A DNA stretch of 64,000 nt from NCBI RefSeq assembly GCF_000378105.1, contig NZ_KB899255.1, forward strand, positions 1 through 64,000. Reading direction: 5' to 3'. Both the position numbers and the translations under genes were made by a program. The notes under the pieces are model-generated. The model was not told where the DNA came from. It was given only the letters and a program-made list of their open reading frames with translations, and ran no database searches. This DNA comes from Rubritalea marina DSM 17716. GTDB taxonomy: Bacteria; Verrucomicrobiota; Verrucomicrobiia; Verrucomicrobiales; Akkermansiaceae. Shown one piece after another: positions 1 through 64,000 of the stretch. The first letter of the stretch is position 1; the number at the start of each line of letters is the position of its first letter.

Positions 1-564
1 AGATGGCTTAAAATTCAATAATTTCCACACATCTGATATCACCCTTCACGATATCGGATTATCACTAATTGTGCATTATCGTCCCTTCTTAAGCTCACGG
101 AATGATCTTGCTTGAGGTTACCAATGTCATGTGAGCCTAGCACCATGTATCATGGGGGCGCTTACGTAAATGGATCACTTTCCCTTCGACTTATGTGCTT
201 CCCCTTCAGGGAAGGTGTATTTAATGAAGGGGCCTAGGGTTGCGGCTCATGCTTCGCCTTACCCTAGGCTGGTATGGGATTCGCCTTTGGCGAATGGGTA
301 ATTCCTAAGGGTCTTGTCTAGGTAGGGAGGTCAAAAACCTCTAAAGTCTAGGTAGAGTAATGAAAAGTCAGACAGACTAATTTAGAGGGATCCTAGGATT
401 TATATACGTTGTAGCGTCATAGATCAGGCTATGGAGTTTAGGATATGTTGAGTAGTGAGTTTTTTGTGTAGTGTTGGGTGTTTGCTAGACGCTGTTTGGT
501 TTATGTGAGGAATGCAGCCAAATGAACCTTGTCCGTCACGGTGGGGCCTTTTATGAACTAGGGC
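1..564. other. gene-free left flank
   Basis: No convincing coding region is seen. The stretch is moderately AT-rich and full of short palindromes. It holds a three-hairpin REP-like unit (203-300), a small hairpin at 327-341 (gaggt / acctc) and two copies of gtctaggtag about 33 bases apart. Near 385-396 the string agacagacta is shared with the direct repeats at 23.8 and 24.4 kb. The overlapping frames that open near 520 run through the next gene in another frame and look spurious. Confidence 0.6.
203..300 (+). repeat. REP-like repeat unit with three hairpins (copy A)
   Basis: Three hairpins lie in tandem. A small one is at 203-215 (ccttc/gaagg). A core one is at 232-269 (gcctagggt/accctaggc). 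The third is at 279-295 (attcgcc, loop ttt, ggcgaat). They are linked by a TATTTA-like spacer and by GCTGGTAT after the core, and the unit ends in GGGTA. The units flanking the transposase at 59 kb have the same order of hairpins and the same linkers GCTGGTAT, CCTTTGG and GGGTA, so this is a non-autonomous copy of the same family. The family assignment is by eye. Confidence 0.7.
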
Positions 565-1287
565 ATGCTTGTTCTGCAATCGTATCGAGATCATCAAGTT
601 CCAGCCTGGCTGGAGGCTTGTATGGGGTCGGTGCGGGACTGGGCGGCGTCGGCGGGCTATGCCTACCATTGCGCGGGGGACGACGAATTGTTGGGCTCCT
701 TGCCGAGTGGGTTTCGGGCGAAGCTGGAGGGTCGCTGGCCGATGTTGGCAGATTTGGGGCGGCTGAAGCTGGCGCAGGCTGCGCTGGACTCTGGAGCGCA
801 GCGGGTGCTGTGGCTGGATGCGGATGTTCTGATTCATGCGCCTGAGCGGATGTTGCTGCCGAGCCGGCTGGAGCATGGCTATGCCTTTGGGCGCGAGCTC
901 TGGGTGGACGAGCGCGGCCGGTGCCATCACGGGGTGCACAATGCGCTTTGCTTGTTTGAGGCGGGCAATCCGATCTTGCCGTTTTACATTCACGCTTGTG
1001 AGCGCCTTGTGGAGCGCCATGTTGGTGGGCATTGGGCGCCACAGTTGTTGGGTCCAAAATTCTTGAAAATGCAGCACAACCTACTGGGTTTTGAGCTCTT
1101 GGAGCATGTGGCGATGCTGAGCCCCGAGGTGCTTGAGCAATGGGTAGCTGGTGGCGGTGTGTTGTGGGAGAAGCAACGAAGGGCGATGAGCCTGGGCGTG
1201 GCGGCGGTGAATTTATGTTCGTCGTTGGTGGAGGACCGTCTGGCTGAGCGTGCTGTGGAGCGCTTGCTGTGTGACGGCTTTTCGTGA
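565..1287 (+). CDS. glycosyltransferase-like protein (GT-A type DxD motif)
   Basis: This 240-residue soluble protein has a hydrophobic strand followed by Leu-Asp-Ala-Asp-Val near residues 73-77, the look of a DxD metal/nucleotide-sugar site in GT-A enzymes of the GT32 or galactosyltransferase kind. The residues before it (AQAALDSGAQRVLWLDADVL) fit the usual beta-strand entering that site. No signal peptide or membrane segment is seen. The ATG at 565 opens the frame. The gene stands alone upstream of alaS on the same strand. The donor and acceptor cannot be told from sequence, and the family call is tentative. Confidence 0.55.
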   Translation: MLVLQSYRDHQVPAWLEACMGSVRDWAASAGYAYHCAGDDELLGSLPSGFRAKLEGRWPMLADLGRLKLAQAALDSGAQRVLWLDADVLIHAPERMLLPSRLEHGYAFGRELWVDERGRCHHGVHNALCLFEAGNPILPFYIHACERLVERHVGGHWAPQLLGPKFLKMQHNLLGFELLEHVAMLSPEVLEQWVAGGGVLWEKQRRAMSLGVAAVNLCSSLVEDRLAERAVERLLCDGFS

Positions 1288-1442
1288 TTCGCAATGGGTG
1301 ATTTGTGTGGCGGCTGTGCTTGGCCAAAAAACCCTTGTAAATCAGCGCCTGAGGACGTACCCACTGATGCACCAAATCGGGTTGCCGAGCATTCGTTGAT
1401 CCGTATCCCAAGCTATCACTCACTACCAACGGCTACCGATCC

Positions 1443-4400
1443 ATGACCGCCAACGAAATTCGCCAATCCTTCTTCGACTTCTTCAAGGAACAAAAGCACA
1501 CGATCGTGCCCTCCGCTTCCTTGCTTCCTCAGTCACCTGGTCTGCTTTTCACCAATGCGGGGATGAACCAGTTTGTGCCATACTTCCTAGGTACTGAGAA
1601 GGCTCCGTACGATCCACCACGTGCGGCCGATACCCAGAAGTGTATCCGCGCTGGAGGGAAGCACAACGACCTCGACGATGTGGGTTATGACACCTACCAC
1701 CACACGATGTTCGAGATGCTTGGGAACTGGTCCTTTGGTGATTATTTCAAGCCTGAGGCAATCCAATGGGGCTGGGATCTCATTGTCGAACGCTGGGGCT
1801 TCCCAGCTGAGCGACTGTACGCCACCGTCTATCGCCCAGATAAATCACTCGGCGATCCATCAGAATTTGACCAAGAAGCCTACGAGCTCTGGGCCAAGCT
1901 TTTCGAATCCAAGGGGCTCGACCCAAAGAAGCATGTGGTGGACGGCAACAAGGCTGACAACTTCTGGATGATGGGCGACACCGGCCCATGTGGACCGTGT
2001 TCTGAGCTGCACGTGGATCTCACCCCGAATGGTGATACTGATGGCAAGTTGGTGAACATGGACTCCGATCTCTGTATTGAGATCTGGAACTTGGTATTCA
2101 TCCAGTACAATGCCGAGGCTGATGGCTCATTCCGCGACCTTCCATCCAAGCATGTTGACACGGGCATGGGCTTCGAGCGTGCTTGCTCGATCTACCAAGG
2201 CACCAATGGCTTTAAGGACTTTTCGAAGAAGCCAACAAACTACGCCACCGACATTTTCACCCCTATTTTTGCCAAGCTCGAAGCGATCTCAGGCAAGCAG
2301 TACAATGACATCTATCCTGAGTCGGTGGACGTGGACAAATCGACTCTCACCGCAGAGATGAAGGAGGCAGTGGCCTTCCGCGTGATTGCCGACCACATTC
2401 GTACGCTTTCCTTCTCGATTGCCGACGGCATCCTACCGGGCAACACGGGGCGCAACTACGTGCTCCGCCGCATCCTGCGCCGCGCGGTTCGCTACGGCCG
2501 CACTTTGGGCTTCACCGGTGCGCAGCCATTCTTACCTCAGCTGGTCGATGTCCTGGTAGACCAAATGCAGGCGGTCTTCCCAGAGATGGGCAGTCGCCGC
2601 GAGGCGATCAAAGAAACACTCACTCGCGAGGAGGAAAGCTTCAACCGCACACTCGATCGCGGACTTCAGCTCTTTGAAAACCGCGGCCAGTTCCTCGCCA
2701 TCCAGGACGCTCTCAACCGTGTCGGTCGGAGCTTTGATAAAGCGGGTATTAGCGAGTCTGAAGAGGCCCTCGCTAGCTACATCCTAGGCAAGGATGGTGA
2801 AGAATCGGTGACATTGAGTCTCGAAGAGCTCAACGCAGGAGCTTGGCAGCGTTACACCAAGGAGCCAGCAGTGCTCTCTGGAGACTTTGCCTTCGAGCTC
2901 TATGACACCTATGGATTCCCGATCGATCTCACTGAGCTGCTCTGTCAGGAGCGCAAGTTAGAGATCGATATGGATTGCTTTGAGCGCCGCATGAACGAGG
3001 CGCGCACACTTTCTCAAGCATCACAAAAGAAGACCATTGTGCGTGCGCTCGACATCTCATCTGAGGTGCTCACGGCGTTCACTGGCTACGATGAAGATTC
3101 TAGCGAGGCCAAGGTGCTGGAGTTGCACGAGAGCGAAGACGCGCTTTTGCTCATCACCGACCGCTCACCATTCTACGTGGAGATGGGCGGACAGCTCGGA
3201 GATACCGGCTTTGTCACTGTCTACCAGGATGGTGAATTTGGTGATGCCATCGAAGTGACTACGGTGCAGAAGATTGGGCAGGCGGTGGCACATGAGGTGC
3301 CCGCTGGCTCGGCTATCGCCGTGGGTGACACGGTGGCACTCACTGTGGATGCCAAACGCCGCCGCCGCATCGAAACTCACCACACCGCCACGCATTTACT
3401 CCACTGGGCATTGCATGAAGTGGTCTCTCAGGATGCTACTCAGCAAGGTTCACTCGTCACTACCGACCGCCTTCGTTTTGACTTCACCTCCAGCGCGCTC
3501 AGCCCAGAGCAGATTGCAGAAATCGAATTGAAGGTGAACGAGAAGATCGTTGAGAATGCAGGCGTCTTTTACAATGAAGTGGCACACGCTTCGGTCAAAG
3601 ACCGCAAGGATATCATGCAGTTCTTTGGTGACAAATATGGTGACACGGTGCGCGTGGTACAGATTGGTGGTAGTGAGCTGGGTCTCGATGGCTATGCGAT
3701 GGAGCTCTGCGGCGGCACCCACCTCGACAATACCCGTGACATCGGCATCTTTAAGATCAAATCTGAAAGCGCGATTGCTTCTGGCGTGCGCCGGATTGAA
3801 GCTGCCTGTGGCGTTGCGGTGTACGATTGGGCGCGTGAGATCATGGAGAAGAATGGCCAGGAAGAGGAAGAACTCCGAGTCAAGCTTGAGAAAATCAATG
3901 CAGGCCTCAAAGCCGTTGCTGCTGAGGAGGTGCACTACCCGCTAGAGGCGCACATCATGTCAGGAATGCTCACCCAAGCTGGTGACTTCGAGTTACTCAA
4001 CAAGACCTTCAATAGCTCGCTCAAGTACACTCAAGGACTCCGCGATGCGGTCACGGCCGCCGATAAAAAGTTGAAGAAAGCCCAAGCTGGTGCAGCAGCA
4101 GCAATGGCAGATGCCGCGCTTGTCGAGCTTCTCGAAAAGGGTGGGAACATCGTGGCCCAGTTCGACGGGCCAGCCAACATGCTCCAGGAACTCCTAAATG
4201 GACTCAAGAAGAAGCAGTTCAATGGAGCTGGCTTCTTTATCGTCAATGACGGCAATCGCTTGCATCTGGGTGCCTTCTGCGGTGCAGATGCCCTAGCGGC
4301 TGGCCTGCAGGCGGGCAAGCTCATCCAAGAGCTTGGCCCAATCGCTGGCGGCAAAGGAGGCGGTAAGCCAGACCAAGCACGCGGTGCTGCTCCAGAGTTA

Positions 4401-4448
4401 GAGAAATCTAACGAACTTCAAGCAGCGGCCCTTGCAAAGCTTGGTTAG
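1443..4448 (+). CDS. alaS: alanyl-tRNA synthetase
   Basis: AlaRS charges tRNA-Ala and hydrolyses mischarged Ser/Gly-tRNA-Ala. The N-terminal aminoacylation core begins at the usual MTANEIRQSFFDFF. The editing domain has the zinc-binding HxxxH (HHTATHLLH, about residue 646) and CGGTH (about residue 756). A C-terminal DHHA1-type domain ends in a glycine-rich GGKGGGKPDQARG. At 1001 residues it is longer than the roughly 875 of E. coli AlaRS. Much of the excess is an insertion at about residues 410-478, between the TLDRG helix and the conserved GDFAFELYDTYGFP. A strong hairpin terminator follows. The identification is secure. Confidence 0.98.
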   Translation: MTANEIRQSFFDFFKEQKHTIVPSASLLPQSPGLLFTNAGMNQFVPYFLGTEKAPYDPPRAADTQKCIRAGGKHNDLDDVGYDTYHHTMFEMLGNWSFGDYFKPEAIQWGWDLIVERWGFPAERLYATVYRPDKSLGDPSEFDQEAYELWAKLFESKGLDPKKHVVDGNKADNFWMMGDTGPCGPCSELHVDLTPNGDTDGKLVNMDSDLCIEIWNLVFIQYNAEADGSFRDLPSKHVDTGMGFERACSIYQGTNGFKDFSKKPTNYATDIFTPIFAKLEAISGKQYNDIYPESVDVDKSTLTAEMKEAVAFRVIADHIRTLSFSIADGILPGNTGRNYVLRRILRRAVRYGRTLGFTGAQPFLPQLVDVLVDQMQAVFPEMGSRREAIKETLTREEESFNRTLDRGLQLFENRGQFLAIQDALNRVGRSFDKAGISESEEALASYILGKDGEESVTLSLEELNAGAWQRYTKEPAVLSGDFAFELYDTYGFPIDLTELLCQERKLEIDMDCFERRMNEARTLSQASQKKTIVRALDISSEVLTAFTGYDEDSSEAKVLELHESEDALLLITDRSPFYVEMGGQLGDTGFVTVYQDGEFGDAIEVTTVQKIGQAVAHEVPAGSAIAVGDTVALTVDAKRRRRIETHHTATHLLHWALHEVVSQDATQQGSLVTTDRLRFDFTSSALSPEQIAEIELKVNEKIVENAGVFYNEVAHASVKDRKDIMQFFGDKYGDTVRVVQIGGSELGLDGYAMELCGGTHLDNTRDIGIFKIKSESAIASGVRRIEAACGVAVYDWAREIMEKNGQEEEELRVKLEKINAGLKAVAAEEVHYPLEAHIMSGMLTQAGDFELLNKTFNSSLKYTQGLRDAVTAADKKLKKAQAGAAAAMADAALVELLEKGGNIVAQFDGPANMLQELLNGLKKKQFNGAGFFIVNDGNRLHLGAFCGADALAAGLQAGKLIQELGPIAGGKGGGKPDQARGAAPELEKSNELQAAALAKLG

Positions 4449-4470
4449 TAAAGTGCAACATTTATAGATC

Positions 4471-4504
4471 AAAAGGGCTGATAGATTAATCTATCAGCCC
4501 TTTT
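4471..4504. terminator. bidirectional hairpin terminator
   Basis: A perfect 17-bp inverted repeat (aaaagggctgatagatt and its complement) has A-runs on one side and T-runs on the other. It lies between alaS and the convergent CNNM-type gene, so it can end transcription in both directions. Confidence 0.9.
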
Positions 4505-4563
4505 CTATACTTTGGTGAATTGGCTCTTTACCGATCAGTACCGCTGCGCCACGCGAGTGGTGC

Positions 4564-5631
4564 TTATACTTGTGGGCGTAGGCCACTCTCTTCGGCGCGG
4601 TCCATGGGATCCATTGGTACCCTCTGAGCAATCCCGCGCAGTAGGTGGCCGAAGATATCGGCGCCAGTGATGATGCGGCGTTCTTCGTCAGTCCAATAGA
4701 GCACGACGTCTTGGTCGACCACGTGGTCATTGCGGTCGTCTGCTTCCACCACGAATTTGCCGAGTACCGAGTCGAGGGTGGATTGGTCATTGTCGATGAG
4801 GATCGGGCGGTGGCAAAAGCGATAAATGTCTACTGAGCCGTCGTAAGCGAGGTAGCGAGCGAGGAACTCTGGGGTGTCCAAGACGATGCGAGGCACGAAG
4901 CTTTCATCGGTAATCACGCGCCATTTGGCTGGGTTTATCTTGAGGTTGGCAAGGAATGCTTGGCCTTCATCGGTATTGAAGTCAGGAAATTCTGGGAGAT
5001 CCATCTTCGTGGGAAGTTGGATGATGGTGCTGGGTTTGATGATGGAGCCTTCCCCGGAAATGCGTCGATCATCGAGTGCTAGAAAGTTGAGTGCCCCTCG
5101 GCCTTCGTTTTTACTGATCTCGCTTTCATCTTCGACAATGTGTCGTTCGAGGATGACCTCGATATCGCGTTCGCGGTAGAAGGACGGACCCTCAGGGCCG
5201 ATCCAGCCATCAAGAATCATGGCGCAGGGCTTTGCCACCGGGTAGAGTAGCAACTTGTAAAAACGGATGACTGGGCTGAGCTTAGCACCCACGGAAAGTG
5301 CATTCCGTGAAAAGTAGGCTTGTGGCAAGATTTCACCAAAAAAGGTGATGCCAACGGTGGAGAAGATGAAGCCGGCAATGCCTGCGAGAGCAGATTCACT
5401 CAGGAGCGCGAGAAGGACGTTTACAGAAACATTGCCCCAGAGGATGGTGCAGAGCAAAAGGTTCGAATCGTTGCGTAGCTTGAGGATTTGTTTGGCCGCA
5501 TTGCTGCCTCGGTCAGCCTCTGCTTCTAGGCCGATACGGCCCAAAGAAAATAAGGCTAAGTTTAAGCCTGAGAACATTGCTGATTGCGTCAAACAAAACG
5601 CAATTCCTACCCAAATCCAGATCTGATCCAT
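4564..5631 (-). CDS. CNNM/DUF21-type transmembrane protein with CBS-like tail
   Basis: The 355-residue protein begins with about four hydrophobic segments in the first 150 residues (for example ICFCLTQ-like start, then NLLLCTILWGNVSVNVLLALL and a segment ending TFFGEILPQA). This matches the DUF21/CNNM module of the CorC/HlyC and yrkA families, which are linked to Mg/Co efflux. The rest is cytosolic and resembles a degenerate CBS pair (RVITDESFVPRIVLDTPEF through ITGADIFGHLLRGI). No C-terminal CorC_HlyC domain is evident. The transport role is inferred from the family. Confidence 0.8.
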   Translation of the reverse strand: MDQIWIWVGIAFCLTQSAMFSGLNLALFSLGRIGLEAEADRGSNAAKQILKLRNDSNLLLCTILWGNVSVNVLLALLSESALAGIAGFIFSTVGITFFGEILPQAYFSRNALSVGAKLSPVIRFYKLLLYPVAKPCAMILDGWIGPEGPSFYRERDIEVILERHIVEDESEISKNEGRGALNFLALDDRRISGEGSIIKPSTIIQLPTKMDLPEFPDFNTDEGQAFLANLKINPAKWRVITDESFVPRIVLDTPEFLARYLAYDGSVDIYRFCHRPILIDNDQSTLDSVLGKFVVEADDRNDHVVDQDVVLYWTDEERRIITGADIFGHLLRGIAQRVPMDPMDRAEESGLRPQV

Positions 5632-5965
5632 TGATGTTTCTATGTGTATAGTGGCTGTTTGGGGAGACTGATCGATGCCACTGCGGATTCAAGATAGTGA
5701 TAAGATCGTTACAGTGCGAGCAAAAGTATCTAAAACTTCATGTAACAGATTATGTTACATTTTGACCACAGAGCGTTAGAAATTGGTAGGTTGTGTGAAA
5801 CTAACAATATCAAGCAGAATGATGGCATCTATCGGCAATTCAAGGATATATGACAATGCGTGAAATGGTTTTTGACAAGAATGTGTGGGTGTTGGGTCGG
5901 CGTCATGTCTAGAGAGCGGTTCCTAATCACTTGCACATTCATGTGGATTCAAGTAAAGCCTGAGT
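5632..5965. promoter_or_regulatory. divergent intergenic region with an operator-like inverted repeat
   Basis: This 334-base gap separates the leftward CNNM-type gene from the rightward aldolase gene, so it should hold promoters for both. At 5740-5760 there is a perfect 7-bp inverted repeat, atgtaac-N7-gttacat, the size of a dimeric repressor site. The binding protein is unknown. Nothing else was recognised. Confidence 0.4.
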
Positions 5966-6994
5966 ATGCCAGTTGCAACACCACAACAATACGCCGAGAT
6001 GTTGGACGCTGCCCAGAAGGGTGGCTATGCGTATCCAGCAATCAATGTTACATCCCTTACTACTGCCAGTGGTGCGCTCAAAGCATTTGCTGAAGCCAAA
6101 TCTGACGGGATCATCCAAGTCTCTACCGGCGGTGGCGCATTTGCCTCCGGTACAGCAGTAAAAGACGAAGCTTTTGGCGCGATTGTGCTTGCTGAAGCGA
6201 TTCATCGCCTCGCTGAAAAGTACGACGTACTTATCGCGCTTCACACAGACCACTGTCACCCAGAGAAGGTAGATTCATTTCTCCGTCCACTCCTCGAAGC
6301 CTCACGCCAACGCATTGCTGAGGGTAAAGGACCATTGTACCAGTCTCACATGTTTGATGGTTCGGTTGTCGACCTTGCTGAGAACCTCGAGATCTCTAAA
6401 GGCCTTCTCAAGGAATGTGCCGAGCTCGACATCATCCTAGAAATTGAAGCTGGCTGTGTGGGTGGTGAAGAAGATGGTCACGACACATCTGGTCTTCCTG
6501 CTGAGAAACTTTACACTTCACCAGAAGAAATGCTTCAGGTTTACGAAGAGCTCAATGGCCTCGGCCGCTACATGTTTGCCGCTACATTCGGCAACGTGCA
6601 TGGAGCATACAAGCCAGGTGCGGTTCAGCTCAAGCCAACCATCCTCCGTGATGGTCAGAAGGTGGTGACGGACAAGTACGGGGCAGAAGCCGAGATGGAT
6701 CTTGTGTTCCACGGTGGCTCCGGTTCTTCACTTGAAGAAATCCGCGAAACTCTCGAATATGGTGTGGTCAAGATGAACATCGATACTGACACCCAGTACG
6801 CCTTCACACGTTCCATTGTGAAGCATGTCTGCGAGAATATCGAAGGAGTCCTGAAGATTGACGGAGAAGTCGGTAACAAGAAGACTTACGACCCGCGTTC
6901 GTACCTCAAGCTTGCTGAGCAAGGCCTTTGTGATCGCATGAAGGTGGCGTGTGACGACCTCCTCTCTACTGGGAAATCGATCTACAATAAGTAA
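5966..6994 (+). CDS. fba: class II fructose-bisphosphate aldolase
   Basis: The enzyme cleaves fructose-1,6-bisphosphate to DHAP and glyceraldehyde-3-phosphate in glycolysis and works in reverse in gluconeogenesis. At 342 residues it has the zinc-site HTDHCHPEK segment, the acidic EIEAGCVGGEEDGHD active-site loop, the FHGGSGSS phosphate-binding loop and the KMNIDTDTQYAF segment. This pattern fits the longer FbaA-type class II aldolases. It begins MPVATPQQYAEML as expected for the family. A terminator follows at once, so it is probably monocistronic. Confidence 0.95.
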   Translation: MPVATPQQYAEMLDAAQKGGYAYPAINVTSLTTASGALKAFAEAKSDGIIQVSTGGGAFASGTAVKDEAFGAIVLAEAIHRLAEKYDVLIALHTDHCHPEKVDSFLRPLLEASRQRIAEGKGPLYQSHMFDGSVVDLAENLEISKGLLKECAELDIILEIEAGCVGGEEDGHDTSGLPAEKLYTSPEEMLQVYEELNGLGRYMFAATFGNVHGAYKPGAVQLKPTILRDGQKVVTDKYGAEAEMDLVFHGGSGSSLEEIRETLEYGVVKMNIDTDTQYAFTRSIVKHVCENIEGVLKIDGEVGNKKTYDPRSYLKLAEQGLCDRMKVACDDLLSTGKSIYNK

Positions 6995-7031
6995 GTTAGA
7001 TACCTGATTTAGATCAGTTAATCTCACACAC

Positions 7032-7066
7032 AACCCGCAAGGCTACATGGCTTTGTGGGTTTTTTA
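7032..7066 (+). terminator. rho-independent terminator after the aldolase gene
   Basis: A 13-bp stem (aacccgcaaggct / ggctttgtgggtt, with G-T wobbles) and a 4-base loop are followed by a T-rich run. It starts 37 bases after the aldolase stop codon. Confidence 0.85.
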
Positions 7067-7279
7067 TTGGGCATACCCAATGCCCTTACTTGGTCAGCGT
7101 GCGTGCTATCTCATGCAATGTCACAATCTTGTTACAAGTTGATAATGAGTGGATAGCAATGTTGTTCATCTTATCTTCTAGTATGAATTATGCTAGGTTA
7201 GTTGGTTGAATTTGGATCATCATCTGGATGAGTACGCTTGAGGGATGAGGGCATTGGACTTGCTTGATGAGTGGGTGTG

Positions 7280-7300
7280 TTGGCTTTAAAATTTAGCCAA
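7280..7300. promoter_or_regulatory. inverted repeat before the sensor operon
   Basis: ttggct-N9-agccaa lies about 30 bases upstream of the sensor start, so it could be an operator or part of the leader. No matching regulator is recognised, and the rest of the 7067-7331 gap shows nothing clear. Confidence 0.3.
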
Positions 7301-7331
7301 TTTCACTCCAAAACATAACTGATAGAGTAGA

Positions 7332-9722
7332 ATGAAAAATACTAGTCCACAGACGGCGAAGGCGGCAGCAACGCAATCGCTAGATAATAAAAGCTACAAA
7401 GGGATTCAGCTTTCGGGTGTGCTCTTCGTTATTCTCATGGCGGGGATGTTGATCGCCAACATCATGGTGTCTGACTCCCTGAAAGATGACTCATCAGGGA
7501 TCAACCTTGCAGGTCGTCAGCGGATGCTTTCGCAGCGTATGACCAAGTCCATGGCTGCTGTTCAGGCATCGATAGCAGCAGGGGATTTTGCATCTGCTAG
7601 TAAGTTTCAGAAGGAGCTGAAGCTCTCCTCAGGATTGTTTGATGAGACATTGAAAGCATTCCGTGACGGTGGGGTGACTACTGGTGCTACGGGTGATGAT
7701 GTGAGGCTTGTGCAAGTGCTGGATCCAGAACTTGCAGGCTATGTGGCGAAGGCAGATACGATCTGGCAGGATCTTTCAAGCGGGGTCGAGTACATGGCTC
7801 ACCAAGACATCACGAGTATTGATAAGGCGAAGTCTGAGGCGATCATGATTGCGCTTGTGGCCAATAACTTGGAGCTATTGAAGCTGATGAACCAGCTGAC
7901 TGTTGGGCTGGAAGCAAAAGCGGAGTCGAAGTCCAGTACCCTGCAGTGGGTGCTTGCTGGCGCGCTTGCATTGGTGGTAGCGAACTTCGCCTACGTGATC
8001 ATTTACTCTGTGGGCTTGTTGAAGAAGCGTGATGGGAAGTTGGAGGAATTCTCAAGCAACCTGATCGACAAGAACTCACAGCTCTCCGACACGAACTTGG
8101 CGCTTGAGAGTGCGCAGTCAGAGATTTCTGAAGCGAACAATTCCCTAGAGAGTGCACTAGATTCCTTGAGAGTGTCTAATAGTGAGGCGCAGAAGCGTGC
8201 GGGTGAGCTCGAGCAACTCACCGTTGACTTGAATCGCCTGAAGGAGGAATCCGACACCATCTTCAACTCGGTGGATCACGGGCTCTGTCTGATCGATAAG
8301 AACTTCAAGATTGGTCGCCGCGTGTCGATGGCAACCTACGATATTTTCGAAACCAAGCATCTGAGTAATTTATCCTTCCTGGACTTAATGCGTCCGCTCA
8401 TTACAGAGAAGGATCTCAAGACATTGGAGAGTTTCCTTAAACTGCAATTCCAGAAGAAGACGATGTCTTCACAGTTAGAGAAGTACAACCCGTTAAAGAA
8501 AATTGAAATCACACTCAACTGGGATGGCTCACAGTTTGTGAACAAGCACCTTGGTTTCTCTTTCGAACGGATCATGGAAGGGGATGATATCGCAGCGGTG
8601 CTGATCACCATCACCGATGTGACTGAGACACTCGCACTCGAAAACGAATTGAAGCGTGCGAATGAAGATCAAGAGCGCAAGACAAACATTTTGCTCGAAG
8701 TGGTGCAGAGTGATTCGAAGGAACTCGACATCTTCTTAGCGCAAACTGAGAAGGCATTGGATTCGATCAATGACCTCTTGCGAGATCAAGGTGTTAGCTC
8801 GGATGCAGACCTTTCTGACCGCGTCGAAAACCTGGTAGAAAGCGTGTTCCGTATGGTGCACAACATCAAGGGTAACGCCTCCATGCTAGGGCTTGAGAGT
8901 ATCACAGAGATCACCCATGCGGTGGAAGAGAAGCTTGCAGTCCTGCGCAAGCGCAAGGATGTGAAAGGGGATGAATTCCTCAGTGCCTTGGTGCAGTTGG
9001 CAAGTTTGCGCGAGCGCCTTACCGACTACCAAGAAATCACCGATACAATTCTTAAGGATTTTGCCATTGGTAAGAAGGCATCTGAAGAGAAGAAGCCAGC
9101 CACTGCTTCAGAGCGGTTTGCTACTGAGCTGTCTGGCTTTGCCACGAAGGTTGCTAGGGAGCTGAAGAAGGAAGTCTTCCTCAAGGCGAATCTTGAAATG
9201 GACGTGATGACTGAAACCGGGCAGCAAGCGATCAAAGATATCTGTGTGCAGCTCACGCGCAATTCGATTGTGCACGGTATCGAGGCTCCGCATGTGCGTA
9301 AGGCACAGAACAAGATGAGCGAGGGGATCATCCGCGTCAATTGCGCGAAAGATGAAACGAGTGACAACCGATTGGGCGTCCCGTGTTACGAGCTCAAATT
9401 CCGCGACGACGGAGCGGGTCTCGACCTGACAGCGATCAAGCAACGTGCGGTGAACATGGGCATGGTGACGGCAGAGCAGGCCGCAACACTCTCAAACTCC
9501 GCCGCTGTCGCACTCATCTTTGAACCAAAATTCTCCACACAAGAAACCGCAGATGAGCATGCCGGCCGCGGCACAGGCATGAGCATCGTCAAAGAAATCA
9601 CCACCCAGCAGTTGGGCGGCAAGCTTTCCGTGAGCTACTCACTAGGGCAATACGCGCAGCTGAGCTTCCTGATCCCAGCAAGTAGCGTGGAACAATCATC
9701 AGAACTCACTGTAGATCTATAA
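7332..9722 (+). CDS. membrane sensor, type IV pili/nitrate-type N-domain with CheA-like Hpt and ATPase
   Basis: This 796-residue protein has a membrane anchor at about 27-48. A periplasmic domain follows with GRQRMLSQRMTK, the signature of the PilJ/NarX-like type IV pili methyl-accepting N-terminal domain. A second membrane segment lies near 205-225, followed by a coiled coil and a PAS-like region (about 305-440). An Hpt domain has the phospho-accepting His510 in HNIKGNAS. A CheA-type HATPase follows (N-box near 640, then DDGAGLD and GRGTGMSIV). No CheW-like P5 domain or obvious dimerisation domain is seen, which is unusual for CheA. It is the first gene of a four-gene operon and probably passes phosphate to the next gene product. 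Confidence 0.85.
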   Translation: MKNTSPQTAKAAATQSLDNKSYKGIQLSGVLFVILMAGMLIANIMVSDSLKDDSSGINLAGRQRMLSQRMTKSMAAVQASIAAGDFASASKFQKELKLSSGLFDETLKAFRDGGVTTGATGDDVRLVQVLDPELAGYVAKADTIWQDLSSGVEYMAHQDITSIDKAKSEAIMIALVANNLELLKLMNQLTVGLEAKAESKSSTLQWVLAGALALVVANFAYVIIYSVGLLKKRDGKLEEFSSNLIDKNSQLSDTNLALESAQSEISEANNSLESALDSLRVSNSEAQKRAGELEQLTVDLNRLKEESDTIFNSVDHGLCLIDKNFKIGRRVSMATYDIFETKHLSNLSFLDLMRPLITEKDLKTLESFLKLQFQKKTMSSQLEKYNPLKKIEITLNWDGSQFVNKHLGFSFERIMEGDDIAAVLITITDVTETLALENELKRANEDQERKTNILLEVVQSDSKELDIFLAQTEKALDSINDLLRDQGVSSDADLSDRVENLVESVFRMVHNIKGNASMLGLESITEITHAVEEKLAVLRKRKDVKGDEFLSALVQLASLRERLTDYQEITDTILKDFAIGKKASEEKKPATASERFATELSGFATKVARELKKEVFLKANLEMDVMTETGQQAIKDICVQLTRNSIVHGIEAPHVRKAQNKMSEGIIRVNCAKDETSDNRLGVPCYELKFRDDGAGLDLTAIKQRAVNMGMVTAEQAATLSNSAAVALIFEPKFSTQETADEHAGRGTGMSIVKEITTQQLGGKLSVSYSLGQYAQLSFLIPASSVEQSSELTVDL

Positions 9723-9726
9723 TCTC

Positions 9727-10326
9727 ATGAAACTACTAATTGTAGACGATTCGGCGATGATTCGCCGTTCTATCAATACGGCTTACAAGGGTAGCCTATT
9801 CACTCAAATCGAGACTGCCGCGGATGGTTTGTTGGCGGTCACGATTTTCAAGCAACTCCTCCCGGATGTGGTGACGCTGGATATCACGATGCCACACATG
9901 GATGGGCTAGCAGCCATGTCGCAGATGTTGGAGATCAAGCCTGACACCGCGATCCTGGTGATCTCGGCGCTTGCGGACCATCACACGGCGATCGAGTCCC
10001 TAGCGCGTGGCGCCCACCAGTTCATCTGCAAGCCATTCACCGCTGAGGAGCTGCGTGAAGCACTCGATGATATCATCAAAAACCGCGTTCCTGCGACCGT
10101 GGAAAAGCAGGATACGGAGGTGGATGCTGAGTTAAAAAAGACCATGGCGCAGCTCACCACTGCGAGTACCCAAGTGACCCAGAAGGTGCCGAGTCCTGAA
10201 GAATATCCATCCGGCTATGTGCAACCACCAGCCGTTCCGGAGGCCGCGAAGGCAGCATTTGACGCCGTCAAATCACAGCGCCCGCTCACTGAACTCCACT
10301 CACTCAGCCCAAAACCAAAAGCGTAA
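9727..10326 (+). CDS. response regulator, single receiver domain with long tail
   Basis: Residues 1-120 form a CheY-like receiver with Asp7/Asp8, the phospho-acceptor Asp52 (VVTLDITMP) and the conserved Lys of FICKPFT. The remaining 80 or so residues are Pro/Ala/Gln-rich with no recognisable output domain, so signalling is probably by protein contact. The gene starts 4 bases after the sensor stop and is surely cotranscribed with it. It is the likely target of the sensor's Hpt and of the CheX-like protein encoded next. Confidence 0.9.
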   Translation: MKLLIVDDSAMIRRSINTAYKGSLFTQIETAADGLLAVTIFKQLLPDVVTLDITMPHMDGLAAMSQMLEIKPDTAILVISALADHHTAIESLARGAHQFICKPFTAEELREALDDIIKNRVPATVEKQDTEVDAELKKTMAQLTTASTQVTQKVPSPEEYPSGYVQPPAVPEAAKAAFDAVKSQRPLTELHSLSPKPKA

Positions 10327-10331
10327 CGACT

Positions 10332-10874
10332 ATGTCAGAAAACGAGAATAAATCCGCCACTGGAATCGATGAAGACACCATCCGATTCTTTGTTTGGTCG
10401 GTATGGAATTTTTTCCAATCAAGTACCGGGATCGAGCCGGAGGTAGGCACCCCCTACCTTTTTGATAGCTTTGATCACGACGACTATACTGGGATCATTG
10501 GAGTTTCTGGGAACCAACGCGGTGCCGTGTATTTTACCATGTGCCGTGAGTTGCTCGATTCGATCATTTCGAAGAACTTTCCAGAGTTGGAAAAGGAGGA
10601 ATGCAGCGAGGAGCAATACGAAGAAATGCGCAACGACTATGCTGGTGAGATGACAAACATCGTTTCCGGAAATGTACGCAACTACCTCGGTGAGCAATTC
10701 TTGATTTCTGTGCCTGTGGTCGTCACTGCGAAGGATACCGCGATGCGCATGACGCAGTCGACACATGGGATCATCTTCCCAGTGACTTGGAATGGTTTCC
10801 GCTGCCACCTGATCCTCAGTTTGGAGAACAATGCTCAGACCAACGAGCATGACATCCTAGAAAGGGTGTTGTGA
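10332..10874 (+). CDS. CheX-like phosphatase
   Basis: This 180-residue protein matches the CheX/CheC fold. The signature EMTNIVSGN puts Glu106 and Asn109 where CheX has the acidic and amide residues that act on the phospho-Asp of CheY. The N-terminal DEDTIRFFVWSVWNFFQ and the GIIGVSGNQRGAVYFTM segment also fit. Its position directly after a receiver-domain gene supports a role in resetting that regulator. Dephosphorylation of the neighbour is inferred from the family. Confidence 0.82.
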   Translation: MSENENKSATGIDEDTIRFFVWSVWNFFQSSTGIEPEVGTPYLFDSFDHDDYTGIIGVSGNQRGAVYFTMCRELLDSIISKNFPELEKEECSEEQYEEMRNDYAGEMTNIVSGNVRNYLGEQFLISVPVVVTAKDTAMRMTQSTHGIIFPVTWNGFRCHLILSLENNAQTNEHDILERVL

Positions 10875-11398
10875 TGGAGGGAGACATGATCCAACTGCCG
10901 ACTTCACTGAAGAAGTACCAGGCACTCAGCACCGAGGAGCACTCGGAAGTGATGATCCCGCGGGTACTTTGTCCGCTGTTTCAGCGCTTGCAGGATGAAC
11001 AGCTTACCTTGGCTGAAATTGCCTGTTTTCTAGATCTCCAGCATGAGGATGCTCAGGGATTGGTAGACCAATTGATTGGGTGTCGCTTGATTGCGGAGGC
11101 TCCGGATGTGGTCGACTTTGCCCAGTGGCTTGAGGAACTGAGGGCTGAGCCGGAACATGCTGCTGCGCTCATTGAGCCGCAGCAGGCACCTGAGGCTGAG
11201 CTCGAGATCGATGTGACTGACGAAAGTCACGAGGAGGCTAGCGATGTCACCGACATCAACATTGAGGCGCTCACGGTCGAGCTAGATGACTGTTCTGAGG
11301 GGTTCCTCGCGGAGGAACCAAGCCCAGCTGCTAGCGAGGAAGCGTTTTGCGAAGTGGACAACGCGGAATCAGAAATTTTTAGCTGCGATATCTGCTAG
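10874..11398 (+). CDS. unknown acidic protein of the sensor operon
   Basis: About 174 residues. The first 90 are probably helical and might be a small winged-helix or protein-binding domain (LTLAEIACFLDLQHEDAQGLVDQLI). The second half is very rich in Glu, Asp and Ala, is probably disordered, and ends Cys-Asp-Ile-Cys. The ATG at 10874 overlaps the cheX-like stop by one base. The next ATG at 10886 has a better ribosome-binding site (ggaggg), so the true start may be 12 bases later. Function unknown; co-expression with the signalling proteins is likely. Confidence 0.7.
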   Translation: MEGDMIQLPTSLKKYQALSTEEHSEVMIPRVLCPLFQRLQDEQLTLAEIACFLDLQHEDAQGLVDQLIGCRLIAEAPDVVDFAQWLEELRAEPEHAAALIEPQQAPEAELEIDVTDESHEEASDVTDINIEALTVELDDCSEGFLAEEPSPAASEEAFCEVDNAESEIFSCDIC

Positions 11399-11413
11399 CT
11401 ACATGAGTAAGAG

Positions 11414-11446
11414 ACCCTGGGCTCGCAAGAGCTCAGGGTTTTTTGT
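11414..11446 (+). terminator. rho-independent terminator of the sensor operon
   Basis: An 11-bp stem (accctgggctc / gagctcagggt) with a GCAA loop is followed by TTTTTTGTT. It closes the operon just before the convergent folP gene. Confidence 0.92.
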
Positions 11447-11465
11447 TGTCTCAAGCGTCGAGCGA

Positions 11466-12308
11466 TTACTCCCCGATGTTGAGTACCGCCTCAGCCATGC
11501 GCATGGCTTCATAGTTTGCGCGGATTTCGTGCACGCGGTGGATTTGAGCTCCCGCCATGCGGCCCGTGGCCGTGAGGGCGGCCGTGCCGGCATCGCGGCT
11601 CTGTGCGTCTTCTAGTCCAAGGATCGCACCGATCATGGATTTGCGTGAGACTCCCAGCATGATTGGGCGGTTGTTGACGATCAGGCCAGAGAGCCGGTGG
11701 AGTAGCTCGAGGTTGTGTTCTAGGGTCTTGCCAAAGCCGATCCCTGGATCAAAGCAAAGCGATTGTGGATTGACTCCAAGACGCGTGAGGGTGCGGTAGC
11801 GTTCTTCAAAAAACTTCCGGATCTCGCGCACGACATCTTGGTACTCAGGGTTGACTTGCATTGTGTCGGGCGTGCCTTGGCGGTGCATCACGATGACTCC
11901 GACACCCGTTTCGGCGCAGACTCGCGGCATGTTGACGTCTTGAGTGAGACCAGACACGTCATTGACGATGTCGGCACCTGCTTCGATCGCTTGGCGTGCG
12001 ACTTCCGCCTTGCTGGTGTCGATCGAGATGAGGCAGTTGCTGGCTTCGCGTAGCGCTTGGATGACGGGTACGACGCGCTTGATTTCCTCGTCGGCGCTGA
12101 CTGGTAGTGAGCCTGGTCGGGTGGATTCACCTCCGATGTCAATGATTTCGGCGCCGTCCTGAAGCATGCCGATCGCGTGCTGCACCGCTTGAGAGACATT
12201 GATGAACTTCCCTCCATCGGAAAAGGAATCTGGAGTGACGTTGAGAATTCCGGCAATCATGCCGGTCTCAGTGAGGTCAACCACTCGGCTTTTAAGTTTC
12301 CAGCGCAT
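11466..12308 (-). CDS. folP: dihydropteroate synthase
   Basis: FolP joins p-aminobenzoate to 6-hydroxymethyl-dihydropterin pyrophosphate in folate synthesis. The TIM-barrel signatures are present in order: GILNVTPDSFSDGG, IDIGGESTRPG, IVNDVSGL, FDPGIGFGKTLEHNLELL and GVSRKSMIG. The ATG at 12308 gives about 280 residues, the usual family length. An upstream TTG would add an unrelated 19-residue extension and was not chosen. The gene stands alone and convergent to the sensor operon. Confidence 0.96.
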   Translation of the reverse strand: MRWKLKSRVVDLTETGMIAGILNVTPDSFSDGGKFINVSQAVQHAIGMLQDGAEIIDIGGESTRPGSLPVSADEEIKRVVPVIQALREASNCLISIDTSKAEVARQAIEAGADIVNDVSGLTQDVNMPRVCAETGVGVIVMHRQGTPDTMQVNPEYQDVVREIRKFFEERYRTLTRLGVNPQSLCFDPGIGFGKTLEHNLELLHRLSGLIVNNRPIMLGVSRKSMIGAILGLEDAQSRDAGTAALTATGRMAGAQIHRVHEIRANYEAMRMAEAVLNIGE

Positions 12309-12386
12309 GATGTTAGTAATACAACGATTGGGGGTCTGGCAAACTGAAAACTTGTAAGGTGCCAAAATTGTCGCTTAGCTGTCCCC

Positions 12387-12989
12387 ATGTTCATGTCTCC
12401 TCGAGTTATTCTATGCGTTTTGGGCCTAACGATGGGCGCAAGTGACTTATTGCCAGCGCAGTCGAAGTCGGTGAGTGAGTCCAAGCATTTGGCTCGCATC
12501 ACTCGTAATCGTGATGGATCGACGACCGAGTTCAAGCGCGATCCCGGGAACACCACCTTGGTGAAACGCACCTACGTAGAGAAAGACAATGGGGAGCAAG
12601 TGACGCGCTCGAAGACGATCTACCGGCGCGATAAATACGGCAATCTACGTAGCGGTTTCGTCTACGATGGGCGCAATCAAAAACTCTTCCGCATCGTATA
12701 CGGCTACCATGCCGACACTGGGCGATTGATCGCCGAAAATATGTACGATGCGCGAGTGAAGCGTACCTCACCGATTGATCCAAGTAAGGAGGAACCGGTG
12801 CGTGCGACGCGTTATTATTACAATGCTCAAGGCGAGCGCAGCGCCCCGATCACCTTCACGTCGCAGGCGGGCAAGACTTCTGAAGAATTGATGGATTGGT
12901 TGGATCGCAACAAGCCAGCGAGCGACGTCGATCGCGATCCATTCCGCAACACTCCGGTGAATCCCAATTCCAGACCGCTGTCGCGCTAA
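12387..12989 (+). CDS. secreted protein of unknown function
   Basis: This 200-residue basic protein has a probable signal peptide in residues 1-25 (VILCVLGLTMGASDLLPAQS). The mature part is rich in Lys, Arg and Tyr, with short repeats of the kind (K/R)-x-Y-x-x-D/N-x-x-G (IYRRDKYGNLRSGF, VYGYHADTGRLIAENMYD) that loosely recall YD or toxin-repeat beta strands. No catalytic motif is seen. The gene is divergent from folP and may be cotranscribed with the next gene, which starts 15 bases later. It is probably a lineage-specific periplasmic or exported protein. Confidence 0.6.
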   Translation: MFMSPRVILCVLGLTMGASDLLPAQSKSVSESKHLARITRNRDGSTTEFKRDPGNTTLVKRTYVEKDNGEQVTRSKTIYRRDKYGNLRSGFVYDGRNQKLFRIVYGYHADTGRLIAENMYDARVKRTSPIDPSKEEPVRATRYYYNAQGERSAPITFTSQAGKTSEELMDWLDRNKPASDVDRDPFRNTPVNPNSRPLSR

Positions 12990-13004
12990 GCGATTTCTTT
13001 GGGT

Positions 13005-14168
13005 ATGGCTCCTTCTTCGTTGCTGACGCTGTTGCTCTGTGGAGCTGCCGTCCTTGGAGGGGTGCTATACAGTCAGAAGCATGGCGAGGTGGGTGCTGGG
13101 TCGCGGCTCAGTGAGTTGAAGCGCGAGCTGGAGCTGGCTGAGGCGCAGATTGCAGAGCTCCGAGATCACAATGCCCGGCTCAAGGCTTTGGTGCTGGCGG
13201 ATGCGCCGGTAGATTTGCCTGAGGGCGTGGTGCAATTTGTCGCGTCCAGACCGGGCGCTTCGGTGGCGCAACAAGCTCAGGCGTTCATTCGGAGCCGAGA
13301 GATCTTAGAAGAGGCCGCAAGCCAGTATTGGCTGTTAGGATTGAGCCTCGATGCCTTGTTGGCTAGAAATTATGCCATGGAGGCATTGGGCGTCCTTCCT
13401 GAGATGAGTGACTGGCAGGGGATTTTAACGGCACTGACTTACCGGGGGGCGATGGTGGTCTTTGACCCAAGTGCCGGTGAGCTATTACTAGATGAACGCT
13501 TTGATGATGGTAATGTGCACCACCTTGCGCAGCTGGTGCATGCGCTTGCTGTGGCCGCCTTGTGGGATACGGTGGAGCTCAGCGACCGAGACGACACGCG
13601 CATGGTGCAAGTGGGGATGGTATTCGCTAGAGCAAGCCAGCTTAGCCAACAATTTTACACGGAGAAGTCGCGAGCATTGGCGGTGCCGCTGCAGGCGGCT
13701 GGGGCCTCGCAGGTGGAGTTAGGGCAGCAGGGGGAAGGCGCTAAGCTCCCTGTGATGCTGGAGCGGTTTTTCCGAGACGACTGCGGGAAGTGGCTGCTGG
13801 CGAACCCTACGCTAGAGAGCTGGCCTTTGTCGACGCAGGCGGTGTTAGCTGGAACCTCGCATGAGGAGACTGGCGCAGAGATAGAGCCGCTGCCAGACGC
13901 TGAGCTGACCTGTGAGCTCGGTGTGATGGCCGCAATGGCATGTGTGCCTGAGGGGCAGGAAGCATGGGTCCTGGAAGCCTTCCAAGGGGATCAGCTGAGT
14001 ATTGCGGTGGATGTCGATGAACAGCTTTTTATCCAATGGAGCACGCGTTGGCGTGACCCTTCCTCTGCTGCTCGCTTTGTTGAGCAGTTGGCAGTCCGTG
14101 AGCATGCCGTCCGTGAGGGTGGCATGGTGATCGTGCGGCTACAACACAGTGCCTCTGGCGAGAACTAA
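13005..14168 (+). CDS. membrane-anchored coiled-coil protein of unknown function
   Basis: About 387 residues from the ATG at 13005; an earlier TTG at 12999 would add two residues. An N-terminal hydrophobic anchor (SSLLTLLLCGAAVLGGVLYS) is followed by a short coiled coil (LSELKRELELAEAQIAELRDHNARLKAL). The large remaining domain is mixed, Ala/Leu/Glu-rich, and not recognised. The topology suggests a periplasmic or outer-leaflet protein tethered at the inner membrane. It follows another exported unknown on the same strand. Confidence 0.6.
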   Translation: MAPSSLLTLLLCGAAVLGGVLYSQKHGEVGAGSRLSELKRELELAEAQIAELRDHNARLKALVLADAPVDLPEGVVQFVASRPGASVAQQAQAFIRSREILEEAASQYWLLGLSLDALLARNYAMEALGVLPEMSDWQGILTALTYRGAMVVFDPSAGELLLDERFDDGNVHHLAQLVHALAVAALWDTVELSDRDDTRMVQVGMVFARASQLSQQFYTEKSRALAVPLQAAGASQVELGQQGEGAKLPVMLERFFRDDCGKWLLANPTLESWPLSTQAVLAGTSHEETGAEIEPLPDAELTCELGVMAAMACVPEGQEAWVLEAFQGDQLSIAVDVDEQLFIQWSTRWRDPSSAARFVEQLAVREHAVREGGMVIVRLQHSASGEN

Positions 14169-14234
14169 GGGGAGCTTGAATGCATGAGGGGAAGCGCCTG
14201 TTGACGCCAGATTGAAGAGATGTACTCTACTGAT

Positions 14235-15197
14235 ATGAAAGTGGCCGTATTTAGCCCATATGCCTTGGATAGCCCTAAAGGCAATAGTGTCACGGCCAAA
14301 CGGCTGGAGCAGTTGCTGGCTACTGTAGGCCACAGCGCAAGGGCTGTGGATCGGATTGAGGCTATCGGCTTGCCAGATGCTTTGATCGCTTTGCACGCGA
14401 TTCACAGTCTCGATGCAAGCCGGCACTACAAACAACAGAGGCCCGAGGGGCGGCTCTTGATCTATCTCACAGGAACGGACATCTACGAGGTAGATCGGGC
14501 TAGCTTGCTGGACGAGTCTTTGGAGATGGCAGATGCCTTGATTGTGTCTCAGGCGGCTTCGTTAGAAAGCATCCCCGAGAGGCACCGCCCTAAAGCAGTG
14601 TTGGTTCCGGCCAGTGTTGTGCGCCCCAAGCAGTCCGAGCTCCCAACCGAGTCAGATGCGGCAGGGATGGCTGGCACTCGCTTTTGCTTTGTGGGGCACC
14701 TGCGCGAGGTGAAAAACCCGTTTTTGGTGAACCGAGCGCTTGCGGGGCTAGAGGATCCGGTGGCTGTGCTGGCGATGGGGACGGAGCTGGAGTCTGGCTA
14801 CACCCAGCGGGCCCGAGCTTATGAAGCGGCAGACCGGCGTTATCGCTACCTTGGCAATGTGCCTCATGCTGAGGCGATGGCTTGGATGCGCGCGGCTGAC
14901 TTCACCCTGAATACTTCCTTCAGTGAGGGTGGGGCAAATGCGGTGGCGGAGTCGATCGTGCTGGGGACACCTGTGTTGGCTAGCCGCATTGAGGGTAATG
15001 TGGGGATGTTGGGCGCCGAGTATATGGGGTATTTTGAGCCGGGCTCAGCGCAGTCCTTGGAGGGTTTGATGCGGCGCGTGATTCGAGATCAGAGCTTTGC
15101 CGAGGCCTTGAGGCAGCAAGCGAGAGAGCTAGCTCAGTGCTTCAGGCCAGAAGCCGAGATTGCGGCCTTGGATGCTTTGCTTTCGTCTGGCGAATAA
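14235..15197 (+). CDS. TIGR04348-type glycosyltransferase (SenB-like)
   Basis: About 320 residues from the ATG at 14235; an in-frame ATG at 14220 is also possible. The N-terminus MKVAVFSPY...GNSVTAKRLEQLL, the ALIALHAIHS segment and LLIYLTGTDIYEVD match the GT-B family TIGR04348, whose best known member is the selenosugar synthase SenB of selenoneine biosynthesis. The C-terminal half has the GT4 FSEGGANAVAESIVLGTPVLAS donor-site segment. No senA (EgtB-like) or selD/senC gene is adjacent, so a selenosugar role is only a possibility. Confidence 0.7.
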   Translation: MKVAVFSPYALDSPKGNSVTAKRLEQLLATVGHSARAVDRIEAIGLPDALIALHAIHSLDASRHYKQQRPEGRLLIYLTGTDIYEVDRASLLDESLEMADALIVSQAASLESIPERHRPKAVLVPASVVRPKQSELPTESDAAGMAGTRFCFVGHLREVKNPFLVNRALAGLEDPVAVLAMGTELESGYTQRARAYEAADRRYRYLGNVPHAEAMAWMRAADFTLNTSFSEGGANAVAESIVLGTPVLASRIEGNVGMLGAEYMGYFEPGSAQSLEGLMRRVIRDQSFAEALRQQARELAQCFRPEAEIAALDALLSSGE

Positions 15198-15248
15198 TTT
15201 AGGGTCTGAGGTTTGACATTCCTGCGTATATCGAGGATGACTTGTGGC

Positions 15249-15632
15249 ATGTTCGAGCTAAGCGGAAAAATCAAACTCATCGACCAGACACAGACCTTCA
15301 ATAGCGGTTTTACCAAACGTGAATTTGTGATCACTACGAGTGATTCAAAGTACCCACAAGACATCAAGTTTGAAGTGGTGAAAGATCGTTGTGAGCAGCT
15401 CGATCAGTACGCACTAGGCCAGGAAGTACTGGTCAACTTTGATGTCCGCGGTAATGAATACAATGGCCGCCACTACGTGAATTTAAATTGTTGGAAAATC
15501 CAGGCGGCGGGCAATGCTGGTGCAGCGCCTGCGCAGGAACCAAGTGCTGGCTTCCCCGCGAATGAGCCTGAGCCAAGTCCATCAGACTTGCGTAGCCCAA
15601 ACTACGAAGACTCTGACGATATTCCATTTTAA
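15249..15632 (+). CDS. DUF3127 SSB-like protein
   Basis: This 127-residue protein begins MFELSGKIKLIDQTQTF and carries KREFVITTSDSKYPQDIKFEVVKDRCEQLD, the DUF3127 pattern, an OB-fold thought to bind nucleic acid. A Pro/Ala/Glu-rich linker leads to the C-terminus DSDDIPF, very like the acidic tip by which bacterial SSB recruits partner proteins. The ATG at 15249 matches the family start; upstream TTG/ATG options add unrelated residues. The role is inferred to be accessory ssDNA binding. Confidence 0.75.
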   Translation: MFELSGKIKLIDQTQTFNSGFTKREFVITTSDSKYPQDIKFEVVKDRCEQLDQYALGQEVLVNFDVRGNEYNGRHYVNLNCWKIQAAGNAGAAPAQEPSAGFPANEPEPSPSDLRSPNYEDSDDIPF

Positions 15633-15674
15633 GTGATTACTTTTGCAAGCGTTAGAGCTTGCTAGAGATAAGTG

Positions 15675-16883
15675 ATGGAAAGCGTTAGGCGTAAAGTCGC
15701 AGTCGTAGGAGGAGGGCCTGCTGGCCTTCGTGCGGCTGAAGTTGCCGCGCTTTCTGGAGCTGAGGTGGTGCTCTATGATGCCATGCGATCGACTGGTCGC
15801 AAGTTTTTGGTGGCGGGCAAGAGCGGGCTCAATCTGAGCAATGCGACGCCATTTCCAGAGTTTATGGAGGTGTATGCGGGGTCGGCCCAGGTGCCGCTTC
15901 CCGCCTTTTTTTATGAGGCCTTGAGCGCCTTTGACAATGTGGCGTTGCGCGAGTGGGCTGGCGGCCTTGGTATCGAGACCTACGCGGCGAGCTCGAACAA
16001 AGTTTTCCCTGTGGGGATGAAGGCGGCGCCATTACTGAGGCGCTGGGTCGAGCGTTTACGCCAGTTGGGAGTGACGATTCGGGTGCGACATCGACTGTTA
16101 GATTTTCGAGTGGACGAGCAAGTCTTGGTGTTTGAGCACGATGGGGAGAGCTGCGAGTATCCATGTGATGCTGCGGTGCTGGCGCTTGGAGGGGGATCAT
16201 GGCCCAGCACGGGCTCTGACGGTACTTGGCAGGCATTGATGAAGGCTAAAGGGATCTCTGTGACTCCCTTGAGCTCTGCCAATTCAGGCTGGGAGTGTGC
16301 CTGGCCTCGTGTGGTGCTCGAAGCGGCAGAAGGCCTGCCTCTGAAGAATTTGGTGGTGCATGCTGGGGCGGCATCGCAGCATGGCGAATTGGTGATCACG
16401 CGCTATGGGCTTGAAGGTGGTCCGGTGTATCGGTTAGGGCCAGCGATCCGCGCTCAGGACAGCCCGCATGTTTTGATCGATTTCAAACCGACCTTCACGG
16501 AGCAGGCATTGGCTCGGAAAATGGAGTCCGTGAAGCGCGACTTTCTAGCAGCCGCTAAAGAACGTTGGAAGTTGAGCGATGCTGCTATTGCGGTGATTCG
16601 AGGGCTCTATGGGGAAGTGGATGATGCTCTCTCGCTTGCCGCCTGCGTGAAGCGATGCAAGGTGCCGCTGACTCAGCCGCGCCCGATGGATGAAGCGATT
16701 TCATCGGCTGGCGGGGTGCGATGGTCTGAGCTAGCCGCAGATTTCAGCGTGAAGCAGGTACCGTGGATGCATCTAGCGGGTGAGATGCTCGACTGGGAAG
16801 CTCCTACTGGGGGCTACTTGTTGCAGGCGGCTTTTGCCACCGGCACTGTGGCTGGGAATGCCGCCGCTGTGCTGGGCGAATAG
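15675..16883 (+). CDS. TIGR03862-type NAD(P)/FAD-dependent flavoprotein
   Basis: About 402 residues. An N-terminal dinucleotide-binding VAVVGGGPAGLRAAEVA is followed by STGRKFLVAGKSGLNLSN, the mark of the HI0933/BaiN-like flavoprotein group. ALGGGSWPSTGSDG in the middle and GEMLDWEAPTGGYLLQAAFATGTVAG at the C-terminus complete the FAD site and fit the TIGR03862 subgroup. The natural substrate is not known. A GTG three bases before the ATG at 15675 is an alternative start. Confidence 0.85.
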   Translation: MESVRRKVAVVGGGPAGLRAAEVAALSGAEVVLYDAMRSTGRKFLVAGKSGLNLSNATPFPEFMEVYAGSAQVPLPAFFYEALSAFDNVALREWAGGLGIETYAASSNKVFPVGMKAAPLLRRWVERLRQLGVTIRVRHRLLDFRVDEQVLVFEHDGESCEYPCDAAVLALGGGSWPSTGSDGTWQALMKAKGISVTPLSSANSGWECAWPRVVLEAAEGLPLKNLVVHAGAASQHGELVITRYGLEGGPVYRLGPAIRAQDSPHVLIDFKPTFTEQALARKMESVKRDFLAAAKERWKLSDAAIAVIRGLYGEVDDALSLAACVKRCKVPLTQPRPMDEAISSAGGVRWSELAADFSVKQVPWMHLAGEMLDWEAPTGGYLLQAAFATGTVAGNAAAVLGE

Positions 16884-16903
16884 AGCGTTCGTCTAGAAAC
16901 ATT

Positions 16904-16938
16904 CAGAGGCTCGCACTGTGTGGTAGCACGAGCCTCTG
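16904..16938. terminator. possible hairpin terminator after the flavoprotein gene
   Basis: A perfect 10-bp stem (cagaggctcg / cgagcctctg) with a 15-base loop starts 21 bases after the flavoprotein stop. Only a weak T-stretch follows, so it may be a terminator or an mRNA-stabilising hairpin. Confidence 0.5.
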
Positions 16939-17076
16939 TGGGGTTTATGATTGGGGGGACTTGAGCTGATGAAGCAAGGGGGGACTAATCAACTGCAATA
17001 AAAAAACTAGCTTTCGTGAATAATCAGGTCAACAGAAATGATTAAGATTCATCCTATCTGACGAAATCGTCACTAT

Positions 17077-17979
17077 TTAAAATGGTTTTGGCTCGGTTTT
17101 TATAAGTTTCACGGCTTCATCGTCTTTCATGGATTTACCGATGAGTCTCTCGGTGAAGCCCCAGAGGATGGAGCTTTGATCGATGGCTTCGACGCGTTGG
17201 GTCGAAGAGATGGGTTTACCCAGAGCATTGATGCCGGTTGAAGAGATTTCCCAATGGTGGTCGATGTGTTTCCAGCTAGCCTGTGAGTGGCTACCATTGG
17301 AATCGAAGCTCCATGAGATGATGCGTTCCTTGATGGGGTCCCAGCCGATGCGCATGGTGAGCAAGGTGGGATCGTCATCGCCCATGCTGTATTGGCCGCG
17401 GCCCATGAGCCATGAGCCAGAGGGGTCCCAGCGGAAGTTGATGGTGAGCTTGCCGTGTTCGGAGAGCGGGGCAACCCAGTCGCCGACGAGGCCTTCGATT
17501 TGCTGGAGCGCTTCGAAGGCGGGTTTTGCGGAGACGTCGTGGTTGCGCGATTGGACGATTTTCCATTCACCGTCTGCTTGTTGCTGTGAGATTAACTGGT
17601 AGAGGTAGGCGCTGTTATTTTCTTCGTGAGAATTGAAGCGGATGGAACCTTCTTCGAGCACCAGCTGGGGGGTGATGAAGCGGATCGAGGCTCGCGTCAG
17701 GTTGACCACGGCGTTTGGTTCGCTATCGAAGATCATCATGTAATGTTGTTCGATGGCGTCGTGGCCGGCGAGTTTGACATTTTCTTGTAAGAGAATCTCG
17801 CCTTGATCGGCATAGAGTGCGGTGAGGGCGCTGGAGTTTTTTTGGTTGAACGCCTCGACGTAGCGTTCTGCAATGGTCTGATACTTGGCCCAGTTGGCAT
17901 CGTGTCCGTGGTCGTCTGCCTGTGCTAGTGTGCTGGTGGCCAGAACTGCTGCGAAGCTGAGGGTTTTAGGAAGTCGCAT
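17077..17979 (-). CDS. secreted SnoaL/DUF4440-like protein
   Basis: The 300-residue protein has a signal peptide (residues 1-21, ending LAQA-DD). A SnoaL/NTF2-like domain follows (about 30-150: YVEAFNQKNSSALTALYADQGEILLQE, ending WKIVQSRNHDVS). The C-terminal half (about 160-300) resembles lipocalin-like DUF1579 beta strands (GDWVAPLS...INFRWDPSGSWLMG...RIGWDPIKERIISWSFDSNGSHSQASW). Such pairs are common in exported proteins of PVC bacteria. No catalytic residues can be named. Confidence 0.7.
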   Translation of the reverse strand: MRLPKTLSFAAVLATSTLAQADDHGHDANWAKYQTIAERYVEAFNQKNSSALTALYADQGEILLQENVKLAGHDAIEQHYMMIFDSEPNAVVNLTRASIRFITPQLVLEEGSIRFNSHEENNSAYLYQLISQQQADGEWKIVQSRNHDVSAKPAFEALQQIEGLVGDWVAPLSEHGKLTINFRWDPSGSWLMGRGQYSMGDDDPTLLTMRIGWDPIKERIISWSFDSNGSHSQASWKHIDHHWEISSTGINALGKPISSTQRVEAIDQSSILWGFTERLIGKSMKDDEAVKLIKTEPKPF

Positions 17980-17999
17980 CGTGTGTGTGGTGTGAGTGC

Positions 18000-18587
18000 T
18001 TAGCTAAGTGCTTTGGTGACGATGCTCTTGGCGGCGTCTGAGAGGTCGAGATTGAATGCCGCTGTGTGACCTGCTTCGCTCATTTTCCCCCAGGTTTTCT
18101 GGACGATTTTGATCATTTTGTCTTCTTCGGTGTCGGCAATGAGGTCATCGAACTGCGCCTCCATGAAGGTGAGGCAAAGTGCGTCTTCGAGGCATTGGCA
18201 TTCTGCGTCTTTGCGGAGGTTTTTTTTGAGGTTGAGTTCGCCGACGCGATCGATGGTGGCTTGGTCGTAGCCGACTTCAGCGAGGATTTCGGCGGCGCGC
18301 TTGGCGTGGAAGAATTTCAGGTCGCTACGCCACTTGAGGTAGCCTGGTCGGTCCATCGGGTAGTCGCTACGTGGGCTTTCCCAGCGGCAGATGTGTTGGC
18401 TGCGGGCTGCGAGTAAGAGAGCGGATGAGGCGTTTGGCTGGAGCTTGAGCACCCAATCGTAGTGGCGCTTGGAGAACCAAAGTTCGCGTGGATGCGATTC
18501 GCCGGCGTGTTCCCACTGACGTGGGTCGGCAGCATTGGCGTCGTCGATAGCGTCGATGGCTTGGTCAAAAAGTGCGTCCTCAGTCAT
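18000..18587 (-). CDS. DUF4202 family protein
   Basis: The 195-residue soluble protein carries the DUF4202 hallmark AARSQHICRWESPRSDYPMDRPGYLKWRSDLKFFHA in its first half and CLEDALCLTFMEAQFDDLI later. The conserved His, Arg, Trp and Glu residues suggest an HD-like helical enzyme, but no biochemical role is known to me. The gene sits 20 bases upstream of the secreted SnoaL-like gene on the same strand and may be cotranscribed with it. Confidence 0.8.
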   Translation of the reverse strand: MTEDALFDQAIDAIDDANAADPRQWEHAGESHPRELWFSKRHYDWVLKLQPNASSALLLAARSQHICRWESPRSDYPMDRPGYLKWRSDLKFFHAKRAAEILAEVGYDQATIDRVGELNLKKNLRKDAECQCLEDALCLTFMEAQFDDLIADTEEDKMIKIVQKTWGKMSEAGHTAAFNLDLSDAAKSIVTKALS

Positions 18588-18673
18588 AGATTTGGACTAT
18601 AGAGCTTCATCGTATTTGCTCAATAGCAATTGCCATAGAATCCTAGAGTGGCTATGGGTAGGCGGAAATTGGC

Positions 18674-19351
18674 ATGATTGATGAGCTGGAAATTGTCTAT
18701 GAAGACGCGCATTTGCTGGTAGTGAATAAACCGAGTGGGTTGACTTCGGTGCCGGGTAAGGGGGTGCATGCTAAGGACTCGTTGACGACGCGGGTGCTGC
18801 AGCGCTACCCGATGGCGCCGATGTATCCTGCGGTGCATCGTTTGGATATGGATACCTCAGGTCTGATGTTATTTGCGCTGCATGCCGAGGCGCTCAAAGG
18901 GGCTTCTAAGTTGTTTGAACAACGTCGCGTGCACAAGCGTTACATTGCGGTGCTGGATGGTCGACTGGTGGCCGATGGGGGGACGATTGAGCTGCCCTTT
19001 AGGCTCGATCCAGATGATCGCCCTAGGCAGATCTATGACACCGAGCATGGCAAGATGGGGACGAGCCACTGGCGGGTCTTGGAGCGAGATGTGGTGGTGG
19101 ATGCTGCCTTGCTCGGCAAGGATGAGGATGGGATTGGCACTCGCGTGGAGTTTGAGCCTGTGACCGGGAGGACCCATCAGCTGCGCTTGCACGCTTCGCA
19201 TGCGCTCGGCTTGGGCGCGCCGATTGTGGGTGATTGCCTTTATGGCACTGGTCAGCGGCATGGCGAGTTGCGTCTGCATGCGAGCCATTTGAGCTTCGAG
19301 CATCCGATTCACGGCGAGCCCATGGAGTGGCATTCCGCGCCTAGCTGGTAG
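18674..19351 (+). CDS. RluA-family RNA pseudouridine synthase
   Basis: The 225-residue protein isomerises a uridine in rRNA or tRNA. It has VNKPSGLTSVPGKG near residue 17, the catalytic-Asp motif HRLDMDTSGLMLFA (about residue 55) and GRTHQLRLHASHALGLGAPIVGDCLYG near the C-terminus. There is no S4 domain, which fits the short RluA/TruC type. The target uridine cannot be predicted. It is convergent with the glycosidase gene, leaving only 9 bases between the stop codons. Confidence 0.92.
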   Translation: MIDELEIVYEDAHLLVVNKPSGLTSVPGKGVHAKDSLTTRVLQRYPMAPMYPAVHRLDMDTSGLMLFALHAEALKGASKLFEQRRVHKRYIAVLDGRLVADGGTIELPFRLDPDDRPRQIYDTEHGKMGTSHWRVLERDVVVDAALLGKDEDGIGTRVEFEPVTGRTHQLRLHASHALGLGAPIVGDCLYGTGQRHGELRLHASHLSFEHPIHGEPMEWHSAPSW

Positions 19352-19360
19352 AACTTGCTG

Positions 19361-20923
19361 TTATTCGAGCTCGGCTGTGAGCTTTTGCAGGCTGGGTGCC
19401 TGGGCGGCGAGTGTGCCATCGACGTAGAGGAAGAGTCCTTTGCCTTTGCCATACGTTTCGCCGCTGGCATCCCAGGTGATGGTGAGAAGTTTCCCCTTGT
19501 ACGGCAGCTTGTTGATGCTGAAGTACGACCATTGAGTCTCGGGTAGGAGTGGCTGGATTGTGAAGCTGTTGTCGAGACTCGGGCGGAGTCCAATGAGCCC
19601 AGTGATGAGGAGGTCATTGTAGGTGGAATGGTTGTAGTCTTTGCCGCGCTCTTTGCCACCTTTTTGAGCGCTCCATGTGCCATTTTTCCATTGTTTGAGG
19701 CGTGTGCGGGAGATCCAATCACCATTGAATGGATGGAGGTTTTCATCGATCCAGGGCACGACTTTGCCATCCTCGCGGGTGCGCGTGTGTGACTTGGTGT
19801 AGATGTCGAGCAGGGTGTAGTAATCGGCCCGGTTGACGGCGTTCTGTTGGTAGTTGTTGAGCAGGTTCGCCATGCCGGTGAGGGTGATGGAGGTGGCGAA
19901 GGGCCAGGAGGGGCCATTCCACTGGCATTCGTGGCCATGGTAGGAGAGTGAGAATTGTGGGTGGCGTTGCTCGGCGGAGGTCGGGCCAAAGGGGGCGAAG
20001 AAGCCCTCGGGGTCCATCACTTGTTTCCACGCTGCGGAGAACTCGGGTTTGTCTTCTGGGATGTTGAAGTACCATGGTGTGAGGCCGTGAAGCTCGCGCA
20101 CATTCACGAGCTGTTGCTCGCCCTGGCGCAGGACTTTAAAGAACTGAGCCTCGGGGTCCCAGAGCTGTTCTAACATCGATTGTTTGATGGTCTTTGCTTT
20201 GCCGCGGAATCCCTTGGCGAGCTCCACCTCACCGGCCATGTCGGCGATCTCTGCGATCGCCATCGCATCACCGATCATGTAGGAATTGATGGTGGGGCGG
20301 TAGCCATCGCCGCCGATCGCGCATTCCATGCCGTCGCGGTCGGCACGTTGGAAGAACAAGGGGCCATGCTTGCGGTGGCTGCGCTCCCAGGCGGCGTAGT
20401 TTTGCTGCAGATCGGGCAGTAGCTCCTTGAGTAGAGCGGGGTTCGGGTGCACCATGTGCTGCTGCAGGATTGAGTCGGCGATCCAGAAGCTATAGCTGCG
20501 CGGCGAGCCGCCCTTGCGTAGCCAGAAAATCGAATAGTCGTCTAGGTACTGGGGATTGCGCAGCCAGCGGCCTTCGCGGTACAGGTGGGCGCCGGGGCAG
20601 CTGATGGTGTTGTGCTTTCCAGCCCAGCTGACATCGGGCAAGAACTCGGTGATGACATAGCCATCGGGCGTCTGCCGCACATGCTTGCGGTAGGTCCACC
20701 AGCGGAAGTAGTAGGTCTTTTCAAAGGCTTTATCGGAGCACTCGAAAAGCGGGATATTCTTTTCCAGAAAGTCGTAGGCCTGCGCATTGGGGATGTGCGC
20801 GTAGAGTTCTTCGTCGTCGGCATTGAAGCCCTCCACGTAGCTCTTGAGCAATGCGGGATCGGGGCTGGCACTTAGGTAGTTTGTGAGCGCGGCGGCGAGG
20901 AAAAAGCGATAGATACATTTCAT
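19361..20923 (-). CDS. exported (alpha/alpha)6 glycoside hydrolase, MGH1/GH63-like
   Basis: The 520-residue protein starts with a signal peptide (FFLAAALTNYLSAS). The body is helix-rich with TYYFRWWTYRKHV, GRWLRNPQYLDDYSIFWLRKG, RADRDGMECAIGG and HECQWNGPSWPFATSITLTGMANLL, the pattern of the six-hairpin toroid of mannosylglycerate hydrolase-like and GH63/GH37 enzymes. A short beta domain ends the protein. It probably trims alpha-linked sugars from external glycans. The acid and base residues were not assigned. A sulfatase gene lies 4 kb away. Confidence 0.7.
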   Translation of the reverse strand: MKCIYRFFLAAALTNYLSASPDPALLKSYVEGFNADDEELYAHIPNAQAYDFLEKNIPLFECSDKAFEKTYYFRWWTYRKHVRQTPDGYVITEFLPDVSWAGKHNTISCPGAHLYREGRWLRNPQYLDDYSIFWLRKGGSPRSYSFWIADSILQQHMVHPNPALLKELLPDLQQNYAAWERSHRKHGPLFFQRADRDGMECAIGGDGYRPTINSYMIGDAMAIAEIADMAGEVELAKGFRGKAKTIKQSMLEQLWDPEAQFFKVLRQGEQQLVNVRELHGLTPWYFNIPEDKPEFSAAWKQVMDPEGFFAPFGPTSAEQRHPQFSLSYHGHECQWNGPSWPFATSITLTGMANLLNNYQQNAVNRADYYTLLDIYTKSHTRTREDGKVVPWIDENLHPFNGDWISRTRLKQWKNGTWSAQKGGKERGKDYNHSTYNDLLITGLIGLRPSLDNSFTIQPLLPETQWSYFSINKLPYKGKLLTITWDASGETYGKGKGLFLYVDGTLAAQAPSLQKLTAELE

Positions 20924-21005
20924 CTAGATGTCGTTCTACGCAAGCGTTCGAGATGAACTTTCTGTATCCTCAATTTTATAAGTAGCGGGTCAGTCCATCG
21001 ACGGT

Positions 21006-21410
21006 TTATGGCTCAGCGACGAACTCCAAGTCTGGGCTGTCTGGGTGGTGCCTTAAGGTGATGGTTTGGAAAGTCTCTCCAGAGTCGCGGTAGATGAAGT
21101 CAACGCTCACGGTTTTTTCATCCACCCACTCGGCTTTGGCATTGAATTGCTTTTCCTCGAATGCTTGCTGGTATGACGCTTCATGGCCATCGACTTTGAG
21201 CGTGATGTAGCATTGGTTTTTCCCTAGATGCCTTGGTTCCCATACGTCAATTAGACATGTTCTGTTCGATTCTTGGATCTCAGCTTGAGTATCATAGGGA
21301 AAGATCCAGAATCTTGTGATTCCAGATGAAAATCTCGAGCAAGTCCACACCCCGAGAATCGCGATACCGAGGATGTACCATTTTAGGTGTTTCTTCATGT
21401 GACTGGACAT
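21006..21410 (-). CDS. small membrane-anchored unknown
   Basis: This 134-residue protein has a basic N-terminus and one hydrophobic segment (WYILGIAILGVWTC, about residues 11-24), then a small beta-rich domain rich in charged residues. The Cys at the end of the hydrophobic stretch might be a lipobox, but the fit is poor. It starts 8 bases after the M42 peptidase stop and is probably read from the same transcript. An alternative ATG lies 12 bases in. Function unknown. Confidence 0.6.
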   Translation of the reverse strand: MSSHMKKHLKWYILGIAILGVWTCSRFSSGITRFWIFPYDTQAEIQESNRTCLIDVWEPRHLGKNQCYITLKVDGHEASYQQAFEEKQFNAKAEWVDEKTVSVDFIYRDSGETFQTITLRHHPDSPDLEFVAEP

Positions 21411-21418
21411 CAGAAAGC

Positions 21419-22498
21419 TTACAAATACTTCGTCAGCCCATCCACAGTCTCTTGATCTAGAGCCTTCACTAATGCGGTGCTGAGCTGGACCATGGCGAGG
21501 TAGTCGTTGAGGTTGATCATGGCATTGTGGGAGTGGATGTAGCGGGCGGGGGTGCCGAGCACGACACTGGGAATGCCTAGGTTTTCTTTGTGGATGTTGC
21601 CGGCGTCGGTGCCGCCGCTGTCGCGCACGGTGATCTGGTAAGGGATTTGGTTTTCCTGGGCCACGCGTTCGACGAGGGCGACGAGGCGCGGGTTCATCAG
21701 GGCGGTCGGGTCCTGGATGCGGATCTGCACGCCTGCACCGAGGGCGCCTTGGCTTTCGGCGGGGTTGAACCCGGGTGAGTCGTCTGCGGGTGGGCCTTCG
21801 AGGATGATGGCGACATCTGGCTGCACCTTGCGCGCGGCGACGCTGGCGCCACGGAGACCCACTTCTTCTTGCACGGTGCCCACTCCGGTGAGTTGGTTGG
21901 GAAGTGCCGTCTGAGCGAGTTCTTGAAGGCTTTGGATGACGCAGGCCATGCCGACGCGGTTGTCGAAGGCCTTGGCGAGGTAGTGGTCGGGCTTGCCAAG
22001 GGCGCTGAAGGGGACGGCAGGGGCGATCGGGTCGCCGAGGCTGATGCCGAAGTTCTGGATCGTATCGGCTTGGCTGCTGGCGCCGATGTCGATGAAGAGG
22101 TGCGCGATGTCGAGCACCTTGCTGCGTTCGGCTGGGCTTAGGTGGTGTGGTGAGACGCTAGAGATGACACCGAGCACCTTGTTGCCACTCTGGGTTTTCA
22201 CCTCGACCCGTTGGCTGAGTAGGGTGTGCGTCCACCAGCCTCCTACAGCTACGATCTTGAGAAAGCCGCCAGGGGTGATGTGTTTGACGCGGAAGCCGAC
22301 TTCATCCATGTGGCCCGCGAGCATGATGCTTGGTCCATCACTACCGGTTTCGCAGTAGACGCCTCCCATCTTATCGGCACTGAGTTCGCCTATGCCTGTG
22401 AGTTCATTTACGAAGATTTCACGCACTTCTTCTTCGTAGCCAGAAACGGCGTGTGCTTCGGTCAATTCTTGCAACAGACTTTGTGCCTTTTTTTTCAT
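21419..22498 (-). CDS. M42-family metallo-aminopeptidase
   Basis: The 359-residue protein matches the M42 (FrvX/CelM/TET) family of cobalt or zinc aminopeptidases. Visible metal and catalytic residues are the His and Asp of MLAGHMDEVGF, the Asp of KAFDNRVGM, the Glu pair of TVQEEVGLRGA, the acidic site in ILEGPPADDSPG and the His in SGGTDAGNIH. The enzyme probably forms a cytosolic dodecamer that degrades short peptides. It is divergent from the DAHP synthase gene. Confidence 0.92.
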   Translation of the reverse strand: MKKKAQSLLQELTEAHAVSGYEEEVREIFVNELTGIGELSADKMGGVYCETGSDGPSIMLAGHMDEVGFRVKHITPGGFLKIVAVGGWWTHTLLSQRVEVKTQSGNKVLGVISSVSPHHLSPAERSKVLDIAHLFIDIGASSQADTIQNFGISLGDPIAPAVPFSALGKPDHYLAKAFDNRVGMACVIQSLQELAQTALPNQLTGVGTVQEEVGLRGASVAARKVQPDVAIILEGPPADDSPGFNPAESQGALGAGVQIRIQDPTALMNPRLVALVERVAQENQIPYQITVRDSGGTDAGNIHKENLGIPSVVLGTPARYIHSHNAMINLNDYLAMVQLSTALVKALDQETVDGLTKYL

Positions 22499-22565
22499 AG
22501 AAAAAAGCTTACCTCGGAGCGCCGATCAGTGTAAACCCCCGAAGCAACGAAGCGATCAATTCATC

Positions 22566-23606
22566 ATGCAACAGACTAAGGACATCCACATCACTAAAAA
22601 CACGCCTTTGCCATCACCTCAAAGCCTGATCGAGGAGATCAAGCCCAGCGAGGAGCAAAGCAATTTTATCGCGGAATCGCGTCAGGTGATTCAGGACATC
22701 CTCCAAGGCAAGGACTCACGCTTTCTCTTGATCGTCGGACCATGTTCGATCCACGACACGAAGGCGGGCCTCGAGTACGCGCAGAAGCTGGCGAAGCTTG
22801 CTGAAGAAGTGAAAGACAAGGTCTACATTGTGATGCGTGTGTACTTTGAAAAGCCACGTACGACGGTCGGCTGGAAGGGCCTGATCATGGATCCACACCT
22901 CGATGGTTCCGATGACATCGTTGCGGGACTGAGCCTTGCGCGTCAGTTCCTCCGTGAAGTGGTCGACTTGCAATTGCCTACAGCGACTGAGCTTCTCGAT
23001 CCAATCACCCCGCAATACATTGCTGATCTCATTTCTTGGTCCGCCATTGGTGCGCGCACGACTGAGTCACAGACTCACCGCCAGATGGCTTCAGGTCTCT
23101 CCATGCCACTTGGTTTCAAGAACAGCACGGCGGGCGATCTCGTGGCGGCGGTCAATGCCATCAAGGCAGCAGTCCAGCCTCAGACATTTCTCGGCGTCTC
23201 ACCAGAAGGCGTGGCCTCCGTGGTCACCACTTCCGGCAATCCAGACTGCCATATCATCCTCCGCGGCGGCGAAAGCGGCCCGAACCACACCGCGCCATTC
23301 GTGGCGGAGGCGATGGAAAAGCTGGAGAAATCGGGTGTTAGCAATGCCATCATGATCGATGCCTCACACGCCAACTGTGGCAAGAAGCAGGAGCGTATGC
23401 CAGGCGTTTACCGTGAGATTCTCGCTCAGCGAGCTGCGGGTAATGCACGCGTCGTTGGTGCGATGCTAGAGTCTCACCTTGTTGAAGGGAACCAATCGTT
23501 CCCCCAGCCGCTGGAGAATCTCACCTATGGCAAGTCGATCACCGATCAGTGCATCAATTGGGCCACCACTGAAGAATTGGTGAGAGAGACAGTCGCGGCG
23601 CTGTAG
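22566..23606 (+). CDS. aroG: 3-deoxy-7-phosphoheptulonate (DAHP) synthase, type I
   Basis: This first enzyme of the shikimate pathway condenses phosphoenolpyruvate with erythrose-4-phosphate. The 346-residue sequence has GPCSIHDTKAGLEYAQ, RTTVGWKGLIMDPHLDGSDDI, ILRGGESGPNH and DASHANCGKKQERMP, as in AroF/G/H of E. coli. Which aromatic amino acid inhibits it cannot be read with confidence. The gene has its own promoter region shared divergently with the M42 peptidase gene. Confidence 0.95.
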   Translation: MQQTKDIHITKNTPLPSPQSLIEEIKPSEEQSNFIAESRQVIQDILQGKDSRFLLIVGPCSIHDTKAGLEYAQKLAKLAEEVKDKVYIVMRVYFEKPRTTVGWKGLIMDPHLDGSDDIVAGLSLARQFLREVVDLQLPTATELLDPITPQYIADLISWSAIGARTTESQTHRQMASGLSMPLGFKNSTAGDLVAAVNAIKAAVQPQTFLGVSPEGVASVVTTSGNPDCHIILRGGESGPNHTAPFVAEAMEKLEKSGVSNAIMIDASHANCGKKQERMPGVYREILAQRAAGNARVVGAMLESHLVEGNQSFPQPLENLTYGKSITDQCINWATTEELVRETVAAL

Positions 23607-23897
23607 TCGCCTAGCTTCTATTCAACCTCGCCACAGCATGGCAGGCTGAGGCGGCTACGTGTTTTTCTTAGCGTTCCGAAACATCCTGTAACTTGGCGTA
23701 TTCTAGTTCTCACACGCAACGCTTAGCTCTATCCCTGAACCGCTGGCCGGCCCCAACCTTCGCTAGAGCTACGACGGACACGGTCGGAGAACCAGCCCTG
23801 CCTAGTACAGATATCTAGACAGACTAAAATAGATTTACGAAGTGCCGTTGCGGCGGGGCATCGAAATTCGAAGCACCATCAATTTGCTTGCTGCTGA
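23607..23897. other. gene-free stretch with repeat copy
   Basis: No coding region is seen between the DAHP synthase stop and the stop of the convergent membrane-protein gene. It contains one copy of a 31-base direct repeat (23803-23833), preceded by a GC-rich segment around 23741-23802. No clear terminator for the synthase gene was found. Confidence 0.5.
23803..23833 (+). repeat. 31-base direct repeat, copy 1
   Basis: The string tagtacagatatctagacag continues with actaaaataga and recurs exactly at 24453-24483 in the same orientation, 650 bases away. The two copies bracket the membrane-protein gene at 23898-24407. A short relative (agacagacta) occurs near position 390. Confidence 0.85.
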
Positions 23898-24407
23898 CTA
23901 GCTGCGTGTGAGCTTCTGTGACCAGGCTCGAGCACTTAGAATGCTGACAACGCCACAGCCGAAGGAAAGTGTGGGCAGAATGAGCATGTCCTTAGTGTAG
24001 TGACTCTGTTGGAATACGCGTGCAGTGGTCGCCTCCATCCCTGCGCCTGCGAGGTGTTCTTCGATAGTGATTAATAGATAGAAACCATGGATCATGTCAG
24101 GCAGTGCACTTAAGGCGAAATAGATGCCGAGAGCGATAAAGGCTGTGGAGTAGAGCTGTGTATCGGTTACTCCTGAAAGGTTAATTTCTTGATCGTTGCC
24201 CTTACTGGTAAATTTGGCGATTTTGGGTGCTAAACACCACAAGAGCACACCAAAGAAGACGCGCAGTAAGGCGGTGTAGAGTACCATGCCATTCCCTAAA
24301 TCCGCGCTCATTGCGAAAAATTGACTGACGAGTGATAAGGAGCCGAATACCGCCCAAAAGAGAGCGAAGATTCGGATTAGAATTTGAGCAATGCTAGAAA
24401 TTGGCAT
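23898..24407 (-). CDS. multi-pass membrane protein of unknown function
   Basis: About 169 residues with four hydrophobic segments (roughly residues 7-27, 47-68, 88-110 and 140-160). The arrangement suggests a small DUF2975-like or unclassified four-helix protein. The ATG at 24407 is preferred over a GTG two codons upstream. The gene is bracketed by the 31-base direct repeats, so it may have been moved or duplicated as a unit. Confidence 0.6.
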   Translation of the reverse strand: MPISSIAQILIRIFALFWAVFGSLSLVSQFFAMSADLGNGMVLYTALLRVFFGVLLWCLAPKIAKFTSKGNDQEINLSGVTDTQLYSTAFIALGIYFALSALPDMIHGFYLLITIEEHLAGAGMEATTARVFQQSHYTKDMLILPTLSFGCGVVSILSARAWSQKLTRS

Positions 24408-24452
24408 GCACACAACCTAACAATCAAATGTTAGGAAGGAAGCTAAATCGGA

Positions 24453-24483
24453 TAGTACAGATATCTAGACAGACTAAAATAGA
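24453..24483 (+). repeat. 31-base direct repeat, copy 2
   Basis: This is an exact second copy of the 23803-23833 repeat. It lies upstream of the membrane-protein gene and before a decayed region containing a long hairpin and a gene remnant. Confidence 0.85.
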
Positions 24484-24584
24484 GAGAGTCTAGTATCCAT
24501 AGGAGTTAGAGCGCATGGGCTTGGGATAGCGTGGTTTTACTATCAGATTCAGCTAAAATAGTTTATGGCTATAGTCTAGCTACT

Positions 24585-24644
24585 GTTTCTAACATTTTCC
24601 AAGTTCGACTACCTAGTGGTAGTGGAGTTCTTAGTGTTAGAAAC
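24585..24644. repeat. 60-base imperfect inverted repeat
   Basis: The outer arms gtttctaaca and tgttagaaac are perfect 10-bp complements, and the centre actacc-tagt-ggtagt is also perfect. The sequence between arm and centre pairs only partly. It lies 22 bases before the remnant of a DUF1254-type gene. It could be a small MITE-like element or the old leader of that gene. Confidence 0.6.
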
Positions 24645-24666
24645 GAAGCAACACGACGATTGATCG

Positions 24667-24902
24667 ATGACTAAACTATTTTCTCTTACTGCCGCAGCAG
24701 CCTGTATGGCCTCGCCATTGTTGATGTCTACTACGCGCCGAGCCTAGATCAGTTGCCAGAGGGCTACGAAGCAAACTGGGTCACCACCGAGAGCGCGACA
24801 AATGCCAGCGATTGGTTCTTCCTTTTCCGCCTCTACCGTCCAGCCAGCAAAGATTGGTTCAAGTCGTGGATGCTGAATGACGTCGAGAATATCTCGAAGT
24901 GA
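24667..24902 (+). pseudogene. remnant of a DUF1254/DUF1214-type exported protein
   Basis: The ATG at 24667 opens a good signal peptide (MTKLFSLTAAAACMASPLL) that hits a stop after 26 codons. In another frame, from about 24720 to the TGA at 24900-24902, the DNA encodes a C-terminus: YYAPSLDQLPEGYEANWV, then WFFLFRLYRPASKDWF. This lines up with the C-terminus of the intact DUF1254 protein at 48.6-50.1 kb (FSPEKPDGLADANWV, then WFVYFRAYSP). The middle of the gene, well over 350 codons, is missing. A large internal deletion that shifted the frame explains the pattern. Confidence 0.8.
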
Positions 24903-24912
24903 GCACGCTGGG

Positions 24913-26433
24913 CTACTCAAGCGCCTTTGGAGCCCATTCAGGGAAGCCCTTGGCGGTTTTTTGCTCTTTGGCTAGTTCCTGGAATGGATGAGGGATCGGG
25001 TCCGGGAGTGGGATGTTGTCATTCACAAGGTAGGGATCGAGGCTATCCCACCAGGTGTTGTATTGTTCGTGGAGTGAGGCGACGACCTCTGGGAATTGGC
25101 TAGCGAGATTGATAGATTCGCCTGGATCTTGGCTGATGTCGGTGAGGTGTTGGTGTACCTTGCCTTTGTGTTCGTACATGACGAGTCTCCATTTGTCAGA
25201 GCGTACGGAAGCGTGGCTGTATTTGTGGTCTTCGCGTGGTTGTGGGTGCCATTTGTCGTTCCAGCGGCCACGGTGGGTGAAGAGGGTGCGGGTGGGCCAC
25301 TCGGCATCGGCGGATTCTAGCAATGGCACGAGGGATCGGCCTGCGGGAGCGAGCTTTGACTCAGGCACCTCGGTGCCAGCGAGGTCACAGAATGTTTTGT
25401 AGAGGTCGATGTGGGCCGTGAGTGCGTGGATATCTTTGCCGGCAGGGAGGGTGCCTTTCCAGTACCAGAACGCGGGCACGTGGGTGCCGCCTTCCCAGGC
25501 GCTATTCTTGCGGCCGCGCATTCCGGCATTGAAGGGGGTGATGTCATTCTCTTGGCCCGCTACTTTGATTGGCGCCATGCTCATGCCATTGTCAGTCATG
25601 AAGATGACGATGGTGTCCTCGAGTGCCTTCCATTGCTCAAGTTTCTGCATCAGGGTGCCGACATTGTCATCGATGTTTTCGATCATGCCATACCTGGCAG
25701 CGGACTTGTCGTCCCAGCCCATGTCGAGAAAGCGTTGCTTGTCTTCTTCGCGGGCGATGTAGGGGCCGTGTGGCGCATTGAGTGAGATGTAGGCGAAGTA
25801 GGGGGCATCTGTTTGTTCCTGCTCATGGATCCAGGAGAGTGCTGCATCGAAGAAGAGGTCAGTGCAAAAGCCTTTGGTCTGCACCACCGTGTCATTGTGC
25901 AGCAGGACATTATCGAAGTATTCGTTCTCTTCATTTTCGAGGAAATCACCGTATTGTCCCTGCCCGATGCCGCCGGATCCGTGCATCAATACTTCGTGGA
26001 ATCCACGATTTTGAGGAAGGTATGCGGGCTCGTCACCGAGGTGCCATTTGCCAAAAAGGCCAGTTTGGTAGCCGGCTTGTTGGAGCGCTTGCGGGAAGGT
26101 GACGACTTCTGGGGAGAGGCGCTCGCGCAGCAGGATGGTGTGGGAGACGCCTACTTCTAGGGCGTGTCTTCCGGACATCATGGCAGCACGGGTGGGGGCG
26201 CAGGTGGGGCTCACTTGGTAGTCGGTGAAGCGGGTGGATTGCGCATAGAGATTGTCGATGTGTGGGGTCTTGAGGTGGGGGTTACCCATGCACGCGAGGT
26301 CTCCCATTCCTTGGTCATCGGTGAGGATGAAGATGATGTTGGGCTTGCTCCCTTTTAGAGGGGCGGCAGTGGTGAGTGGGGCGGCGAGGGCGCAGGCGGC
26401 GAGGGCTTGAGCGAGAGCGATCTTAAGTTTCAT
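24913..26433 (-). CDS. exported formylglycine-dependent sulfatase
   Basis: About 506 residues from the ATG at 26433; an upstream TTG would add 18 residues before the signal peptide. The signal peptide is followed by IIFILTDDQGMGD with the metal-binding Asp39/Asp40. The active-site motif is Cys78-Ala-Pro-Thr-Arg82 with downstream SGR; the Cys is normally converted to formylglycine. KWHLGD and the later TDNG motif complete the arylsulfatase-A fold. No sulfatase-maturating enzyme is encoded in the window. The enzyme probably removes sulfate from algal or host glycans. Confidence 0.93.
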   Translation of the reverse strand: MKLKIALAQALAACALAAPLTTAAPLKGSKPNIIFILTDDQGMGDLACMGNPHLKTPHIDNLYAQSTRFTDYQVSPTCAPTRAAMMSGRHALEVGVSHTILLRERLSPEVVTFPQALQQAGYQTGLFGKWHLGDEPAYLPQNRGFHEVLMHGSGGIGQGQYGDFLENEENEYFDNVLLHNDTVVQTKGFCTDLFFDAALSWIHEQEQTDAPYFAYISLNAPHGPYIAREEDKQRFLDMGWDDKSAARYGMIENIDDNVGTLMQKLEQWKALEDTIVIFMTDNGMSMAPIKVAGQENDITPFNAGMRGRKNSAWEGGTHVPAFWYWKGTLPAGKDIHALTAHIDLYKTFCDLAGTEVPESKLAPAGRSLVPLLESADAEWPTRTLFTHRGRWNDKWHPQPREDHKYSHASVRSDKWRLVMYEHKGKVHQHLTDISQDPGESINLASQFPEVVASLHEQYNTWWDSLDPYLVNDNIPLPDPIPHPFQELAKEQKTAKGFPEWAPKALE

Positions 26434-26490
26434 GCTAGTTGGTGGCGGTGTGCTTGTCACAGGTACGCAACGCGGTGTGCATTTCAATCA

Positions 26491-26520
26491 ACAAGGCGAG
26501 TGAAATCACACTCGCCTTGT
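26491..26520 (-). terminator. hairpin between the cytochrome and sulfatase genes
   Basis: A perfect 12-bp stem (acaaggcgagtg / cactcgccttgt) with a 6-base loop lies 29 bases downstream of the leftward cytochrome gene. The following T-run is poor, so it may be a partial terminator that lowers sulfatase expression from read-through. Confidence 0.6.
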
Positions 26521-26548
26521 GGATGATGCTATGGGCTGAAGCGATTCC

Positions 26549-29500
26549 TCAGTGGGATAGCGCGATTTTTTCTAGGTAGTCGAGCAAGCTGGCGAACTCG
26601 TGGACTGATGAGGCATTCATGAGGCCTGGGGGCATGAGTGAGTTTGGCAGAGTGCTGCGCTCTTTGATCTGATCTTTGGCGAAGGTGTGCTCTTTGCTAG
26701 TGATGTCTCTGAGGCTGACGGAATCGCTGGATTCATCAGTGACAAAGCCCATGAGTGAGCTGCCATCGTTGAGGGTGATGTAGTTGGTCTTGAACCCCTG
26801 AGCGATGGTTTTATTGGGCTGGATGATGGCTTCTGCCAGTTGCTCGCGGGTGAGGATGCTGGCGATGGACCCTAAGTACGGGCCTTTGGGAGCTTCATCT
26901 GCACGTGAGGTGTGGCAGGAATTGCAGCTTGCTCGGTTGAACACCGCCTCACCCAATGCGATGTTACCTTGTTTGTAGGCTATCGCCTGAGCGATGGCTT
27001 CCTCGGCGCTGATGCTGCCAATTTTGGGTGTTTTATCAGCACCAAGCGGCTGGATGCGGAGGCGGCGCATGGCTCCCTTTGCGGCTCCAGCGATCTGTTG
27101 ATCTGGGTCTTGAGCTGCAAGACGGACACGTTCATTGATGTAGGGAACACGCGCCCAGAAGGCTGCATTGAGGAGGGTGATTTTGTGTGCTTTATTTGGC
27201 CAATATTTGTCGATGAGGTTGCGGCTTTGCACCACGGCCTCGGGGCCGACACCTTTGCCTTCAGCCATTTTCAGCAAGGCTTTAGCAGCCCAGATGCCTT
27301 CATTGGTGTTGGGTTTGTTGATGAATGTGTTTTCAAAGTCTTGGACGAAGTTTTCGAGTTGGTTCCAATTGACGAATGCGTCGCGTATTTTGCTCGTTTC
27401 GATGCTGTTGGGTGCTTGCTGCATGTTGGAGAGTGCGGCGAGCAAGTTCGGGTACACTTCTGGGTCTTTGGTTTTGAAGAGTATTTCGACCGTTGGTTTG
27501 AGGTCGTAGCGCGTGGTTTTAGGGTTTTGCGCAGCCTTGTAGATCATGGGGATTGCCTTTTCGGGGATGTCTTTGGCTTCAGCAAGCTGGTTGATCACTG
27601 TGGGGATGAGTGCTTGGTTTTGCTCTGCGAGCACAAGGATACGATCGAGTGCGGCATCGTTTTTGATGCGATTTTTCCCGATCAGCGCAATCACGTGTGC
27701 GCTCTCGCTGGCGGGGGTGGCATCGTTGTGAATGATTGCGTTGAGGGTCTTGAGGATTGGATCTGATTGCTCCCAAGTTGTGGGCTCGTAGTAGGGGCCA
27801 CGCGTGTCCGGCCGGGTGCCCCAGGAGTCGCCTTTCCAAGTGGCATCTTGGTGGTAAAGGCGCGCTAGCGAGGAGAGGATGCTCTGGCGGATGTTGAGGT
27901 CTTTTTGTTGAGTGAGCATGGCGCTGAGAGCTTCCACATTTTCTTTGGTGTGGATGCGCATGAGTGCCCAGCTGGCGTGGGTGCGGGTGCTGAGGTCTGT
28001 GGAGTTGAGGTGCGCGAGCGCGGCTTCGGAAGCCTGCATTTGTGCGAGTGCACGGTAGGCGGTGTGTGCGATGATGGGGTCGCTGTGGCCGAGCTGCTTG
28101 GCGATCTCTGGGCTCAGGGAGCGTTGCTGCTGGCGGGTGGCAGCGATGATGGCTTCGAGCACATTGCGCGATTGAGCAGAGGAAAACTGCGCCTTGAGGA
28201 AGTCTACAGGTGCGCTACCTGGGAGGCCGGAGGTGATGCGGTCGAGTCCCATGTCGCCCATGGCGCGGGTGATGAAGGGGGTGAGTGGGTCCTCGGGGGA
28301 GGCTAGACCGATGACGGTATCGATGACGGATTGGCTGTTCTTGCTATCAATCCCGTGTTGGGTGATGGCGTAGAGTGCGAGGACGCGGTGGCCGAGCTCG
28401 AGGCTCTGGTCTTGGCACAGTTGTGTCAGCGCGGCGGTGGTTGCAGGCTGCATCTTGCGGCTGACGAGGTGACGCTGAGCGGTCAAGCGGCGGGTGTGGC
28501 TGGGAGAAGATTTGATCAGTTCTACCAAGGCGAGGTCATCGAGCTCGGCGAAATTAGGTAGTGGTTCGGGAGTGAATCCAGTCGGAACGACCTTGGCGAT
28601 GTAGCCATGGTTGACACCTTTGTAGCCGTAGGAGGCAGGGCCTTTCCACGAGGCTTGATAAATGCCGCTGAGGCCATCGATAGTCGCCTCGGTGGGGCGG
28701 GTCATTTTGATGAAGATCTCAGGATCTTTTGCTTCTTTGAATGTGGCACCTTGCGCTTCGACGGTGTGTTTGAACGAGCCTTGGCGTCCCCAGTCGAGTG
28801 TGTATGGGAATTTGTTCCAAGCTGCTGGCACTCCGGGTTCATCGAGATAAAACGCACCGACGCCGGAACCGCCACCGTAGTCAGCGAGTGGGGCGACGAT
28901 TTCGTCGGGGAAGTTGATGTAGTGGCGTGGGTAGCCGTGGTCTTCCAATCCTGTGTGGTGGTGGAAGCGCACGTTCCAGCCGCCGCCGTCGTTGGTGTTG
29001 TCGCGTGAGAAGAGGTCGAGCGTTGGAGTGATGGCCACACCGTAGATGTTGCGTGTGTTGTAGGAGAAGACCTCGATACCGGATCCATCTGGGCGAAAGC
29101 GTACCACGCCGCCGCCACGCAGTTGGATCTTTCTGCCATCGGTGCCGCTAGCTTCCATGAAGCCGAAGTCGCCGACGGAGATGTAAATCCAGCCATCGGC
29201 ACCGATGTCTAGGCCATTGGTCGTGTGATCTGCCGATCGGTCTTTGAAGCCGAAGGCAATGTTGGAAATGAGTCGTTTGGATTCGTCTGCCACGCCATCG
29301 CCAGTGGTGTCCTTGTAGGCAGTGATGTGTGGCGGGTGGAGGACATAGAGGGTGTCGAGGTCCCAGAGAACGCCGCGGGGTGAGTCGATGTTGTCGACAA
29401 ATTTGGTGACTTTGTCGGCGCGGCCGTCCTGATCTTCGTCGACGAGTTTGATGATTCTGCCGCGTTCTGCGTCTCGGCCGATTGAGGCGTTGCCGTCTGA

Positions 29501-29770
29501 AGAGACGTAGAGGTCACCCTCTGGGCTCGCAGAAATGTAGGCTGGGTAGTTGGCCATTTGCCAGGGTGAGAATAAGGTGGGGGTGAATCCTTCCGGGACG
29601 CTGATGTCTTTGAGTAGTTCGGTCTCATCCGCTGGACTTAGGCGGTGTGGCTCTGGGTCGATGTTGCCACTTTTTTTGTAGGGATCTTCATCTGCAAATA
29701 GAGAAGATACAGCCAGTCCGGTAAAGAAGAGGCTAGCGAGCGGTGTGTACTTGTGGTGATTTGTAGCCAT
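26549..29770 (-). CDS. PVC-type haem-binding protein (beta-propeller, HEAT repeats, CxxCH)
   Basis: The 1073-residue exported protein has a signal peptide (residues 1-26). A propeller of the PVC membrane-bound dehydrogenase/DUF7133 type follows (about 45-400: YISASPEGDLYVSSDG, GLDIGADGWIYISVGDFGF, VVRFRPDGSGIEVFSYNTRNIYG). A long HEAT-like helical region spans about 420-900. A C-terminal cytochrome c domain has Cys949-Asn-Ser-Cys-His953 and a distal Met in SLMPPGLM. Such proteins are restricted mainly to Planctomycetes and Verrucomicrobia and are thought to oxidise sugars in the periplasm. The substrate is unknown. The sulfatase downstream suggests glycan use. Confidence 0.9.
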   Translation of the reverse strand: MATNHHKYTPLASLFFTGLAVSSLFADEDPYKKSGNIDPEPHRLSPADETELLKDISVPEGFTPTLFSPWQMANYPAYISASPEGDLYVSSDGNASIGRDAERGRIIKLVDEDQDGRADKVTKFVDNIDSPRGVLWDLDTLYVLHPPHITAYKDTTGDGVADESKRLISNIAFGFKDRSADHTTNGLDIGADGWIYISVGDFGFMEASGTDGRKIQLRGGGVVRFRPDGSGIEVFSYNTRNIYGVAITPTLDLFSRDNTNDGGGWNVRFHHHTGLEDHGYPRHYINFPDEIVAPLADYGGGSGVGAFYLDEPGVPAAWNKFPYTLDWGRQGSFKHTVEAQGATFKEAKDPEIFIKMTRPTEATIDGLSGIYQASWKGPASYGYKGVNHGYIAKVVPTGFTPEPLPNFAELDDLALVELIKSSPSHTRRLTAQRHLVSRKMQPATTAALTQLCQDQSLELGHRVLALYAITQHGIDSKNSQSVIDTVIGLASPEDPLTPFITRAMGDMGLDRITSGLPGSAPVDFLKAQFSSAQSRNVLEAIIAATRQQQRSLSPEIAKQLGHSDPIIAHTAYRALAQMQASEAALAHLNSTDLSTRTHASWALMRIHTKENVEALSAMLTQQKDLNIRQSILSSLARLYHQDATWKGDSWGTRPDTRGPYYEPTTWEQSDPILKTLNAIIHNDATPASESAHVIALIGKNRIKNDAALDRILVLAEQNQALIPTVINQLAEAKDIPEKAIPMIYKAAQNPKTTRYDLKPTVEILFKTKDPEVYPNLLAALSNMQQAPNSIETSKIRDAFVNWNQLENFVQDFENTFINKPNTNEGIWAAKALLKMAEGKGVGPEAVVQSRNLIDKYWPNKAHKITLLNAAFWARVPYINERVRLAAQDPDQQIAGAAKGAMRRLRIQPLGADKTPKIGSISAEEAIAQAIAYKQGNIALGEAVFNRASCNSCHTSRADEAPKGPYLGSIASILTREQLAEAIIQPNKTIAQGFKTNYITLNDGSSLMGFVTDESSDSVSLRDITSKEHTFAKDQIKERSTLPNSLMPPGLMNASSVHEFASLLDYLEKIALSH

Positions 29771-29929
29771 AGAGTCTTATTGATACGTGAAATTAGTGTA
29801 AGCTTTTCAGATTTATCCTAATTTTTGAGGATGAGGGGCTGAATAAAGTTGGACAAGGCAATAAAAAATGTGAATTTTCACCCTAACCACTAACCCACTC
29901 GCCGTATTTACAAGAAGAGCTTCAGTTTA

Positions 29930-31570
29930 TTGTTGGCATTGCGCTATCTCAACCCTTTGCGCACGCATGTCTCAGTCATTACCCTCATCTCTTTGGTGGG
30001 GGTGGCACTGGGGGTGATGGTGTTGGTGGTGGTGATGTCGGTGATGGCCGGCTTTGAGTCGATGGTGAAGGAGCGGGTGCTGGGCGAATCGCCGCACATC
30101 ACGATGCTGCGCACCGATGTGTGGAATCTGCCTGAAGAGGATGGTGAGGTGCTCTCAGCTGAGTCGCAGTGGCGCGCGTTAAAGGATGAGGTGGAGGAAC
30201 TCCCCAGCGTGGTGAGTGCCTACCCTTTGGTTAGAGATTTTGTGATCGTCGATATGTATGGTCGCGTGGTTCCGGTATTGATGCGCGGCATTGATACCGA
30301 GGATCCAGCGACCATGGAGGGTCTGAAAGAACTGGAGGTGGCTGGTGATGTGGGGATCGGGATGAGCTACGTGGCTGACCAAGGTGCCGCGTCGAGCACG
30401 AGTGAGGTGGCGGTGATTTCTTCGATTTTTGCCGAGGAGAACCAGCTGCGCGTGGGCGATGTGCTTGAAGTGGTTTCCAACCGCAACATCAAGCAATTGA
30501 AGCCGTTGCTCGACCGCAAAGGCACCCCAACGGTGTATGAGGCGAACCGCGAAAGTTTTGAACAGGTGCTGCAGCATGCCCCTGGGGTTTGGACGGCTGA
30601 GGGTGAGCGTGAAAAGATGCTCTACAATGAGGTGCTGGCCGTGCGCAATTTCCTCGAGTCCTTGATGGTGGGGAATATCCGTGCCGGTGAGCGCCGGGCG
30701 CTTGAGGCGCTGGTGGAGTCGACGATGACAGAAGAATTTGATGAGGATTATAACTATTATGCTCAGGGATCTTTGCAGGAATTTTTAGATGGTATTGCGG
30801 CGATGAAGGCGCTGGATGCAGCAGCCTTGGATCGCGAAGAGGAATTGCAGCTCAACGAGCTAGCGCTGCCCAAGGCTGTGTTGATTCAGGGGATTTACCG
30901 CGCGGATCGTTTTGCGCCAGGGTCACCACTTCTGGTGCCCTTGCACCTTGCGCAGGAATTGGCTGGTGTCGGTACGACGGGAGCGGTGAATGGTGTGGCT
31001 TTACGTCTCAAAGATCCCTATCAAGCTGCAGAAGTGATGATCGATGAAGTGCTGGAGATGGAAGCTCCGGGGTGGACTCCGGTGACTTGGATGGAGCAAT
31101 ATGAACAACAATTTGCGCTGATCAGCATGCAGAAGTTGATGATGACCTTGGCTTTATCCTTCATTGTCTTGATTGCGGTGTTTTCGATTGGTGCGGTGAT
31201 GTTCACCGTGACGATCCAGAAGAAGCGTGAGATTGGTGTGATGAAGGCGCTCGGGGCTACGCCACAGCAAGTGACCAATGTGTTTGCGCTGCAGGGGGTG
31301 ATTGTCGGGCTCTTGGGCGCGCTTATCGGCTCGTTGCTCAGCCTGTTGGTTCTGCACAACCTGGAGGGGATTCAAGATGCTTTCAGGGCCTTTGGTTTTG
31401 ATCCTTTCTCACGCTCGTTCTACGGAATGGACGCGTTGCCATATGAGATCCATTACGGTGAGATGGCGGTGATAGGAGTGTCAGCATTTGTGCTTTGCTC
31501 CCTGGCGGCATACCTGCCAGCATGGAAAGCAGCAAGGGCGGACGCAGCGCGATCGTTGAGGAATTTATAG
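29930..31570 (+). CDS. LolC/LolE-like ABC permease
   Basis: The 546-residue inner-membrane protein has the MacB/FtsX layout. TM1 is near residues 15-40 (VITLISLVGVALGVMVLVVVMSVMAGFE), followed by a large periplasmic domain. TM2 lies near 404-428, then the KKREIGVMKALGATPQQV cytosolic signature, with TM3 and TM4 towards the C-terminus. The periplasmic part is well over 100 residues longer than in LolC. The start is a TTG; upstream in-frame codons (YKKSFSLL) still look LolC-like, so a non-standard start near 29906 is possible. No partner ATPase (LolD) is in the window. A role in lipoprotein release is inferred. Confidence 0.82.
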   Translation: MLALRYLNPLRTHVSVITLISLVGVALGVMVLVVVMSVMAGFESMVKERVLGESPHITMLRTDVWNLPEEDGEVLSAESQWRALKDEVEELPSVVSAYPLVRDFVIVDMYGRVVPVLMRGIDTEDPATMEGLKELEVAGDVGIGMSYVADQGAASSTSEVAVISSIFAEENQLRVGDVLEVVSNRNIKQLKPLLDRKGTPTVYEANRESFEQVLQHAPGVWTAEGEREKMLYNEVLAVRNFLESLMVGNIRAGERRALEALVESTMTEEFDEDYNYYAQGSLQEFLDGIAAMKALDAAALDREEELQLNELALPKAVLIQGIYRADRFAPGSPLLVPLHLAQELAGVGTTGAVNGVALRLKDPYQAAEVMIDEVLEMEAPGWTPVTWMEQYEQQFALISMQKLMMTLALSFIVLIAVFSIGAVMFTVTIQKKREIGVMKALGATPQQVTNVFALQGVIVGLLGALIGSLLSLLVLHNLEGIQDAFRAFGFDPFSRSFYGMDALPYEIHYGEMAVIGVSAFVLCSLAAYLPAWKAARADAARSLRNL

Positions 31571-31573
31571 GAT

Positions 31574-32401
31574 ATGAAGTTTTGGTTGATTGAGAACGGT
31601 GAGAAGAGCGGGCCACACGAAAGCTTTGCGGTGCGTGAGCGCATTGAGCAAGGTGAGTTGAAGGCTGAGGATTTATGTTGGCACCAGAATGCGACGAGCT
31701 GGATGCCTCTCAAGGAGGTGGAGACATTTGAGTCATACTTCCGTGAGGAAGTAGCCGAAGAAGAGGATCAACCGCCAATGATTCCTGAGTCTGCGAAATT
31801 GCAGGCTGAGCAAATCCGTAGTGAAGTGGAACGTCAGAAGGCGAAGGCGCCTGCATTGCACATGGTGCGTCGTTACTTCGCGCGTGCTCATGATCTGACG
31901 CTGTACATGGCGTTTATTTTCATCGTATTTCAGGAAAAGACGCTCGATACCTTGCTGGGGGAATCGATCTGGCCATACTTGGGGATGGGGCTCGCTTATG
32001 TGATTTTGGATGGCATGATGACGCATTTTTGGGGGGCATCGCCGGGGAAATGGTTGCTGGGCTTGAGGGTGACCAATAGCAGCGGGCAATGCATACCACT
32101 CACGCCATCATTGGTGCGCTCGATGCGGGTGTGGATCCTGGGCTTTGGGATGTGGGCGATGTGGCTTTTGGCGTTGCCATTGTCTTGGTTTTTAGCGCGT
32201 CGGTTTGGTTATTTTTTATGGGATTTACCGCAGCGCTACCGTGTGGTGGTGAAGCCATTTTCAGGTCTCAATGTTGTGGGCTACATGGTGAGTTTGTTCA
32301 TCATCTCAGCGGCGATGAATGCGTTTATCGATCCGGCGGTGATCGAGCGCATGCACGAGCAATCGGGCTTCAATGAGATGCTGGAAAAGCTCGATCAGTG
32401 A
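31574..32401 (+). CDS. GYF_2 domain plus RDD membrane protein
   Basis: The 275-residue protein begins with a GYF_2 (DUF4339) domain (residues 1-50: MKFWLIENGEKSGPHESFAVRERIEQGEL, then LCWHQNATSWMPL). A charged linker follows, then an RDD-type membrane domain of about four segments (YMAFIFIVF, LGMGLAYVILDGMMTHFWG, the conserved SPGKWLLGLRV, and others to residue 250). It starts 3 bases after the LolC-like stop, so the two are cotranscribed. Function unknown; GYF_2 may bind a proline-rich partner. Confidence 0.8.
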   Translation: MKFWLIENGEKSGPHESFAVRERIEQGELKAEDLCWHQNATSWMPLKEVETFESYFREEVAEEEDQPPMIPESAKLQAEQIRSEVERQKAKAPALHMVRRYFARAHDLTLYMAFIFIVFQEKTLDTLLGESIWPYLGMGLAYVILDGMMTHFWGASPGKWLLGLRVTNSSGQCIPLTPSLVRSMRVWILGFGMWAMWLLALPLSWFLARRFGYFLWDLPQRYRVVVKPFSGLNVVGYMVSLFIISAAMNAFIDPAVIERMHEQSGFNEMLEKLDQ

Positions 32402-32414
32402 GCTTGTTTGTTGC

Positions 32415-33026
32415 CTATTGGATCTGGAGCTTTTGGAAGTGCTTCGGTTGGTGAAAGTCTGGTGTGTCACCAGGGAGTGGTGTTGCTGTTGCCAATTGCT
32501 GGTCTGGGCTAGAGGTGATGGAGCAGACACAAGCATGGGCGTTTTCCGGAAAGCCAAGTGTCGCTTTCAGCTCGGCGAGTGGGATGGCCATGGCGGCAGC
32601 CCAGCCGCTATTTGGGATTTCTTTGTGGTAGGTTTGGATGCCGGGGATCGGGGTGTCGCAGCGGCCGTTGAGCTGCCGAGCTGAGGCAAATTCTGCCGAC
32701 CACCATGCTCCATTGGCGGCGAGGTTGAGTTCGAGGTAGGCATTGCGCTCAGGGTTCGACAAGAACAGCTCAGCGAGGTCGTACTTCCAGAGTTCGGGTG
32801 TGAATGTTGATTCTACCGCGTCGGGATGTGTGTATGGGGCACTCTGGTGGATTGCGGCAAACCAGAGATGGCTGTTATCGATGCAAAGCTTGTAATGCAA
32901 TGGTCTAGAGATTGGAGCGCCATGCCAATCATGCTGGAGTGGCTCGAGTTTGTCCCATGATAATGAAGCCCAATCGAGTGGGCGTCGGCTGATGTGCACG
33001 CGCATGACATATGCTGGCCACTGCAT
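32415..33026 (-). CDS. CBM9-like carbohydrate-binding protein
   Basis: About 203 residues from the ATG at 33026. It resembles the family-9 carbohydrate-binding/DOMON-like domain: RPLDWASLSWDKLEPL, LHYKLCIDNSHLWFAAIHQS, LWKYDLAELFLSNPERNAYLELNLAANGAWWSAEF and WAAAMAIPLAELKATLG. No signal peptide is evident with this start. An earlier ATG at 33089 would make the gene overlap the start of the divergent gene by 6 bases, so 33026 is preferred. It may be a sensor or an accessory to glycan use. Confidence 0.65.
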   Translation of the reverse strand: MQWPAYVMRVHISRRPLDWASLSWDKLEPLQHDWHGAPISRPLHYKLCIDNSHLWFAAIHQSAPYTHPDAVESTFTPELWKYDLAELFLSNPERNAYLELNLAANGAWWSAEFASARQLNGRCDTPIPGIQTYHKEIPNSGWAAAMAIPLAELKATLGFPENAHACVCSITSSPDQQLATATPLPGDTPDFHQPKHFQKLQIQ

Positions 33027-33083
33027 GGGTAGCCTGTCTAGTAGATTGACAATGTCTGCTAGATTTTCCAAGTTAGCGCCCTG

Positions 33084-34253
33084 ATGCATGGCACGTTTAA
33101 ATCATTGTTCTTGATCGCTCTGAGTCTAGCTTTTGTGTGCGAGCTGAGCGCGCGCACATGGACTAACCGGAAAGGGAAGTTGATTGAGGCGGAGATGCTT
33201 GGCGTCGAGGGGGATAAGGTGAAGTTGTTGATGAAGGGCAAGACGTTTAAGGTGCCGATCAAGAGTCTTTCCCCGGAAGATCAATCCTTTATTGATAGCT
33301 GGGAGCCGGAGGAGGAGGCTCAGTCATCCGGAGCGGCTGAGGTCGAAGCTTCATTTGCTCAAACTTGGCCGAAGTTGGTGACCTTAGATTTGGAGGTGGT
33401 GATTGAGGAAAAGGTGCAGGATGATGGTAGCTACATTTACACCAGCCCGAACTATGCATTCTATGCCAATACCAAGTTAGGAAAATCTGTGGTGAAGCGC
33501 TTCGCTGTGTTGTTTGAAGCAACGCGCCAGTATGTGCAGCGCTTGCCGCTTGCTAGCATGAAGGCAAGCAAGCAAGGAGAGAAGTACAAGATCTATCTTT
33601 TCGACACTGAGAGCGATTATTTTAAAGCTGGTGGGCCGCAGGGATCTGCTGGCGTCTACATCGGTAGTAAGGGGATCATTTTGGTGCAATGTGAGAGCCT
33701 CGGGCTGGTGCGCAGGAGCAATAGCTGGGCGGTCGATTATGGCCGTACTAACAAGACCTTGCCGCACGAGATCACCCACCAGTTGATGGATGAAGAGTAC
33801 TACGCAAAAGGTTCTATGGGCTGGTTCACTGAAGGGATTGCCGAGTATGTGGCAGTCACGCCGTATCGTAGTGGCAAGTTTGTGGTGTCGCGACAACAGC
33901 GCAACATCGAGCAGTACGTTACCTCGTTTTCCAAGCAAGACAATCGTGGTAGGAATATTGGGACCGACATCCTGATGCCTGATCTGTTGGAGTATATGAT
34001 GTTGCCCTACGAAGATTTTGTGAGTACCCCGCAGAAGAACTATGGAGTGGCCGCTTTGTTGGTGACGTATTTTTGCCACTTCGATGGCGAGGGTGATGCC
34101 GCTAACCTTAAGAACTTTCTCCGTGCCTTGAAAGCAGGGAAGACCGGAGAGGATGCGATTCAAGCCTTGTTAGCAGGTCGCAGCATGGATGCGTTAGAAG
34201 CGGATATCCTACGCGAGTGGAAGAAGCGAGGTGTTACCATCCGCTTCCAGTAA
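33084..34253 (+). CDS. SHD1 domain plus zinc-metallopeptidase-like protein (DUF1570-like)
   Basis: The 389-residue exported protein has a signal peptide (residues 1-23). Next is a domain of the SLA1-homology-1 type (about 24-72: RTWTNRKGKLIEAEMLGVEGDKVKLLMKGKT, then IKSLSPEDQSFI), common in PVC bacteria. The C-terminal half contains His228-Glu229-Ile-Thr-His232 and a downstream WFTEGIAEYVA supplying Glu250 or Glu254, the gluzincin arrangement. A DUF1570-like call fits best. Substrate unknown; it is probably periplasmic or surface-located. Confidence 0.75.
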   Translation: MHGTFKSLFLIALSLAFVCELSARTWTNRKGKLIEAEMLGVEGDKVKLLMKGKTFKVPIKSLSPEDQSFIDSWEPEEEAQSSGAAEVEASFAQTWPKLVTLDLEVVIEEKVQDDGSYIYTSPNYAFYANTKLGKSVVKRFAVLFEATRQYVQRLPLASMKASKQGEKYKIYLFDTESDYFKAGGPQGSAGVYIGSKGIILVQCESLGLVRRSNSWAVDYGRTNKTLPHEITHQLMDEEYYAKGSMGWFTEGIAEYVAVTPYRSGKFVVSRQQRNIEQYVTSFSKQDNRGRNIGTDILMPDLLEYMMLPYEDFVSTPQKNYGVAALLVTYFCHFDGEGDAANLKNFLRALKAGKTGEDAIQALLAGRSMDALEADILREWKKRGVTIRFQ

Positions 34254-34274
34254 GGCCGATCGCCCGGAGGAGGA

Positions 34275-35261
34275 CTAGCCGATCGTCCAATCGATGAGAA
34301 TCTTGCCGTCGCGTTGGTTTTCTTGTGCGCGTTTGAGCGCATCGAAGTGGTCTTGAGGGGCATAGCACTTTTCAATTTTCTGGTTCAGCTTTCCGTCTAG
34401 CACCATAGTTGCTAGATTTTGATAGACTGCGGCTATTTCATCACGTTTGGCACTACCCAGCCACTTGGTGATCCACAATCCGTAGAGCTGAATGCCTTTA
34501 AAGATGAGGAATTTGTTGGGGACCTTGAGGCTACGCATGCTCATGGCACCGAAGGTGACCTGTCCTCCGAATTCGCCTAATGCATCCATTTGGCGCAGAG
34601 CGCTATCGCCACCCACCGCATTGGAGGCGAGCACTGGGGCTGCGTCGCCACAGATTCCTCGGACCTTGCTGACAAGCTCAGTATCATCGAGCAGGACATG
34701 CTTTGCTCCGAGAGCTTCTAGGTCCGGGATCAACTCCTCGCGACGCACGGTATTGATGGTATGGATGCCGAGCTCATTAGCAATTTGGATGAGGCATTGG
34801 CCGACACCGGAATTGGCGGCGTTTTGGATGACCCAATCACCGGGCTGGACTTGTTTGAACTGGTGCAGGACCTGCCAGGCTGTGGCAGGGTTGACCTTGA
34901 GCATGGCCGCCTGGCGGTAATCGATTTCCTTTGGGATTTTCAGTACTTGAGCCTCTTGGCAGACGAGGTGGCTGCGCCAGGTGCCGACGCGCTGGATGAA
35001 GATGACCTTGTCGCCTTCCGCGAACTTGGGATTGTTTGATTGAAGAACCTCGGCACAACCTTCGATGCCGGGAGTCGCTGGTAGCTCAGGTTTGACCCCA
35101 TAGGTGCCCTGCGCGAAGTTGATATCGGCAGGGTTGATCGGTGTGGCCAACATACGCACGAGGATGTCGTCCTGGCCGAGGGTGGGCACTTCGAGTGCCT
35201 CGAGATGGCAGACATCTTCTGGCTGGCCAAAGGTATGGAGTTGGAGGGTGTTGCTGATCAT
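34275..35261 (-). CDS. MECR/Etr1-like zinc-independent enoyl reductase (MDR family)
   Basis: The 328-residue member of the medium-chain reductase superfamily has PINPADINFAQGTYG, PGIEGCAEV and a Rossmann segment QNAANSGVGQCLIQIANELGIHTINTVRREE. No catalytic zinc ligands are evident. The pattern matches trans-2-enoyl thioester reductases of fatty-acid synthesis and related quinone reductases, so an NADPH-dependent enoyl reduction is likely. The start codon overlaps the stop of the glutamate dehydrogenase gene (ATGA), so the two are translationally coupled. Confidence 0.78.
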   Translation of the reverse strand: MISNTLQLHTFGQPEDVCHLEALEVPTLGQDDILVRMLATPINPADINFAQGTYGVKPELPATPGIEGCAEVLQSNNPKFAEGDKVIFIQRVGTWRSHLVCQEAQVLKIPKEIDYRQAAMLKVNPATAWQVLHQFKQVQPGDWVIQNAANSGVGQCLIQIANELGIHTINTVRREELIPDLEALGAKHVLLDDTELVSKVRGICGDAAPVLASNAVGGDSALRQMDALGEFGGQVTFGAMSMRSLKVPNKFLIFKGIQLYGLWITKWLGSAKRDEIAAVYQNLATMVLDGKLNQKIEKCYAPQDHFDALKRAQENQRDGKILIDWTIG

Positions 35262-36520
35262 GGGAATAGTCCGCGTTGTTGTTTCACCTCGGCGACTTCT
35301 TGGATACCGAGTGAGAGAGCCGCGAGTCGATGTGGGATTTTTTTGTAGCGAGCGAATGCGAGTACGCGATCGAAGGCCTTGGCCATCATCGTGTCTAACT
35401 TACTGAGAACCTCTTGCTCTGACCACTGGAAGCGTTGGATGTTTTGAACCCACTCAAAGTAGGAGACGGTAACACCACCAGCATTGCATAAAATGTCTGG
35501 GATGAGGAAGATGTCATCGCGCTTCTCAATGATGGCATCGGCTTCCGGTGTGGTGGGGCCATTGGCAGCTTCGGCGAGGATCTTGCACTTGAGATCGGCG
35601 GCATTGTGCTCGGTGATCACGCGGTCGACGGCTGCGGGTACGAGGATGTCGCATTCTTGAACGAGCATGGCATCGGGGTCGATCGTGTCGGCGTCTGGGT
35701 AGCTTTTGATGTCTCCTGTGCTGTCGAGGTGTCTTTTTAAGGCTGCTAGATCGATACCCTCGGGGTGATAGAGCGCACCAGTCACATCTGAGATGCCAAT
35801 GATTTTGATGCCAAAGCGGCTGAGCGTGAGCGCGGCGTAGTAGCCGACGTTACCGAATCCTTGGACAATGGCTGTGGCTTTGTCTGGGTCTAATTGACAC
35901 TTTGAGAGTGCGCGTGTGGCGAGGAAGGCAACGCCATGGCCAGTTGCTGCTTCACGGCCTTCCGATCCTTGTAGGTTGACTGGCTTGCCGGTGACAACTC
36001 CTGGCACAAGGTGCCCTGCGTGGGCGGAGTAAACGTCGAGCATCCAGGCCATGACTTGCGCATTGGTGCCCATGTCTGGAGCCATGACGTCGGTTTCTGG
36101 GCCGATGAAAGGAAGCATCTCTGAGGTGTAGCGTCTTGTGAGGTTTTCCAATTCCTTTACACTCATCGTGCGGGGGTCACAAGCGACGCCACCTTTGCCG
36201 CCACCGAAGGGAAGCCCCATGAGCGCGCATTTCCAGTTCATCCACATGGCCAAGGCGGCCACTTCCCCGAGGTCGGTGTTGGGGTGGAATCGAAGGCCTC
36301 CTTTCACAGGTCCTCGCGAGAGCTGGTGTTGAACGCGGTAGCCAAAGAGCACATGGGTCTCGCCTGAATCTAACTTAATTGGGATGCTCACGGTGAGCAG
36401 GCGCTTGGGCCATTTACAGCGTTCGCGGACGTCGTTGGATAGACCAAGGAAGTCGGCGGTGCGGTCAAATTGTTCCGCCGCCATATGAAATACAGGATTG
36501 TTCAGAAGTTCCTCTCTCAT
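35258..36520 (-). CDS. gdhA: Glu/Leu/Phe/Val dehydrogenase (NAD(P)-glutamate dehydrogenase type)
   Basis: The 420-residue enzyme interconverts glutamate and 2-oxoglutarate plus ammonia. It shows GGLRFHPNTDLGEVAALAMWMNWK, the glutamate-binding Lys motif LPFGGGKGGVACDPR, ETDVMAPDMGTN and a Rossmann IVQGFGNVGYYAALTL. The length and motifs suit the GdhA/RocG-like hexamers. It lies first in a two-gene unit with the enoyl reductase. Cofactor preference was not assigned. Confidence 0.93.
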   Translation of the reverse strand: MREELLNNPVFHMAAEQFDRTADFLGLSNDVRERCKWPKRLLTVSIPIKLDSGETHVLFGYRVQHQLSRGPVKGGLRFHPNTDLGEVAALAMWMNWKCALMGLPFGGGKGGVACDPRTMSVKELENLTRRYTSEMLPFIGPETDVMAPDMGTNAQVMAWMLDVYSAHAGHLVPGVVTGKPVNLQGSEGREAATGHGVAFLATRALSKCQLDPDKATAIVQGFGNVGYYAALTLSRFGIKIIGISDVTGALYHPEGIDLAALKRHLDSTGDIKSYPDADTIDPDAMLVQECDILVPAAVDRVITEHNAADLKCKILAEAANGPTTPEADAIIEKRDDIFLIPDILCNAGGVTVSYFEWVQNIQRFQWSEQEVLSKLDTMMAKAFDRVLAFARYKKIPHRLAALSLGIQEVAEVKQQRGLFP

Positions 36521-36564
36521 GAACTAACATTAGATACCAAATTTTAGAATCTCACAAAGAAAAT

Positions 36565-36601
36565 GCTGAAAATAAATAAAGCTCACCATTGGGTGAGCTT
36601 T
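36565..36601 (-). terminator. rho-independent terminator of the DUF4259 gene
   Basis: A perfect 10-bp stem (aaagctcacc / ggtgagcttt) with loop attg is followed on the minus strand by ATTTATTTTC. It lies just downstream of the leftward DUF4259 gene. Confidence 0.85.
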
Positions 36602-36635
36602 GCGATTCTTGGGTAGATTTGGGTGTACTGGCTGC

Positions 36636-37043
36636 CTAGAGCTGGCTGAGCTGGACGAGGATTTCGCGCATGGACTCAACGTTTTCTTGCCATTCGGCGT
36701 AGTCTTCGGATTCGGCCCAGATGTTGTTGAGTTCGCAGTCTTCGCTGAGGACCTTATCGATGGATGAGAGTACCGTTTCTGGGAGGTCGCTGACGTCGTC
36801 ACATTCATTGTCACCGCACCAGTCGACAAGTTCGTTGGGCACGCCCACACGAGGTTCATCGAGGAGTGCAATCAGCGTTTCACCTGCGGCGAGGATGACG
36901 GATGCTTGTTCTGCTTCTAAAAATCCAGAATCGATACTGATAGAATCGATTAGAAATTCGCGAGCGTCTTCGGAATCAATGAGTTCCTGAATCCAATCAT
37001 TCGCGGTATCTTCTTCAAATGTCTTTGTGCCCCAAGCTGCCAT
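36636..37043 (-). CDS. DUF4259 family protein
   Basis: The 135-residue, very acidic soluble protein starts MAAWGTKTFEEDTANDWIQELI, the DUF4259 signature. Two helical halves rich in Glu and Asp follow, with a Cys pair (DWCGDNECDD). Function unknown; members often lie near stress or defence genes, but nothing here shows such a link. It is a single gene with its own terminator. Confidence 0.8.
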   Translation of the reverse strand: MAAWGTKTFEEDTANDWIQELIDSEDAREFLIDSISIDSGFLEAEQASVILAAGETLIALLDEPRVGVPNELVDWCGDNECDDVSDLPETVLSSIDKVLSEDCELNNIWAESEDYAEWQENVESMREILVQLSQL

Positions 37044-37221
37044 GGTATTCGATGCGGTTGTGTTCCGTTAATTCGGATTTAGAGGATGGATTTCCTGTGG
37101 TCAACCCCCCATGCTCTCTTTTTTTGCATGCGTGGGGAATCTATCAGGCTAGGTGAGTGGTGGTTGCTGATTTTTATAACTGTTGATTATTCGAGATGAA
37201 AGACTTATGGGCAAGTTGAAT

Positions 37222-38244
37222 CTACTCGTTGTTGGTGATTTGGCCGGGTCTGCCATTGCGGATGATGGCTGAAAAGTTCTCGGCTTTGTGGTTTTTTTGA
37301 GCGACATCGTTGATAAAGCACCTTTCACGGAGCTCTTCGAAGCTGAGATTATCGGTGACGATCGACCCTTCTTCGTAGAGCAATTGGTCGAGGAGGCCAT
37401 TGATGAGAATGCGTATGTCGAAGACTGAGCGTTGTTCTTCGGGGATCTGGTTGCGGATGCTTGTGGTGCAATTGGCGTTGAGAATGTTGTAGAATTCTGG
37501 ATCGGTTGCGAGTTTGTTTTGTACTTCGACGGAGCTAAGGAAGAGGTATTCGACCATGGCTTGGTTGGCAGTCGATTTGTAGAGGTAGACTGGTTCGTTG
37601 CGTACGTTGGTGCGTAAGCGCACCACATCTTTTTCGTCGGAGAAGATGTATTGGAGTTCGTATTTTTTGTATAGGCCAGCGAGTGGGTTGAAGTATTCGC
37701 CCTTCTCGCGTCGGGTTTCGATACTCAGGCAAATGTGGCCTTGTTCACCGAAGTCGAAGGAGAGCATCGGGTGCGCCATGAAGTTGCCTAGGAAGCGATC
37801 ATGGAAGATGTCTAGCCCTTGAAGCTTGCTGAGCTGCACCGTGCGCGTCGTCCAGCGCGGGATCGACTCACCTGCATCGGTGTAATCGTAGTTGCGGAAG
37901 TTGTGGAAGGTGAAGGTGTCGCCATCGATCGTGACGTGGCCGGTTTCTTCAAACCCTTCAGACCAGTCGAGATCATTTGAGGCATCGATGTTGAGCCATG
38001 GGATTGCGACAATGAGTACGAAGATGCCGGTGAGGGCGGCGCGTTGCCACCAGTGGCGGAGTCGGTACATTCCCATGGCAAAGAGGATGAGCCAGATCAC
38101 GGAGGCGATGCTGTTGATGCGTGCATGGCCGCCGTAGGGTTCGTCAAAGAAGAATGCTCCCCACCAATAAATGATGATCAGCCAAAGTGGGAGATTGGCG
38201 AGCCAACGGAGGAGTGTTGGGCTTTGTGTGGGTTCTTTGCTCAC
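37222..38244 (-). CDS. DUF4105 (Lnb-like) membrane protein
   Basis: The 340-residue protein has three hydrophobic segments in its first 85 residues. A periplasmic domain follows with HPMLSFDFGEQGHICLSIETRREKGEYFNPLAGLYKKYELQYIFSDEKD and NANCTTSIRN, the DUF4105/lacto-N-biosidase N-terminal pattern with the conserved Cys of NCTT. This Cys-His-like signature suggests an NlpC/P60-like peptidase fold acting in the envelope. The start is a GTG overlapping the lipase-like gene stop (GTGA), so the two are coupled. Confidence 0.8.
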   Translation of the reverse strand: MSKEPTQSPTLLRWLANLPLWLIIIYWWGAFFFDEPYGGHARINSIASVIWLILFAMGMYRLRHWWQRAALTGIFVLIVAIPWLNIDASNDLDWSEGFEETGHVTIDGDTFTFHNFRNYDYTDAGESIPRWTTRTVQLSKLQGLDIFHDRFLGNFMAHPMLSFDFGEQGHICLSIETRREKGEYFNPLAGLYKKYELQYIFSDEKDVVRLRTNVRNEPVYLYKSTANQAMVEYLFLSSVEVQNKLATDPEFYNILNANCTTSIRNQIPEEQRSVFDIRILINGLLDQLLYEEGSIVTDNLSFEELRERCFINDVAQKNHKAENFSAIIRNGRPGQITNNE

Positions 38245-39950
38245 GGAGTTTGATGGAGGTTGAGGTGCTTGCGGAGGATGCGATTCATTTCTTTGACTGC
38301 CGCTGGGTCGCGGTGCGCACCGTGTCCGGAGGGGACGATGAGTTCTGATTCCGCGCCATCGAGGTGCGAGCTAGAATATGGCACGATGCCGTCGGAGCTA
38401 TTGACGCCTCCTCCTTTTCCCCGATCACCCATGATGGAATGGTAGGGAATACTATCTGGTATGGGGCGGTCGGCGATGAAGCGTAGCGCAGGGTTGCCCT
38501 CTTTGAGTGTGCTCATGCTGTTCACTGGGCTTTCGCGGTTGAACATGCTTTTGCCAAGGTCTGTCATCGATTGGGCTGCGCCTGTGATGTTGAATCGGAC
38601 AATTTCTTTGGGGATTCGGATGAGGGTGGCGACGAAGCTCCCGTACCATGTATTTGCTTTGTTGCTCCCTCGATGTGGGGTTGCGATGAAGATCGCGCGG
38701 GTGAGTTCTGATGGCTGCGGGGTATTGAAGAGAGTGACGAGGTCGGCCTTGATGTATGGGGAGGCTTTGAGTTCTTCGATTGGCGTGTGAGAGAGCTTGC
38801 TCCAAGCGCTTTCATCGAGATCACGCACCATCATTGAGGTGAGTAGTCCTCCCATGCTGTGGCCAATGATGACCATGTTTTCTGAGCGTCCTGGGGCAGA
38901 ATGTTCGCGTGTGTATTTGTGGAGGGTGCGCAGGTCTTCTTTGAGCTTGGCTCCGGTCATGCGGACTGGGAAGCCTGTGGGATAGTAGAACATGTAGGGT
39001 TGGAATTGGTGGCGGATCTCGGGGTCTGCCATCAACTCATTCACAGGGTCTGCCCAGGTGTCTGGGCTTGATACGAGCCCATGTACGAGGATGAGAGGGG
39101 TTTTGTTGGGGTCAAATGGTGCCTCGAGATGGAGTCCCATCCGGCCGGAATAGCGCATTGGTCGGAAGACTCCCATGATGCGGGATGCATCGGCGGTGGC
39201 GGTTTTTGTCTCCAATGCGATGTAGGTGCTCGCTGTGAGGTTTACTTTGAGTGGGTGGCGTTTGCCCCAGACCTCGACATGATCGTGGCGTGAGGCATCG
39301 TAGAAGTGCACGACGGCTTCTCCGTCGTCTTTGAAGTCAATGAGGGCGCTGAGGTTGAATGAGCCGCCTAGGGTATTGACGAATGGGTTTTGTTTCTCCT
39401 GAAAGCGCCCGTGTGTGGCGACCATTGGGGCGCCGATACCGTCTTGGCTGACCTCTGATCGTAGGCCACGGCGGTAGGTGCAGTCGACTGGGATGAGGTC
39501 GTCCATGTGGTCGACGTCTTTGAGTGGGGTCTGGCTTGTGTCAAAACTGACGTGGAAGGACTGGAATTCGGTTTGGTACTCAGTGGGGCTAGTCCAGCGG
39601 TGCTCGAGCATGAGGTCGAGTGCTTGGCCTACTGCTTGGTTGTAGATCGGAATGAAGTATGGGTTTTGGCTATCCCAGACGTACTTTGCGACCTGCAGGT
39701 AGATGGCCGTGGCGTAGGCGGGTTTTTTGGTTTCCCATTGTTCTGCGACGTCCACCTGGCGCACTAATCGTTTGTAGGTGTCGTGGTAGCGCTCGTTTTG
39801 CTGCTCTGGCTCCAGTTTCATCAATGGAACAAAGGCGCTCTCCTTCTCGTAGACTTTTAGCTTGCCGCATTGAGTGAGCAGGAGGCAGGAGCTAAATCCG
39901 AGGAAGAGCTGCAGCAGCTTAGTTGGCCGTACGGGGAGAGTGTGCTTCAT
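38241..39950 (-). CDS. alpha/beta-hydrolase lipoprotein
   Basis: About 569 residues from the ATG at 39950; a TTG four codons upstream is less likely. A lipobox (LLLTQC) at the end of the signal sequence predicts an outer- or inner-membrane lipoprotein. The catalytic serine is in MVIIGHSMGGLLTSMM, preceded by ILVHGLVSSPDTWADPVNEL. Late GVNSSDGIVPYSSSHLDG and SGHGAHRD supply plausible Asp and His. It is probably an esterase or lipase at the cell surface. It is coupled to the DUF4105 gene. Confidence 0.85.
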   Translation of the reverse strand: MKHTLPVRPTKLLQLFLGFSSCLLLTQCGKLKVYEKESAFVPLMKLEPEQQNERYHDTYKRLVRQVDVAEQWETKKPAYATAIYLQVAKYVWDSQNPYFIPIYNQAVGQALDLMLEHRWTSPTEYQTEFQSFHVSFDTSQTPLKDVDHMDDLIPVDCTYRRGLRSEVSQDGIGAPMVATHGRFQEKQNPFVNTLGGSFNLSALIDFKDDGEAVVHFYDASRHDHVEVWGKRHPLKVNLTASTYIALETKTATADASRIMGVFRPMRYSGRMGLHLEAPFDPNKTPLILVHGLVSSPDTWADPVNELMADPEIRHQFQPYMFYYPTGFPVRMTGAKLKEDLRTLHKYTREHSAPGRSENMVIIGHSMGGLLTSMMVRDLDESAWSKLSHTPIEELKASPYIKADLVTLFNTPQPSELTRAIFIATPHRGSNKANTWYGSFVATLIRIPKEIVRFNITGAAQSMTDLGKSMFNRESPVNSMSTLKEGNPALRFIADRPIPDSIPYHSIMGDRGKGGGVNSSDGIVPYSSSHLDGAESELIVPSGHGAHRDPAAVKEMNRILRKHLNLHQTP

Positions 39951-40024
39951 GGGTGTGCGCAAGTGAATCAGCCACCACCTTGCCTAACAATCCGTTAAAT
40001 TGCAAGGTGATAGCATGATGGGGG

Positions 40025-41302
40025 CTACTGAAGGGCGGTTTCGAGATCGGCAATGATGTCGTCGATGTGCTCGATCCCGACTGACAGTCTGACCATGCCT
40101 GGGGTGATGCCGCCCTTGGTTTGTTGTTCTTCACTCATCTGTGAGTGCGTCGTGGATGAGGGATGGATGGCTAGTGATTTCGCATCTCCAACATTTGCTA
40201 GATGTGAGAAGAGTTGTAGTTTATCGATGAAGTTTTGACCGGCTTCGCGTCCACCCTTGATCTCGAAGACGAGGACTGATCCGCCCATACCATTGAGGTA
40301 CTTCTTACTTTTGGCGTGTTGTGAGTCGCTTTCGAGGCCCGGGTATTTCACCCATTCTACGGCGTCGTGATCTTGCAGGTATTTTGCCACGGCTAGAGTG
40401 TTTTCACAGTGTCTGTCCATGCGCAGTGGCAGGGTTTCGATCCCTTGCATGGCCATCCAGGAGTTGTCAGGTGCGATGCAGGCTCCGAGGTTGCGCAGTG
40501 GGACGGTGCGCATGCGTAGGATGAAGGCGAGTGGGGCGAGTGGCTCGGGGAGGTCGTGACCCCAGCGGAGTCCGTGGTAGGAGGTGTCTGGCTTGTCGTA
40601 GAGTGGGTGCTTGCCAGCGGCCCAATTGAATGTGCCTGAGTCGATGACAATTCCGCCGATGCCTGTGCCGTGGCCGCCGAGCCATTTGGTGAGTGAGTGG
40701 ATCACAATGTCGGCACCATGATCAAGGGGGCGGCAAAGGTGCGGTGTGGTGAATGTGGAATCCGCGATGAGCGGAAGTCCTGCAGCATGGGCGATTTCGG
40801 CAATTGCTTCGATGTCGGTGACTTCGGAGGCTGGGTTGGAAATGGTTTCGATGAATACGCCTCGGGTGTTGTCGTCGATGGCGGCAGCAATTTCATCTGG
40901 CTTGTTTGGGTCAACAAATTTCACCTCGATTCCGAGGCTGGGGAGGATGTCGTTGAACTGGGTGTAGGTGCCACCGTAGAGGCTGTTGGCGGAGACGATG
41001 TTGTCTCCAGCTTGGGCGATGTTGATGATGGTGTAGAAAATCGCTGATGTGCCAGAGGCGAGGGCGAGGCCACCCATCTCTGGGGCGCCTTCTAGCAGAG
41101 CGACACGCTTTTCTAGCACATCGGTGGTTGGGTTTTGAAGGCGGGTGTAGATGTATCCTAGTTCTTTGAGCGCAAATAGGTTTGCGGCATGCTCGGAGGA
41201 ATTGAATACGTAGGAAGAGGTGCGGTAGAGTGGTACGGCGCGGGAGTTGGTGGTTGGGTCGATGGATTGGCCCCCATGAAGGCAGAGAGTTTCAAGTTTC
41301 AT
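40025..41302 (-). CDS. metY: O-acetylhomoserine aminocarboxypropyltransferase
   Basis: This PLP enzyme makes homocysteine from O-acetylhomoserine and sulfide. It begins MKLETLCLHGGQSID and has SSYVFNSSEHAANLF, YIYTRLQNPTTDVLEKRVALLEG and the PLP-binding Lys206 in HSLTKWLGGHGTGIGG, all typical of MetY rather than MetB/MetC. At 425 residues it is the usual length. A second ATG two codons upstream is equally possible. No SAM or other methionine riboswitch was recognised upstream. Confidence 0.93.
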   Translation of the reverse strand: MKLETLCLHGGQSIDPTTNSRAVPLYRTSSYVFNSSEHAANLFALKELGYIYTRLQNPTTDVLEKRVALLEGAPEMGGLALASGTSAIFYTIINIAQAGDNIVSANSLYGGTYTQFNDILPSLGIEVKFVDPNKPDEIAAAIDDNTRGVFIETISNPASEVTDIEAIAEIAHAAGLPLIADSTFTTPHLCRPLDHGADIVIHSLTKWLGGHGTGIGGIVIDSGTFNWAAGKHPLYDKPDTSYHGLRWGHDLPEPLAPLAFILRMRTVPLRNLGACIAPDNSWMAMQGIETLPLRMDRHCENTLAVAKYLQDHDAVEWVKYPGLESDSQHAKSKKYLNGMGGSVLVFEIKGGREAGQNFIDKLQLFSHLANVGDAKSLAIHPSSTTHSQMSEEQQTKGGITPGMVRLSVGIEHIDDIIADLETALQ

Positions 41303-41448
41303 AAGCATCTAAGCTATACACAGCTATTGCTTTGCTGCTAAGTGAAAAATGTAGCAAAATGTTCAATTTTCTAAGTGGATGGATTGCTCGTACTCGCATC
41401 GAATCTTCTTGGAGAATGTGGTGGCTGATGAGACTCTGTGCGGTGTCG

Positions 41449-42876
41449 ATGAATGAGCAAGTGAGTAAGCGATGTGTGATATGGTTCAGGAGAGATCTGC
41501 GTCTGATGGATCAAGCCGCGGTAGCGGCAGCGGTGGCGGAGGGTTACGAGCTGGTGCCGGTGTTTTTGTGGGAGACTGGGCAGGCTTGGGAGATGGGGGC
41601 AGCGCAGCAATGGTGGCTGCATCACGCACTCGATGAATTGTCGCAAATGGTGGAGTCTCTTGGGGGAAAGCTTCACTTGGCTCATGCGCACAAGGCGAGC
41701 CAGGCCACCATCATCAGTCTGCTGAAAGCATCTGGAGCTGATGCGATTTATTGGGGGCGTCGTTACGCACCTCAAGAGGTCGCTCATGATGCGGCATTGA
41801 AGCAGGCGCTTCAGTCAGAGGGCTTCGAGGTGAAGAGTTTCAATACCATGTTGCTGCACGAGCCGATGCAGATGTTCAACAAGTCGGGGAATCCTTATCA
41901 GGTATTCACGCCCTATTATAAAAATTGTCTAAACTACGAAGTGGCGGCATGCCACGCGCTTGAGTTAGCGACGAGCCGATGGGCATCGGTGGATTGGGGG
42001 GTCTCACTGGAGTGCTTGAGCTTGATCCCAGAGATTCCTTGGTATGGGGGCTTTGAGTCGAAGTGGTGCCCGAGGCGCGATGCGGCACTGGTGATGCTTG
42101 AGCAATGGGCTGGAGGGGCTGTGGATCGCTATGATGCTAGCCGCAACATGATGGCCTCTGAGGTAACTTCGAGGCTGAGCCCCTATCTTGCCTTTGGTCA
42201 GCTGAGCCCGCGTGAGATTTGGCATGCATGTGCTGCAAATGGAGCTCCTTATCAACGGCAATTGGTTTGGAGGGAGTTCTCCTATTACTTGATGTACCAT
42301 TTCCCGCACTCGGTGGATCAGTCGCTGAAGTTAGAGTGGCAACTCTTCCCGTGGCAGCGCGATACCGAGACGGTGGAGCGTTGGCAACAAGGGAAGACTG
42401 GCATTCCGGTGGTGGATGCGGCGATGCGGCAGCTGTGGCAAACTGGGTGGATGCACAACCGCGCACGCATGGTCGTGGCCTCGGTGTTGGTGAAGTATCT
42501 ACAGCAGGACTGGATGCTCGGAGCCCAGTGGTTTTGGGATACCTTGCTCGATGCTGATTTGGCGAACAATTCGATGGGGTGGCAATGGTCTGCGGGTTGT
42601 GGAGCGGATGCAGCTCCATACTTTCGGGTGATGAACCCGGTGCTCCAGTCGCAGAAGTTTGATCCTACGGGCGAGTACATTCGTCGGTTTGTGCCGGAGC
42701 TCACGGAGGTGCCAGACAAGTACATCCACGCGCCTTGGGAGATGCCTGAATTGTTGGCCACGCAGTACCTGAAGCCAAACTCGATCTATCTGCATCCGAT
42801 CGTGGAGCCGAAAGAAGGACGCCAGCGTGCGCTCGAAGCGCTGGAGAAGTTTAAGCAGGCCAAGGAAGCCCAGTGA
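41449..42876 (+). CDS. phr: deoxyribodipyrimidine photo-lyase
   Basis: This light-driven enzyme reverses cyclobutane pyrimidine dimers with FAD. It starts MNEQVSKRCVIWFRRDLRLMDQAAV, and the antenna domain fills the first 130 residues. The FAD domain contains LVWREFSYYLMYHFPH, GKTGIPVVDAAMRQLWQTGWMHNRARM and DADLANNSMGWQWSAGCGADAAPYFRVMNPVLQ. The ATG at 41449 gives the family length of 475. The frame is open 117 bases upstream but encodes unrelated residues. Confidence 0.95.
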   Translation: MNEQVSKRCVIWFRRDLRLMDQAAVAAAVAEGYELVPVFLWETGQAWEMGAAQQWWLHHALDELSQMVESLGGKLHLAHAHKASQATIISLLKASGADAIYWGRRYAPQEVAHDAALKQALQSEGFEVKSFNTMLLHEPMQMFNKSGNPYQVFTPYYKNCLNYEVAACHALELATSRWASVDWGVSLECLSLIPEIPWYGGFESKWCPRRDAALVMLEQWAGGAVDRYDASRNMMASEVTSRLSPYLAFGQLSPREIWHACAANGAPYQRQLVWREFSYYLMYHFPHSVDQSLKLEWQLFPWQRDTETVERWQQGKTGIPVVDAAMRQLWQTGWMHNRARMVVASVLVKYLQQDWMLGAQWFWDTLLDADLANNSMGWQWSAGCGADAAPYFRVMNPVLQSQKFDPTGEYIRRFVPELTEVPDKYIHAPWEMPELLATQYLKPNSIYLHPIVEPKEGRQRALEALEKFKQAKEAQ

Positions 42877-42910
42877 CCATGAGCTAAGGTGTGGCGCTGT
42901 AGGAATGCGC

Positions 42911-43153
42911 TTAAGGCTTCTTTTTTCCGCGTGGCCAGAGGGCAGCGATGATGCCACAGAGTGCGCCAATGATAAAGGTGAGAGCGAGGAGTAGCGCGAG
43001 TGAGAGGTTGAGCTCAGCCCAGAAGGCACGCAGGGTAACGGTGGCGGTATTCTGAGCAATGATGATGGCGACGGCGAGTGTGAGTGTCACGCCGACACCG
43101 AGTTTGAACTTCTTGTACCAGTTGCTTTTATTGGGAGTTTGTTCTTGGTTCAT
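42911..43153 (-). CDS. LapA/DUF1049-like small membrane protein
   Basis: The 80-residue protein has two hydrophobic segments (about 20-38 and 47-70). The sequence between them, AQNTATVTLRAFWAELNLSLALLLALTFIIGALCG, fits the LapA (lipopolysaccharide assembly protein A) domain. It starts 3 bases downstream of the hemF stop and is probably cotranscribed. A link to envelope assembly is inferred only from the family name. Confidence 0.78.
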   Translation of the reverse strand: MNQEQTPNKSNWYKKFKLGVGVTLTLAVAIIIAQNTATVTLRAFWAELNLSLALLLALTFIIGALCGIIAALWPRGKKKP

Positions 43154-43156
43154 GAT

Positions 43157-44122
<966 letters not shown>

Positions 44123-45259
44123 CTAGTCGGCGTGAGCCTGGCTTTCGATCATTCGGAGACGCAGGTTTTCATAGGCGAGGAACCATGAGACCATGGATAG
44201 TGGCAGTGCCCAGATGAGGCCAAGAAATAGCAAGATACAGCCTGCGATGATGGCGAGCAAATTGAGCATGCCGAGCCCGAAGAGGCTGAGGGTTTTTCCT
44301 TTGGTGATGTCCATGCTGTATTGCAGCGATTCGATGATTCCGAGGTTCTTGTCGGCAATTGCAGTCGAGTAGAACATGAGGCGCAGGCTGAGGTAGATGC
44401 CGGGGATGATGAAGCAGAGAATACCGATAAAGATAAGGATGCCGTAGACGATGGAGGTGATAAACAGCCTTGCTGCTCTGCCGAGCGGTTGCTTGAACAT
44501 GGTGGTGATGTCAAGTTTGCCGCCGCGGAGAACGGCCAGTACCGCCACGGTGAATCCAATCAGTAGGTAAGAGCTCAGCATTTGGTTGAGAATCCATCCT
44601 AGAATGCTGGCGAATGGTGAGTGGATTTGCTCGCTTTCAATCCAACCTTCTTCGAGCATCTTGCGCAGTGACTCTGGGTCTGAGAGCTTGGGAGTTGGAT
44701 TGCTTTCCTGGGCGGGTTGTGGAGCTTGGTAGTCGAGTGCTTCTTCGATGGAGAGGTCTTCGGTGGCCTCGAGAATGGACTCTGAGGTGCTGGGCTTGGC
44801 AATGGTCAGTGGTTCGCGATTTTCCGAGATGGTCACAGAATTTTTGAAGGAAGCATCGATGCTAAACTGGGCGGCGGTGATGATGCTGGAGCCGATGAGG
44901 GTGGCAATGCAGTAGATGATGAGTGCCAGAAAAATATCGCCGAAGCGTTTACTCAAGATTTTCCATGAACGGCTGAAGCAATCAACGGCACTGAATGGCT
45001 GGGTGCCGATGGCCATGTCTTGGGTATGTGTTTGGTGGCTTGCCTGAGTGGTGGGGGCGGCTGGGCTCGGTGTTGTGGCTGCGAGGGTTCCAAGATCGCG
45101 AAAGGCTTCGACCTCTAGGAATGGGCACCATTCGGACATTCCTTTTTGCCATACAAGCGTGTTGCTTGGTAGTTGGCTCTGCAGCATTTCTTTGAGCTCT
45201 GCTTCAGAGACTGGGCCAGCTTGTTCCCCATTCAGCGTGTAATACCACATGCAGCACAT
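44123..45259 (-). CDS. GYF_2 domain membrane protein
   Basis: About 378 residues from the ATG at 45259, which has a GGAAG ribosome-binding site 7 bases upstream; the next ATG at 45250 also works. A GYF_2 domain (MWYYTLNGEQAGPVSEAELKEMLQ, then LVWQKGMSEWCPFLEV) is followed by a Pro/Thr-rich linker and a DUF975-like membrane domain of about five segments. The linker between TM1 and TM2 is acidic and long. It shares only the N-terminal domain with the GYF_2-RDD protein at 31.6 kb. Function unknown. Confidence 0.75.
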   Translation of the reverse strand: MCCMWYYTLNGEQAGPVSEAELKEMLQSQLPSNTLVWQKGMSEWCPFLEVEAFRDLGTLAATTPSPAAPTTQASHQTHTQDMAIGTQPFSAVDCFSRSWKILSKRFGDIFLALIIYCIATLIGSSIITAAQFSIDASFKNSVTISENREPLTIAKPSTSESILEATEDLSIEEALDYQAPQPAQESNPTPKLSDPESLRKMLEEGWIESEQIHSPFASILGWILNQMLSSYLLIGFTVAVLAVLRGGKLDITTMFKQPLGRAARLFITSIVYGILIFIGILCFIIPGIYLSLRLMFYSTAIADKNLGIIESLQYSMDITKGKTLSLFGLGMLNLLAIIAGCILLFLGLIWALPLSMVSWFLAYENLRLRMIESQAHAD

Positions 45260-45319
45260 GTTGCGGCTTCCAATCAGCGCTGTGAAGCGTGAAGTGACGA
45301 GATCACGATTTTCTAAGCT

Positions 45320-45348
45320 AAAAAAAGACGGCACCCGTTGAGGTGCCG
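45320..45348 (-). terminator. rho-independent terminator after lpdA
   Basis: On the minus strand a 7-bp GC-rich stem (cggcacc / ggtgccg) is followed within a few bases by a run of seven T. It sits 30 bases downstream of the lpdA stop codon. Confidence 0.85.
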
Positions 45349-45378
45349 CCTGGAAAATGTGGGTCGTGCTTCCTTCTC

Positions 45379-46758
45379 TTAGAAGTGGATCGCGTGGCCG
45401 TCTGCGTCGAGCGTGGCCTCGTGGATTGCTTCTGCGAGTGTCGGGTGAGCGTGGATGGTGCTGTGGATCTCGTCCGTGGTGCATTCCATCTCGAGGGCGA
45501 GTCCCATTTCAGCGATGAGCTCAGTGGCGTTGTCGCCAATGATGTGTGCGCCGAGGAGTTCGCCGTGTTCCTTACCGTAGAGGAGTTTGACGAAGCCTTC
45601 GGTGTCTGCCGCTGCTTGTGCCTTACCGATGGCTGCGAATGGGAATTTACCCACTTTGTATTCTACGCCATCTTCCTTGAGTGCGCGCTCGGTCTTGCCG
45701 ACGGAGGCTACTTGTGGGTGGGCATAGGTACAACCTGGGAAGTTGCCTACTTTGCGTGGTACTTTACCTTCAACGAACATTCCTTCTACTGCCTGAACGG
45801 CTTCGAATGAGGCGGTGTGTGCGAGCCACGGTGGGCCAGAGATGTCACCGCATGCGTAGACGTTCGGGATGGATGTTTCGTAACGATCGCCAACCTTGAT
45901 GAAGCCGCGGTCGAGCTCAGGCTCGAGACCGCCAGGGAGTACTGGGGCCACACCGATTGCCACGAGGCAGACATCAGCAGTGATTTGCTGCGTGCCCTTT
46001 GCGTTTTCGACCGTGAGGGTCACGGAGTCGCCATTGTCTAGGGTGCCGGTTACCTTGGTGTCGGTAAGGACGTTGATGCCTTGCTTTTTGAATGATTTAC
46101 CGATTTCAGCACCGATTTCATCGTCTTCAACAGGAAGGATGTTCGGCATCATTTCGATGAGTGTGACTTCGGTGCCGAATGCGTTGTAAATGTATGCAAA
46201 CTCCACGCCAATCGCGCCAGCGCCGATGATGGCGAGTGACTTTGGTTGCTCTTCGAGCACCATGGCTTCCTTGGAGGAAATCACGGACTTGCCGTTGAAT
46301 GGGAGTGGTGGAAGTTCGCGAGACTTACAGCCAGTGGCTACAAGGATGTTTGTGCCTTGGAGTGTTTGTTTGCTGCCGTCAGCAGCGGTGACCTCTACGG
46401 TGTTTTCGCCAGTGACTGCGCCAAAACCTTTGATGTGGTCTACCTTGTTCTTCTTGAAGAGGAACTCGATACCACCTGCGAGGCGGCCTGAGACTTTGCG
46501 GGAACGTGATACAACGGTGGACCAGTCGTACTCAAGGTTGTCGAAGGAGAGACCGAACTCTTTCGCCTTCTTTGTGAGGGTTTGATAGAGTTCCGCGTTT
46601 TTGAGGAGCGCCTTGGTCGGGATACAACCCCAGTTCAGACAGGTGCCGCCTGCTTTATCTACTTCTACACAGGCTACCTTTTTACCGAGTTGTGCAGCGC
46701 GGATTGCGCCGACGTAACCAGCAGGGCCACCACCGATAACAATGAGATCGTATGACAT
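45379..46758 (-). CDS. lpdA: dihydrolipoyl dehydrogenase
   Basis: This is the E3 subunit of pyruvate, 2-oxoglutarate and branched-chain dehydrogenase complexes and of the glycine cleavage system. It reoxidises dihydrolipoamide with NAD+. It shows an FAD site VIGGGPAGYVGAIRAAQLG, the redox disulfide GGTCLNWGCIPTK, an NAD site IGAGAIGVEFAYIYNAFG and the C-terminal His-Glu in HAHPTLAEAIHEA. Its 459 residues are the family norm. It is not next to E1/E2 genes here, so it may serve several complexes. Confidence 0.97.
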   Translation of the reverse strand: MSYDLIVIGGGPAGYVGAIRAAQLGKKVACVEVDKAGGTCLNWGCIPTKALLKNAELYQTLTKKAKEFGLSFDNLEYDWSTVVSRSRKVSGRLAGGIEFLFKKNKVDHIKGFGAVTGENTVEVTAADGSKQTLQGTNILVATGCKSRELPPLPFNGKSVISSKEAMVLEEQPKSLAIIGAGAIGVEFAYIYNAFGTEVTLIEMMPNILPVEDDEIGAEIGKSFKKQGINVLTDTKVTGTLDNGDSVTLTVENAKGTQQITADVCLVAIGVAPVLPGGLEPELDRGFIKVGDRYETSIPNVYACGDISGPPWLAHTASFEAVQAVEGMFVEGKVPRKVGNFPGCTYAHPQVASVGKTERALKEDGVEYKVGKFPFAAIGKAQAAADTEGFVKLLYGKEHGELLGAHIIGDNATELIAEMGLALEMECTTDEIHSTIHAHPTLAEAIHEATLDADGHAIHF

Positions 46759-46971
46759 AATATGCGTCTTTGGTTTGGATGATCGTTCGAGCCAGAATCT
46801 AAGCCAGCTTTCGAGTGCTGGTTAGGTTACGCTTGGACTCGCGTTTAGCAACACTAAACCCGAAGAATGACTCTTATTCATGTAGGCCTTACAGGCGGGG
46901 TGGAATGTTTCCACAAATCGTAAGCGTTGATTTGATGGGAGATGCTGGCGGTTGGCCGCTGATCCTGCTGC

Positions 46972-48363
46972 TTAACCCTGCATATTTTCGAGCTCGATGC
47001 CCTTGGTTTCATGGACGAAGCGTTTGACGAAGAAGATGGAAACGATGGCGCAGATCGCATAGAAGCCGTAGGCGCCCCCTAGTCCAACCCCTGTGAGCAT
47101 GATCGGGAAGGTCATGGTGATGCCGAAGTTGGCGAGCCATTGGGCAAGGCCGCTGACTGCGAGTCCCGAGCCGCGCATCTGGTTTGGGAACATCTCGCCT
47201 AGCATGACCCACATGACTGGTCCCCAGGAGAAGTTGAAGAACATGACAAAGAGGTTCGCTGCGACTAGTGCGATGGGACCGCTGATGCCTTCAAGTTGAA
47301 GATGGCCAGCTTCGCCTTTGGCTGTCATGAAGATGATTGCCATGACGCTCAGGGTGACGCCCATTCCGATGGAGCCGATCATGAGCATGGGCTTGCGGCC
47401 GAGCTTATCGACGCACATGAGAGATACCGAACACGCTGCGATGCTTAGCCCGCCGCTGATGACATTGATGAGCAGGGCTTTGCTTTCATCAAACCCTACT
47501 GATTGCCAGAGTACTGAGCCGTAGTAAAAGACGACGTTGATGCCTACCAATTGTTGGAAGACTGCGAGTCCGATACCTACCCAGACGAGTGGTTTTATGC
47601 CCATGGCGGTGCCGGCAATGTCTTTCATGCTCGGACGGTGGTCGGAAGCGAGGGATTCCTTGATTTCTTGGTACTTTTCTTCTGCGCCGTTACCGATGAG
47701 ACTGGTTAGTACCTTGATGGCGCGATCCTTGCGCCCTTTTGCGGCGAGGAAGCGTGGGCTCTCGGGGATGAAGAATAGACCAAAGAAAAAGGTCACAGCG
47801 GGGATGATTTCGATCCAGAACATCCAGCGCCATGCGTCGTAACCCCAAGCGAATTCGTTGAGTGCTGAGCCGTCGGCCATGCGCACGATGACATAGTTGC
47901 TCAAGAAGGCGCAAAATAGGCCACTGATGATGGCCATTTGCTGGATGGTGGTGAGGCGCCCACGAATCTCTGCCGGGGCGATTTCGCTAATGTATGCTGG
48001 GGTGAGGACGGATGCCGCACCCACAGCGATCCCACCAATGACGCGGTACACGATGAATTCCGCTGAGGCGGTAGAAATCCCCGAACCCCAGGCACTGAGG
48101 GTGAAAAATGCTGCTGAAACGATGAGGATAGTACGGCGGCCAAATGTGTCAGCTAGGTTGGCAGCAAAGAAGGCCCCTACAGCGCAACCTATGAGCATGG
48201 AGGCGACATTAAATCCAGACCCCACGTTGTCGGTTTGAAAGGCTTCCTTCATGCCATCGACGGTGCCATTGATGACGCCGCTGTCGAAGCCGAAGAGGAA
48301 GCCGCCGATGGTGGCCACCACTGAGATGAGAATGATGCGGGCGAGGTTGGTCTGCGAGTCCAT
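46972..48363 (-). CDS. MFS sugar-porter family transporter
   Basis: About 463 residues with 12 predicted membrane segments. Sugar-porter signatures are visible: GFLFGFDSGVINGT in TM1, DTFGRRTILIVSA after TM2, PAEIRGRLTTIQQM, PESPRFLAAKGR after TM6 and DKLGRKPMLMIGS after TM8. It belongs with XylE/GalP-type proton symporters for hexoses or pentoses, or inositol. The ATG at 48363 is chosen over a longer frame that would add a non-family N-terminus. Confidence 0.92.
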   Translation of the reverse strand: MDSQTNLARIILISVVATIGGFLFGFDSGVINGTVDGMKEAFQTDNVGSGFNVASMLIGCAVGAFFAANLADTFGRRTILIVSAAFFTLSAWGSGISTASAEFIVYRVIGGIAVGAASVLTPAYISEIAPAEIRGRLTTIQQMAIISGLFCAFLSNYVIVRMADGSALNEFAWGYDAWRWMFWIEIIPAVTFFFGLFFIPESPRFLAAKGRKDRAIKVLTSLIGNGAEEKYQEIKESLASDHRPSMKDIAGTAMGIKPLVWVGIGLAVFQQLVGINVVFYYGSVLWQSVGFDESKALLINVISGGLSIAACSVSLMCVDKLGRKPMLMIGSIGMGVTLSVMAIIFMTAKGEAGHLQLEGISGPIALVAANLFVMFFNFSWGPVMWVMLGEMFPNQMRGSGLAVSGLAQWLANFGITMTFPIMLTGVGLGGAYGFYAICAIVSIFFVKRFVHETKGIELENMQG

Positions 48364-48459
48364 AGAATTTGTAGAGTGGGGTTTTTTGGGGTGATCAGTC
48401 TGCGTAAATATGCGTAGCAATCACCTGATTTGAACAAGTTAGAAAATCGGCTTGTACCC

Positions 48460-48478
48460 ACAAGTCTACAGGACTTGT
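48460..48478. promoter_or_regulatory. inverted repeat upstream of the sugar transporter
   Basis: acaagtc-N5-gacttgt is a perfect 7-bp dyad about 97 bases upstream of the transporter start. It is a plausible repressor site for sugar-controlled expression. No LacI- or GntR-type regulator is encoded nearby. Confidence 0.35.
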
Positions 48479-48560
48479 TAGTCGGGGTAAATGTCTTTCT
48501 GGATCAGTTGTTTAAGTGGGGGGTGGTTCACTTAGGGGCTGAGAGTCAGGGCGTCGTAGC

Positions 48561-50054
48561 TTAGCGGACACGTTTGAAGTTTGGCAGCTGGATCTTCCCA
48601 TCCACAAATTCTTTGGTGGGTGAGTAGGCGCGGAAGTAGACGAACCAATTTTCGTTTGGCTTGGTCTGCACCCAATTGGCGTCTGCCAGGCCATCGGGTT
48701 TCTCTGGTGAGAAATGGAACTCGAAGTTACCTCGTTCGTTTTTCTTGGTGCCTTCGATATTGGAGCCGACATCGGCGCGGTTCTGTTGGTTGTCGACGAT
48801 GGCGCGGTTGTTCACGTTGTAGACCGTGATGGTCCAGAAGAAGTCTGCGATCTTGATATCACCGGGGATTTCGATGGTATAATGGAAGCTACCATTGAGG
48901 CCCTTGTGCTCATCATCCCGGTAGTTGTCGAGGTAGACTTGTCCCCAGCCTTCATCTTTACCACTGGGGTTCGCAGCGTGGTTGCTGAGACCGTGCATGG
49001 CGATGTCGTTGGTGACTGCCTCGTAGAACCAGGCAGCTCGGCCGTCTAAGTCCATGCCATGATCGCGGTCCTGATTGGGGCTGGATGCTGTGGCGACCTC
49101 CCAGGTGGATGATTCGGGTCCGAACTCCGCGTGCGGAAGGCGTCCCGTTTTGTTGAAGTCGATATTCTTGGTCATCGCTTCGCCCACGAATACGGCTTCT
49201 TTGAGGATTTTTGCTTGGGCGGGATTCGGTACGAAGTCCTTACCGATCTCGACCCCGAGTGGTCTCAGGAAGTCGACGATGATGCGATCTTGTTCACGCA
49301 CTGGGGTTAGGTTGATCGCTTTGTGAAGTGATTTCCAAAATGCCATGCCGCGCTTCTGCATCAGATCTAGCCCTTTTTCTTGGAACAAAGGCTCGCGCTC
49401 TGAGCTAGGCTTGCCGGTGGTGAAGTTGGTGAGCTTGATTTTCTTCATGTCCTCCATGCGTTTCTCGTGGGTGTCGTTGGTGAGACGCACCCCAAAGAAG
49501 ACGTGGTTGGTGTCGGACTTGAAGACCTGGATGTCTGCAGGAATGTCTTTAGGGGGGGCGCATTCGGGCCCTACGAACAAGTATTTCCCCGGCTTGGTCA
49601 TCTGGGCGAGCCCAACTTGCCACATCGTGTGGGTCGCACCGCGCACTGGCGCGTCTGGCATCTCAATGAGGAGCGGGTCCTCGGTGAGGTCTGCAAAGGT
49701 GACGACGTAAGGAGTGGATGTGTTGAAGGTGAGGCCACCGAGCTTGGATTGGTAACTTTCGTGGTAGACGATCTGGCCGCGCTCCACTCCGAGCTCGTCA
49801 TGCACGAACATCCATTCGTAAAAGCCCATGAATGGCACGGACCAGATGTAGGCTTGGCAGGCGCGCTGGAAGTCGATCTCGCTGAAGAGTTGCTGCGACG
49901 ACTCCTGCGTTGGAATACCATTTTCGAAGTTGTTTTCGAAGTTCAGTGTGCCGATGCGCGTTTCGTAGGCTTTGATCGGGGTCTCTTCAGCGCTGAGGGT
50001 GGATATAGAGCTGAGAGCGGCAAGGAGGAATGGGCGGACGGTTTTATGATGCAT
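48561..50054 (-). CDS. exported DUF1254/DUF1214 protein
   Basis: About 497 residues with a signal peptide (residues 1-20, PFLLAALSSISTLSA). The DUF1254 half contains FDVQRACQAYIWSVPFMGFYEWMF-like sequence and the DUF1214 half ends with WTITVYNVNNRAIVDNQQNRADVGSNI and NWVQTKPNENWFVYFRAYSP. The biochemical role of the family is unknown. It is immediately upstream of a beta-barrel gene, the usual neighbour of this family. A deleted relative lies at 24.7 kb. Confidence 0.85.
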   Translation of the reverse strand: MHHKTVRPFLLAALSSISTLSAEETPIKAYETRIGTLNFENNFENGIPTQESSQQLFSEIDFQRACQAYIWSVPFMGFYEWMFVHDELGVERGQIVYHESYQSKLGGLTFNTSTPYVVTFADLTEDPLLIEMPDAPVRGATHTMWQVGLAQMTKPGKYLFVGPECAPPKDIPADIQVFKSDTNHVFFGVRLTNDTHEKRMEDMKKIKLTNFTTGKPSSEREPLFQEKGLDLMQKRGMAFWKSLHKAINLTPVREQDRIIVDFLRPLGVEIGKDFVPNPAQAKILKEAVFVGEAMTKNIDFNKTGRLPHAEFGPESSTWEVATASSPNQDRDHGMDLDGRAAWFYEAVTNDIAMHGLSNHAANPSGKDEGWGQVYLDNYRDDEHKGLNGSFHYTIEIPGDIKIADFFWTITVYNVNNRAIVDNQQNRADVGSNIEGTKKNERGNFEFHFSPEKPDGLADANWVQTKPNENWFVYFRAYSPTKEFVDGKIQLPNFKRVR

Positions 50055-50104
50055 TATGGGAGTTGGTTGCAATTGAGTGGCCTGTTTGATCAGTAATGTG
50101 ATGA

Positions 50105-50902
50105 TTACTTCGGAAAGAGCATGATGAAGTTGAGGCGCAGTCCCCAGCCGCTAGGGCCTTGGTCTGGGGCATCGAGCCAGTAGCGGGCACCGATTCCGAC
50201 TTGGAGCGGATGTCCTGCTATGTTGAGCATTTGGTTGGCTCCAAGGTTGATGGGGGCGCTCCATTGTTCGGACTGCCAATCGTAGGTGGACTCCGTGTTG
50301 AGGTAAATGGAGGTCTTGGTGGGGGTGATGTAGTTGATGAATGGCTGGATGAAGGTGGCATTGACCGAGCTGCGGTCGTCGTCTCCGGCAAAGGAAGCGA
50401 TATGGTTGGTGAGTCCACCGATCGTCCATGGGCCGGTTTGTTTGAGCGCTACCGCGGTCGGGCCGACACCCCATTTGCCTGAACCTAAGTAGTCGTTGCT
50501 GGCCGTGGGGAGCATGAAGACTGGTCCAGCCCCTAGTACCCAATCGCCTACCTTGTCTTTGGGTGAGAAAAATAAGCTTTGTACGGTGTCTCCTGTGCCT
50601 GAGCGGTTTCGAGCCTCGTTGGCGAAGCCGGATTGGTCGATGACTGGCAAGATGGTGCGGGAGATCACGTTCCAATTTTCATTGATGCTGATTGGGATGA
50701 CTGGCTGGATGTTGATGCGCCAGACTTCTCCATTGCCATTGGCACCGTAGCCGCTGTCGTAGTTGGCTTGGATGGGAAAGCTGATCAGGTCCGCAATGGG
50801 GTTGGCCAACTTCTTAGCGAGCTCATCCACTTCTTGCGCCACAGCAGAGGTGATAGAAGCAGCTATACAGAGAAGAGGAGCGAGGGCTTTTGTTTTATAC
50901 AT
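50105..50902 (-). CDS. predicted outer-membrane beta-barrel protein
   Basis: About 265 residues from the ATG at 50902; an ATG 30 bases upstream lengthens the N-terminus. A signal peptide (KALAPLLCIAASITSAVA) is followed by alternating hydrophobic/polar strands and a C-terminal GWGLRLNFIMLFPK, as in outer-membrane proteins. The family resembles the transporter-like (neuromedin-U-named) barrels commonly encoded beside DUF1254 genes. Order on the minus strand is barrel first, DUF1254 second, 50 bases apart, so cotranscription is likely. Confidence 0.75.
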   Translation of the reverse strand: MYKTKALAPLLCIAASITSAVAQEVDELAKKLANPIADLISFPIQANYDSGYGANGNGEVWRINIQPVIPISINENWNVISRTILPVIDQSGFANEARNRSGTGDTVQSLFFSPKDKVGDWVLGAGPVFMLPTASNDYLGSGKWGVGPTAVALKQTGPWTIGGLTNHIASFAGDDDRSSVNATFIQPFINYITPTKTSIYLNTESTYDWQSEQWSAPINLGANQMLNIAGHPLQVGIGARYWLDAPDQGPSGWGLRLNFIMLFPK

Positions 50903-51042
50903 AAATATTTTGTTAGTACAGGTGGCGATCATAGCTGTATAAGGCTAGGTGTGTCACGCAAAATAGGGCTGTGACGGTGCGATGACATCACAGTTCGAGC
51001 TCCTGACTAACAGTGGGGAGGATGTTGGGGGGGTAGGAGTTG

Positions 51043-52158
51043 TTAGCCTCGACGTGGAATCGGGCTACTCACGAGCTCCACCACCAAGCGATGTAGCAGC
51101 ATGCGGTGGTCGAGGCTGGTGGTGACCAGCGATTTGTCCGTGTTGAGACAGGACTCCATTGCTTGCTTGAGGGAAGGGAAGGTGAAGTTGCGCGCGAAGC
51201 GAGAGGCTAGAAACAAGGGGTAGGCATTGACGCCGCCGGCTTTCTTTTGTGGTAGCCAGGCTTTTTCTAGGTCGGGGAGGCGATCTAGCGCGGCATTGAA
51301 GCTGTTGTAGTTGTTGCTTGGTAAGGAGGTTTGCTCTCCGGCTGCTTTTGCCATGAACAGGTTGCGGATGGTGGGGATGAGCGAGGCGCGGAGGATGGCA
51401 ATGGCTGACTCGCCTCGCTCGAGTTGTTGGTCGATGAGTTCGAGGGCTCTTGCTCCATCGCGCTTCTGCAGCGCCTGACCGACTTCGAAGACGATCCCGG
51501 CACGTGAGAGTGGCACCATCTTTTGGATGTCAGATAGTACGACGGTGCGGCGTTCGGTACCGAGGTAGAGGTCGAGCTTGTTGAGCTCACCATTGAGCTG
51601 GCGGGTGTCTTCGCCTGCGAGCATGATGAAGAGCTCGAGTGCGTCGCGCTCGAATACGAGGCCGAGCGGGTCTGAGAGCTTTTGCACCATCAAGGCAACT
51701 TGTTCTTCCCAGCCTTCTTTGCTGGTGTCGAGTTTGTTGTGTTCGACGATGCTTGCGTTTTCCTTGAGCCATTTGTAGAAGGCGCGGCGCTTGTCGATGC
51801 TGGTGGCAGAGAGGATGAAGGTGACCGTGGAGTCGAAGCCTTGTTCAAGGCAGGCCTTCAGTGCTTCGACGCCGAGTTTTGATTGTTCGGCATCGCCGGT
51901 GCGGTCGGAGCCCATGAAGTTGGCGCCTTTGAGCCACACGGTCTTGCTGCCTCCGAAGAATGGTAGTGTGTTGAGTGCCTGGACAACTTCGTGGCAGATG
52001 CGGTTGGCGTCTGCGGAGTCGGTTGCGTCACCGTGGATGACTTCGTCGGCAAAGTCGTCACCATTATCCGGCTTCAAGGAGTTGAACTTCTTTGATGAGG
52101 CTTCGGCGCAGGCGCCTTCATCGGTGCCGCAGAAGACTATGATGTTGTCGGCTGGCAT
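51043..52158 (-). CDS. holA: DNA polymerase III subunit delta
   Basis: Delta opens the sliding clamp as part of the clamp loader. The 371-residue sequence shows the delta pattern: NIIVFCGTDEGACAEA at the N-terminus, ALNTLPFFGGSKTVWLKGANFM, FILSATSIDKRRAFYKWLKE, a central LAGEDTRQLNGELNKLDLYLG, and a C-terminal domain with RGESAIAILRASLIPTIRNLF. It starts 1 base after the DUF2017 stop and so belongs to the clpS operon. Confidence 0.9.
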   Translation of the reverse strand: MPADNIIVFCGTDEGACAEASSKKFNSLKPDNGDDFADEVIHGDATDSADANRICHEVVQALNTLPFFGGSKTVWLKGANFMGSDRTGDAEQSKLGVEALKACLEQGFDSTVTFILSATSIDKRRAFYKWLKENASIVEHNKLDTSKEGWEEQVALMVQKLSDPLGLVFERDALELFIMLAGEDTRQLNGELNKLDLYLGTERRTVVLSDIQKMVPLSRAGIVFEVGQALQKRDGARALELIDQQLERGESAIAILRASLIPTIRNLFMAKAAGEQTSLPSNNYNSFNAALDRLPDLEKAWLPQKKAGGVNAYPLFLASRFARNFTFPSLKQAMESCLNTDKSLVTTSLDHRMLLHRLVVELVSSPIPRRG

Positions 52159-52159
52159 G

Positions 52160-52642
52160 CTAATCGAGGATGTAGTCTAACATGATTGTTTGAATCCGTG
52201 AGTAAAAGTCATAGCGGATCACCGCGGCGAGGAGTGCGGGGTCATCAATGTTTTCGGGATCGATGCCATCTTCAAATTCTTCTTCGAGTTGGCTGAGGTG
52301 AAAGCGTTCTTCGAGTGCGATGCGGGCCTGGTTGATGGCGCCAAACCAGATGTCGGCATCTTCGCGAGAGATTGAGACGGATCCGGTGAGGTCGTTTTCT
52401 TTTTTCGCTGAGCTGATGGTCTTGGAGACGTGGGCGACTTGAGCATTGAATTGGTCGTCGAGCTCGGGGGTCATCAGTTCAGCCCAGTCTTCATCGTCTT
52501 CCATGAAGCCGCCGAGTGATTCGGCGAGCGAGGAACCCGCTTTGAGGCTGGCGTCGGTGCAGATCATGTCGAGCACCTGCCAATCGGTGGCGGAGTCAAC
52601 ATCGATACGGAGGCCTTTATCAAGTGTGGGTGCGACAGTCAT
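52160..52642 (-). CDS. DUF2017 protein
   Basis: The 160-residue, acidic, all-helical protein belongs to DUF2017, which in other bacteria follows clpS. Its start overlaps the clpS stop (ATGA). That position suggests a role in the ClpS/ClpAP protease pathway, but no mechanism is known. No motif beyond the family pattern was found. Confidence 0.82.
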   Translation of the reverse strand: MTVAPTLDKGLRIDVDSATDWQVLDMICTDASLKAGSSLAESLGGFMEDDEDWAELMTPELDDQFNAQVAHVSKTISSAKKENDLTGSVSISREDADIWFGAINQARIALEERFHLSQLEEEFEDGIDPENIDDPALLAAVIRYDFYSRIQTIMLDYILD

Positions 52643-52941
52643 TTTGCTTGCTGAATGGAAGCTTTAAGTTGGTAGCCATGAAGCTGCTGGACGAAGAGTT
52701 CGGCGCGTTCTTTATTGCCACTCCAGACGTGCGATAGGCCGTTATTGTGCACTTCCATCATGAGCTTTTCGGCCATGCTTTTGTTGTAGCCAAAGACGCG
52801 CTGCAGGACGAGGGTGACATAGTTCTGAAGATTCACTGGGTCGTCGAAGACCACGACCGACCAAGGTGGTGCTTTTTGGGTCTTGGTTTGGCTACTCGTT
52901 TTGGTTTCTGAAGATCCCGAACTCATGTGTGTGGTCATCAT
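52639..52941 (-). CDS. clpS: ATP-dependent Clp protease adaptor
   Basis: ClpS delivers N-degron substrates to ClpAP. The core PPWSVVVFDDPVNLQNYVTLVLQRVFGYNKSMAEKLMMEVHNNG has the DDP loop and the Val/Met/Leu pocket seen in ClpS, and a His (EVHNNG) that fits the N-degron site. About 100 residues from the ATG at 52941; an ATG at 52926 is an option. The frame is open further upstream, but that would run into the divergent gene. Confidence 0.92.
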   Translation of the reverse strand: MMTTHMSSGSSETKTSSQTKTQKAPPWSVVVFDDPVNLQNYVTLVLQRVFGYNKSMAEKLMMEVHNNGLSHVWSGNKERAELFVQQLHGYQLKASIQQAK

Positions 52942-53040
52942 GCCCACAGATGCGTCGCGCTTCAATCTCGAATGTTTCGTGTGTTCAAGATTTGAGGTTG
53001 TTTGGTGGTGTATTGCCTGACTAGTGTGGCAATCACGTTT

Positions 53041-53661
53041 ATGGATGTTCAGCAAAACCGTTCTCTCAGATGTGCCTATTTCTGTATCATGGCGCCCTTT
53101 TTGGGCATTCTGTTGTCGGCGTTGGTTGGGGATCGTTGGTTTCATTCAGCTGCTGAGGTCTCGGCGATGTTAGCGATTCTGGCGGGTTTTTTGTCGGCGC
53201 TTTATGTGTTGTTGCAGAAGCGAGTGGCGGGCTATCGGAGTATTGCATTGGTGGCATTGATTGGTTTGGTGATCAATGGGTTGTGTTTGATTGTGCTGCC
53301 GATCGCCGCGTACGTCATGCCGGAGGTGCAACGCAAGCAGCATCGAGAGCAACTCGATAAGGATCTCCTTGCGATGAATGGCTTTCTGCCGCAACAGGTG
53401 GATGAATTCACCCGCTTTGATAGGGTGAACTTGGTCGATGGTGAGGTGATTGAGGTCAAACTTACCTTGTCGGACGCTGTGCTGGCGCAGATTGATCCCG
53501 AGCTCTGGCTGAGTCAAACGGTGCCGGCGATCCAACAAGCCATGAGAACTTTTCCTTTCTACGCCTACACGGATCAGGGCTATCAATTGAAGTATTCTTA
53601 CTATTCAAGCTCCGAGGAATTGATCTCGGAAATTTATCTCACTGGCAATGAGCGGCAATAA
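53041..53661 (+). CDS. membrane protein of unknown function
   Basis: About 206 residues from the ATG at 53041. Three hydrophobic segments (about 12-32, 42-60 and 68-92) are followed by a charged soluble domain of about 110 residues. The domain has a conserved-looking GFLPQQVDEFTRFDRVNLVDGEVIEVKLTL and a Tyr-rich end. The topology is clear, but no family was recognised. It is divergent from clpS. It precedes the polyketide operon by 62 bases without an obvious terminator, so partial read-through is possible. Confidence 0.65.
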   Translation: MDVQQNRSLRCAYFCIMAPFLGILLSALVGDRWFHSAAEVSAMLAILAGFLSALYVLLQKRVAGYRSIALVALIGLVINGLCLIVLPIAAYVMPEVQRKQHREQLDKDLLAMNGFLPQQVDEFTRFDRVNLVDGEVIEVKLTLSDAVLAQIDPELWLSQTVPAIQQAMRTFPFYAYTDQGYQLKYSYYSSSEELISEIYLTGNERQ

Positions 53662-53722
53662 AGTGTTAGCTCAGTCAATGAATGGAGCAGCTTGGCCTTC
53701 CGCCTGCTGTGGTTCTTAAGGT

Positions 53723-54352
53723 ATGGAGCGCATCATCGAACCTGAATTATTGGATCACATCGATCCTCAGAGCTCTGAGGCGCGGCGCAGTCGCTTTGAC
53801 TTGAGGCTGATCAATTTCTTGATGGGTGGTGAGCGTTGGATTTTGGATGAGATTGGACAGCATCCGGAGATTCGTCGAGTGCTTGAGCTTGGTGCTGGTG
53901 AAGGGTGGCTGGCGCAGCGGATCGCCCATCGCTATCCTCAGCTCGAAGTATTGGCATTGGATCAGGTGCCAGCACCGCCAGATCTGGGCTCGGGTGTGGA
54001 GTGGATTCAGGGGGATGTGATGGAGCAATCGACCCATTGTGGTGCTGAGACTTTGGTGGTGGCGAACATGTTTTTGCACCATTTTGATGAGGAACAGCTC
54101 GGTAGGATTGGTGCTGCGTATGGTGGTGCTGGAGTTTGGCTGTGCCACGAGCCCCTGCGCACCCGTGCCACCTTAAATTTAGCGCGCTGCATGTTGCCGT
54201 TTGTGGGGGCAGTGACGCGCCACGATATGTTGGTAAGTATTCGCGCTGGTTTTGTGGAGTGTGCACTGGGCGAGCAGTTGGCTGAGTCATGCCAATGGGA
54301 TGAGCAGCGCTCGGTGTTTGGTGGGCTGAGGAGCAAGGCGGTGCGCAGATGA
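53723..54352 (+). CDS. SAM-dependent methyltransferase of the type III PKS operon
   Basis: The 209-residue class I methyltransferase has motif I RVLELGAGEGWLAQRIA (residues 52-68), an acidic post-I EVLALDQVP, and VEWIQGDVM. It is the first of three genes linked by 4-base ATGA overlaps, followed by a FAD oxidoreductase and a type III polyketide synthase. It probably methylates the polyketide product on oxygen or carbon. The exact acceptor is not predictable. Confidence 0.88.
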   Translation: MERIIEPELLDHIDPQSSEARRSRFDLRLINFLMGGERWILDEIGQHPEIRRVLELGAGEGWLAQRIAHRYPQLEVLALDQVPAPPDLGSGVEWIQGDVMEQSTHCGAETLVVANMFLHHFDEEQLGRIGAAYGGAGVWLCHEPLRTRATLNLARCMLPFVGAVTRHDMLVSIRAGFVECALGEQLAESCQWDEQRSVFGGLRSKAVRR

Positions 54353-55368
54353 GAGAAATCACGATTGTCGGGGGGGGACTTGCGGGGCTCTCGTTGGGGC
54401 TCTATTTGCGGCGGCATGAGGTGCCTGTGGTTTTGCACGAGGCAGGCCAGTACCCACAGCACAAGGTCTGTGGTGAATTCATTTGTGGCGCCAGCGATGA
54501 GGTGCTCGGCGAGCTGGGGGTGATGGAGTCGATGGGGGATGCGATCATCCACCAATCGATGCGTTGGAGCGTGGGGCAGAGGCAAGTGCTGGAACGTGCG
54601 ATGCCCAGTCCAGCGCGCGGGATCTCACGGCACACGTTGGATCAACGGCTCGCGCTGAGGCTCGAGGAGGCTGGTGCCACCGTACTCACCGGCTCAAAAT
54701 TTCGAGGCGCACGCGATGCCGAAGGGTGCATTTGGGCCAGCGGTAAGGTAAAATCGGCTGGGAAGCAATGGATCGGCCTGAAGGCGCACTTTCGGGTCGA
54801 GGATATCGAGGGCCTTGAAATGCACGTCGGTGATGCTGGCTACATTGGCCTATGCCGGGTTGACGTCACGGCTGTCAATGTTTGCGGTTTATTCGCAGTG
54901 CAGCCGCAGATCAAAGGCAAGGGCGCGGAGCTGCTGCTGCGCTACATCGAGGCCAACGGCTTGTTGGATCTTGCTCAGCGGCTGCGATGTTCCAGCTACT
55001 GTGAAGGTTCCTTCACCGCTACGGCGGGCTTCCAGCTAGGGCGCCAAGCTCGCGATGCTGGAGTGGGCATTGGCGACTCACTCAATTTGATCCCGCCCTT
55101 CACTGGCAATGGCATGAGCATGGCTCTGGAAACCAGCTATTTGATTGCCCCCTTGGTGCGCGATTACGCACGCGGCAGCCTCAACTGGGGCGAACTCGAG
55201 CAGGCCTACGCGGCGAAGTGCCGCAGCCTATTCAGCACCCGCATGCGCCTCGCCTCCAGCCTGCACCCTCTTTTATTCAAGCGCTTTAGCCGTCAATTGA
55301 TGGGCCAGCTGCTGCGCTTTAATCTTCTACCTATCGACCCACTCTTCACCCAACTCCGCAATCCATGA
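54349..55368 (+). CDS. FAD-dependent oxidoreductase of the type III PKS operon
   Basis: The 339-residue flavoprotein resembles geranylgeranyl-reductase/tryptophan-halogenase-like monooxygenases. It has TIVGGGLAGLSLGLYLRR at the N-terminus, HKVCGEFI, the ARGISRHTLDQRLALRLEEAGA segment and the late FAD motif GIGDSLNLIPPFTGNGMSMALE. It probably hydroxylates or reduces the type III polyketide. Its start overlaps the methyltransferase stop and its stop overlaps the PKS start. Confidence 0.88.
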   Translation: MREITIVGGGLAGLSLGLYLRRHEVPVVLHEAGQYPQHKVCGEFICGASDEVLGELGVMESMGDAIIHQSMRWSVGQRQVLERAMPSPARGISRHTLDQRLALRLEEAGATVLTGSKFRGARDAEGCIWASGKVKSAGKQWIGLKAHFRVEDIEGLEMHVGDAGYIGLCRVDVTAVNVCGLFAVQPQIKGKGAELLLRYIEANGLLDLAQRLRCSSYCEGSFTATAGFQLGRQARDAGVGIGDSLNLIPPFTGNGMSMALETSYLIAPLVRDYARGSLNWGELEQAYAAKCRSLFSTRMRLASSLHPLLFKRFSRQLMGQLLRFNLLPIDPLFTQLRNP

Positions 55369-56387
55369 TTCTTCAATCCATCGCCAGCGCCTTCCCCGAT
55401 CCTTCCTTTTCACAAACGACCTGTCTGGAGGCGATGCAGAATGCCGAATTTTGGACTGACCTACATCCGCGTTCGCAGATGGTTTTAGAGAAGGTGCTGA
55501 GTGGTGATAGCGGGATCGATAAGCGTCATTTCGCTTTGGAGAATCTAGAAGATGCTTGGGTGCGTGATGCCGAGCAACTCAACAATGCCTACGAAAAAGA
55601 AGCGCCCGCGCTCGCGAGTCAAGCGGTGGAGAAGGCATTGCAGAAGGCCGGGCTGGAGCCCAGCGAGGTCGATGCTTTATTTATTTGTTCCTGCACTGGC
55701 TACCTATGCCCAGGTCTTAGCTCCCATGTGGCGGAGCAGATGGGGCTGCGCCGCGACCTCTTCATGCAGGACCTCACTGGCTTCGGCTGTGGTGCCTCTG
55801 TGCCGATGCTGCGCGCCGCCGATGGCTTCATTGGACAGAATCCGGATGCCGTCATCGTCACCGTCGCGGTGGAAATTTGCTCCGCAGCCTTCTATGTGGA
55901 AGACGACTTTGGCGTGCTGATTAGCACCTGCCTCTTTGGCGATGGAGCCTCAGCCTCGGTCTGGAGCGGCCGTGGTTCAGGCCTCAGTGTGCGCAATTTC
56001 CAATCCGTGCACCTTCCGGAGCAACGCGAGCTCATCCGCTTCACCAATGCGGGGGGCAAGTTGCGGAACCAACTGGATCGCAAGGTGCCAGAACTCGCTG
56101 GCAAGGCGGTGGAGGAGCTCTACCAAAAGCGTGAGCTCAAGCAACCGCAACATTGGGTGACCCATGGCGGCGGCCGCGATGTGATCGAGCAACTCGAGCA
56201 AGTCCTCCCAGTCGATGCTCTTCCACTCGCCCGCGAGGTCATGCGCCAGTACGGCAACCTCAGCAGCCCTTCCTGCATGATCGCGCTCGAAACTCTCCTC
56301 AATGCCGAGCCTGAGGCCGACGAGCTCTGGCTCTGTGGCTTCGGCGCCGGCTTCTCAGCGCATAGCTGCGAGCTGGTCAGGGTGTGA
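55365..56387 (+). CDS. type III polyketide synthase (chalcone/stilbene synthase family)
   Basis: The 340-residue homodimeric synthase extends acyl-CoA starters with malonyl-CoA without an acyl-carrier protein. The triad Cys142 (LTGFGCGAS), His267 (WVTHGGGRD) and Asn298 (YGNLSSPSC) is present. Product is unknown; bacterial relatives make alkylresorcinols, pyrones or flaviolin-like compounds. It is the last of the three coupled genes. A weak GC hairpin (56389-56406) lies after it without a T-run. Confidence 0.93.
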   Translation: MILQSIASAFPDPSFSQTTCLEAMQNAEFWTDLHPRSQMVLEKVLSGDSGIDKRHFALENLEDAWVRDAEQLNNAYEKEAPALASQAVEKALQKAGLEPSEVDALFICSCTGYLCPGLSSHVAEQMGLRRDLFMQDLTGFGCGASVPMLRAADGFIGQNPDAVIVTVAVEICSAAFYVEDDFGVLISTCLFGDGASASVWSGRGSGLSVRNFQSVHLPEQRELIRFTNAGGKLRNQLDRKVPELAGKAVEELYQKRELKQPQHWVTHGGGRDVIEQLEQVLPVDALPLAREVMRQYGNLSSPSCMIALETLLNAEPEADELWLCGFGAGFSAHSCELVRV

Positions 56388-56444
56388 AGCGGCGATAAAC
56401 CGCCGCACTCCGAGAGGAGGGGTGTTAGCTCGTAGGGTGATTGA

Positions 56445-57161
56445 TTATCCGCAAACGTCACACAGTCTGTCTCGTGCTATCCAGCTATGCTTTAAATTAC
56501 GCATGATCATGCCACTATCAAACTCTACAGAACCACTTGGAAATTTGTTTGTATCCGAGAAATAGGATGAGAAGCTTTCTTCCAAATGGAGTGGCTCCAT
56601 ATCCCATTCTTTTGTCTGTAGCTCGATAGTATCAAAATCTGAGTCGTTTCCTCTGGGTGACCAACCGATATTACCAGTCTTGAAGAAGTCGGAGACTTCT
56701 TGAGTCGAATGGAAAATAGACCCATTTGGGAGTTCTCGTGCGACTTCTCCGCGAATGGACATGATTGGATCGTTATTGCTATCAGTGATCTTTACCGAGT
56801 AGTGGCCATTAGCCTGAGCAATATCAAAATGTGCCTTAGAATGGATGCCAGGAAACAATCGCCCCCCAGCTACGGTGTTTAGCCATGAACTGGTATCACG
56901 TCTGAGAACGTAGACACCTTCCCCTTGTGACGTTTCAACTGCAATACGGTGTGCGGCGTTGTGGCTGTTTGTTCCTGAAATTGCGGGCATCCCTTTGGGG
57001 CGCATTTCTGAGAGGCTTACTTGACAGATACCACCTATGGCGTAGCCGTGAACGATCTTTGGAGTGAATTGAGGCGGTAGTTGTTTGTCCATTATTTCCG
57101 GATCGATTCTAAAATTGAGAAGGATTCGGTGGTCAATGATGCCGGTAACTTCTTTTGCCAT
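56445..57161 (-). CDS. DUF2071 family protein
   Basis: The 238-residue soluble protein belongs to DUF2071 (COG2071), an acetoacetate-decarboxylase-like beta-barrel. It contains IDHRILLNFRIDPEIMDKQLPPQF, GYAIGGICQVSLSEMRPKGMP and SVKITDSNNDPIMSIRGEVA. Codon use is more AT-rich than in the neighbours, which may hint at transfer. Function unknown. It is convergent with the polyketide operon. Confidence 0.78.
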   Translation of the reverse strand: MAKEVTGIIDHRILLNFRIDPEIMDKQLPPQFTPKIVHGYAIGGICQVSLSEMRPKGMPAISGTNSHNAAHRIAVETSQGEGVYVLRRDTSSWLNTVAGGRLFPGIHSKAHFDIAQANGHYSVKITDSNNDPIMSIRGEVARELPNGSIFHSTQEVSDFFKTGNIGWSPRGNDSDFDTIELQTKEWDMEPLHLEESFSSYFSDTNKFPSGSVEFDSGMIMRNLKHSWIARDRLCDVCG

Positions 57162-57260
57162 AGTTTTAGTAAAGATCTTAGGAATGCCTCATCGTCTACC
57201 AATGCGGTGGCTAAGGCTTGATTCTAGGTTGTTTTCTCCCTTAGTAGTTTCATTATTTGT

Positions 57261-57647
57261 TCACTTCGTCTTCGCGTACACTGGCATGAATTGCAGGATG
57301 GCGAGAACCGAGAGGATGAAGCCCAAGAGCTGCATGCTTGGGTAGGCTTTGCCAATGAGGAACATGCTCAGCAGCCCTGTCAGCTCGGCGAAGGCGAGGC
57401 CAATGATCATCACGGGAAGCTGCGCTGCGAGGCTGCTCTGGCGCGGGAGGATGAACCAACGGATGAAGGAAGCGATGATGATGCCACTCATGCAGATCGC
57501 TACCATGCCGCTGGAGACTGGAGAACTGGCCGGCCCTGTGTGGAAGCCCCCCACGATGAATGTCTGAAGGATGAAAAGGCCCGTAAGGATCGCAAACCAG
57601 ATGATCCAGAGAGTGATGGCGGGCATGGGAGCTTGGGATTGTTGCAT
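57261..57647 (-). CDS. small multi-pass membrane protein
   Basis: The 128-residue hydrophobic protein has four predicted helices (about 10-32, 46-66, 75-97 and 103-123). No family was recognised. It is divergent from the SMR transporter gene and might share its control region. Length and topology resemble an SMR- or DUF-type four-helix protein but lack the SMR Glu motif. Confidence 0.65.
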   Translation of the reverse strand: MQQSQAPMPAITLWIIWFAILTGLFILQTFIVGGFHTGPASSPVSSGMVAICMSGIIIASFIRWFILPRQSSLAAQLPVMIIGLAFAELTGLLSMFLIGKAYPSMQLLGFILSVLAILQFMPVYAKTK

Positions 57648-57770
57648 GTTGTTATTTGTTAGGTTGAGGCTAGCATAGAGAGATTCGCTCTGATGGAAAG
57701 GAAATCTTGAGCGTGCTCGCCTAGCTCCGATTTGTATTTTGGTATTCTTTGCTTATAGTGTTTTCATCTT

Positions 57771-58103
57771 ATGAAGGCATATCTTTTCCTACTCGTTGCG
57801 ATCCTCGCGGAGATCATTGGTACCTCTGCCCTGAAGGCCTCAGATGGCTTCACCAAGGTCGTGCCCTCATCGATTGTGTTGGTCGCCTTCAGCGTCGCAT
57901 TTTATTTTTTATCGCTGAGTCTGCGCAGCATCCCAGTCGGGGTGGCCTATGCCATTTGGTCTGGAGTCGGGATTGTCTTAATTTCTATCGTCGGTTGGGT
58001 CGTCTTCAAGCAATCACTGGACCTTGCCGCCATGCTGGGTATCGGGCTCATCGTCGCTGGCGTTGTCGTGCTTAATTTCTTTTCCAAAGTGTCGACCCAT
58101 TAG
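57771..58103 (+). CDS. SMR-family cation efflux protein (EmrE/QacE-like)
   Basis: The 110-residue, four-helix antiporter exports cationic drugs or guanidinium as a dual-topology dimer. Essential Glu14 (AILAEIIGT) and the GVAYAIWSGVGIVLIS helix match the Qac/EmrE type. No guanidine riboswitch was recognised upstream. The role in this organism, detoxification or guanidine export, is not decidable from sequence. Confidence 0.93.
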   Translation: MKAYLFLLVAILAEIIGTSALKASDGFTKVVPSSIVLVAFSVAFYFLSLSLRSIPVGVAYAIWSGVGIVLISIVGWVVFKQSLDLAAMLGIGLIVAGVVVLNFFSKVSTH

Positions 58104-58212
58104 TCGGCTGCGCTTTTGGATGATCGTCGTAGCGGTACTTTGTTATTGTAATGGTCTTAGAGATGGGTGATTATGTTAGTTGATCGTCTATCTAACTCCC
58201 ACATTATCTACT

Positions 58213-58890
58213 ATGAGAAATTATACAATTTATGCTGGCTGCTTAGCCTCTGGCCTTATGCTGAGCGCTGTGAATGCTGCAGTTCTGGTAGCTGCCGATG
58301 GCCAGGACACGGCCTACACAGTCCTCACCAACGACCTGCTCGAAACTAATCTATCGAATGCGATCGATGCGCTCACGCCGAATGCTGGTGAGAATACAGC
58401 TGCAGGTGGTAATGACTTCACGGTGCTAGCCAATGGTGCTTTTGGTGATATTTCTACCGATGGTCGCTTTGAAAGTTACGTGATCCAAGATGGCGTGGTG
58501 ACCTATGAACTTGATGTTAGTACCAACACGCTGGGCTACGACATTTCCTCCATTATCACATACGCAGGGTGGGCGGACAACAACCGCGGCACTCAAGCCT
58601 ACACGGTCAGTTACTCCGTTGTTGGCGACTCTGGCTTCACAGACATCACTACGGTCAACAACACTCCCGATCTCTTTACCCAAGAAAGAACCACCATCAC
58701 TGAAAACAGTACTGGTATTCTAGCAACGGGGGTGGATGCCGTGCGATTTACTTTTGGTACCCAACAGTTCTCCGGTGTGGGTTATAAAGAACTCGATGTG
58801 GTGGGCTCCGCCACTGTACCAGAACCAAGTTCTAGCGCCCTCATCGGGCTAGGTTCTCTAGCACTCCTTGCTCGTCGTAAGCGAAGCTAG
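58213..58890 (+). CDS. PEP-CTERM sorted secreted protein
   Basis: About 225 residues from the ATG at 58213. The signal peptide (TIYAGCLASGLMLSAVNA) leads to a beta-rich domain with Thr/Asn-rich strands. The C-terminus VPEPSSSALIGLGSLALLARRKRS is a PEP-CTERM signal (PEP, hydrophobic helix, Arg/Lys tail) for exosortase-dependent surface sorting. The exosortase itself is not in the window. The protein is probably an exopolysaccharide or surface component. A terminator follows. Confidence 0.88.
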   Translation: MRNYTIYAGCLASGLMLSAVNAAVLVAADGQDTAYTVLTNDLLETNLSNAIDALTPNAGENTAAGGNDFTVLANGAFGDISTDGRFESYVIQDGVVTYELDVSTNTLGYDISSIITYAGWADNNRGTQAYTVSYSVVGDSGFTDITTVNNTPDLFTQERTTITENSTGILATGVDAVRFTFGTQQFSGVGYKELDVVGSATVPEPSSSALIGLGSLALLARRKRS

Positions 58891-58921
58891 AGACGGTAGG
58901 AAGTAGTAAGTTTTAGCAAAC

Positions 58922-58954
58922 AAAGCCACGCTCGATAAGCGTGGCTTTTGTTGT
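58922..58954. terminator. rho-independent terminator after the PEP-CTERM gene
   Basis: The 11-bp stem aaagccacgct / agcgtggcttt with a 5-base loop is followed by TGTTGTTTT. A-residues on the other side make it usable from the right as well. Confidence 0.85.
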
Positions 58955-58980
58955 TTTGTGAGCGTTTGTTAGCGTCAAAA

Positions 58981-59071
58981 GGCTCTAAAGGAGCCAAAGA
59001 TACCAGCATGGGGTGAAGCGGGAGCGCCACCCCATGGAATAGATAAAGAAACAGCGAGAGCTGAAGGCTCG
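58981..59071 (-). repeat. REP-like repeat unit, left copy at the transposase
   Basis: Read on the minus strand it has the same three hairpins as the other copies: cgagccttcagctctcg (59055-59071), the core catggggtg...caccccatg (59007-59036) and ggctctaaaggagcc (58981-58995). The 38 bases at 58999-59036 are the reverse complement of 59588-59625 with only two mismatches. It lies just past the 3' end of the transposase gene. Confidence 0.85.
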
Positions 59072-59080
59072 ACAGATAGG

Positions 59081-59533
59081 CTAATCCCAAACGTATTTTT
59101 CATCCCATTCGATTCCATATTTTCTGAGAATTTTTCGATACTCATCTTGGAATGATTGTTGTCGGTGATGTTCCTCTTGCTTGTCGATGTAGCGAAGCAG
59201 AGCATCGAGATCTTTCGGGCTCAGCGAAAACGCTCCGTATCCCCGTTGCCATTGAAACTGTTTCAACGAGTTTGATTGCGACTTGAACCATTTTGAAGAA
59301 CTAGATTTCAGTTCACGGATCAAGTCTGATACTGCCAAAGTGCGCGATAGCCGAACCGCTATGTGCACATGGTCATCGACCCCACCCACACGATAGCATT
59401 CACAATCGTGATGCCTCACGGATTGCGCTAGATAAGCATGTAGAGCCTCGCGATGTTCTGAACAAATCCATGGCCGACGCTCTTTGGTGCTAAAGATTAC
59501 GTGAAGCAAGTTGTGCGAGAGAGATTGGGGCAT
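59081..59533 (-). CDS. REP-associated tyrosine transposase (IS200-like, Y1)
   Basis: The 150-residue protein has the HUH motif as His55-Val-His57 (GVDDHVHIAV) and the catalytic Tyr115 in LLRYIDKQEEHHRQQSFQDEY, the tyrosine/HHR arrangement of RAYT enzymes. It starts MPQSLSHNLLHVIFSTKERRPWI as in the family. It nicks single-stranded DNA near hairpins and joins by a 5'-phosphotyrosine. All key residues appear intact, so it may be active. Confidence 0.93.
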   Translation of the reverse strand: MPQSLSHNLLHVIFSTKERRPWICSEHREALHAYLAQSVRHHDCECYRVGGVDDHVHIAVRLSRTLAVSDLIRELKSSSSKWFKSQSNSLKQFQWQRGYGAFSLSPKDLDALLRYIDKQEEHHRQQSFQDEYRKILRKYGIEWDEKYVWD

Positions 59534-59550
59534 TACTCCATCTTATCTCA

Positions 59551-59651
59551 CGAGCTTTCAGCTCTCGATATTTATTTTCACCGGGATCATGGGGTGGCGC
59601 TAGCGCTTCACCCCATGCTGGTATCGGCCACACCTTTGGTGTGAGGGGGTA
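59551..59651 (+). repeat. REP-like repeat unit, right copy at the transposase
   Basis: On the plus strand it has hairpins cgagctttcagctctcg (59551-59567), the core at 59588-59617 (catggggtg...caccccatg) and cacacctttggtgtg (59629-59643), with the linker GCTGGTAT and the end GGGGGTA. It begins 18 bases upstream of the transposase start. It is the mirror image of the 58981-59071 copy. Confidence 0.85.
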
Positions 59652-59804
59652 GGCTTGAGCCATGATTGTGTCTGGCATATTAAGTATCCATGATTTCATG
59701 CAAAGCTGCGGTTGTCATTAGAGATGTGAATATTGGTGAATTAAATGCTTGAGATGAATTTGTGAAAATAGTTATCTAACAAATAAATTTAATATCGATT
59801 CGCA
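59652..59804. other. AT-rich gap before the PD-(D/E)XK-like gene
   Basis: No gene or strong structure is seen. The base composition turns AT-rich here and stays so through the next gene, suggesting the boundary of transferred DNA. A promoter for that gene is expected near its right end, but no confident -10/-35 pair was chosen. Confidence 0.4.
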
Positions 59805-61103
59805 ATGCCTAAAAAAATTGAAATAGGAAAGACAAACTTCTCGGACTTGTATCAAATATTAAAGTTAGAAAGTGTTGAAGCATTAGACTCGAAGAAAGCG
59901 AGATTATTCCCAAGTGGTAATTCTGAGAATGAGGTCTCGACTACTTCCATTTTCTTAGCCTCATTAAGTGCTATCAAAGAGTACCGTGAGGAGTTATTTG
60001 GAGAAATTGGGATTTCTAGGCTTGGCGCAAGAAACGCTCAACTTCACGCTTACACTGAAGTTATTAGTGATACTAAGGAAGACCGTCCTGATGGATTACT
60101 TGTGATAACAAGTGGGAAGAATACTCCCATCATAGAGTGGGCTGGATTCGTTGAAGCTAAAGTGAAAGATAACCATCTTGATGCTGAGCAGGTTGAACGG
60201 TATTCGAACTTCGCAAGGGAGATAGGAATTAATGATATTATTACTGTTTCTAATCAGCTTAGTTCTAACCCAAAAGAGTCTCCTATTAGTCTGAAGAAAA
60301 GAAGTTTTAATCTCTATCATTGGTCATGGACCTATCTTAAGGTGACTGGATCTAGACTTATCCGGACTAATAAAGTGGAGGATGAAGATCATGTATATAT
60401 TCTTAAAGAGCTCAGGCGCTATTTTGATAATCACAAGAACCTGAGTGGTTATGTCAACATGGGTAAGTATTGGAAAGATTCTGTAAATGCTATTCACGGA
60501 TACTCTTCAGATCAAAAAATAGAATTTGATTTGTTAAATAAAATCACAGATTCGTATATACAGGAGGAGAAGGATATAAGTTTGCAACTCACAGATCGAT
60601 CCCAATTCCATGTCGAATTGGTGAATTCTTCCAAAAGACGAGATGAGGTCGAGGAGAGCTTAAATAGTAAGAAATTAATTACATCTGAGTATATGGTGGA
60701 TAAAGTTCGTAAAAACACTTTCACTATAGAAGTTGATTTCATCCGTCAAAAAGTCACTTGTACGACCACAGTGCAAATTGAGAAGGGAAAGGCAAAAGGG
60801 CAGACTTCCACTTTAATTAAGAAGTTTGAGGATATTGGAGCAACCTCTCATATTCTGATTAATGCTGTTTATTTGAGAAACAGATCTAAAGGTAATAATG
60901 TGCCGCTCTCTCAATTAATCGATGAACGCACTCAAGATGTGCCATATTCGGTTCTTGAGAAATCATATGGAGACACGGTGAAGCATTTTGAAATTAAAAC
61001 TGAAGATCTACTTGGAAGGGACTTCCAGAGTGTGAAAAATTTCATCGTGAAATTAGAATCTTCGAGTAAGAGGTTTTTAGAGCAGGTAGTGGCAAATAAA
61101 TAA
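59805..61103 (+). CDS. stand-alone PD-(D/E)XK nuclease-like protein of unknown function
   Basis: The 432-residue soluble protein has a nuclease-like core: Arg-Pro-Asp96-Gly, strands, then Phe-Val-Glu117-Ala-Lys119, followed by Gln129 (LDAEQVERYSNFAR). That is the order of the PD-(D/E)XK superfamily used by restriction enzymes. A segment SFNLYHWSWTYLKVT and ILKELRRYFDNHKNLSGYVNMGKYWKDSVNAI follow in the helical second half. I recall similar uncharacterised proteins in other bacteria but no assigned role. The DNA is visibly AT-rich, and the gene lies next to a transposase and uvrA. Defence or repair function is inference. Confidence 0.6.
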   Translation: MPKKIEIGKTNFSDLYQILKLESVEALDSKKARLFPSGNSENEVSTTSIFLASLSAIKEYREELFGEIGISRLGARNAQLHAYTEVISDTKEDRPDGLLVITSGKNTPIIEWAGFVEAKVKDNHLDAEQVERYSNFAREIGINDIITVSNQLSSNPKESPISLKKRSFNLYHWSWTYLKVTGSRLIRTNKVEDEDHVYILKELRRYFDNHKNLSGYVNMGKYWKDSVNAIHGYSSDQKIEFDLLNKITDSYIQEEKDISLQLTDRSQFHVELVNSSKRRDEVEESLNSKKLITSEYMVDKVRKNTFTIEVDFIRQKVTCTTTVQIEKGKAKGQTSTLIKKFEDIGATSHILINAVYLRNRSKGNNVPLSQLIDERTQDVPYSVLEKSYGDTVKHFEIKTEDLLGRDFQSVKNFIVKLESSSKRFLEQVVANK

Positions 61104-61136
61104 GAGAGCTTCCAATTTTCAAACACTTCTAACTCC

Positions 61137-64000
61137 TCACTTTCCCGTTAGGGCTCCGGCGATGAATGGTGCGGTTTGTGACTTCTTGTATTTGGCGATT
61201 TGCTCGGGTTTGCCTTGGGCGACGATGGTGCCGCCTTGGTCGCCGGCTTCTGGTCCCATGTCGATGATGTAGTCGGCTTCGGCCATGATGGCGGTGTGGT
61301 GTTCGATGACGACGACGGTGTGGCCTTCATCGACGAGGCGGTGGAGGACGTCGATGAGCTTGACGATGTCGGTCTGGTGGAGGCCGATGGTGGGTTCCTC
61401 GATGAGGTAGAGGTTGTTGTGCTGGGGCTTGACGGCGGTGACGGACTTGCGGCCTTTGGTGAGTTCTGCCACGAGTTTGAGGCGCTGGGCTTCGCCGCCT
61501 GAGAGGGTGGGTGAGGCTTGGCCGAGCTGGAGGTAGCCGAGGCCGGTGTCTGCGAGTAGGCTGAGGGTGCGTTGCAGTTTTGGATGGTTCTTGAAGAACT
61601 CTGCGGCGGTGCTGATGTTCATCTGCAGCACTTCGCCGATGGTCTTGCCTTGGTAGAGGATCTCGAGGGTGGCGCGGTTGTAGCGCATTTGGTCGCAGCT
61701 GGTGCAGGGGACCCAGGTGGTGGGGAGGAAGTCCATTTCTAGCTTGATGCGGCCATTGCCTTTACACTCTGGGCACTGGCCCTCGTTGTTGTTGAAGCTG
61801 AAGCGCGACGCGGTGTAGCCGCGCATTCTGGCCTCGGGGACTTGGGCGAAGAGTTGGCGGATGGTGTCGAAGATTTTGACGTAGGTGGCTGGGCAGGAGC
61901 GCGAGGTTTTGCCGATTGGGCTCTGATCCACCTCAAAGCAATGCTTCAAGGTGTCGAAGTTTTGTGACTTGGCAAAGGTGTCTGAGTTGAGTTGCTTTTT
62001 CTTGGCATTGGCAAGCTCGAAGGCGTGCGGCAGGGTGCCGCGCATGAGTGAGGATTTACCACAGCCAGAGACACCAGTGATGGTGGTGAAGCGTCCGATC
62101 GGGATGCGCACGTCGATGTCCTTGAGGTTGTTGTAGCTACACTTGCTAAGCTTGAGCCAGGCGTCTTTGTCGCCGACCTTTGGTAGAGCACGTCGCTTGC
62201 CGCGCAGCGGGTGCTGGAGCGGGCTGGCGATCGCCTCGAGTGTGGGTGACTCTGGGAAGCTATTGGTCGCGCTGGTCTGGGTGCTCTCAGCACCGGGCAG
62301 GTTTGCCACGATGGTGCCTCCATTGACGCCGGCGCCGGGGCCGAGGTCGATGAGCTGGTCGGCGCGCTCGATGGTTTCCTCGTCGTGCTCGACGATGAGC
62401 AGGGAATTGCCACGTGAGCGCAGGGTCTCGAGGGTGTCGAGCAACTTGACGTTGTCGCGCGGGTGGAGACCGATGGTGGGCTCATCCAGCACGTAGAGCA
62501 CGCCGGTGAGGTTCGAGCCAAGCTGGGCGGCGAGGCGGATGCGCTGGGATTCACCACCAGAGAGAGTGTCGGCGGAACGGTCGAGGGAGAGGTAGTTGAG
62601 GCCGACTTGTTCGAGGAAGTGCAGGCGCTGCACAATCTCTGGCAGGATGTCGCGGGCGATGATGCCATCGCGGCCTTCAAATTTCCAACCAGAGAGGAGC
62701 TCGGCAGCTTCTGTTACTGGGAGTTTGCTGACGTGGGCGATGTTGTGGTCGTGGAGGAAGACGAAGCGAGCATCGCGGTTGATGCGGTCGCCTTGGCAGT
62801 CTGGGCAGACTTGCATTTCGCTATCTTCATCATTGGCTGAATGTTGGATTTCCTCGGCAATCTCCGCTTCGGCGGCGGAGTTGAATTCGTTGTCCTTGCC
62901 GCGCTTTTTCTTACGTTTCTTCGGCGCGCTGGTGGCAATCATGCCGAAGCCGCGGCAGCTGGGGCACCACCCGCGAGCGGAGTTGAAGGAGAAGTGGTGT
63001 GGATCGAGCTCGGGGAACGAGCGCCCTGTAACGGGTGAAACTCTAGCGGTTGAGTAGGTTTCTAGGGCCCAATCGCCAGCTGCGCCCTCGACTGCTGTGC
63101 CGCACTGGCCTTTGCCCAAGCGCAGGGCTTGGTCGAGCTGCTCGTCGTCCGGCAACACCCCATCGCTGATGACGGCAAAAATATCGTGTTCTTTGTAGCG
63201 TGCGAGCGCCTGGAAGTCGGCGGTGGCGGTGAGTGTGCCATCGACTAATAATTGTTCGATGCCCTTGCGACCGGCGGCCTCGGCGACGTCGGTGTGGAAG
63301 CCTTTGCGGCCGCGAATCAATGGGGCGAGTAGGAGCCTGCGTTGCTTCGGCTTATGGCTTTCCTTGAGTTGCTCAAGAATGGCGTCGGAGGTCTGTGAGA
63401 CCACGGGCTCGCCGGAGTCTGGGCAGTATTGGGTGCCAAGCTTGGCGTAGAGTAGGCGGAGGAAGTGGAAGATCTCGGTGACGGTGCCGACGGTGGATTT
63501 GCCGCCGCCGCGCGAGACCCGTTGCTCGATTGCCACTGTCGGTGGGAGGCCCTCGATCTTGTCGATCTCCGGTTTTTCGAGTTGTCCAGCGAACTGGCGA
63601 GCGTAGGGGGACATCGAGTCGAGGAAGCGACGCTGTCCTTCGGCAAAGATGATGTCGAAGGCTAGAGTGGATTTTCCTGAGCCTGAGAGGCCGGTTAGGA
63701 CGACCATGGAATCGCGAGGGATGGAGAGGTCGATGTCCTTCAGGTTGTGCTCGCGTGCTCCACTAATGACGATGTTGTTAGAATGTGTTGGAGCCACTTT
63801 ATAGCTTTCTTCGTCCTCTGCGACTTTGAGCGAAGTTTGGTTCAATCCGATGGCGTCCTCTTCTGCGAGTAGAGCCTTGGCAGTCTCGGTGTCGGATTTA
63901 AGGATTTGCTCAGGGGTGCCAGCGAAGGTGACTTGGCCGCCCTCTGAGCCCGCCTGTGGGCCCATTTCGATGAGGTGGTCGGCGTTGCGAATGACGTCGA
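61137..64000 (-). CDS. uvrA: tandem UvrA excinuclease subunit, C-terminal part
   Basis: The open frame continues past the right edge, so the N-terminal part is missing. The visible part holds a full UvrA unit of two ABC modules: Walker A GLSGSGKST and GVSGCGKSS, signatures LSGGESQRIRLAAQLG and LSGGEAQRLKLVAELT, and zinc Cys pairs CPSCRG/CPDCQG and CPECKG/CTSCDQ. Before it lies the C-terminal tail of another UvrA module (NADHLIEMGPQAGSEGGQVTFAG). The whole protein should therefore carry at least three to four ABC modules, as in chlamydial UvrA. It recognises bulky DNA lesions with UvrB. Confidence 0.9.
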   Translation of the reverse strand, partial: DVIRNADHLIEMGPQAGSEGGQVTFAGTPEQILKSDTETAKALLAEEDAIGLNQTSLKVAEDEESYKVAPTHSNNIVISGAREHNLKDIDLSIPRDSMVVLTGLSGSGKSTLAFDIIFAEGQRRFLDSMSPYARQFAGQLEKPEIDKIEGLPPTVAIEQRVSRGGGKSTVGTVTEIFHFLRLLYAKLGTQYCPDSGEPVVSQTSDAILEQLKESHKPKQRRLLLAPLIRGRKGFHTDVAEAAGRKGIEQLLVDGTLTATADFQALARYKEHDIFAVISDGVLPDDEQLDQALRLGKGQCGTAVEGAAGDWALETYSTARVSPVTGRSFPELDPHHFSFNSARGWCPSCRGFGMIATSAPKKRKKKRGKDNEFNSAAEAEIAEEIQHSANDEDSEMQVCPDCQGDRINRDARFVFLHDHNIAHVSKLPVTEAAELLSGWKFEGRDGIIARDILPEIVQRLHFLEQVGLNYLSLDRSADTLSGGESQRIRLAAQLGSNLTGVLYVLDEPTIGLHPRDNVKLLDTLETLRSRGNSLLIVEHDEETIERADQLIDLGPGAGVNGGTIVANLPGAESTQTSATNSFPESPTLEAIASPLQHPLRGKRRALPKVGDKDAWLKLSKCSYNNLKDIDVRIPIGRFTTITGVSGCGKSSLMRGTLPHAFELANAKKKQLNSDTFAKSQNFDTLKHCFEVDQSPIGKTSRSCPATYVKIFDTIRQLFAQVPEARMRGYTASRFSFNNNEGQCPECKGNGRIKLEMDFLPTTWVPCTSCDQMRYNRATLEILYQGKTIGEVLQMNISTAAEFFKNHPKLQRTLSLLADTGLGYLQLGQASPTLSGGEAQRLKLVAELTKGRKSVTAVKPQHNNLYLIEEPTIGLHQTDIVKLIDVLHRLVDEGHTVVVIEHHTAIMAEADYIIDMGPEAGDQGGTIVAQGKPEQIAKYKKSQTAPFIAGALTGK

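What the first reader, a model, noticed from the sequence alone, without database searches (positions are those of the whole stretch)
58981..59651. RAYT transposase between two mirror-image, three-hairpin repeat units
The two flanking units share the same three hairpins in inverted orientation (38-base core with two mismatches). The HUH and Tyr residues are intact. This is a good candidate for a domesticated or still mobile REP/RAYT system in Verrucomicrobiota, with a repeat design of small hairpin, core, then CCTTTGG-type hairpin that I do not recognise from Pseudomonas or E. coli BIMEs.
Basis: partly seen in the sequence, partly recalled or inferred. Interest (0 to 1): 0.75.

Follow-up and report, generated by a model that had tools for sequence, protein, structure and literature searches.

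The report
IS200-like transposase with three-hairpin repeats
A small single-strand-DNA-cutting enzyme gene sits between two mirror-image, ~100-base repeats that each fold into three hairpins, and the same repeat lies scattered between genes in this genome and across several bacterial phyla wherever the enzyme occurs, so an enzyme group reported to have no partner repeats turns out to have its own, structurally distinctive family.

Summary
An intact 150-aa HUH/Tyr transposase (59081-59533, minus strand) lies between two inverted ~100-nt units, each with a small hairpin (H1), a core hairpin and a small hairpin (H3). The label 'RAYT' needs correcting. The protein has Y---Q--HH, DHVH and WQ motifs, i.e. 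TnpA_Y1 subclass 1.2 of Quentin et al. 2018, an IS200-like class for which that paper lists 'REP: no'. A covariance model of the unit finds it on both sides, correctly oriented, at 51 of 77 homologous TnpA loci and on at least one side at 70, in Verrucomicrobiota, Planctomycetota, Acidobacteriota and Bacteroidota. In 58 related genomes units accompany TnpA (41/41 with TnpA have units, 3/17 without; p = 7e-11). Helices covary. Each unit carries the same short, unit-specific 'foot' after H1 and after H3. One relative holds nine REPIN-like mini-elements whose homology ends at H1. Best reading: a REPtron/REPIN-type system built on a class-1 TnpA, with a new repeat design and no GTAG. Mobility is inferred from dispersal; cleavage was not tested.

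The parts
59081..59533 (-). tnpA, 150 aa, Y1 HUH transposase (TnpA_Y1 subclass 1.2 by motifs); D54-H55-V56-H57, W95-Q96, Y115-IDK-Q119-EE-H122-H123
   Evidence: Pfam Y1_Tnp 7e-25, NCBIfam IS200/IS605 above cut-off, motifs invariant or nearly so in 42 homologues, AF2 fold matches IS608/ISDra2 TnpA at Z about 15
58981..59080 (+). left three-hairpin unit (A subfamily)
   Evidence: R1 model 70.9 bits; DNA fold z -6.07
58981..58995 (+). H1 of left unit, GGCTCTAAAGGAGCC
58999..59002 (+). foot GATA 3' of H1 (matches the foot after H3)
59007..59036 (+). core hairpin CATGGGGTG...CACCCCATG, preceded by AG, which is invariant in the 35-unit alignment
59058..59070 (+). H3 of left unit, GAGCTGAAGGCTC
59075..59078 (+). 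foot GATA 3' of H3
59542..59645 (-). right three-hairpin unit (A subfamily), inverted
   Evidence: R1 76.5 bits; DNA fold z -4.98
59629..59643 (-). H1 of right unit, CACACCAAAGGTGTG read on the minus strand
59622..59625 (-). foot GATA 3' of H1 (minus strand)
59588..59617 (-). core hairpin of right unit
59552..59564 (-). H3 of right unit, GAGCTGAAAGCTC
59544..59547 (-). foot GATA 3' of H3 (minus strand)
190..295 (-). further three-hairpin unit in the window without a transposase (B1 subfamily, core CCTAGGGT); 97% identical to the unit at G000:C20:45638-45743
   Evidence: R1 73.6 bits; B1 search; DNA fold z -5.30

Best explanation
This is a REPtron-like element: a subclass 1.2 Y1 transposase flanked by its own inverted REP-like units. 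Each unit is two copies of a 'small triloop hairpin + short foot' module in direct orientation, flanking a larger core hairpin preceded by AG. Most likely the TnpA, presumably a dimer as in IS608, recognises these hairpins when they are single-stranded (lagging-strand template or extruded), nicks with Y115 at a site set by the unit-specific foot, and moves or copies units, inverted unit pairs and occasionally the gene-bearing composite into intergenic DNA. Shown here: anatomy, covariation, genome-wide dispersal, co-occurrence with TnpA, matched feet, and dispersed mini-elements whose homology ends at H1. Inferred: hairpin binding, the nick position, the single-strand route and present-day activity of this copy.
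For: 29 units in the own genome at E <= 0.01, 27 of them away from the only copy of this TnpA, 28 of 29 outside ORFs of 150 aa or more. At 77 homologous TnpA loci with both flanks, 51 have a unit on both sides in the same inverted arrangement and 19 on one side; upstream units 68+/15-, downstream 62-/14+, distant ones 38/37. Leaving out the 16 loci used to train the model: 36 of 61 both, 18 one, 7 none (counted by hand). 41/41 TnpA-positive and 3/17 TnpA-negative related genomes have units, Fisher p = 6.7e-11. Covariation 0.603 against 0.194 shuffled and 0.552 against 0.184 on held-out loci. Inverted arms chosen without using structure fold at median z -3.1, 75% below -2, controls 0.08 and 0%. 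Feet after H1 and H3 match within a unit: 3.9 nt against 2.6 permuted; held-out, one per locus, 4.1 against 2.7 +/- 0.12, 0 of 2000. Nine mini-elements (unit +, ~65 nt, unit -) in genome G052 share sequence from H1 to H1 and no flanks. In G057 (L042) a 68-nt direct array repeats hairpin-foot-core, so the H3 of one unit serves as the H1 of the next. Unit and TnpA similarity correlate (Mantel 0.275, 0 of 2000). The fold is an IS200-type HUH nuclease.
Against: No empty site was obtained: the one attempt failed for lack of synteny. No binding or cleavage data. In the own genome the B-type units have no cognate TnpA; in sister genome G005 a TnpA with B-like units is frameshifted, so some units are orphans or fossils. 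Three of 17 TnpA-negative genomes still have units. The co-occurrence is partly built in, since a TnpA locus normally brings two units, and related genomes are not independent. Copies are not near-identical in the own genome apart from the three closest B1 units, which share flanks and so may be copies of a larger repeat.
Confidence: 0.78

Rival explanations
1. An ordinary insertion sequence of the IS200/IS605 kind with unusual terminal inverted repeats; scattered units are decayed ends and MITE-like internal deletions of it.
For: NCBIfam calls it IS200/IS605 TnpA above cut-off. Fold is nearer IS608/ISDra2 (Z about 15) than E. coli RAYT 4er8 (Z 11.0). Mini-elements in G052 have the same ends as the gene-bearing form. 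Genome G007 has two 95%-identical TnpA copies 5 kb apart.
Against: One copy here; the other copies compared in G007 are 42-64% identical to each other. Units outnumber TnpA many-fold, mostly alone, in arrays or in divergent pairs rather than as whole-element remnants. IS200/IS605 ends are unlike hairpins in the same orientation, not inverted copies of one unit (general knowledge of the family). No tnpB beside the gene. Only 2 of 72,556 plasmids hold a homologue.
Confidence: 0.17
2. The units are cis-regulatory or chromosome-structuring elements (terminators, mRNA ends, supercoiling sites) and TnpA is a domesticated housekeeping nuclease acting on them, no longer a mobility enzyme.
For: Intergenic location, low copy number of the enzyme, rarity on plasmids. 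The enzyme is kept intact at 44-65% identity to the window copy across phyla with invariant catalytic residues.
Against: Presence/absence changes inside one genus together with TnpA; different flanks of closely similar mini-elements; arrays and inverted pairs typical of mobile REPs.
Confidence: 0.05

Closest known systems
TnpA_Y1 subclass 1.2 (Quentin et al. 2018, PMC6006769)
   Same: Y---Q--HH, DH[IV]H, WQ, about 148-150 aa, low copy number, divergent copies; also in Bacteroidota
   Different: The paper lists no REP, generally no IS200-type terminal structures, and mostly Cyanobacteria and Bacteroidetes. Here most loci, Bacteroidota included, carry three-hairpin units. Its REP search started from GTAG/GTGG-footed hairpins, which these units lack, although the authors also inspected by eye.
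RAYT / TnpA_REP with GTAG REPs, REPINs and BIMEs (E. coli, Pseudomonas)
   Same: Single low-copy Y1 gene flanked by inverted repeats that are dispersed between genes as singles, inverted pairs and arrays
   Different: TnpA class 1 rather than class 2; ~100-nt units of three hairpins instead of 20-40-nt single hairpins; matched unit-specific feet 3' of two small hairpins instead of one 5' GTAG
TIRtrons / TIRYT (Di Nocera et al. 2013, PMC3733652)
   Same: Y1 gene between long terminal inverted repeats, some of them repeated in the genome as dimers or clusters, also in Acidobacteria
   Different: Quentin et al. place all 26 TIRYTs in class 2 (2.1, 2.2, 2.5); those TIRs share GGGGWSAS or nothing; no conserved three-hairpin design reported
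IS200/IS605 (IS608, ISDra2)
   Same: Catalytic fold and residues; hairpins with short guide or cleavage tetranucleotides
   Different: Units inverted and the same at both ends; no tnpB; foot repeated twice in every unit

Membership tests
TnpA_Y1 subclass 1.2 | Y motif Y---Q--HH | tested here: met
   Y115, Q119, H122, H123 invariant in 42 homologues
TnpA_Y1 subclass 1.2 | DH[IV]H and WQ motifs, about 148 aa | tested here: met
   D54-H-V-H57, W95-Q96, 150 aa
TnpA_Y1 subclass 1.2 | low genomic copy number, divergent copies | tested here: met
   1 copy here, 0-8 matches per relative; copies in G007 42-64% identical except one 95% pair
TnpA_Y1 subclass 1.2 | no REP association (as published, a description rather than a definition) | tested here: not met
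   70 of 77 loci have at least one flanking unit, 51 both
RAYT / TnpA_REP (class 2) | Y---NP motif | tested here: not met
   YIDKQ in this protein; Q119 invariant in homologues
RAYT / TnpA_REP (class 2) | REP with GT[AG]G at the 5' foot of the hairpin | tested here: not met
   AG is the only invariant residue pair before the core; feet vary (GATA, CGTCC, AATCA and others)
REPtron / REPIN architecture | Y1 gene flanked by inverted repeats that are dispersed in intergenic DNA | tested here: met
REPtron / REPIN architecture | short mobile pair of inverted repeats without the gene | tested here: met
   nine mini-elements in G052 with unrelated flanks; in the own genome only C11 and the C8 array resemble it
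IS200/IS605 insertion sequence (subclass 1.1) | several near-identical copies per genome | tested here: not met
   single copy; genome 95.5% complete
IS200/IS605 insertion sequence (subclass 1.1) | TnpA fold with HUH and Tyr | tested here: met
IS200/IS605 insertion sequence (subclass 1.1) | single-strand excision and insertion 3' of a tetranucleotide | not testable with these tools
   needs biochemistry; no empty site obtained

The most novel reading that the evidence does not exclude
REP systems arose or were recruited more than once: beside class-2 RAYTs with GTAG REPs there is a widespread class-1 (subclass 1.2) REP system in the Verrucomicrobiota/Planctomycetota/Acidobacteriota/Bacteroidota, whose units carry a readable, unit-specific recognition code (matched feet after two small hairpins) that co-varies within the unit.
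Probability: 0.6. Interest if true: 0.72.

Novelty: new variant of a known kind. Interest (0 to 1): 0.62.

Why it matters
How REPs spread is a long-standing open question studied almost only with class-2 RAYTs and one GTAG foot. Here is a second lineage of enzyme with its own repeats in poorly studied phyla, with many natural foot variants and clean mini-elements, so recognition rules can be read from sequence and then tested. It also revises a published statement that subclass 1.2 has no REPs, and gives a model that annotates many otherwise unexplained intergenic hairpins.

Tried and rejected
A strict 32-nt core pattern with 3 mismatches found nothing because its spacing was wrong; BLAST and the covariance model replaced it. 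The simple left-right similarity test suggested that Bacteroidota lack units; the covariance model, not trained on them, found units at 20 of 21 Bacteroidota/Ignavibacteria loci, so that reading was dropped. Empty-site search G017 against G029: left flank 83% identical, right flank not syntenic, no conclusion. The idea that the mobile segment runs from foot to foot, leaving H1 behind, fits the 68- and 83-nt arrays but not the G052 mini-elements and A-type solo units, which include H1; the nick site is therefore left open. IS110 check: the PF01548 hits are a different IS from the one abutting three units. Covariation on A4 is biased because most rows were picked by a hairpin parser, hence the tests; the alignment was itself fitted to the model, so it leans towards the structure.

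Full report
Observation. Two arms (58999-59036, 59588-59625) are inverted copies of 38 nt with two mismatches, and each ~100-nt unit folds as single-stranded DNA into three hairpins (z -6.1 and -5.0). The ORF 59081-59533 (-) is intact: Pfam Y1_Tnp 7e-25, IS200/IS605 in NCBIfam above its cut-off, with HUH and Tyr aligned to IS608 and ISDra2 TnpA. The AlphaFold model (pLDDT 89) matches IS608/ISDra2/IS200 TnpA at Z about 15 and the E. coli REP-bound RAYT 4er8 at Z 11.0.

A nucleotide search found two further copies of the unit without a transposase and, beside each of them, a diverged unit with a different core. A search with one of those gave a second subfamily, again without transposase. A covariance model built from 35 units finds 29 units in this genome at E <= 0.01; 28 of 29 do not overlap an ORF of 150 aa or more. 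This TnpA occurs once in the genome. So the unit is neither unique nor confined to transposase ends.

Which enzyme. The motifs Y115-IDK-Q119-EE-HH, DHVH and WQ and the length of 150 aa are those listed for TnpA_Y1 subclass 1.2 by Quentin et al. 2018 (PMC6006769), not the Y---NP of class-2 RAYTs. That paper lists 'REP: no' for 1.2 and 'generally without' IS200-type ends. Its automatic REP search started from GTAG/GTGG-footed hairpins, which these units lack.

Architecture across phyla. Named homologues come from Verrucomicrobiota, Planctomycetota, Acidobacteriota, Bacteroidota and others. Without any structural assumption, 51 of 101 TnpA loci have left and right flanks more alike (inverted) than 99% of cross-locus pairs. 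With the model, 51 of 77 loci have a unit on both sides in the same inverted arrangement and 19 on one side. Orientation is biased only next to the gene: 68+/15- upstream, 62-/14+ downstream, 38/37 elsewhere. Removing the 16 loci whose units trained the model leaves 36 of 61 both, 18 one and 7 none (my count). Bacteroidota/Ignavibacteria were not in the training set; 20 of 21 have at least one unit. The unit is small hairpin with a triloop (H1), about 10 nt ending in AG, core hairpin, about 20-25 nt of variable sequence, small triloop hairpin (H3), foot. Covariation is strong: 19 of 22 pairs change on both sides, score 0.603 against 0.194 shuffled and at most 0.144 for slid partners; on held-out loci 22 of 22 and 0.552 against 0.184. 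As most training units were chosen by a hairpin parser, the cleaner test is: arms picked by similarity only, training loci excluded, median z -3.1 against 0.08 for control pieces.

Link to the enzyme. Among 58 related genomes all 41 with TnpA have units and 14 of 17 without TnpA have none (Fisher p = 6.7e-11). Unit similarity follows TnpA similarity (Mantel 0.275, 0 of 2000), and left and right units of one locus resemble each other more than any other unit in 37 of 49 loci.

Matched feet. The few bases after H1 and after H3 agree within a unit and differ between units: GATA/GATA in the window, CGTCC/CGTCC in L107, AATCA/AATCA in L105. Mean longest shared word is 3.9 against 2.6 in permuted pairings; on held-out units, one per locus, 4.1 against 2.7 +/- 0.12, 0 of 2000. 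The stems of H1 and H3 may differ while the feet agree, so this looks like more than a recent duplication. Direct arrays of 68 nt in G057 (L042) and 83 nt in L078 repeat hairpin-foot-core, so that one hairpin serves two units.

Mobility. In G052 nine mini-elements consist of a plus unit, ~65 nt and a minus unit. Their homology starts and stops at the outer base of H1 on both sides, flanks are unrelated and no target duplication is evident by eye. In the own genome solo units end at H1 and just after the H3 foot. The C8 array alternates +,-,+,-. I could not get an empty site. In sister genome G005 a frameshifted TnpA sits between B-like units, which explains how B-type units here could be orphans.

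Mechanism (inferred). By analogy with IS608/ISDra2, TnpA would bind the small hairpins in single-stranded DNA and use Y115 to nick at a site defined by the foot, then join the liberated strand elsewhere. The doubled, matched foot suggests that both small hairpins are enzyme sites; the role of the core is unknown. Which phosphodiester is cut, whether single units or only pairs move, and whether this copy is active are not shown.

Placement. It works like a REPtron/REPIN system, but the enzyme is not a member of the class-2 RAYTs. I file it as a new variant: a class-1 (subclass 1.2) REP system with three-hairpin units. TIRtrons (PMC3733652) are the nearest published idea. Six literature searches in the open-access library found no description of this unit; the Bertels 2017 RAYT classification did not turn up there and was not read.

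Noticed in passing
own genome C26:268-379, C2:298014-298122, C8:169354-169473 (L190, L194, L196): An insertion sequence ends exactly at the AG|core boundary of three units with different cores, sharing over 90 identical nt. At the C26 contig end it encodes MEQIKYQLEVGVDVAKNSLRVA, which looks like the N-terminus of an IS110-type (bridge-RNA) transposase that would be targeting these repeats.
   Followed up: partly
own genome C7:34-159, C22:42136-42246, C17:72379-72507 (L237-L239): A different IS110-family element (PF01548) preceded by ACAAGATAGAATGAGAAGGTGAAG, in two of the three cases at a contig end.
   Followed up: partly
own genome C11:98134-98233 and C5:111229-111328 (L188, L193): A second short palindromic repeat (CTTCGCTAAAGCTTCG..GGACACGG) sits between H1 and the core of two units, apparently another REP family nested in this one.
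   Followed up: no
own genome C4:108762, C10:40292, C15:878, C15:82278, C18:65232, C5:199182; C10:77174: Several long ORFs (about 200-420 aa) hold split Y1_Tnp matches, and one 1528-aa open frame holds a Y1 fragment: a second, larger kind of Y1 protein in the same genome.
   Followed up: no
genome G007 contig C2, 286000-500000 (L199-L205): Very dense field of units, often divergent pairs (- then +) about 100 nt apart, around two 95%-identical TnpA copies.
   Followed up: partly
own genome C9:190-295, C20:45638, C3:1495: Three B1 units share longer flanking sequence on both sides, so they may sit inside a larger repeated element.
   Followed up: no
window 58180-58890: PEP-CTERM sorting-signal protein directly beside the element.
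   Followed up: no
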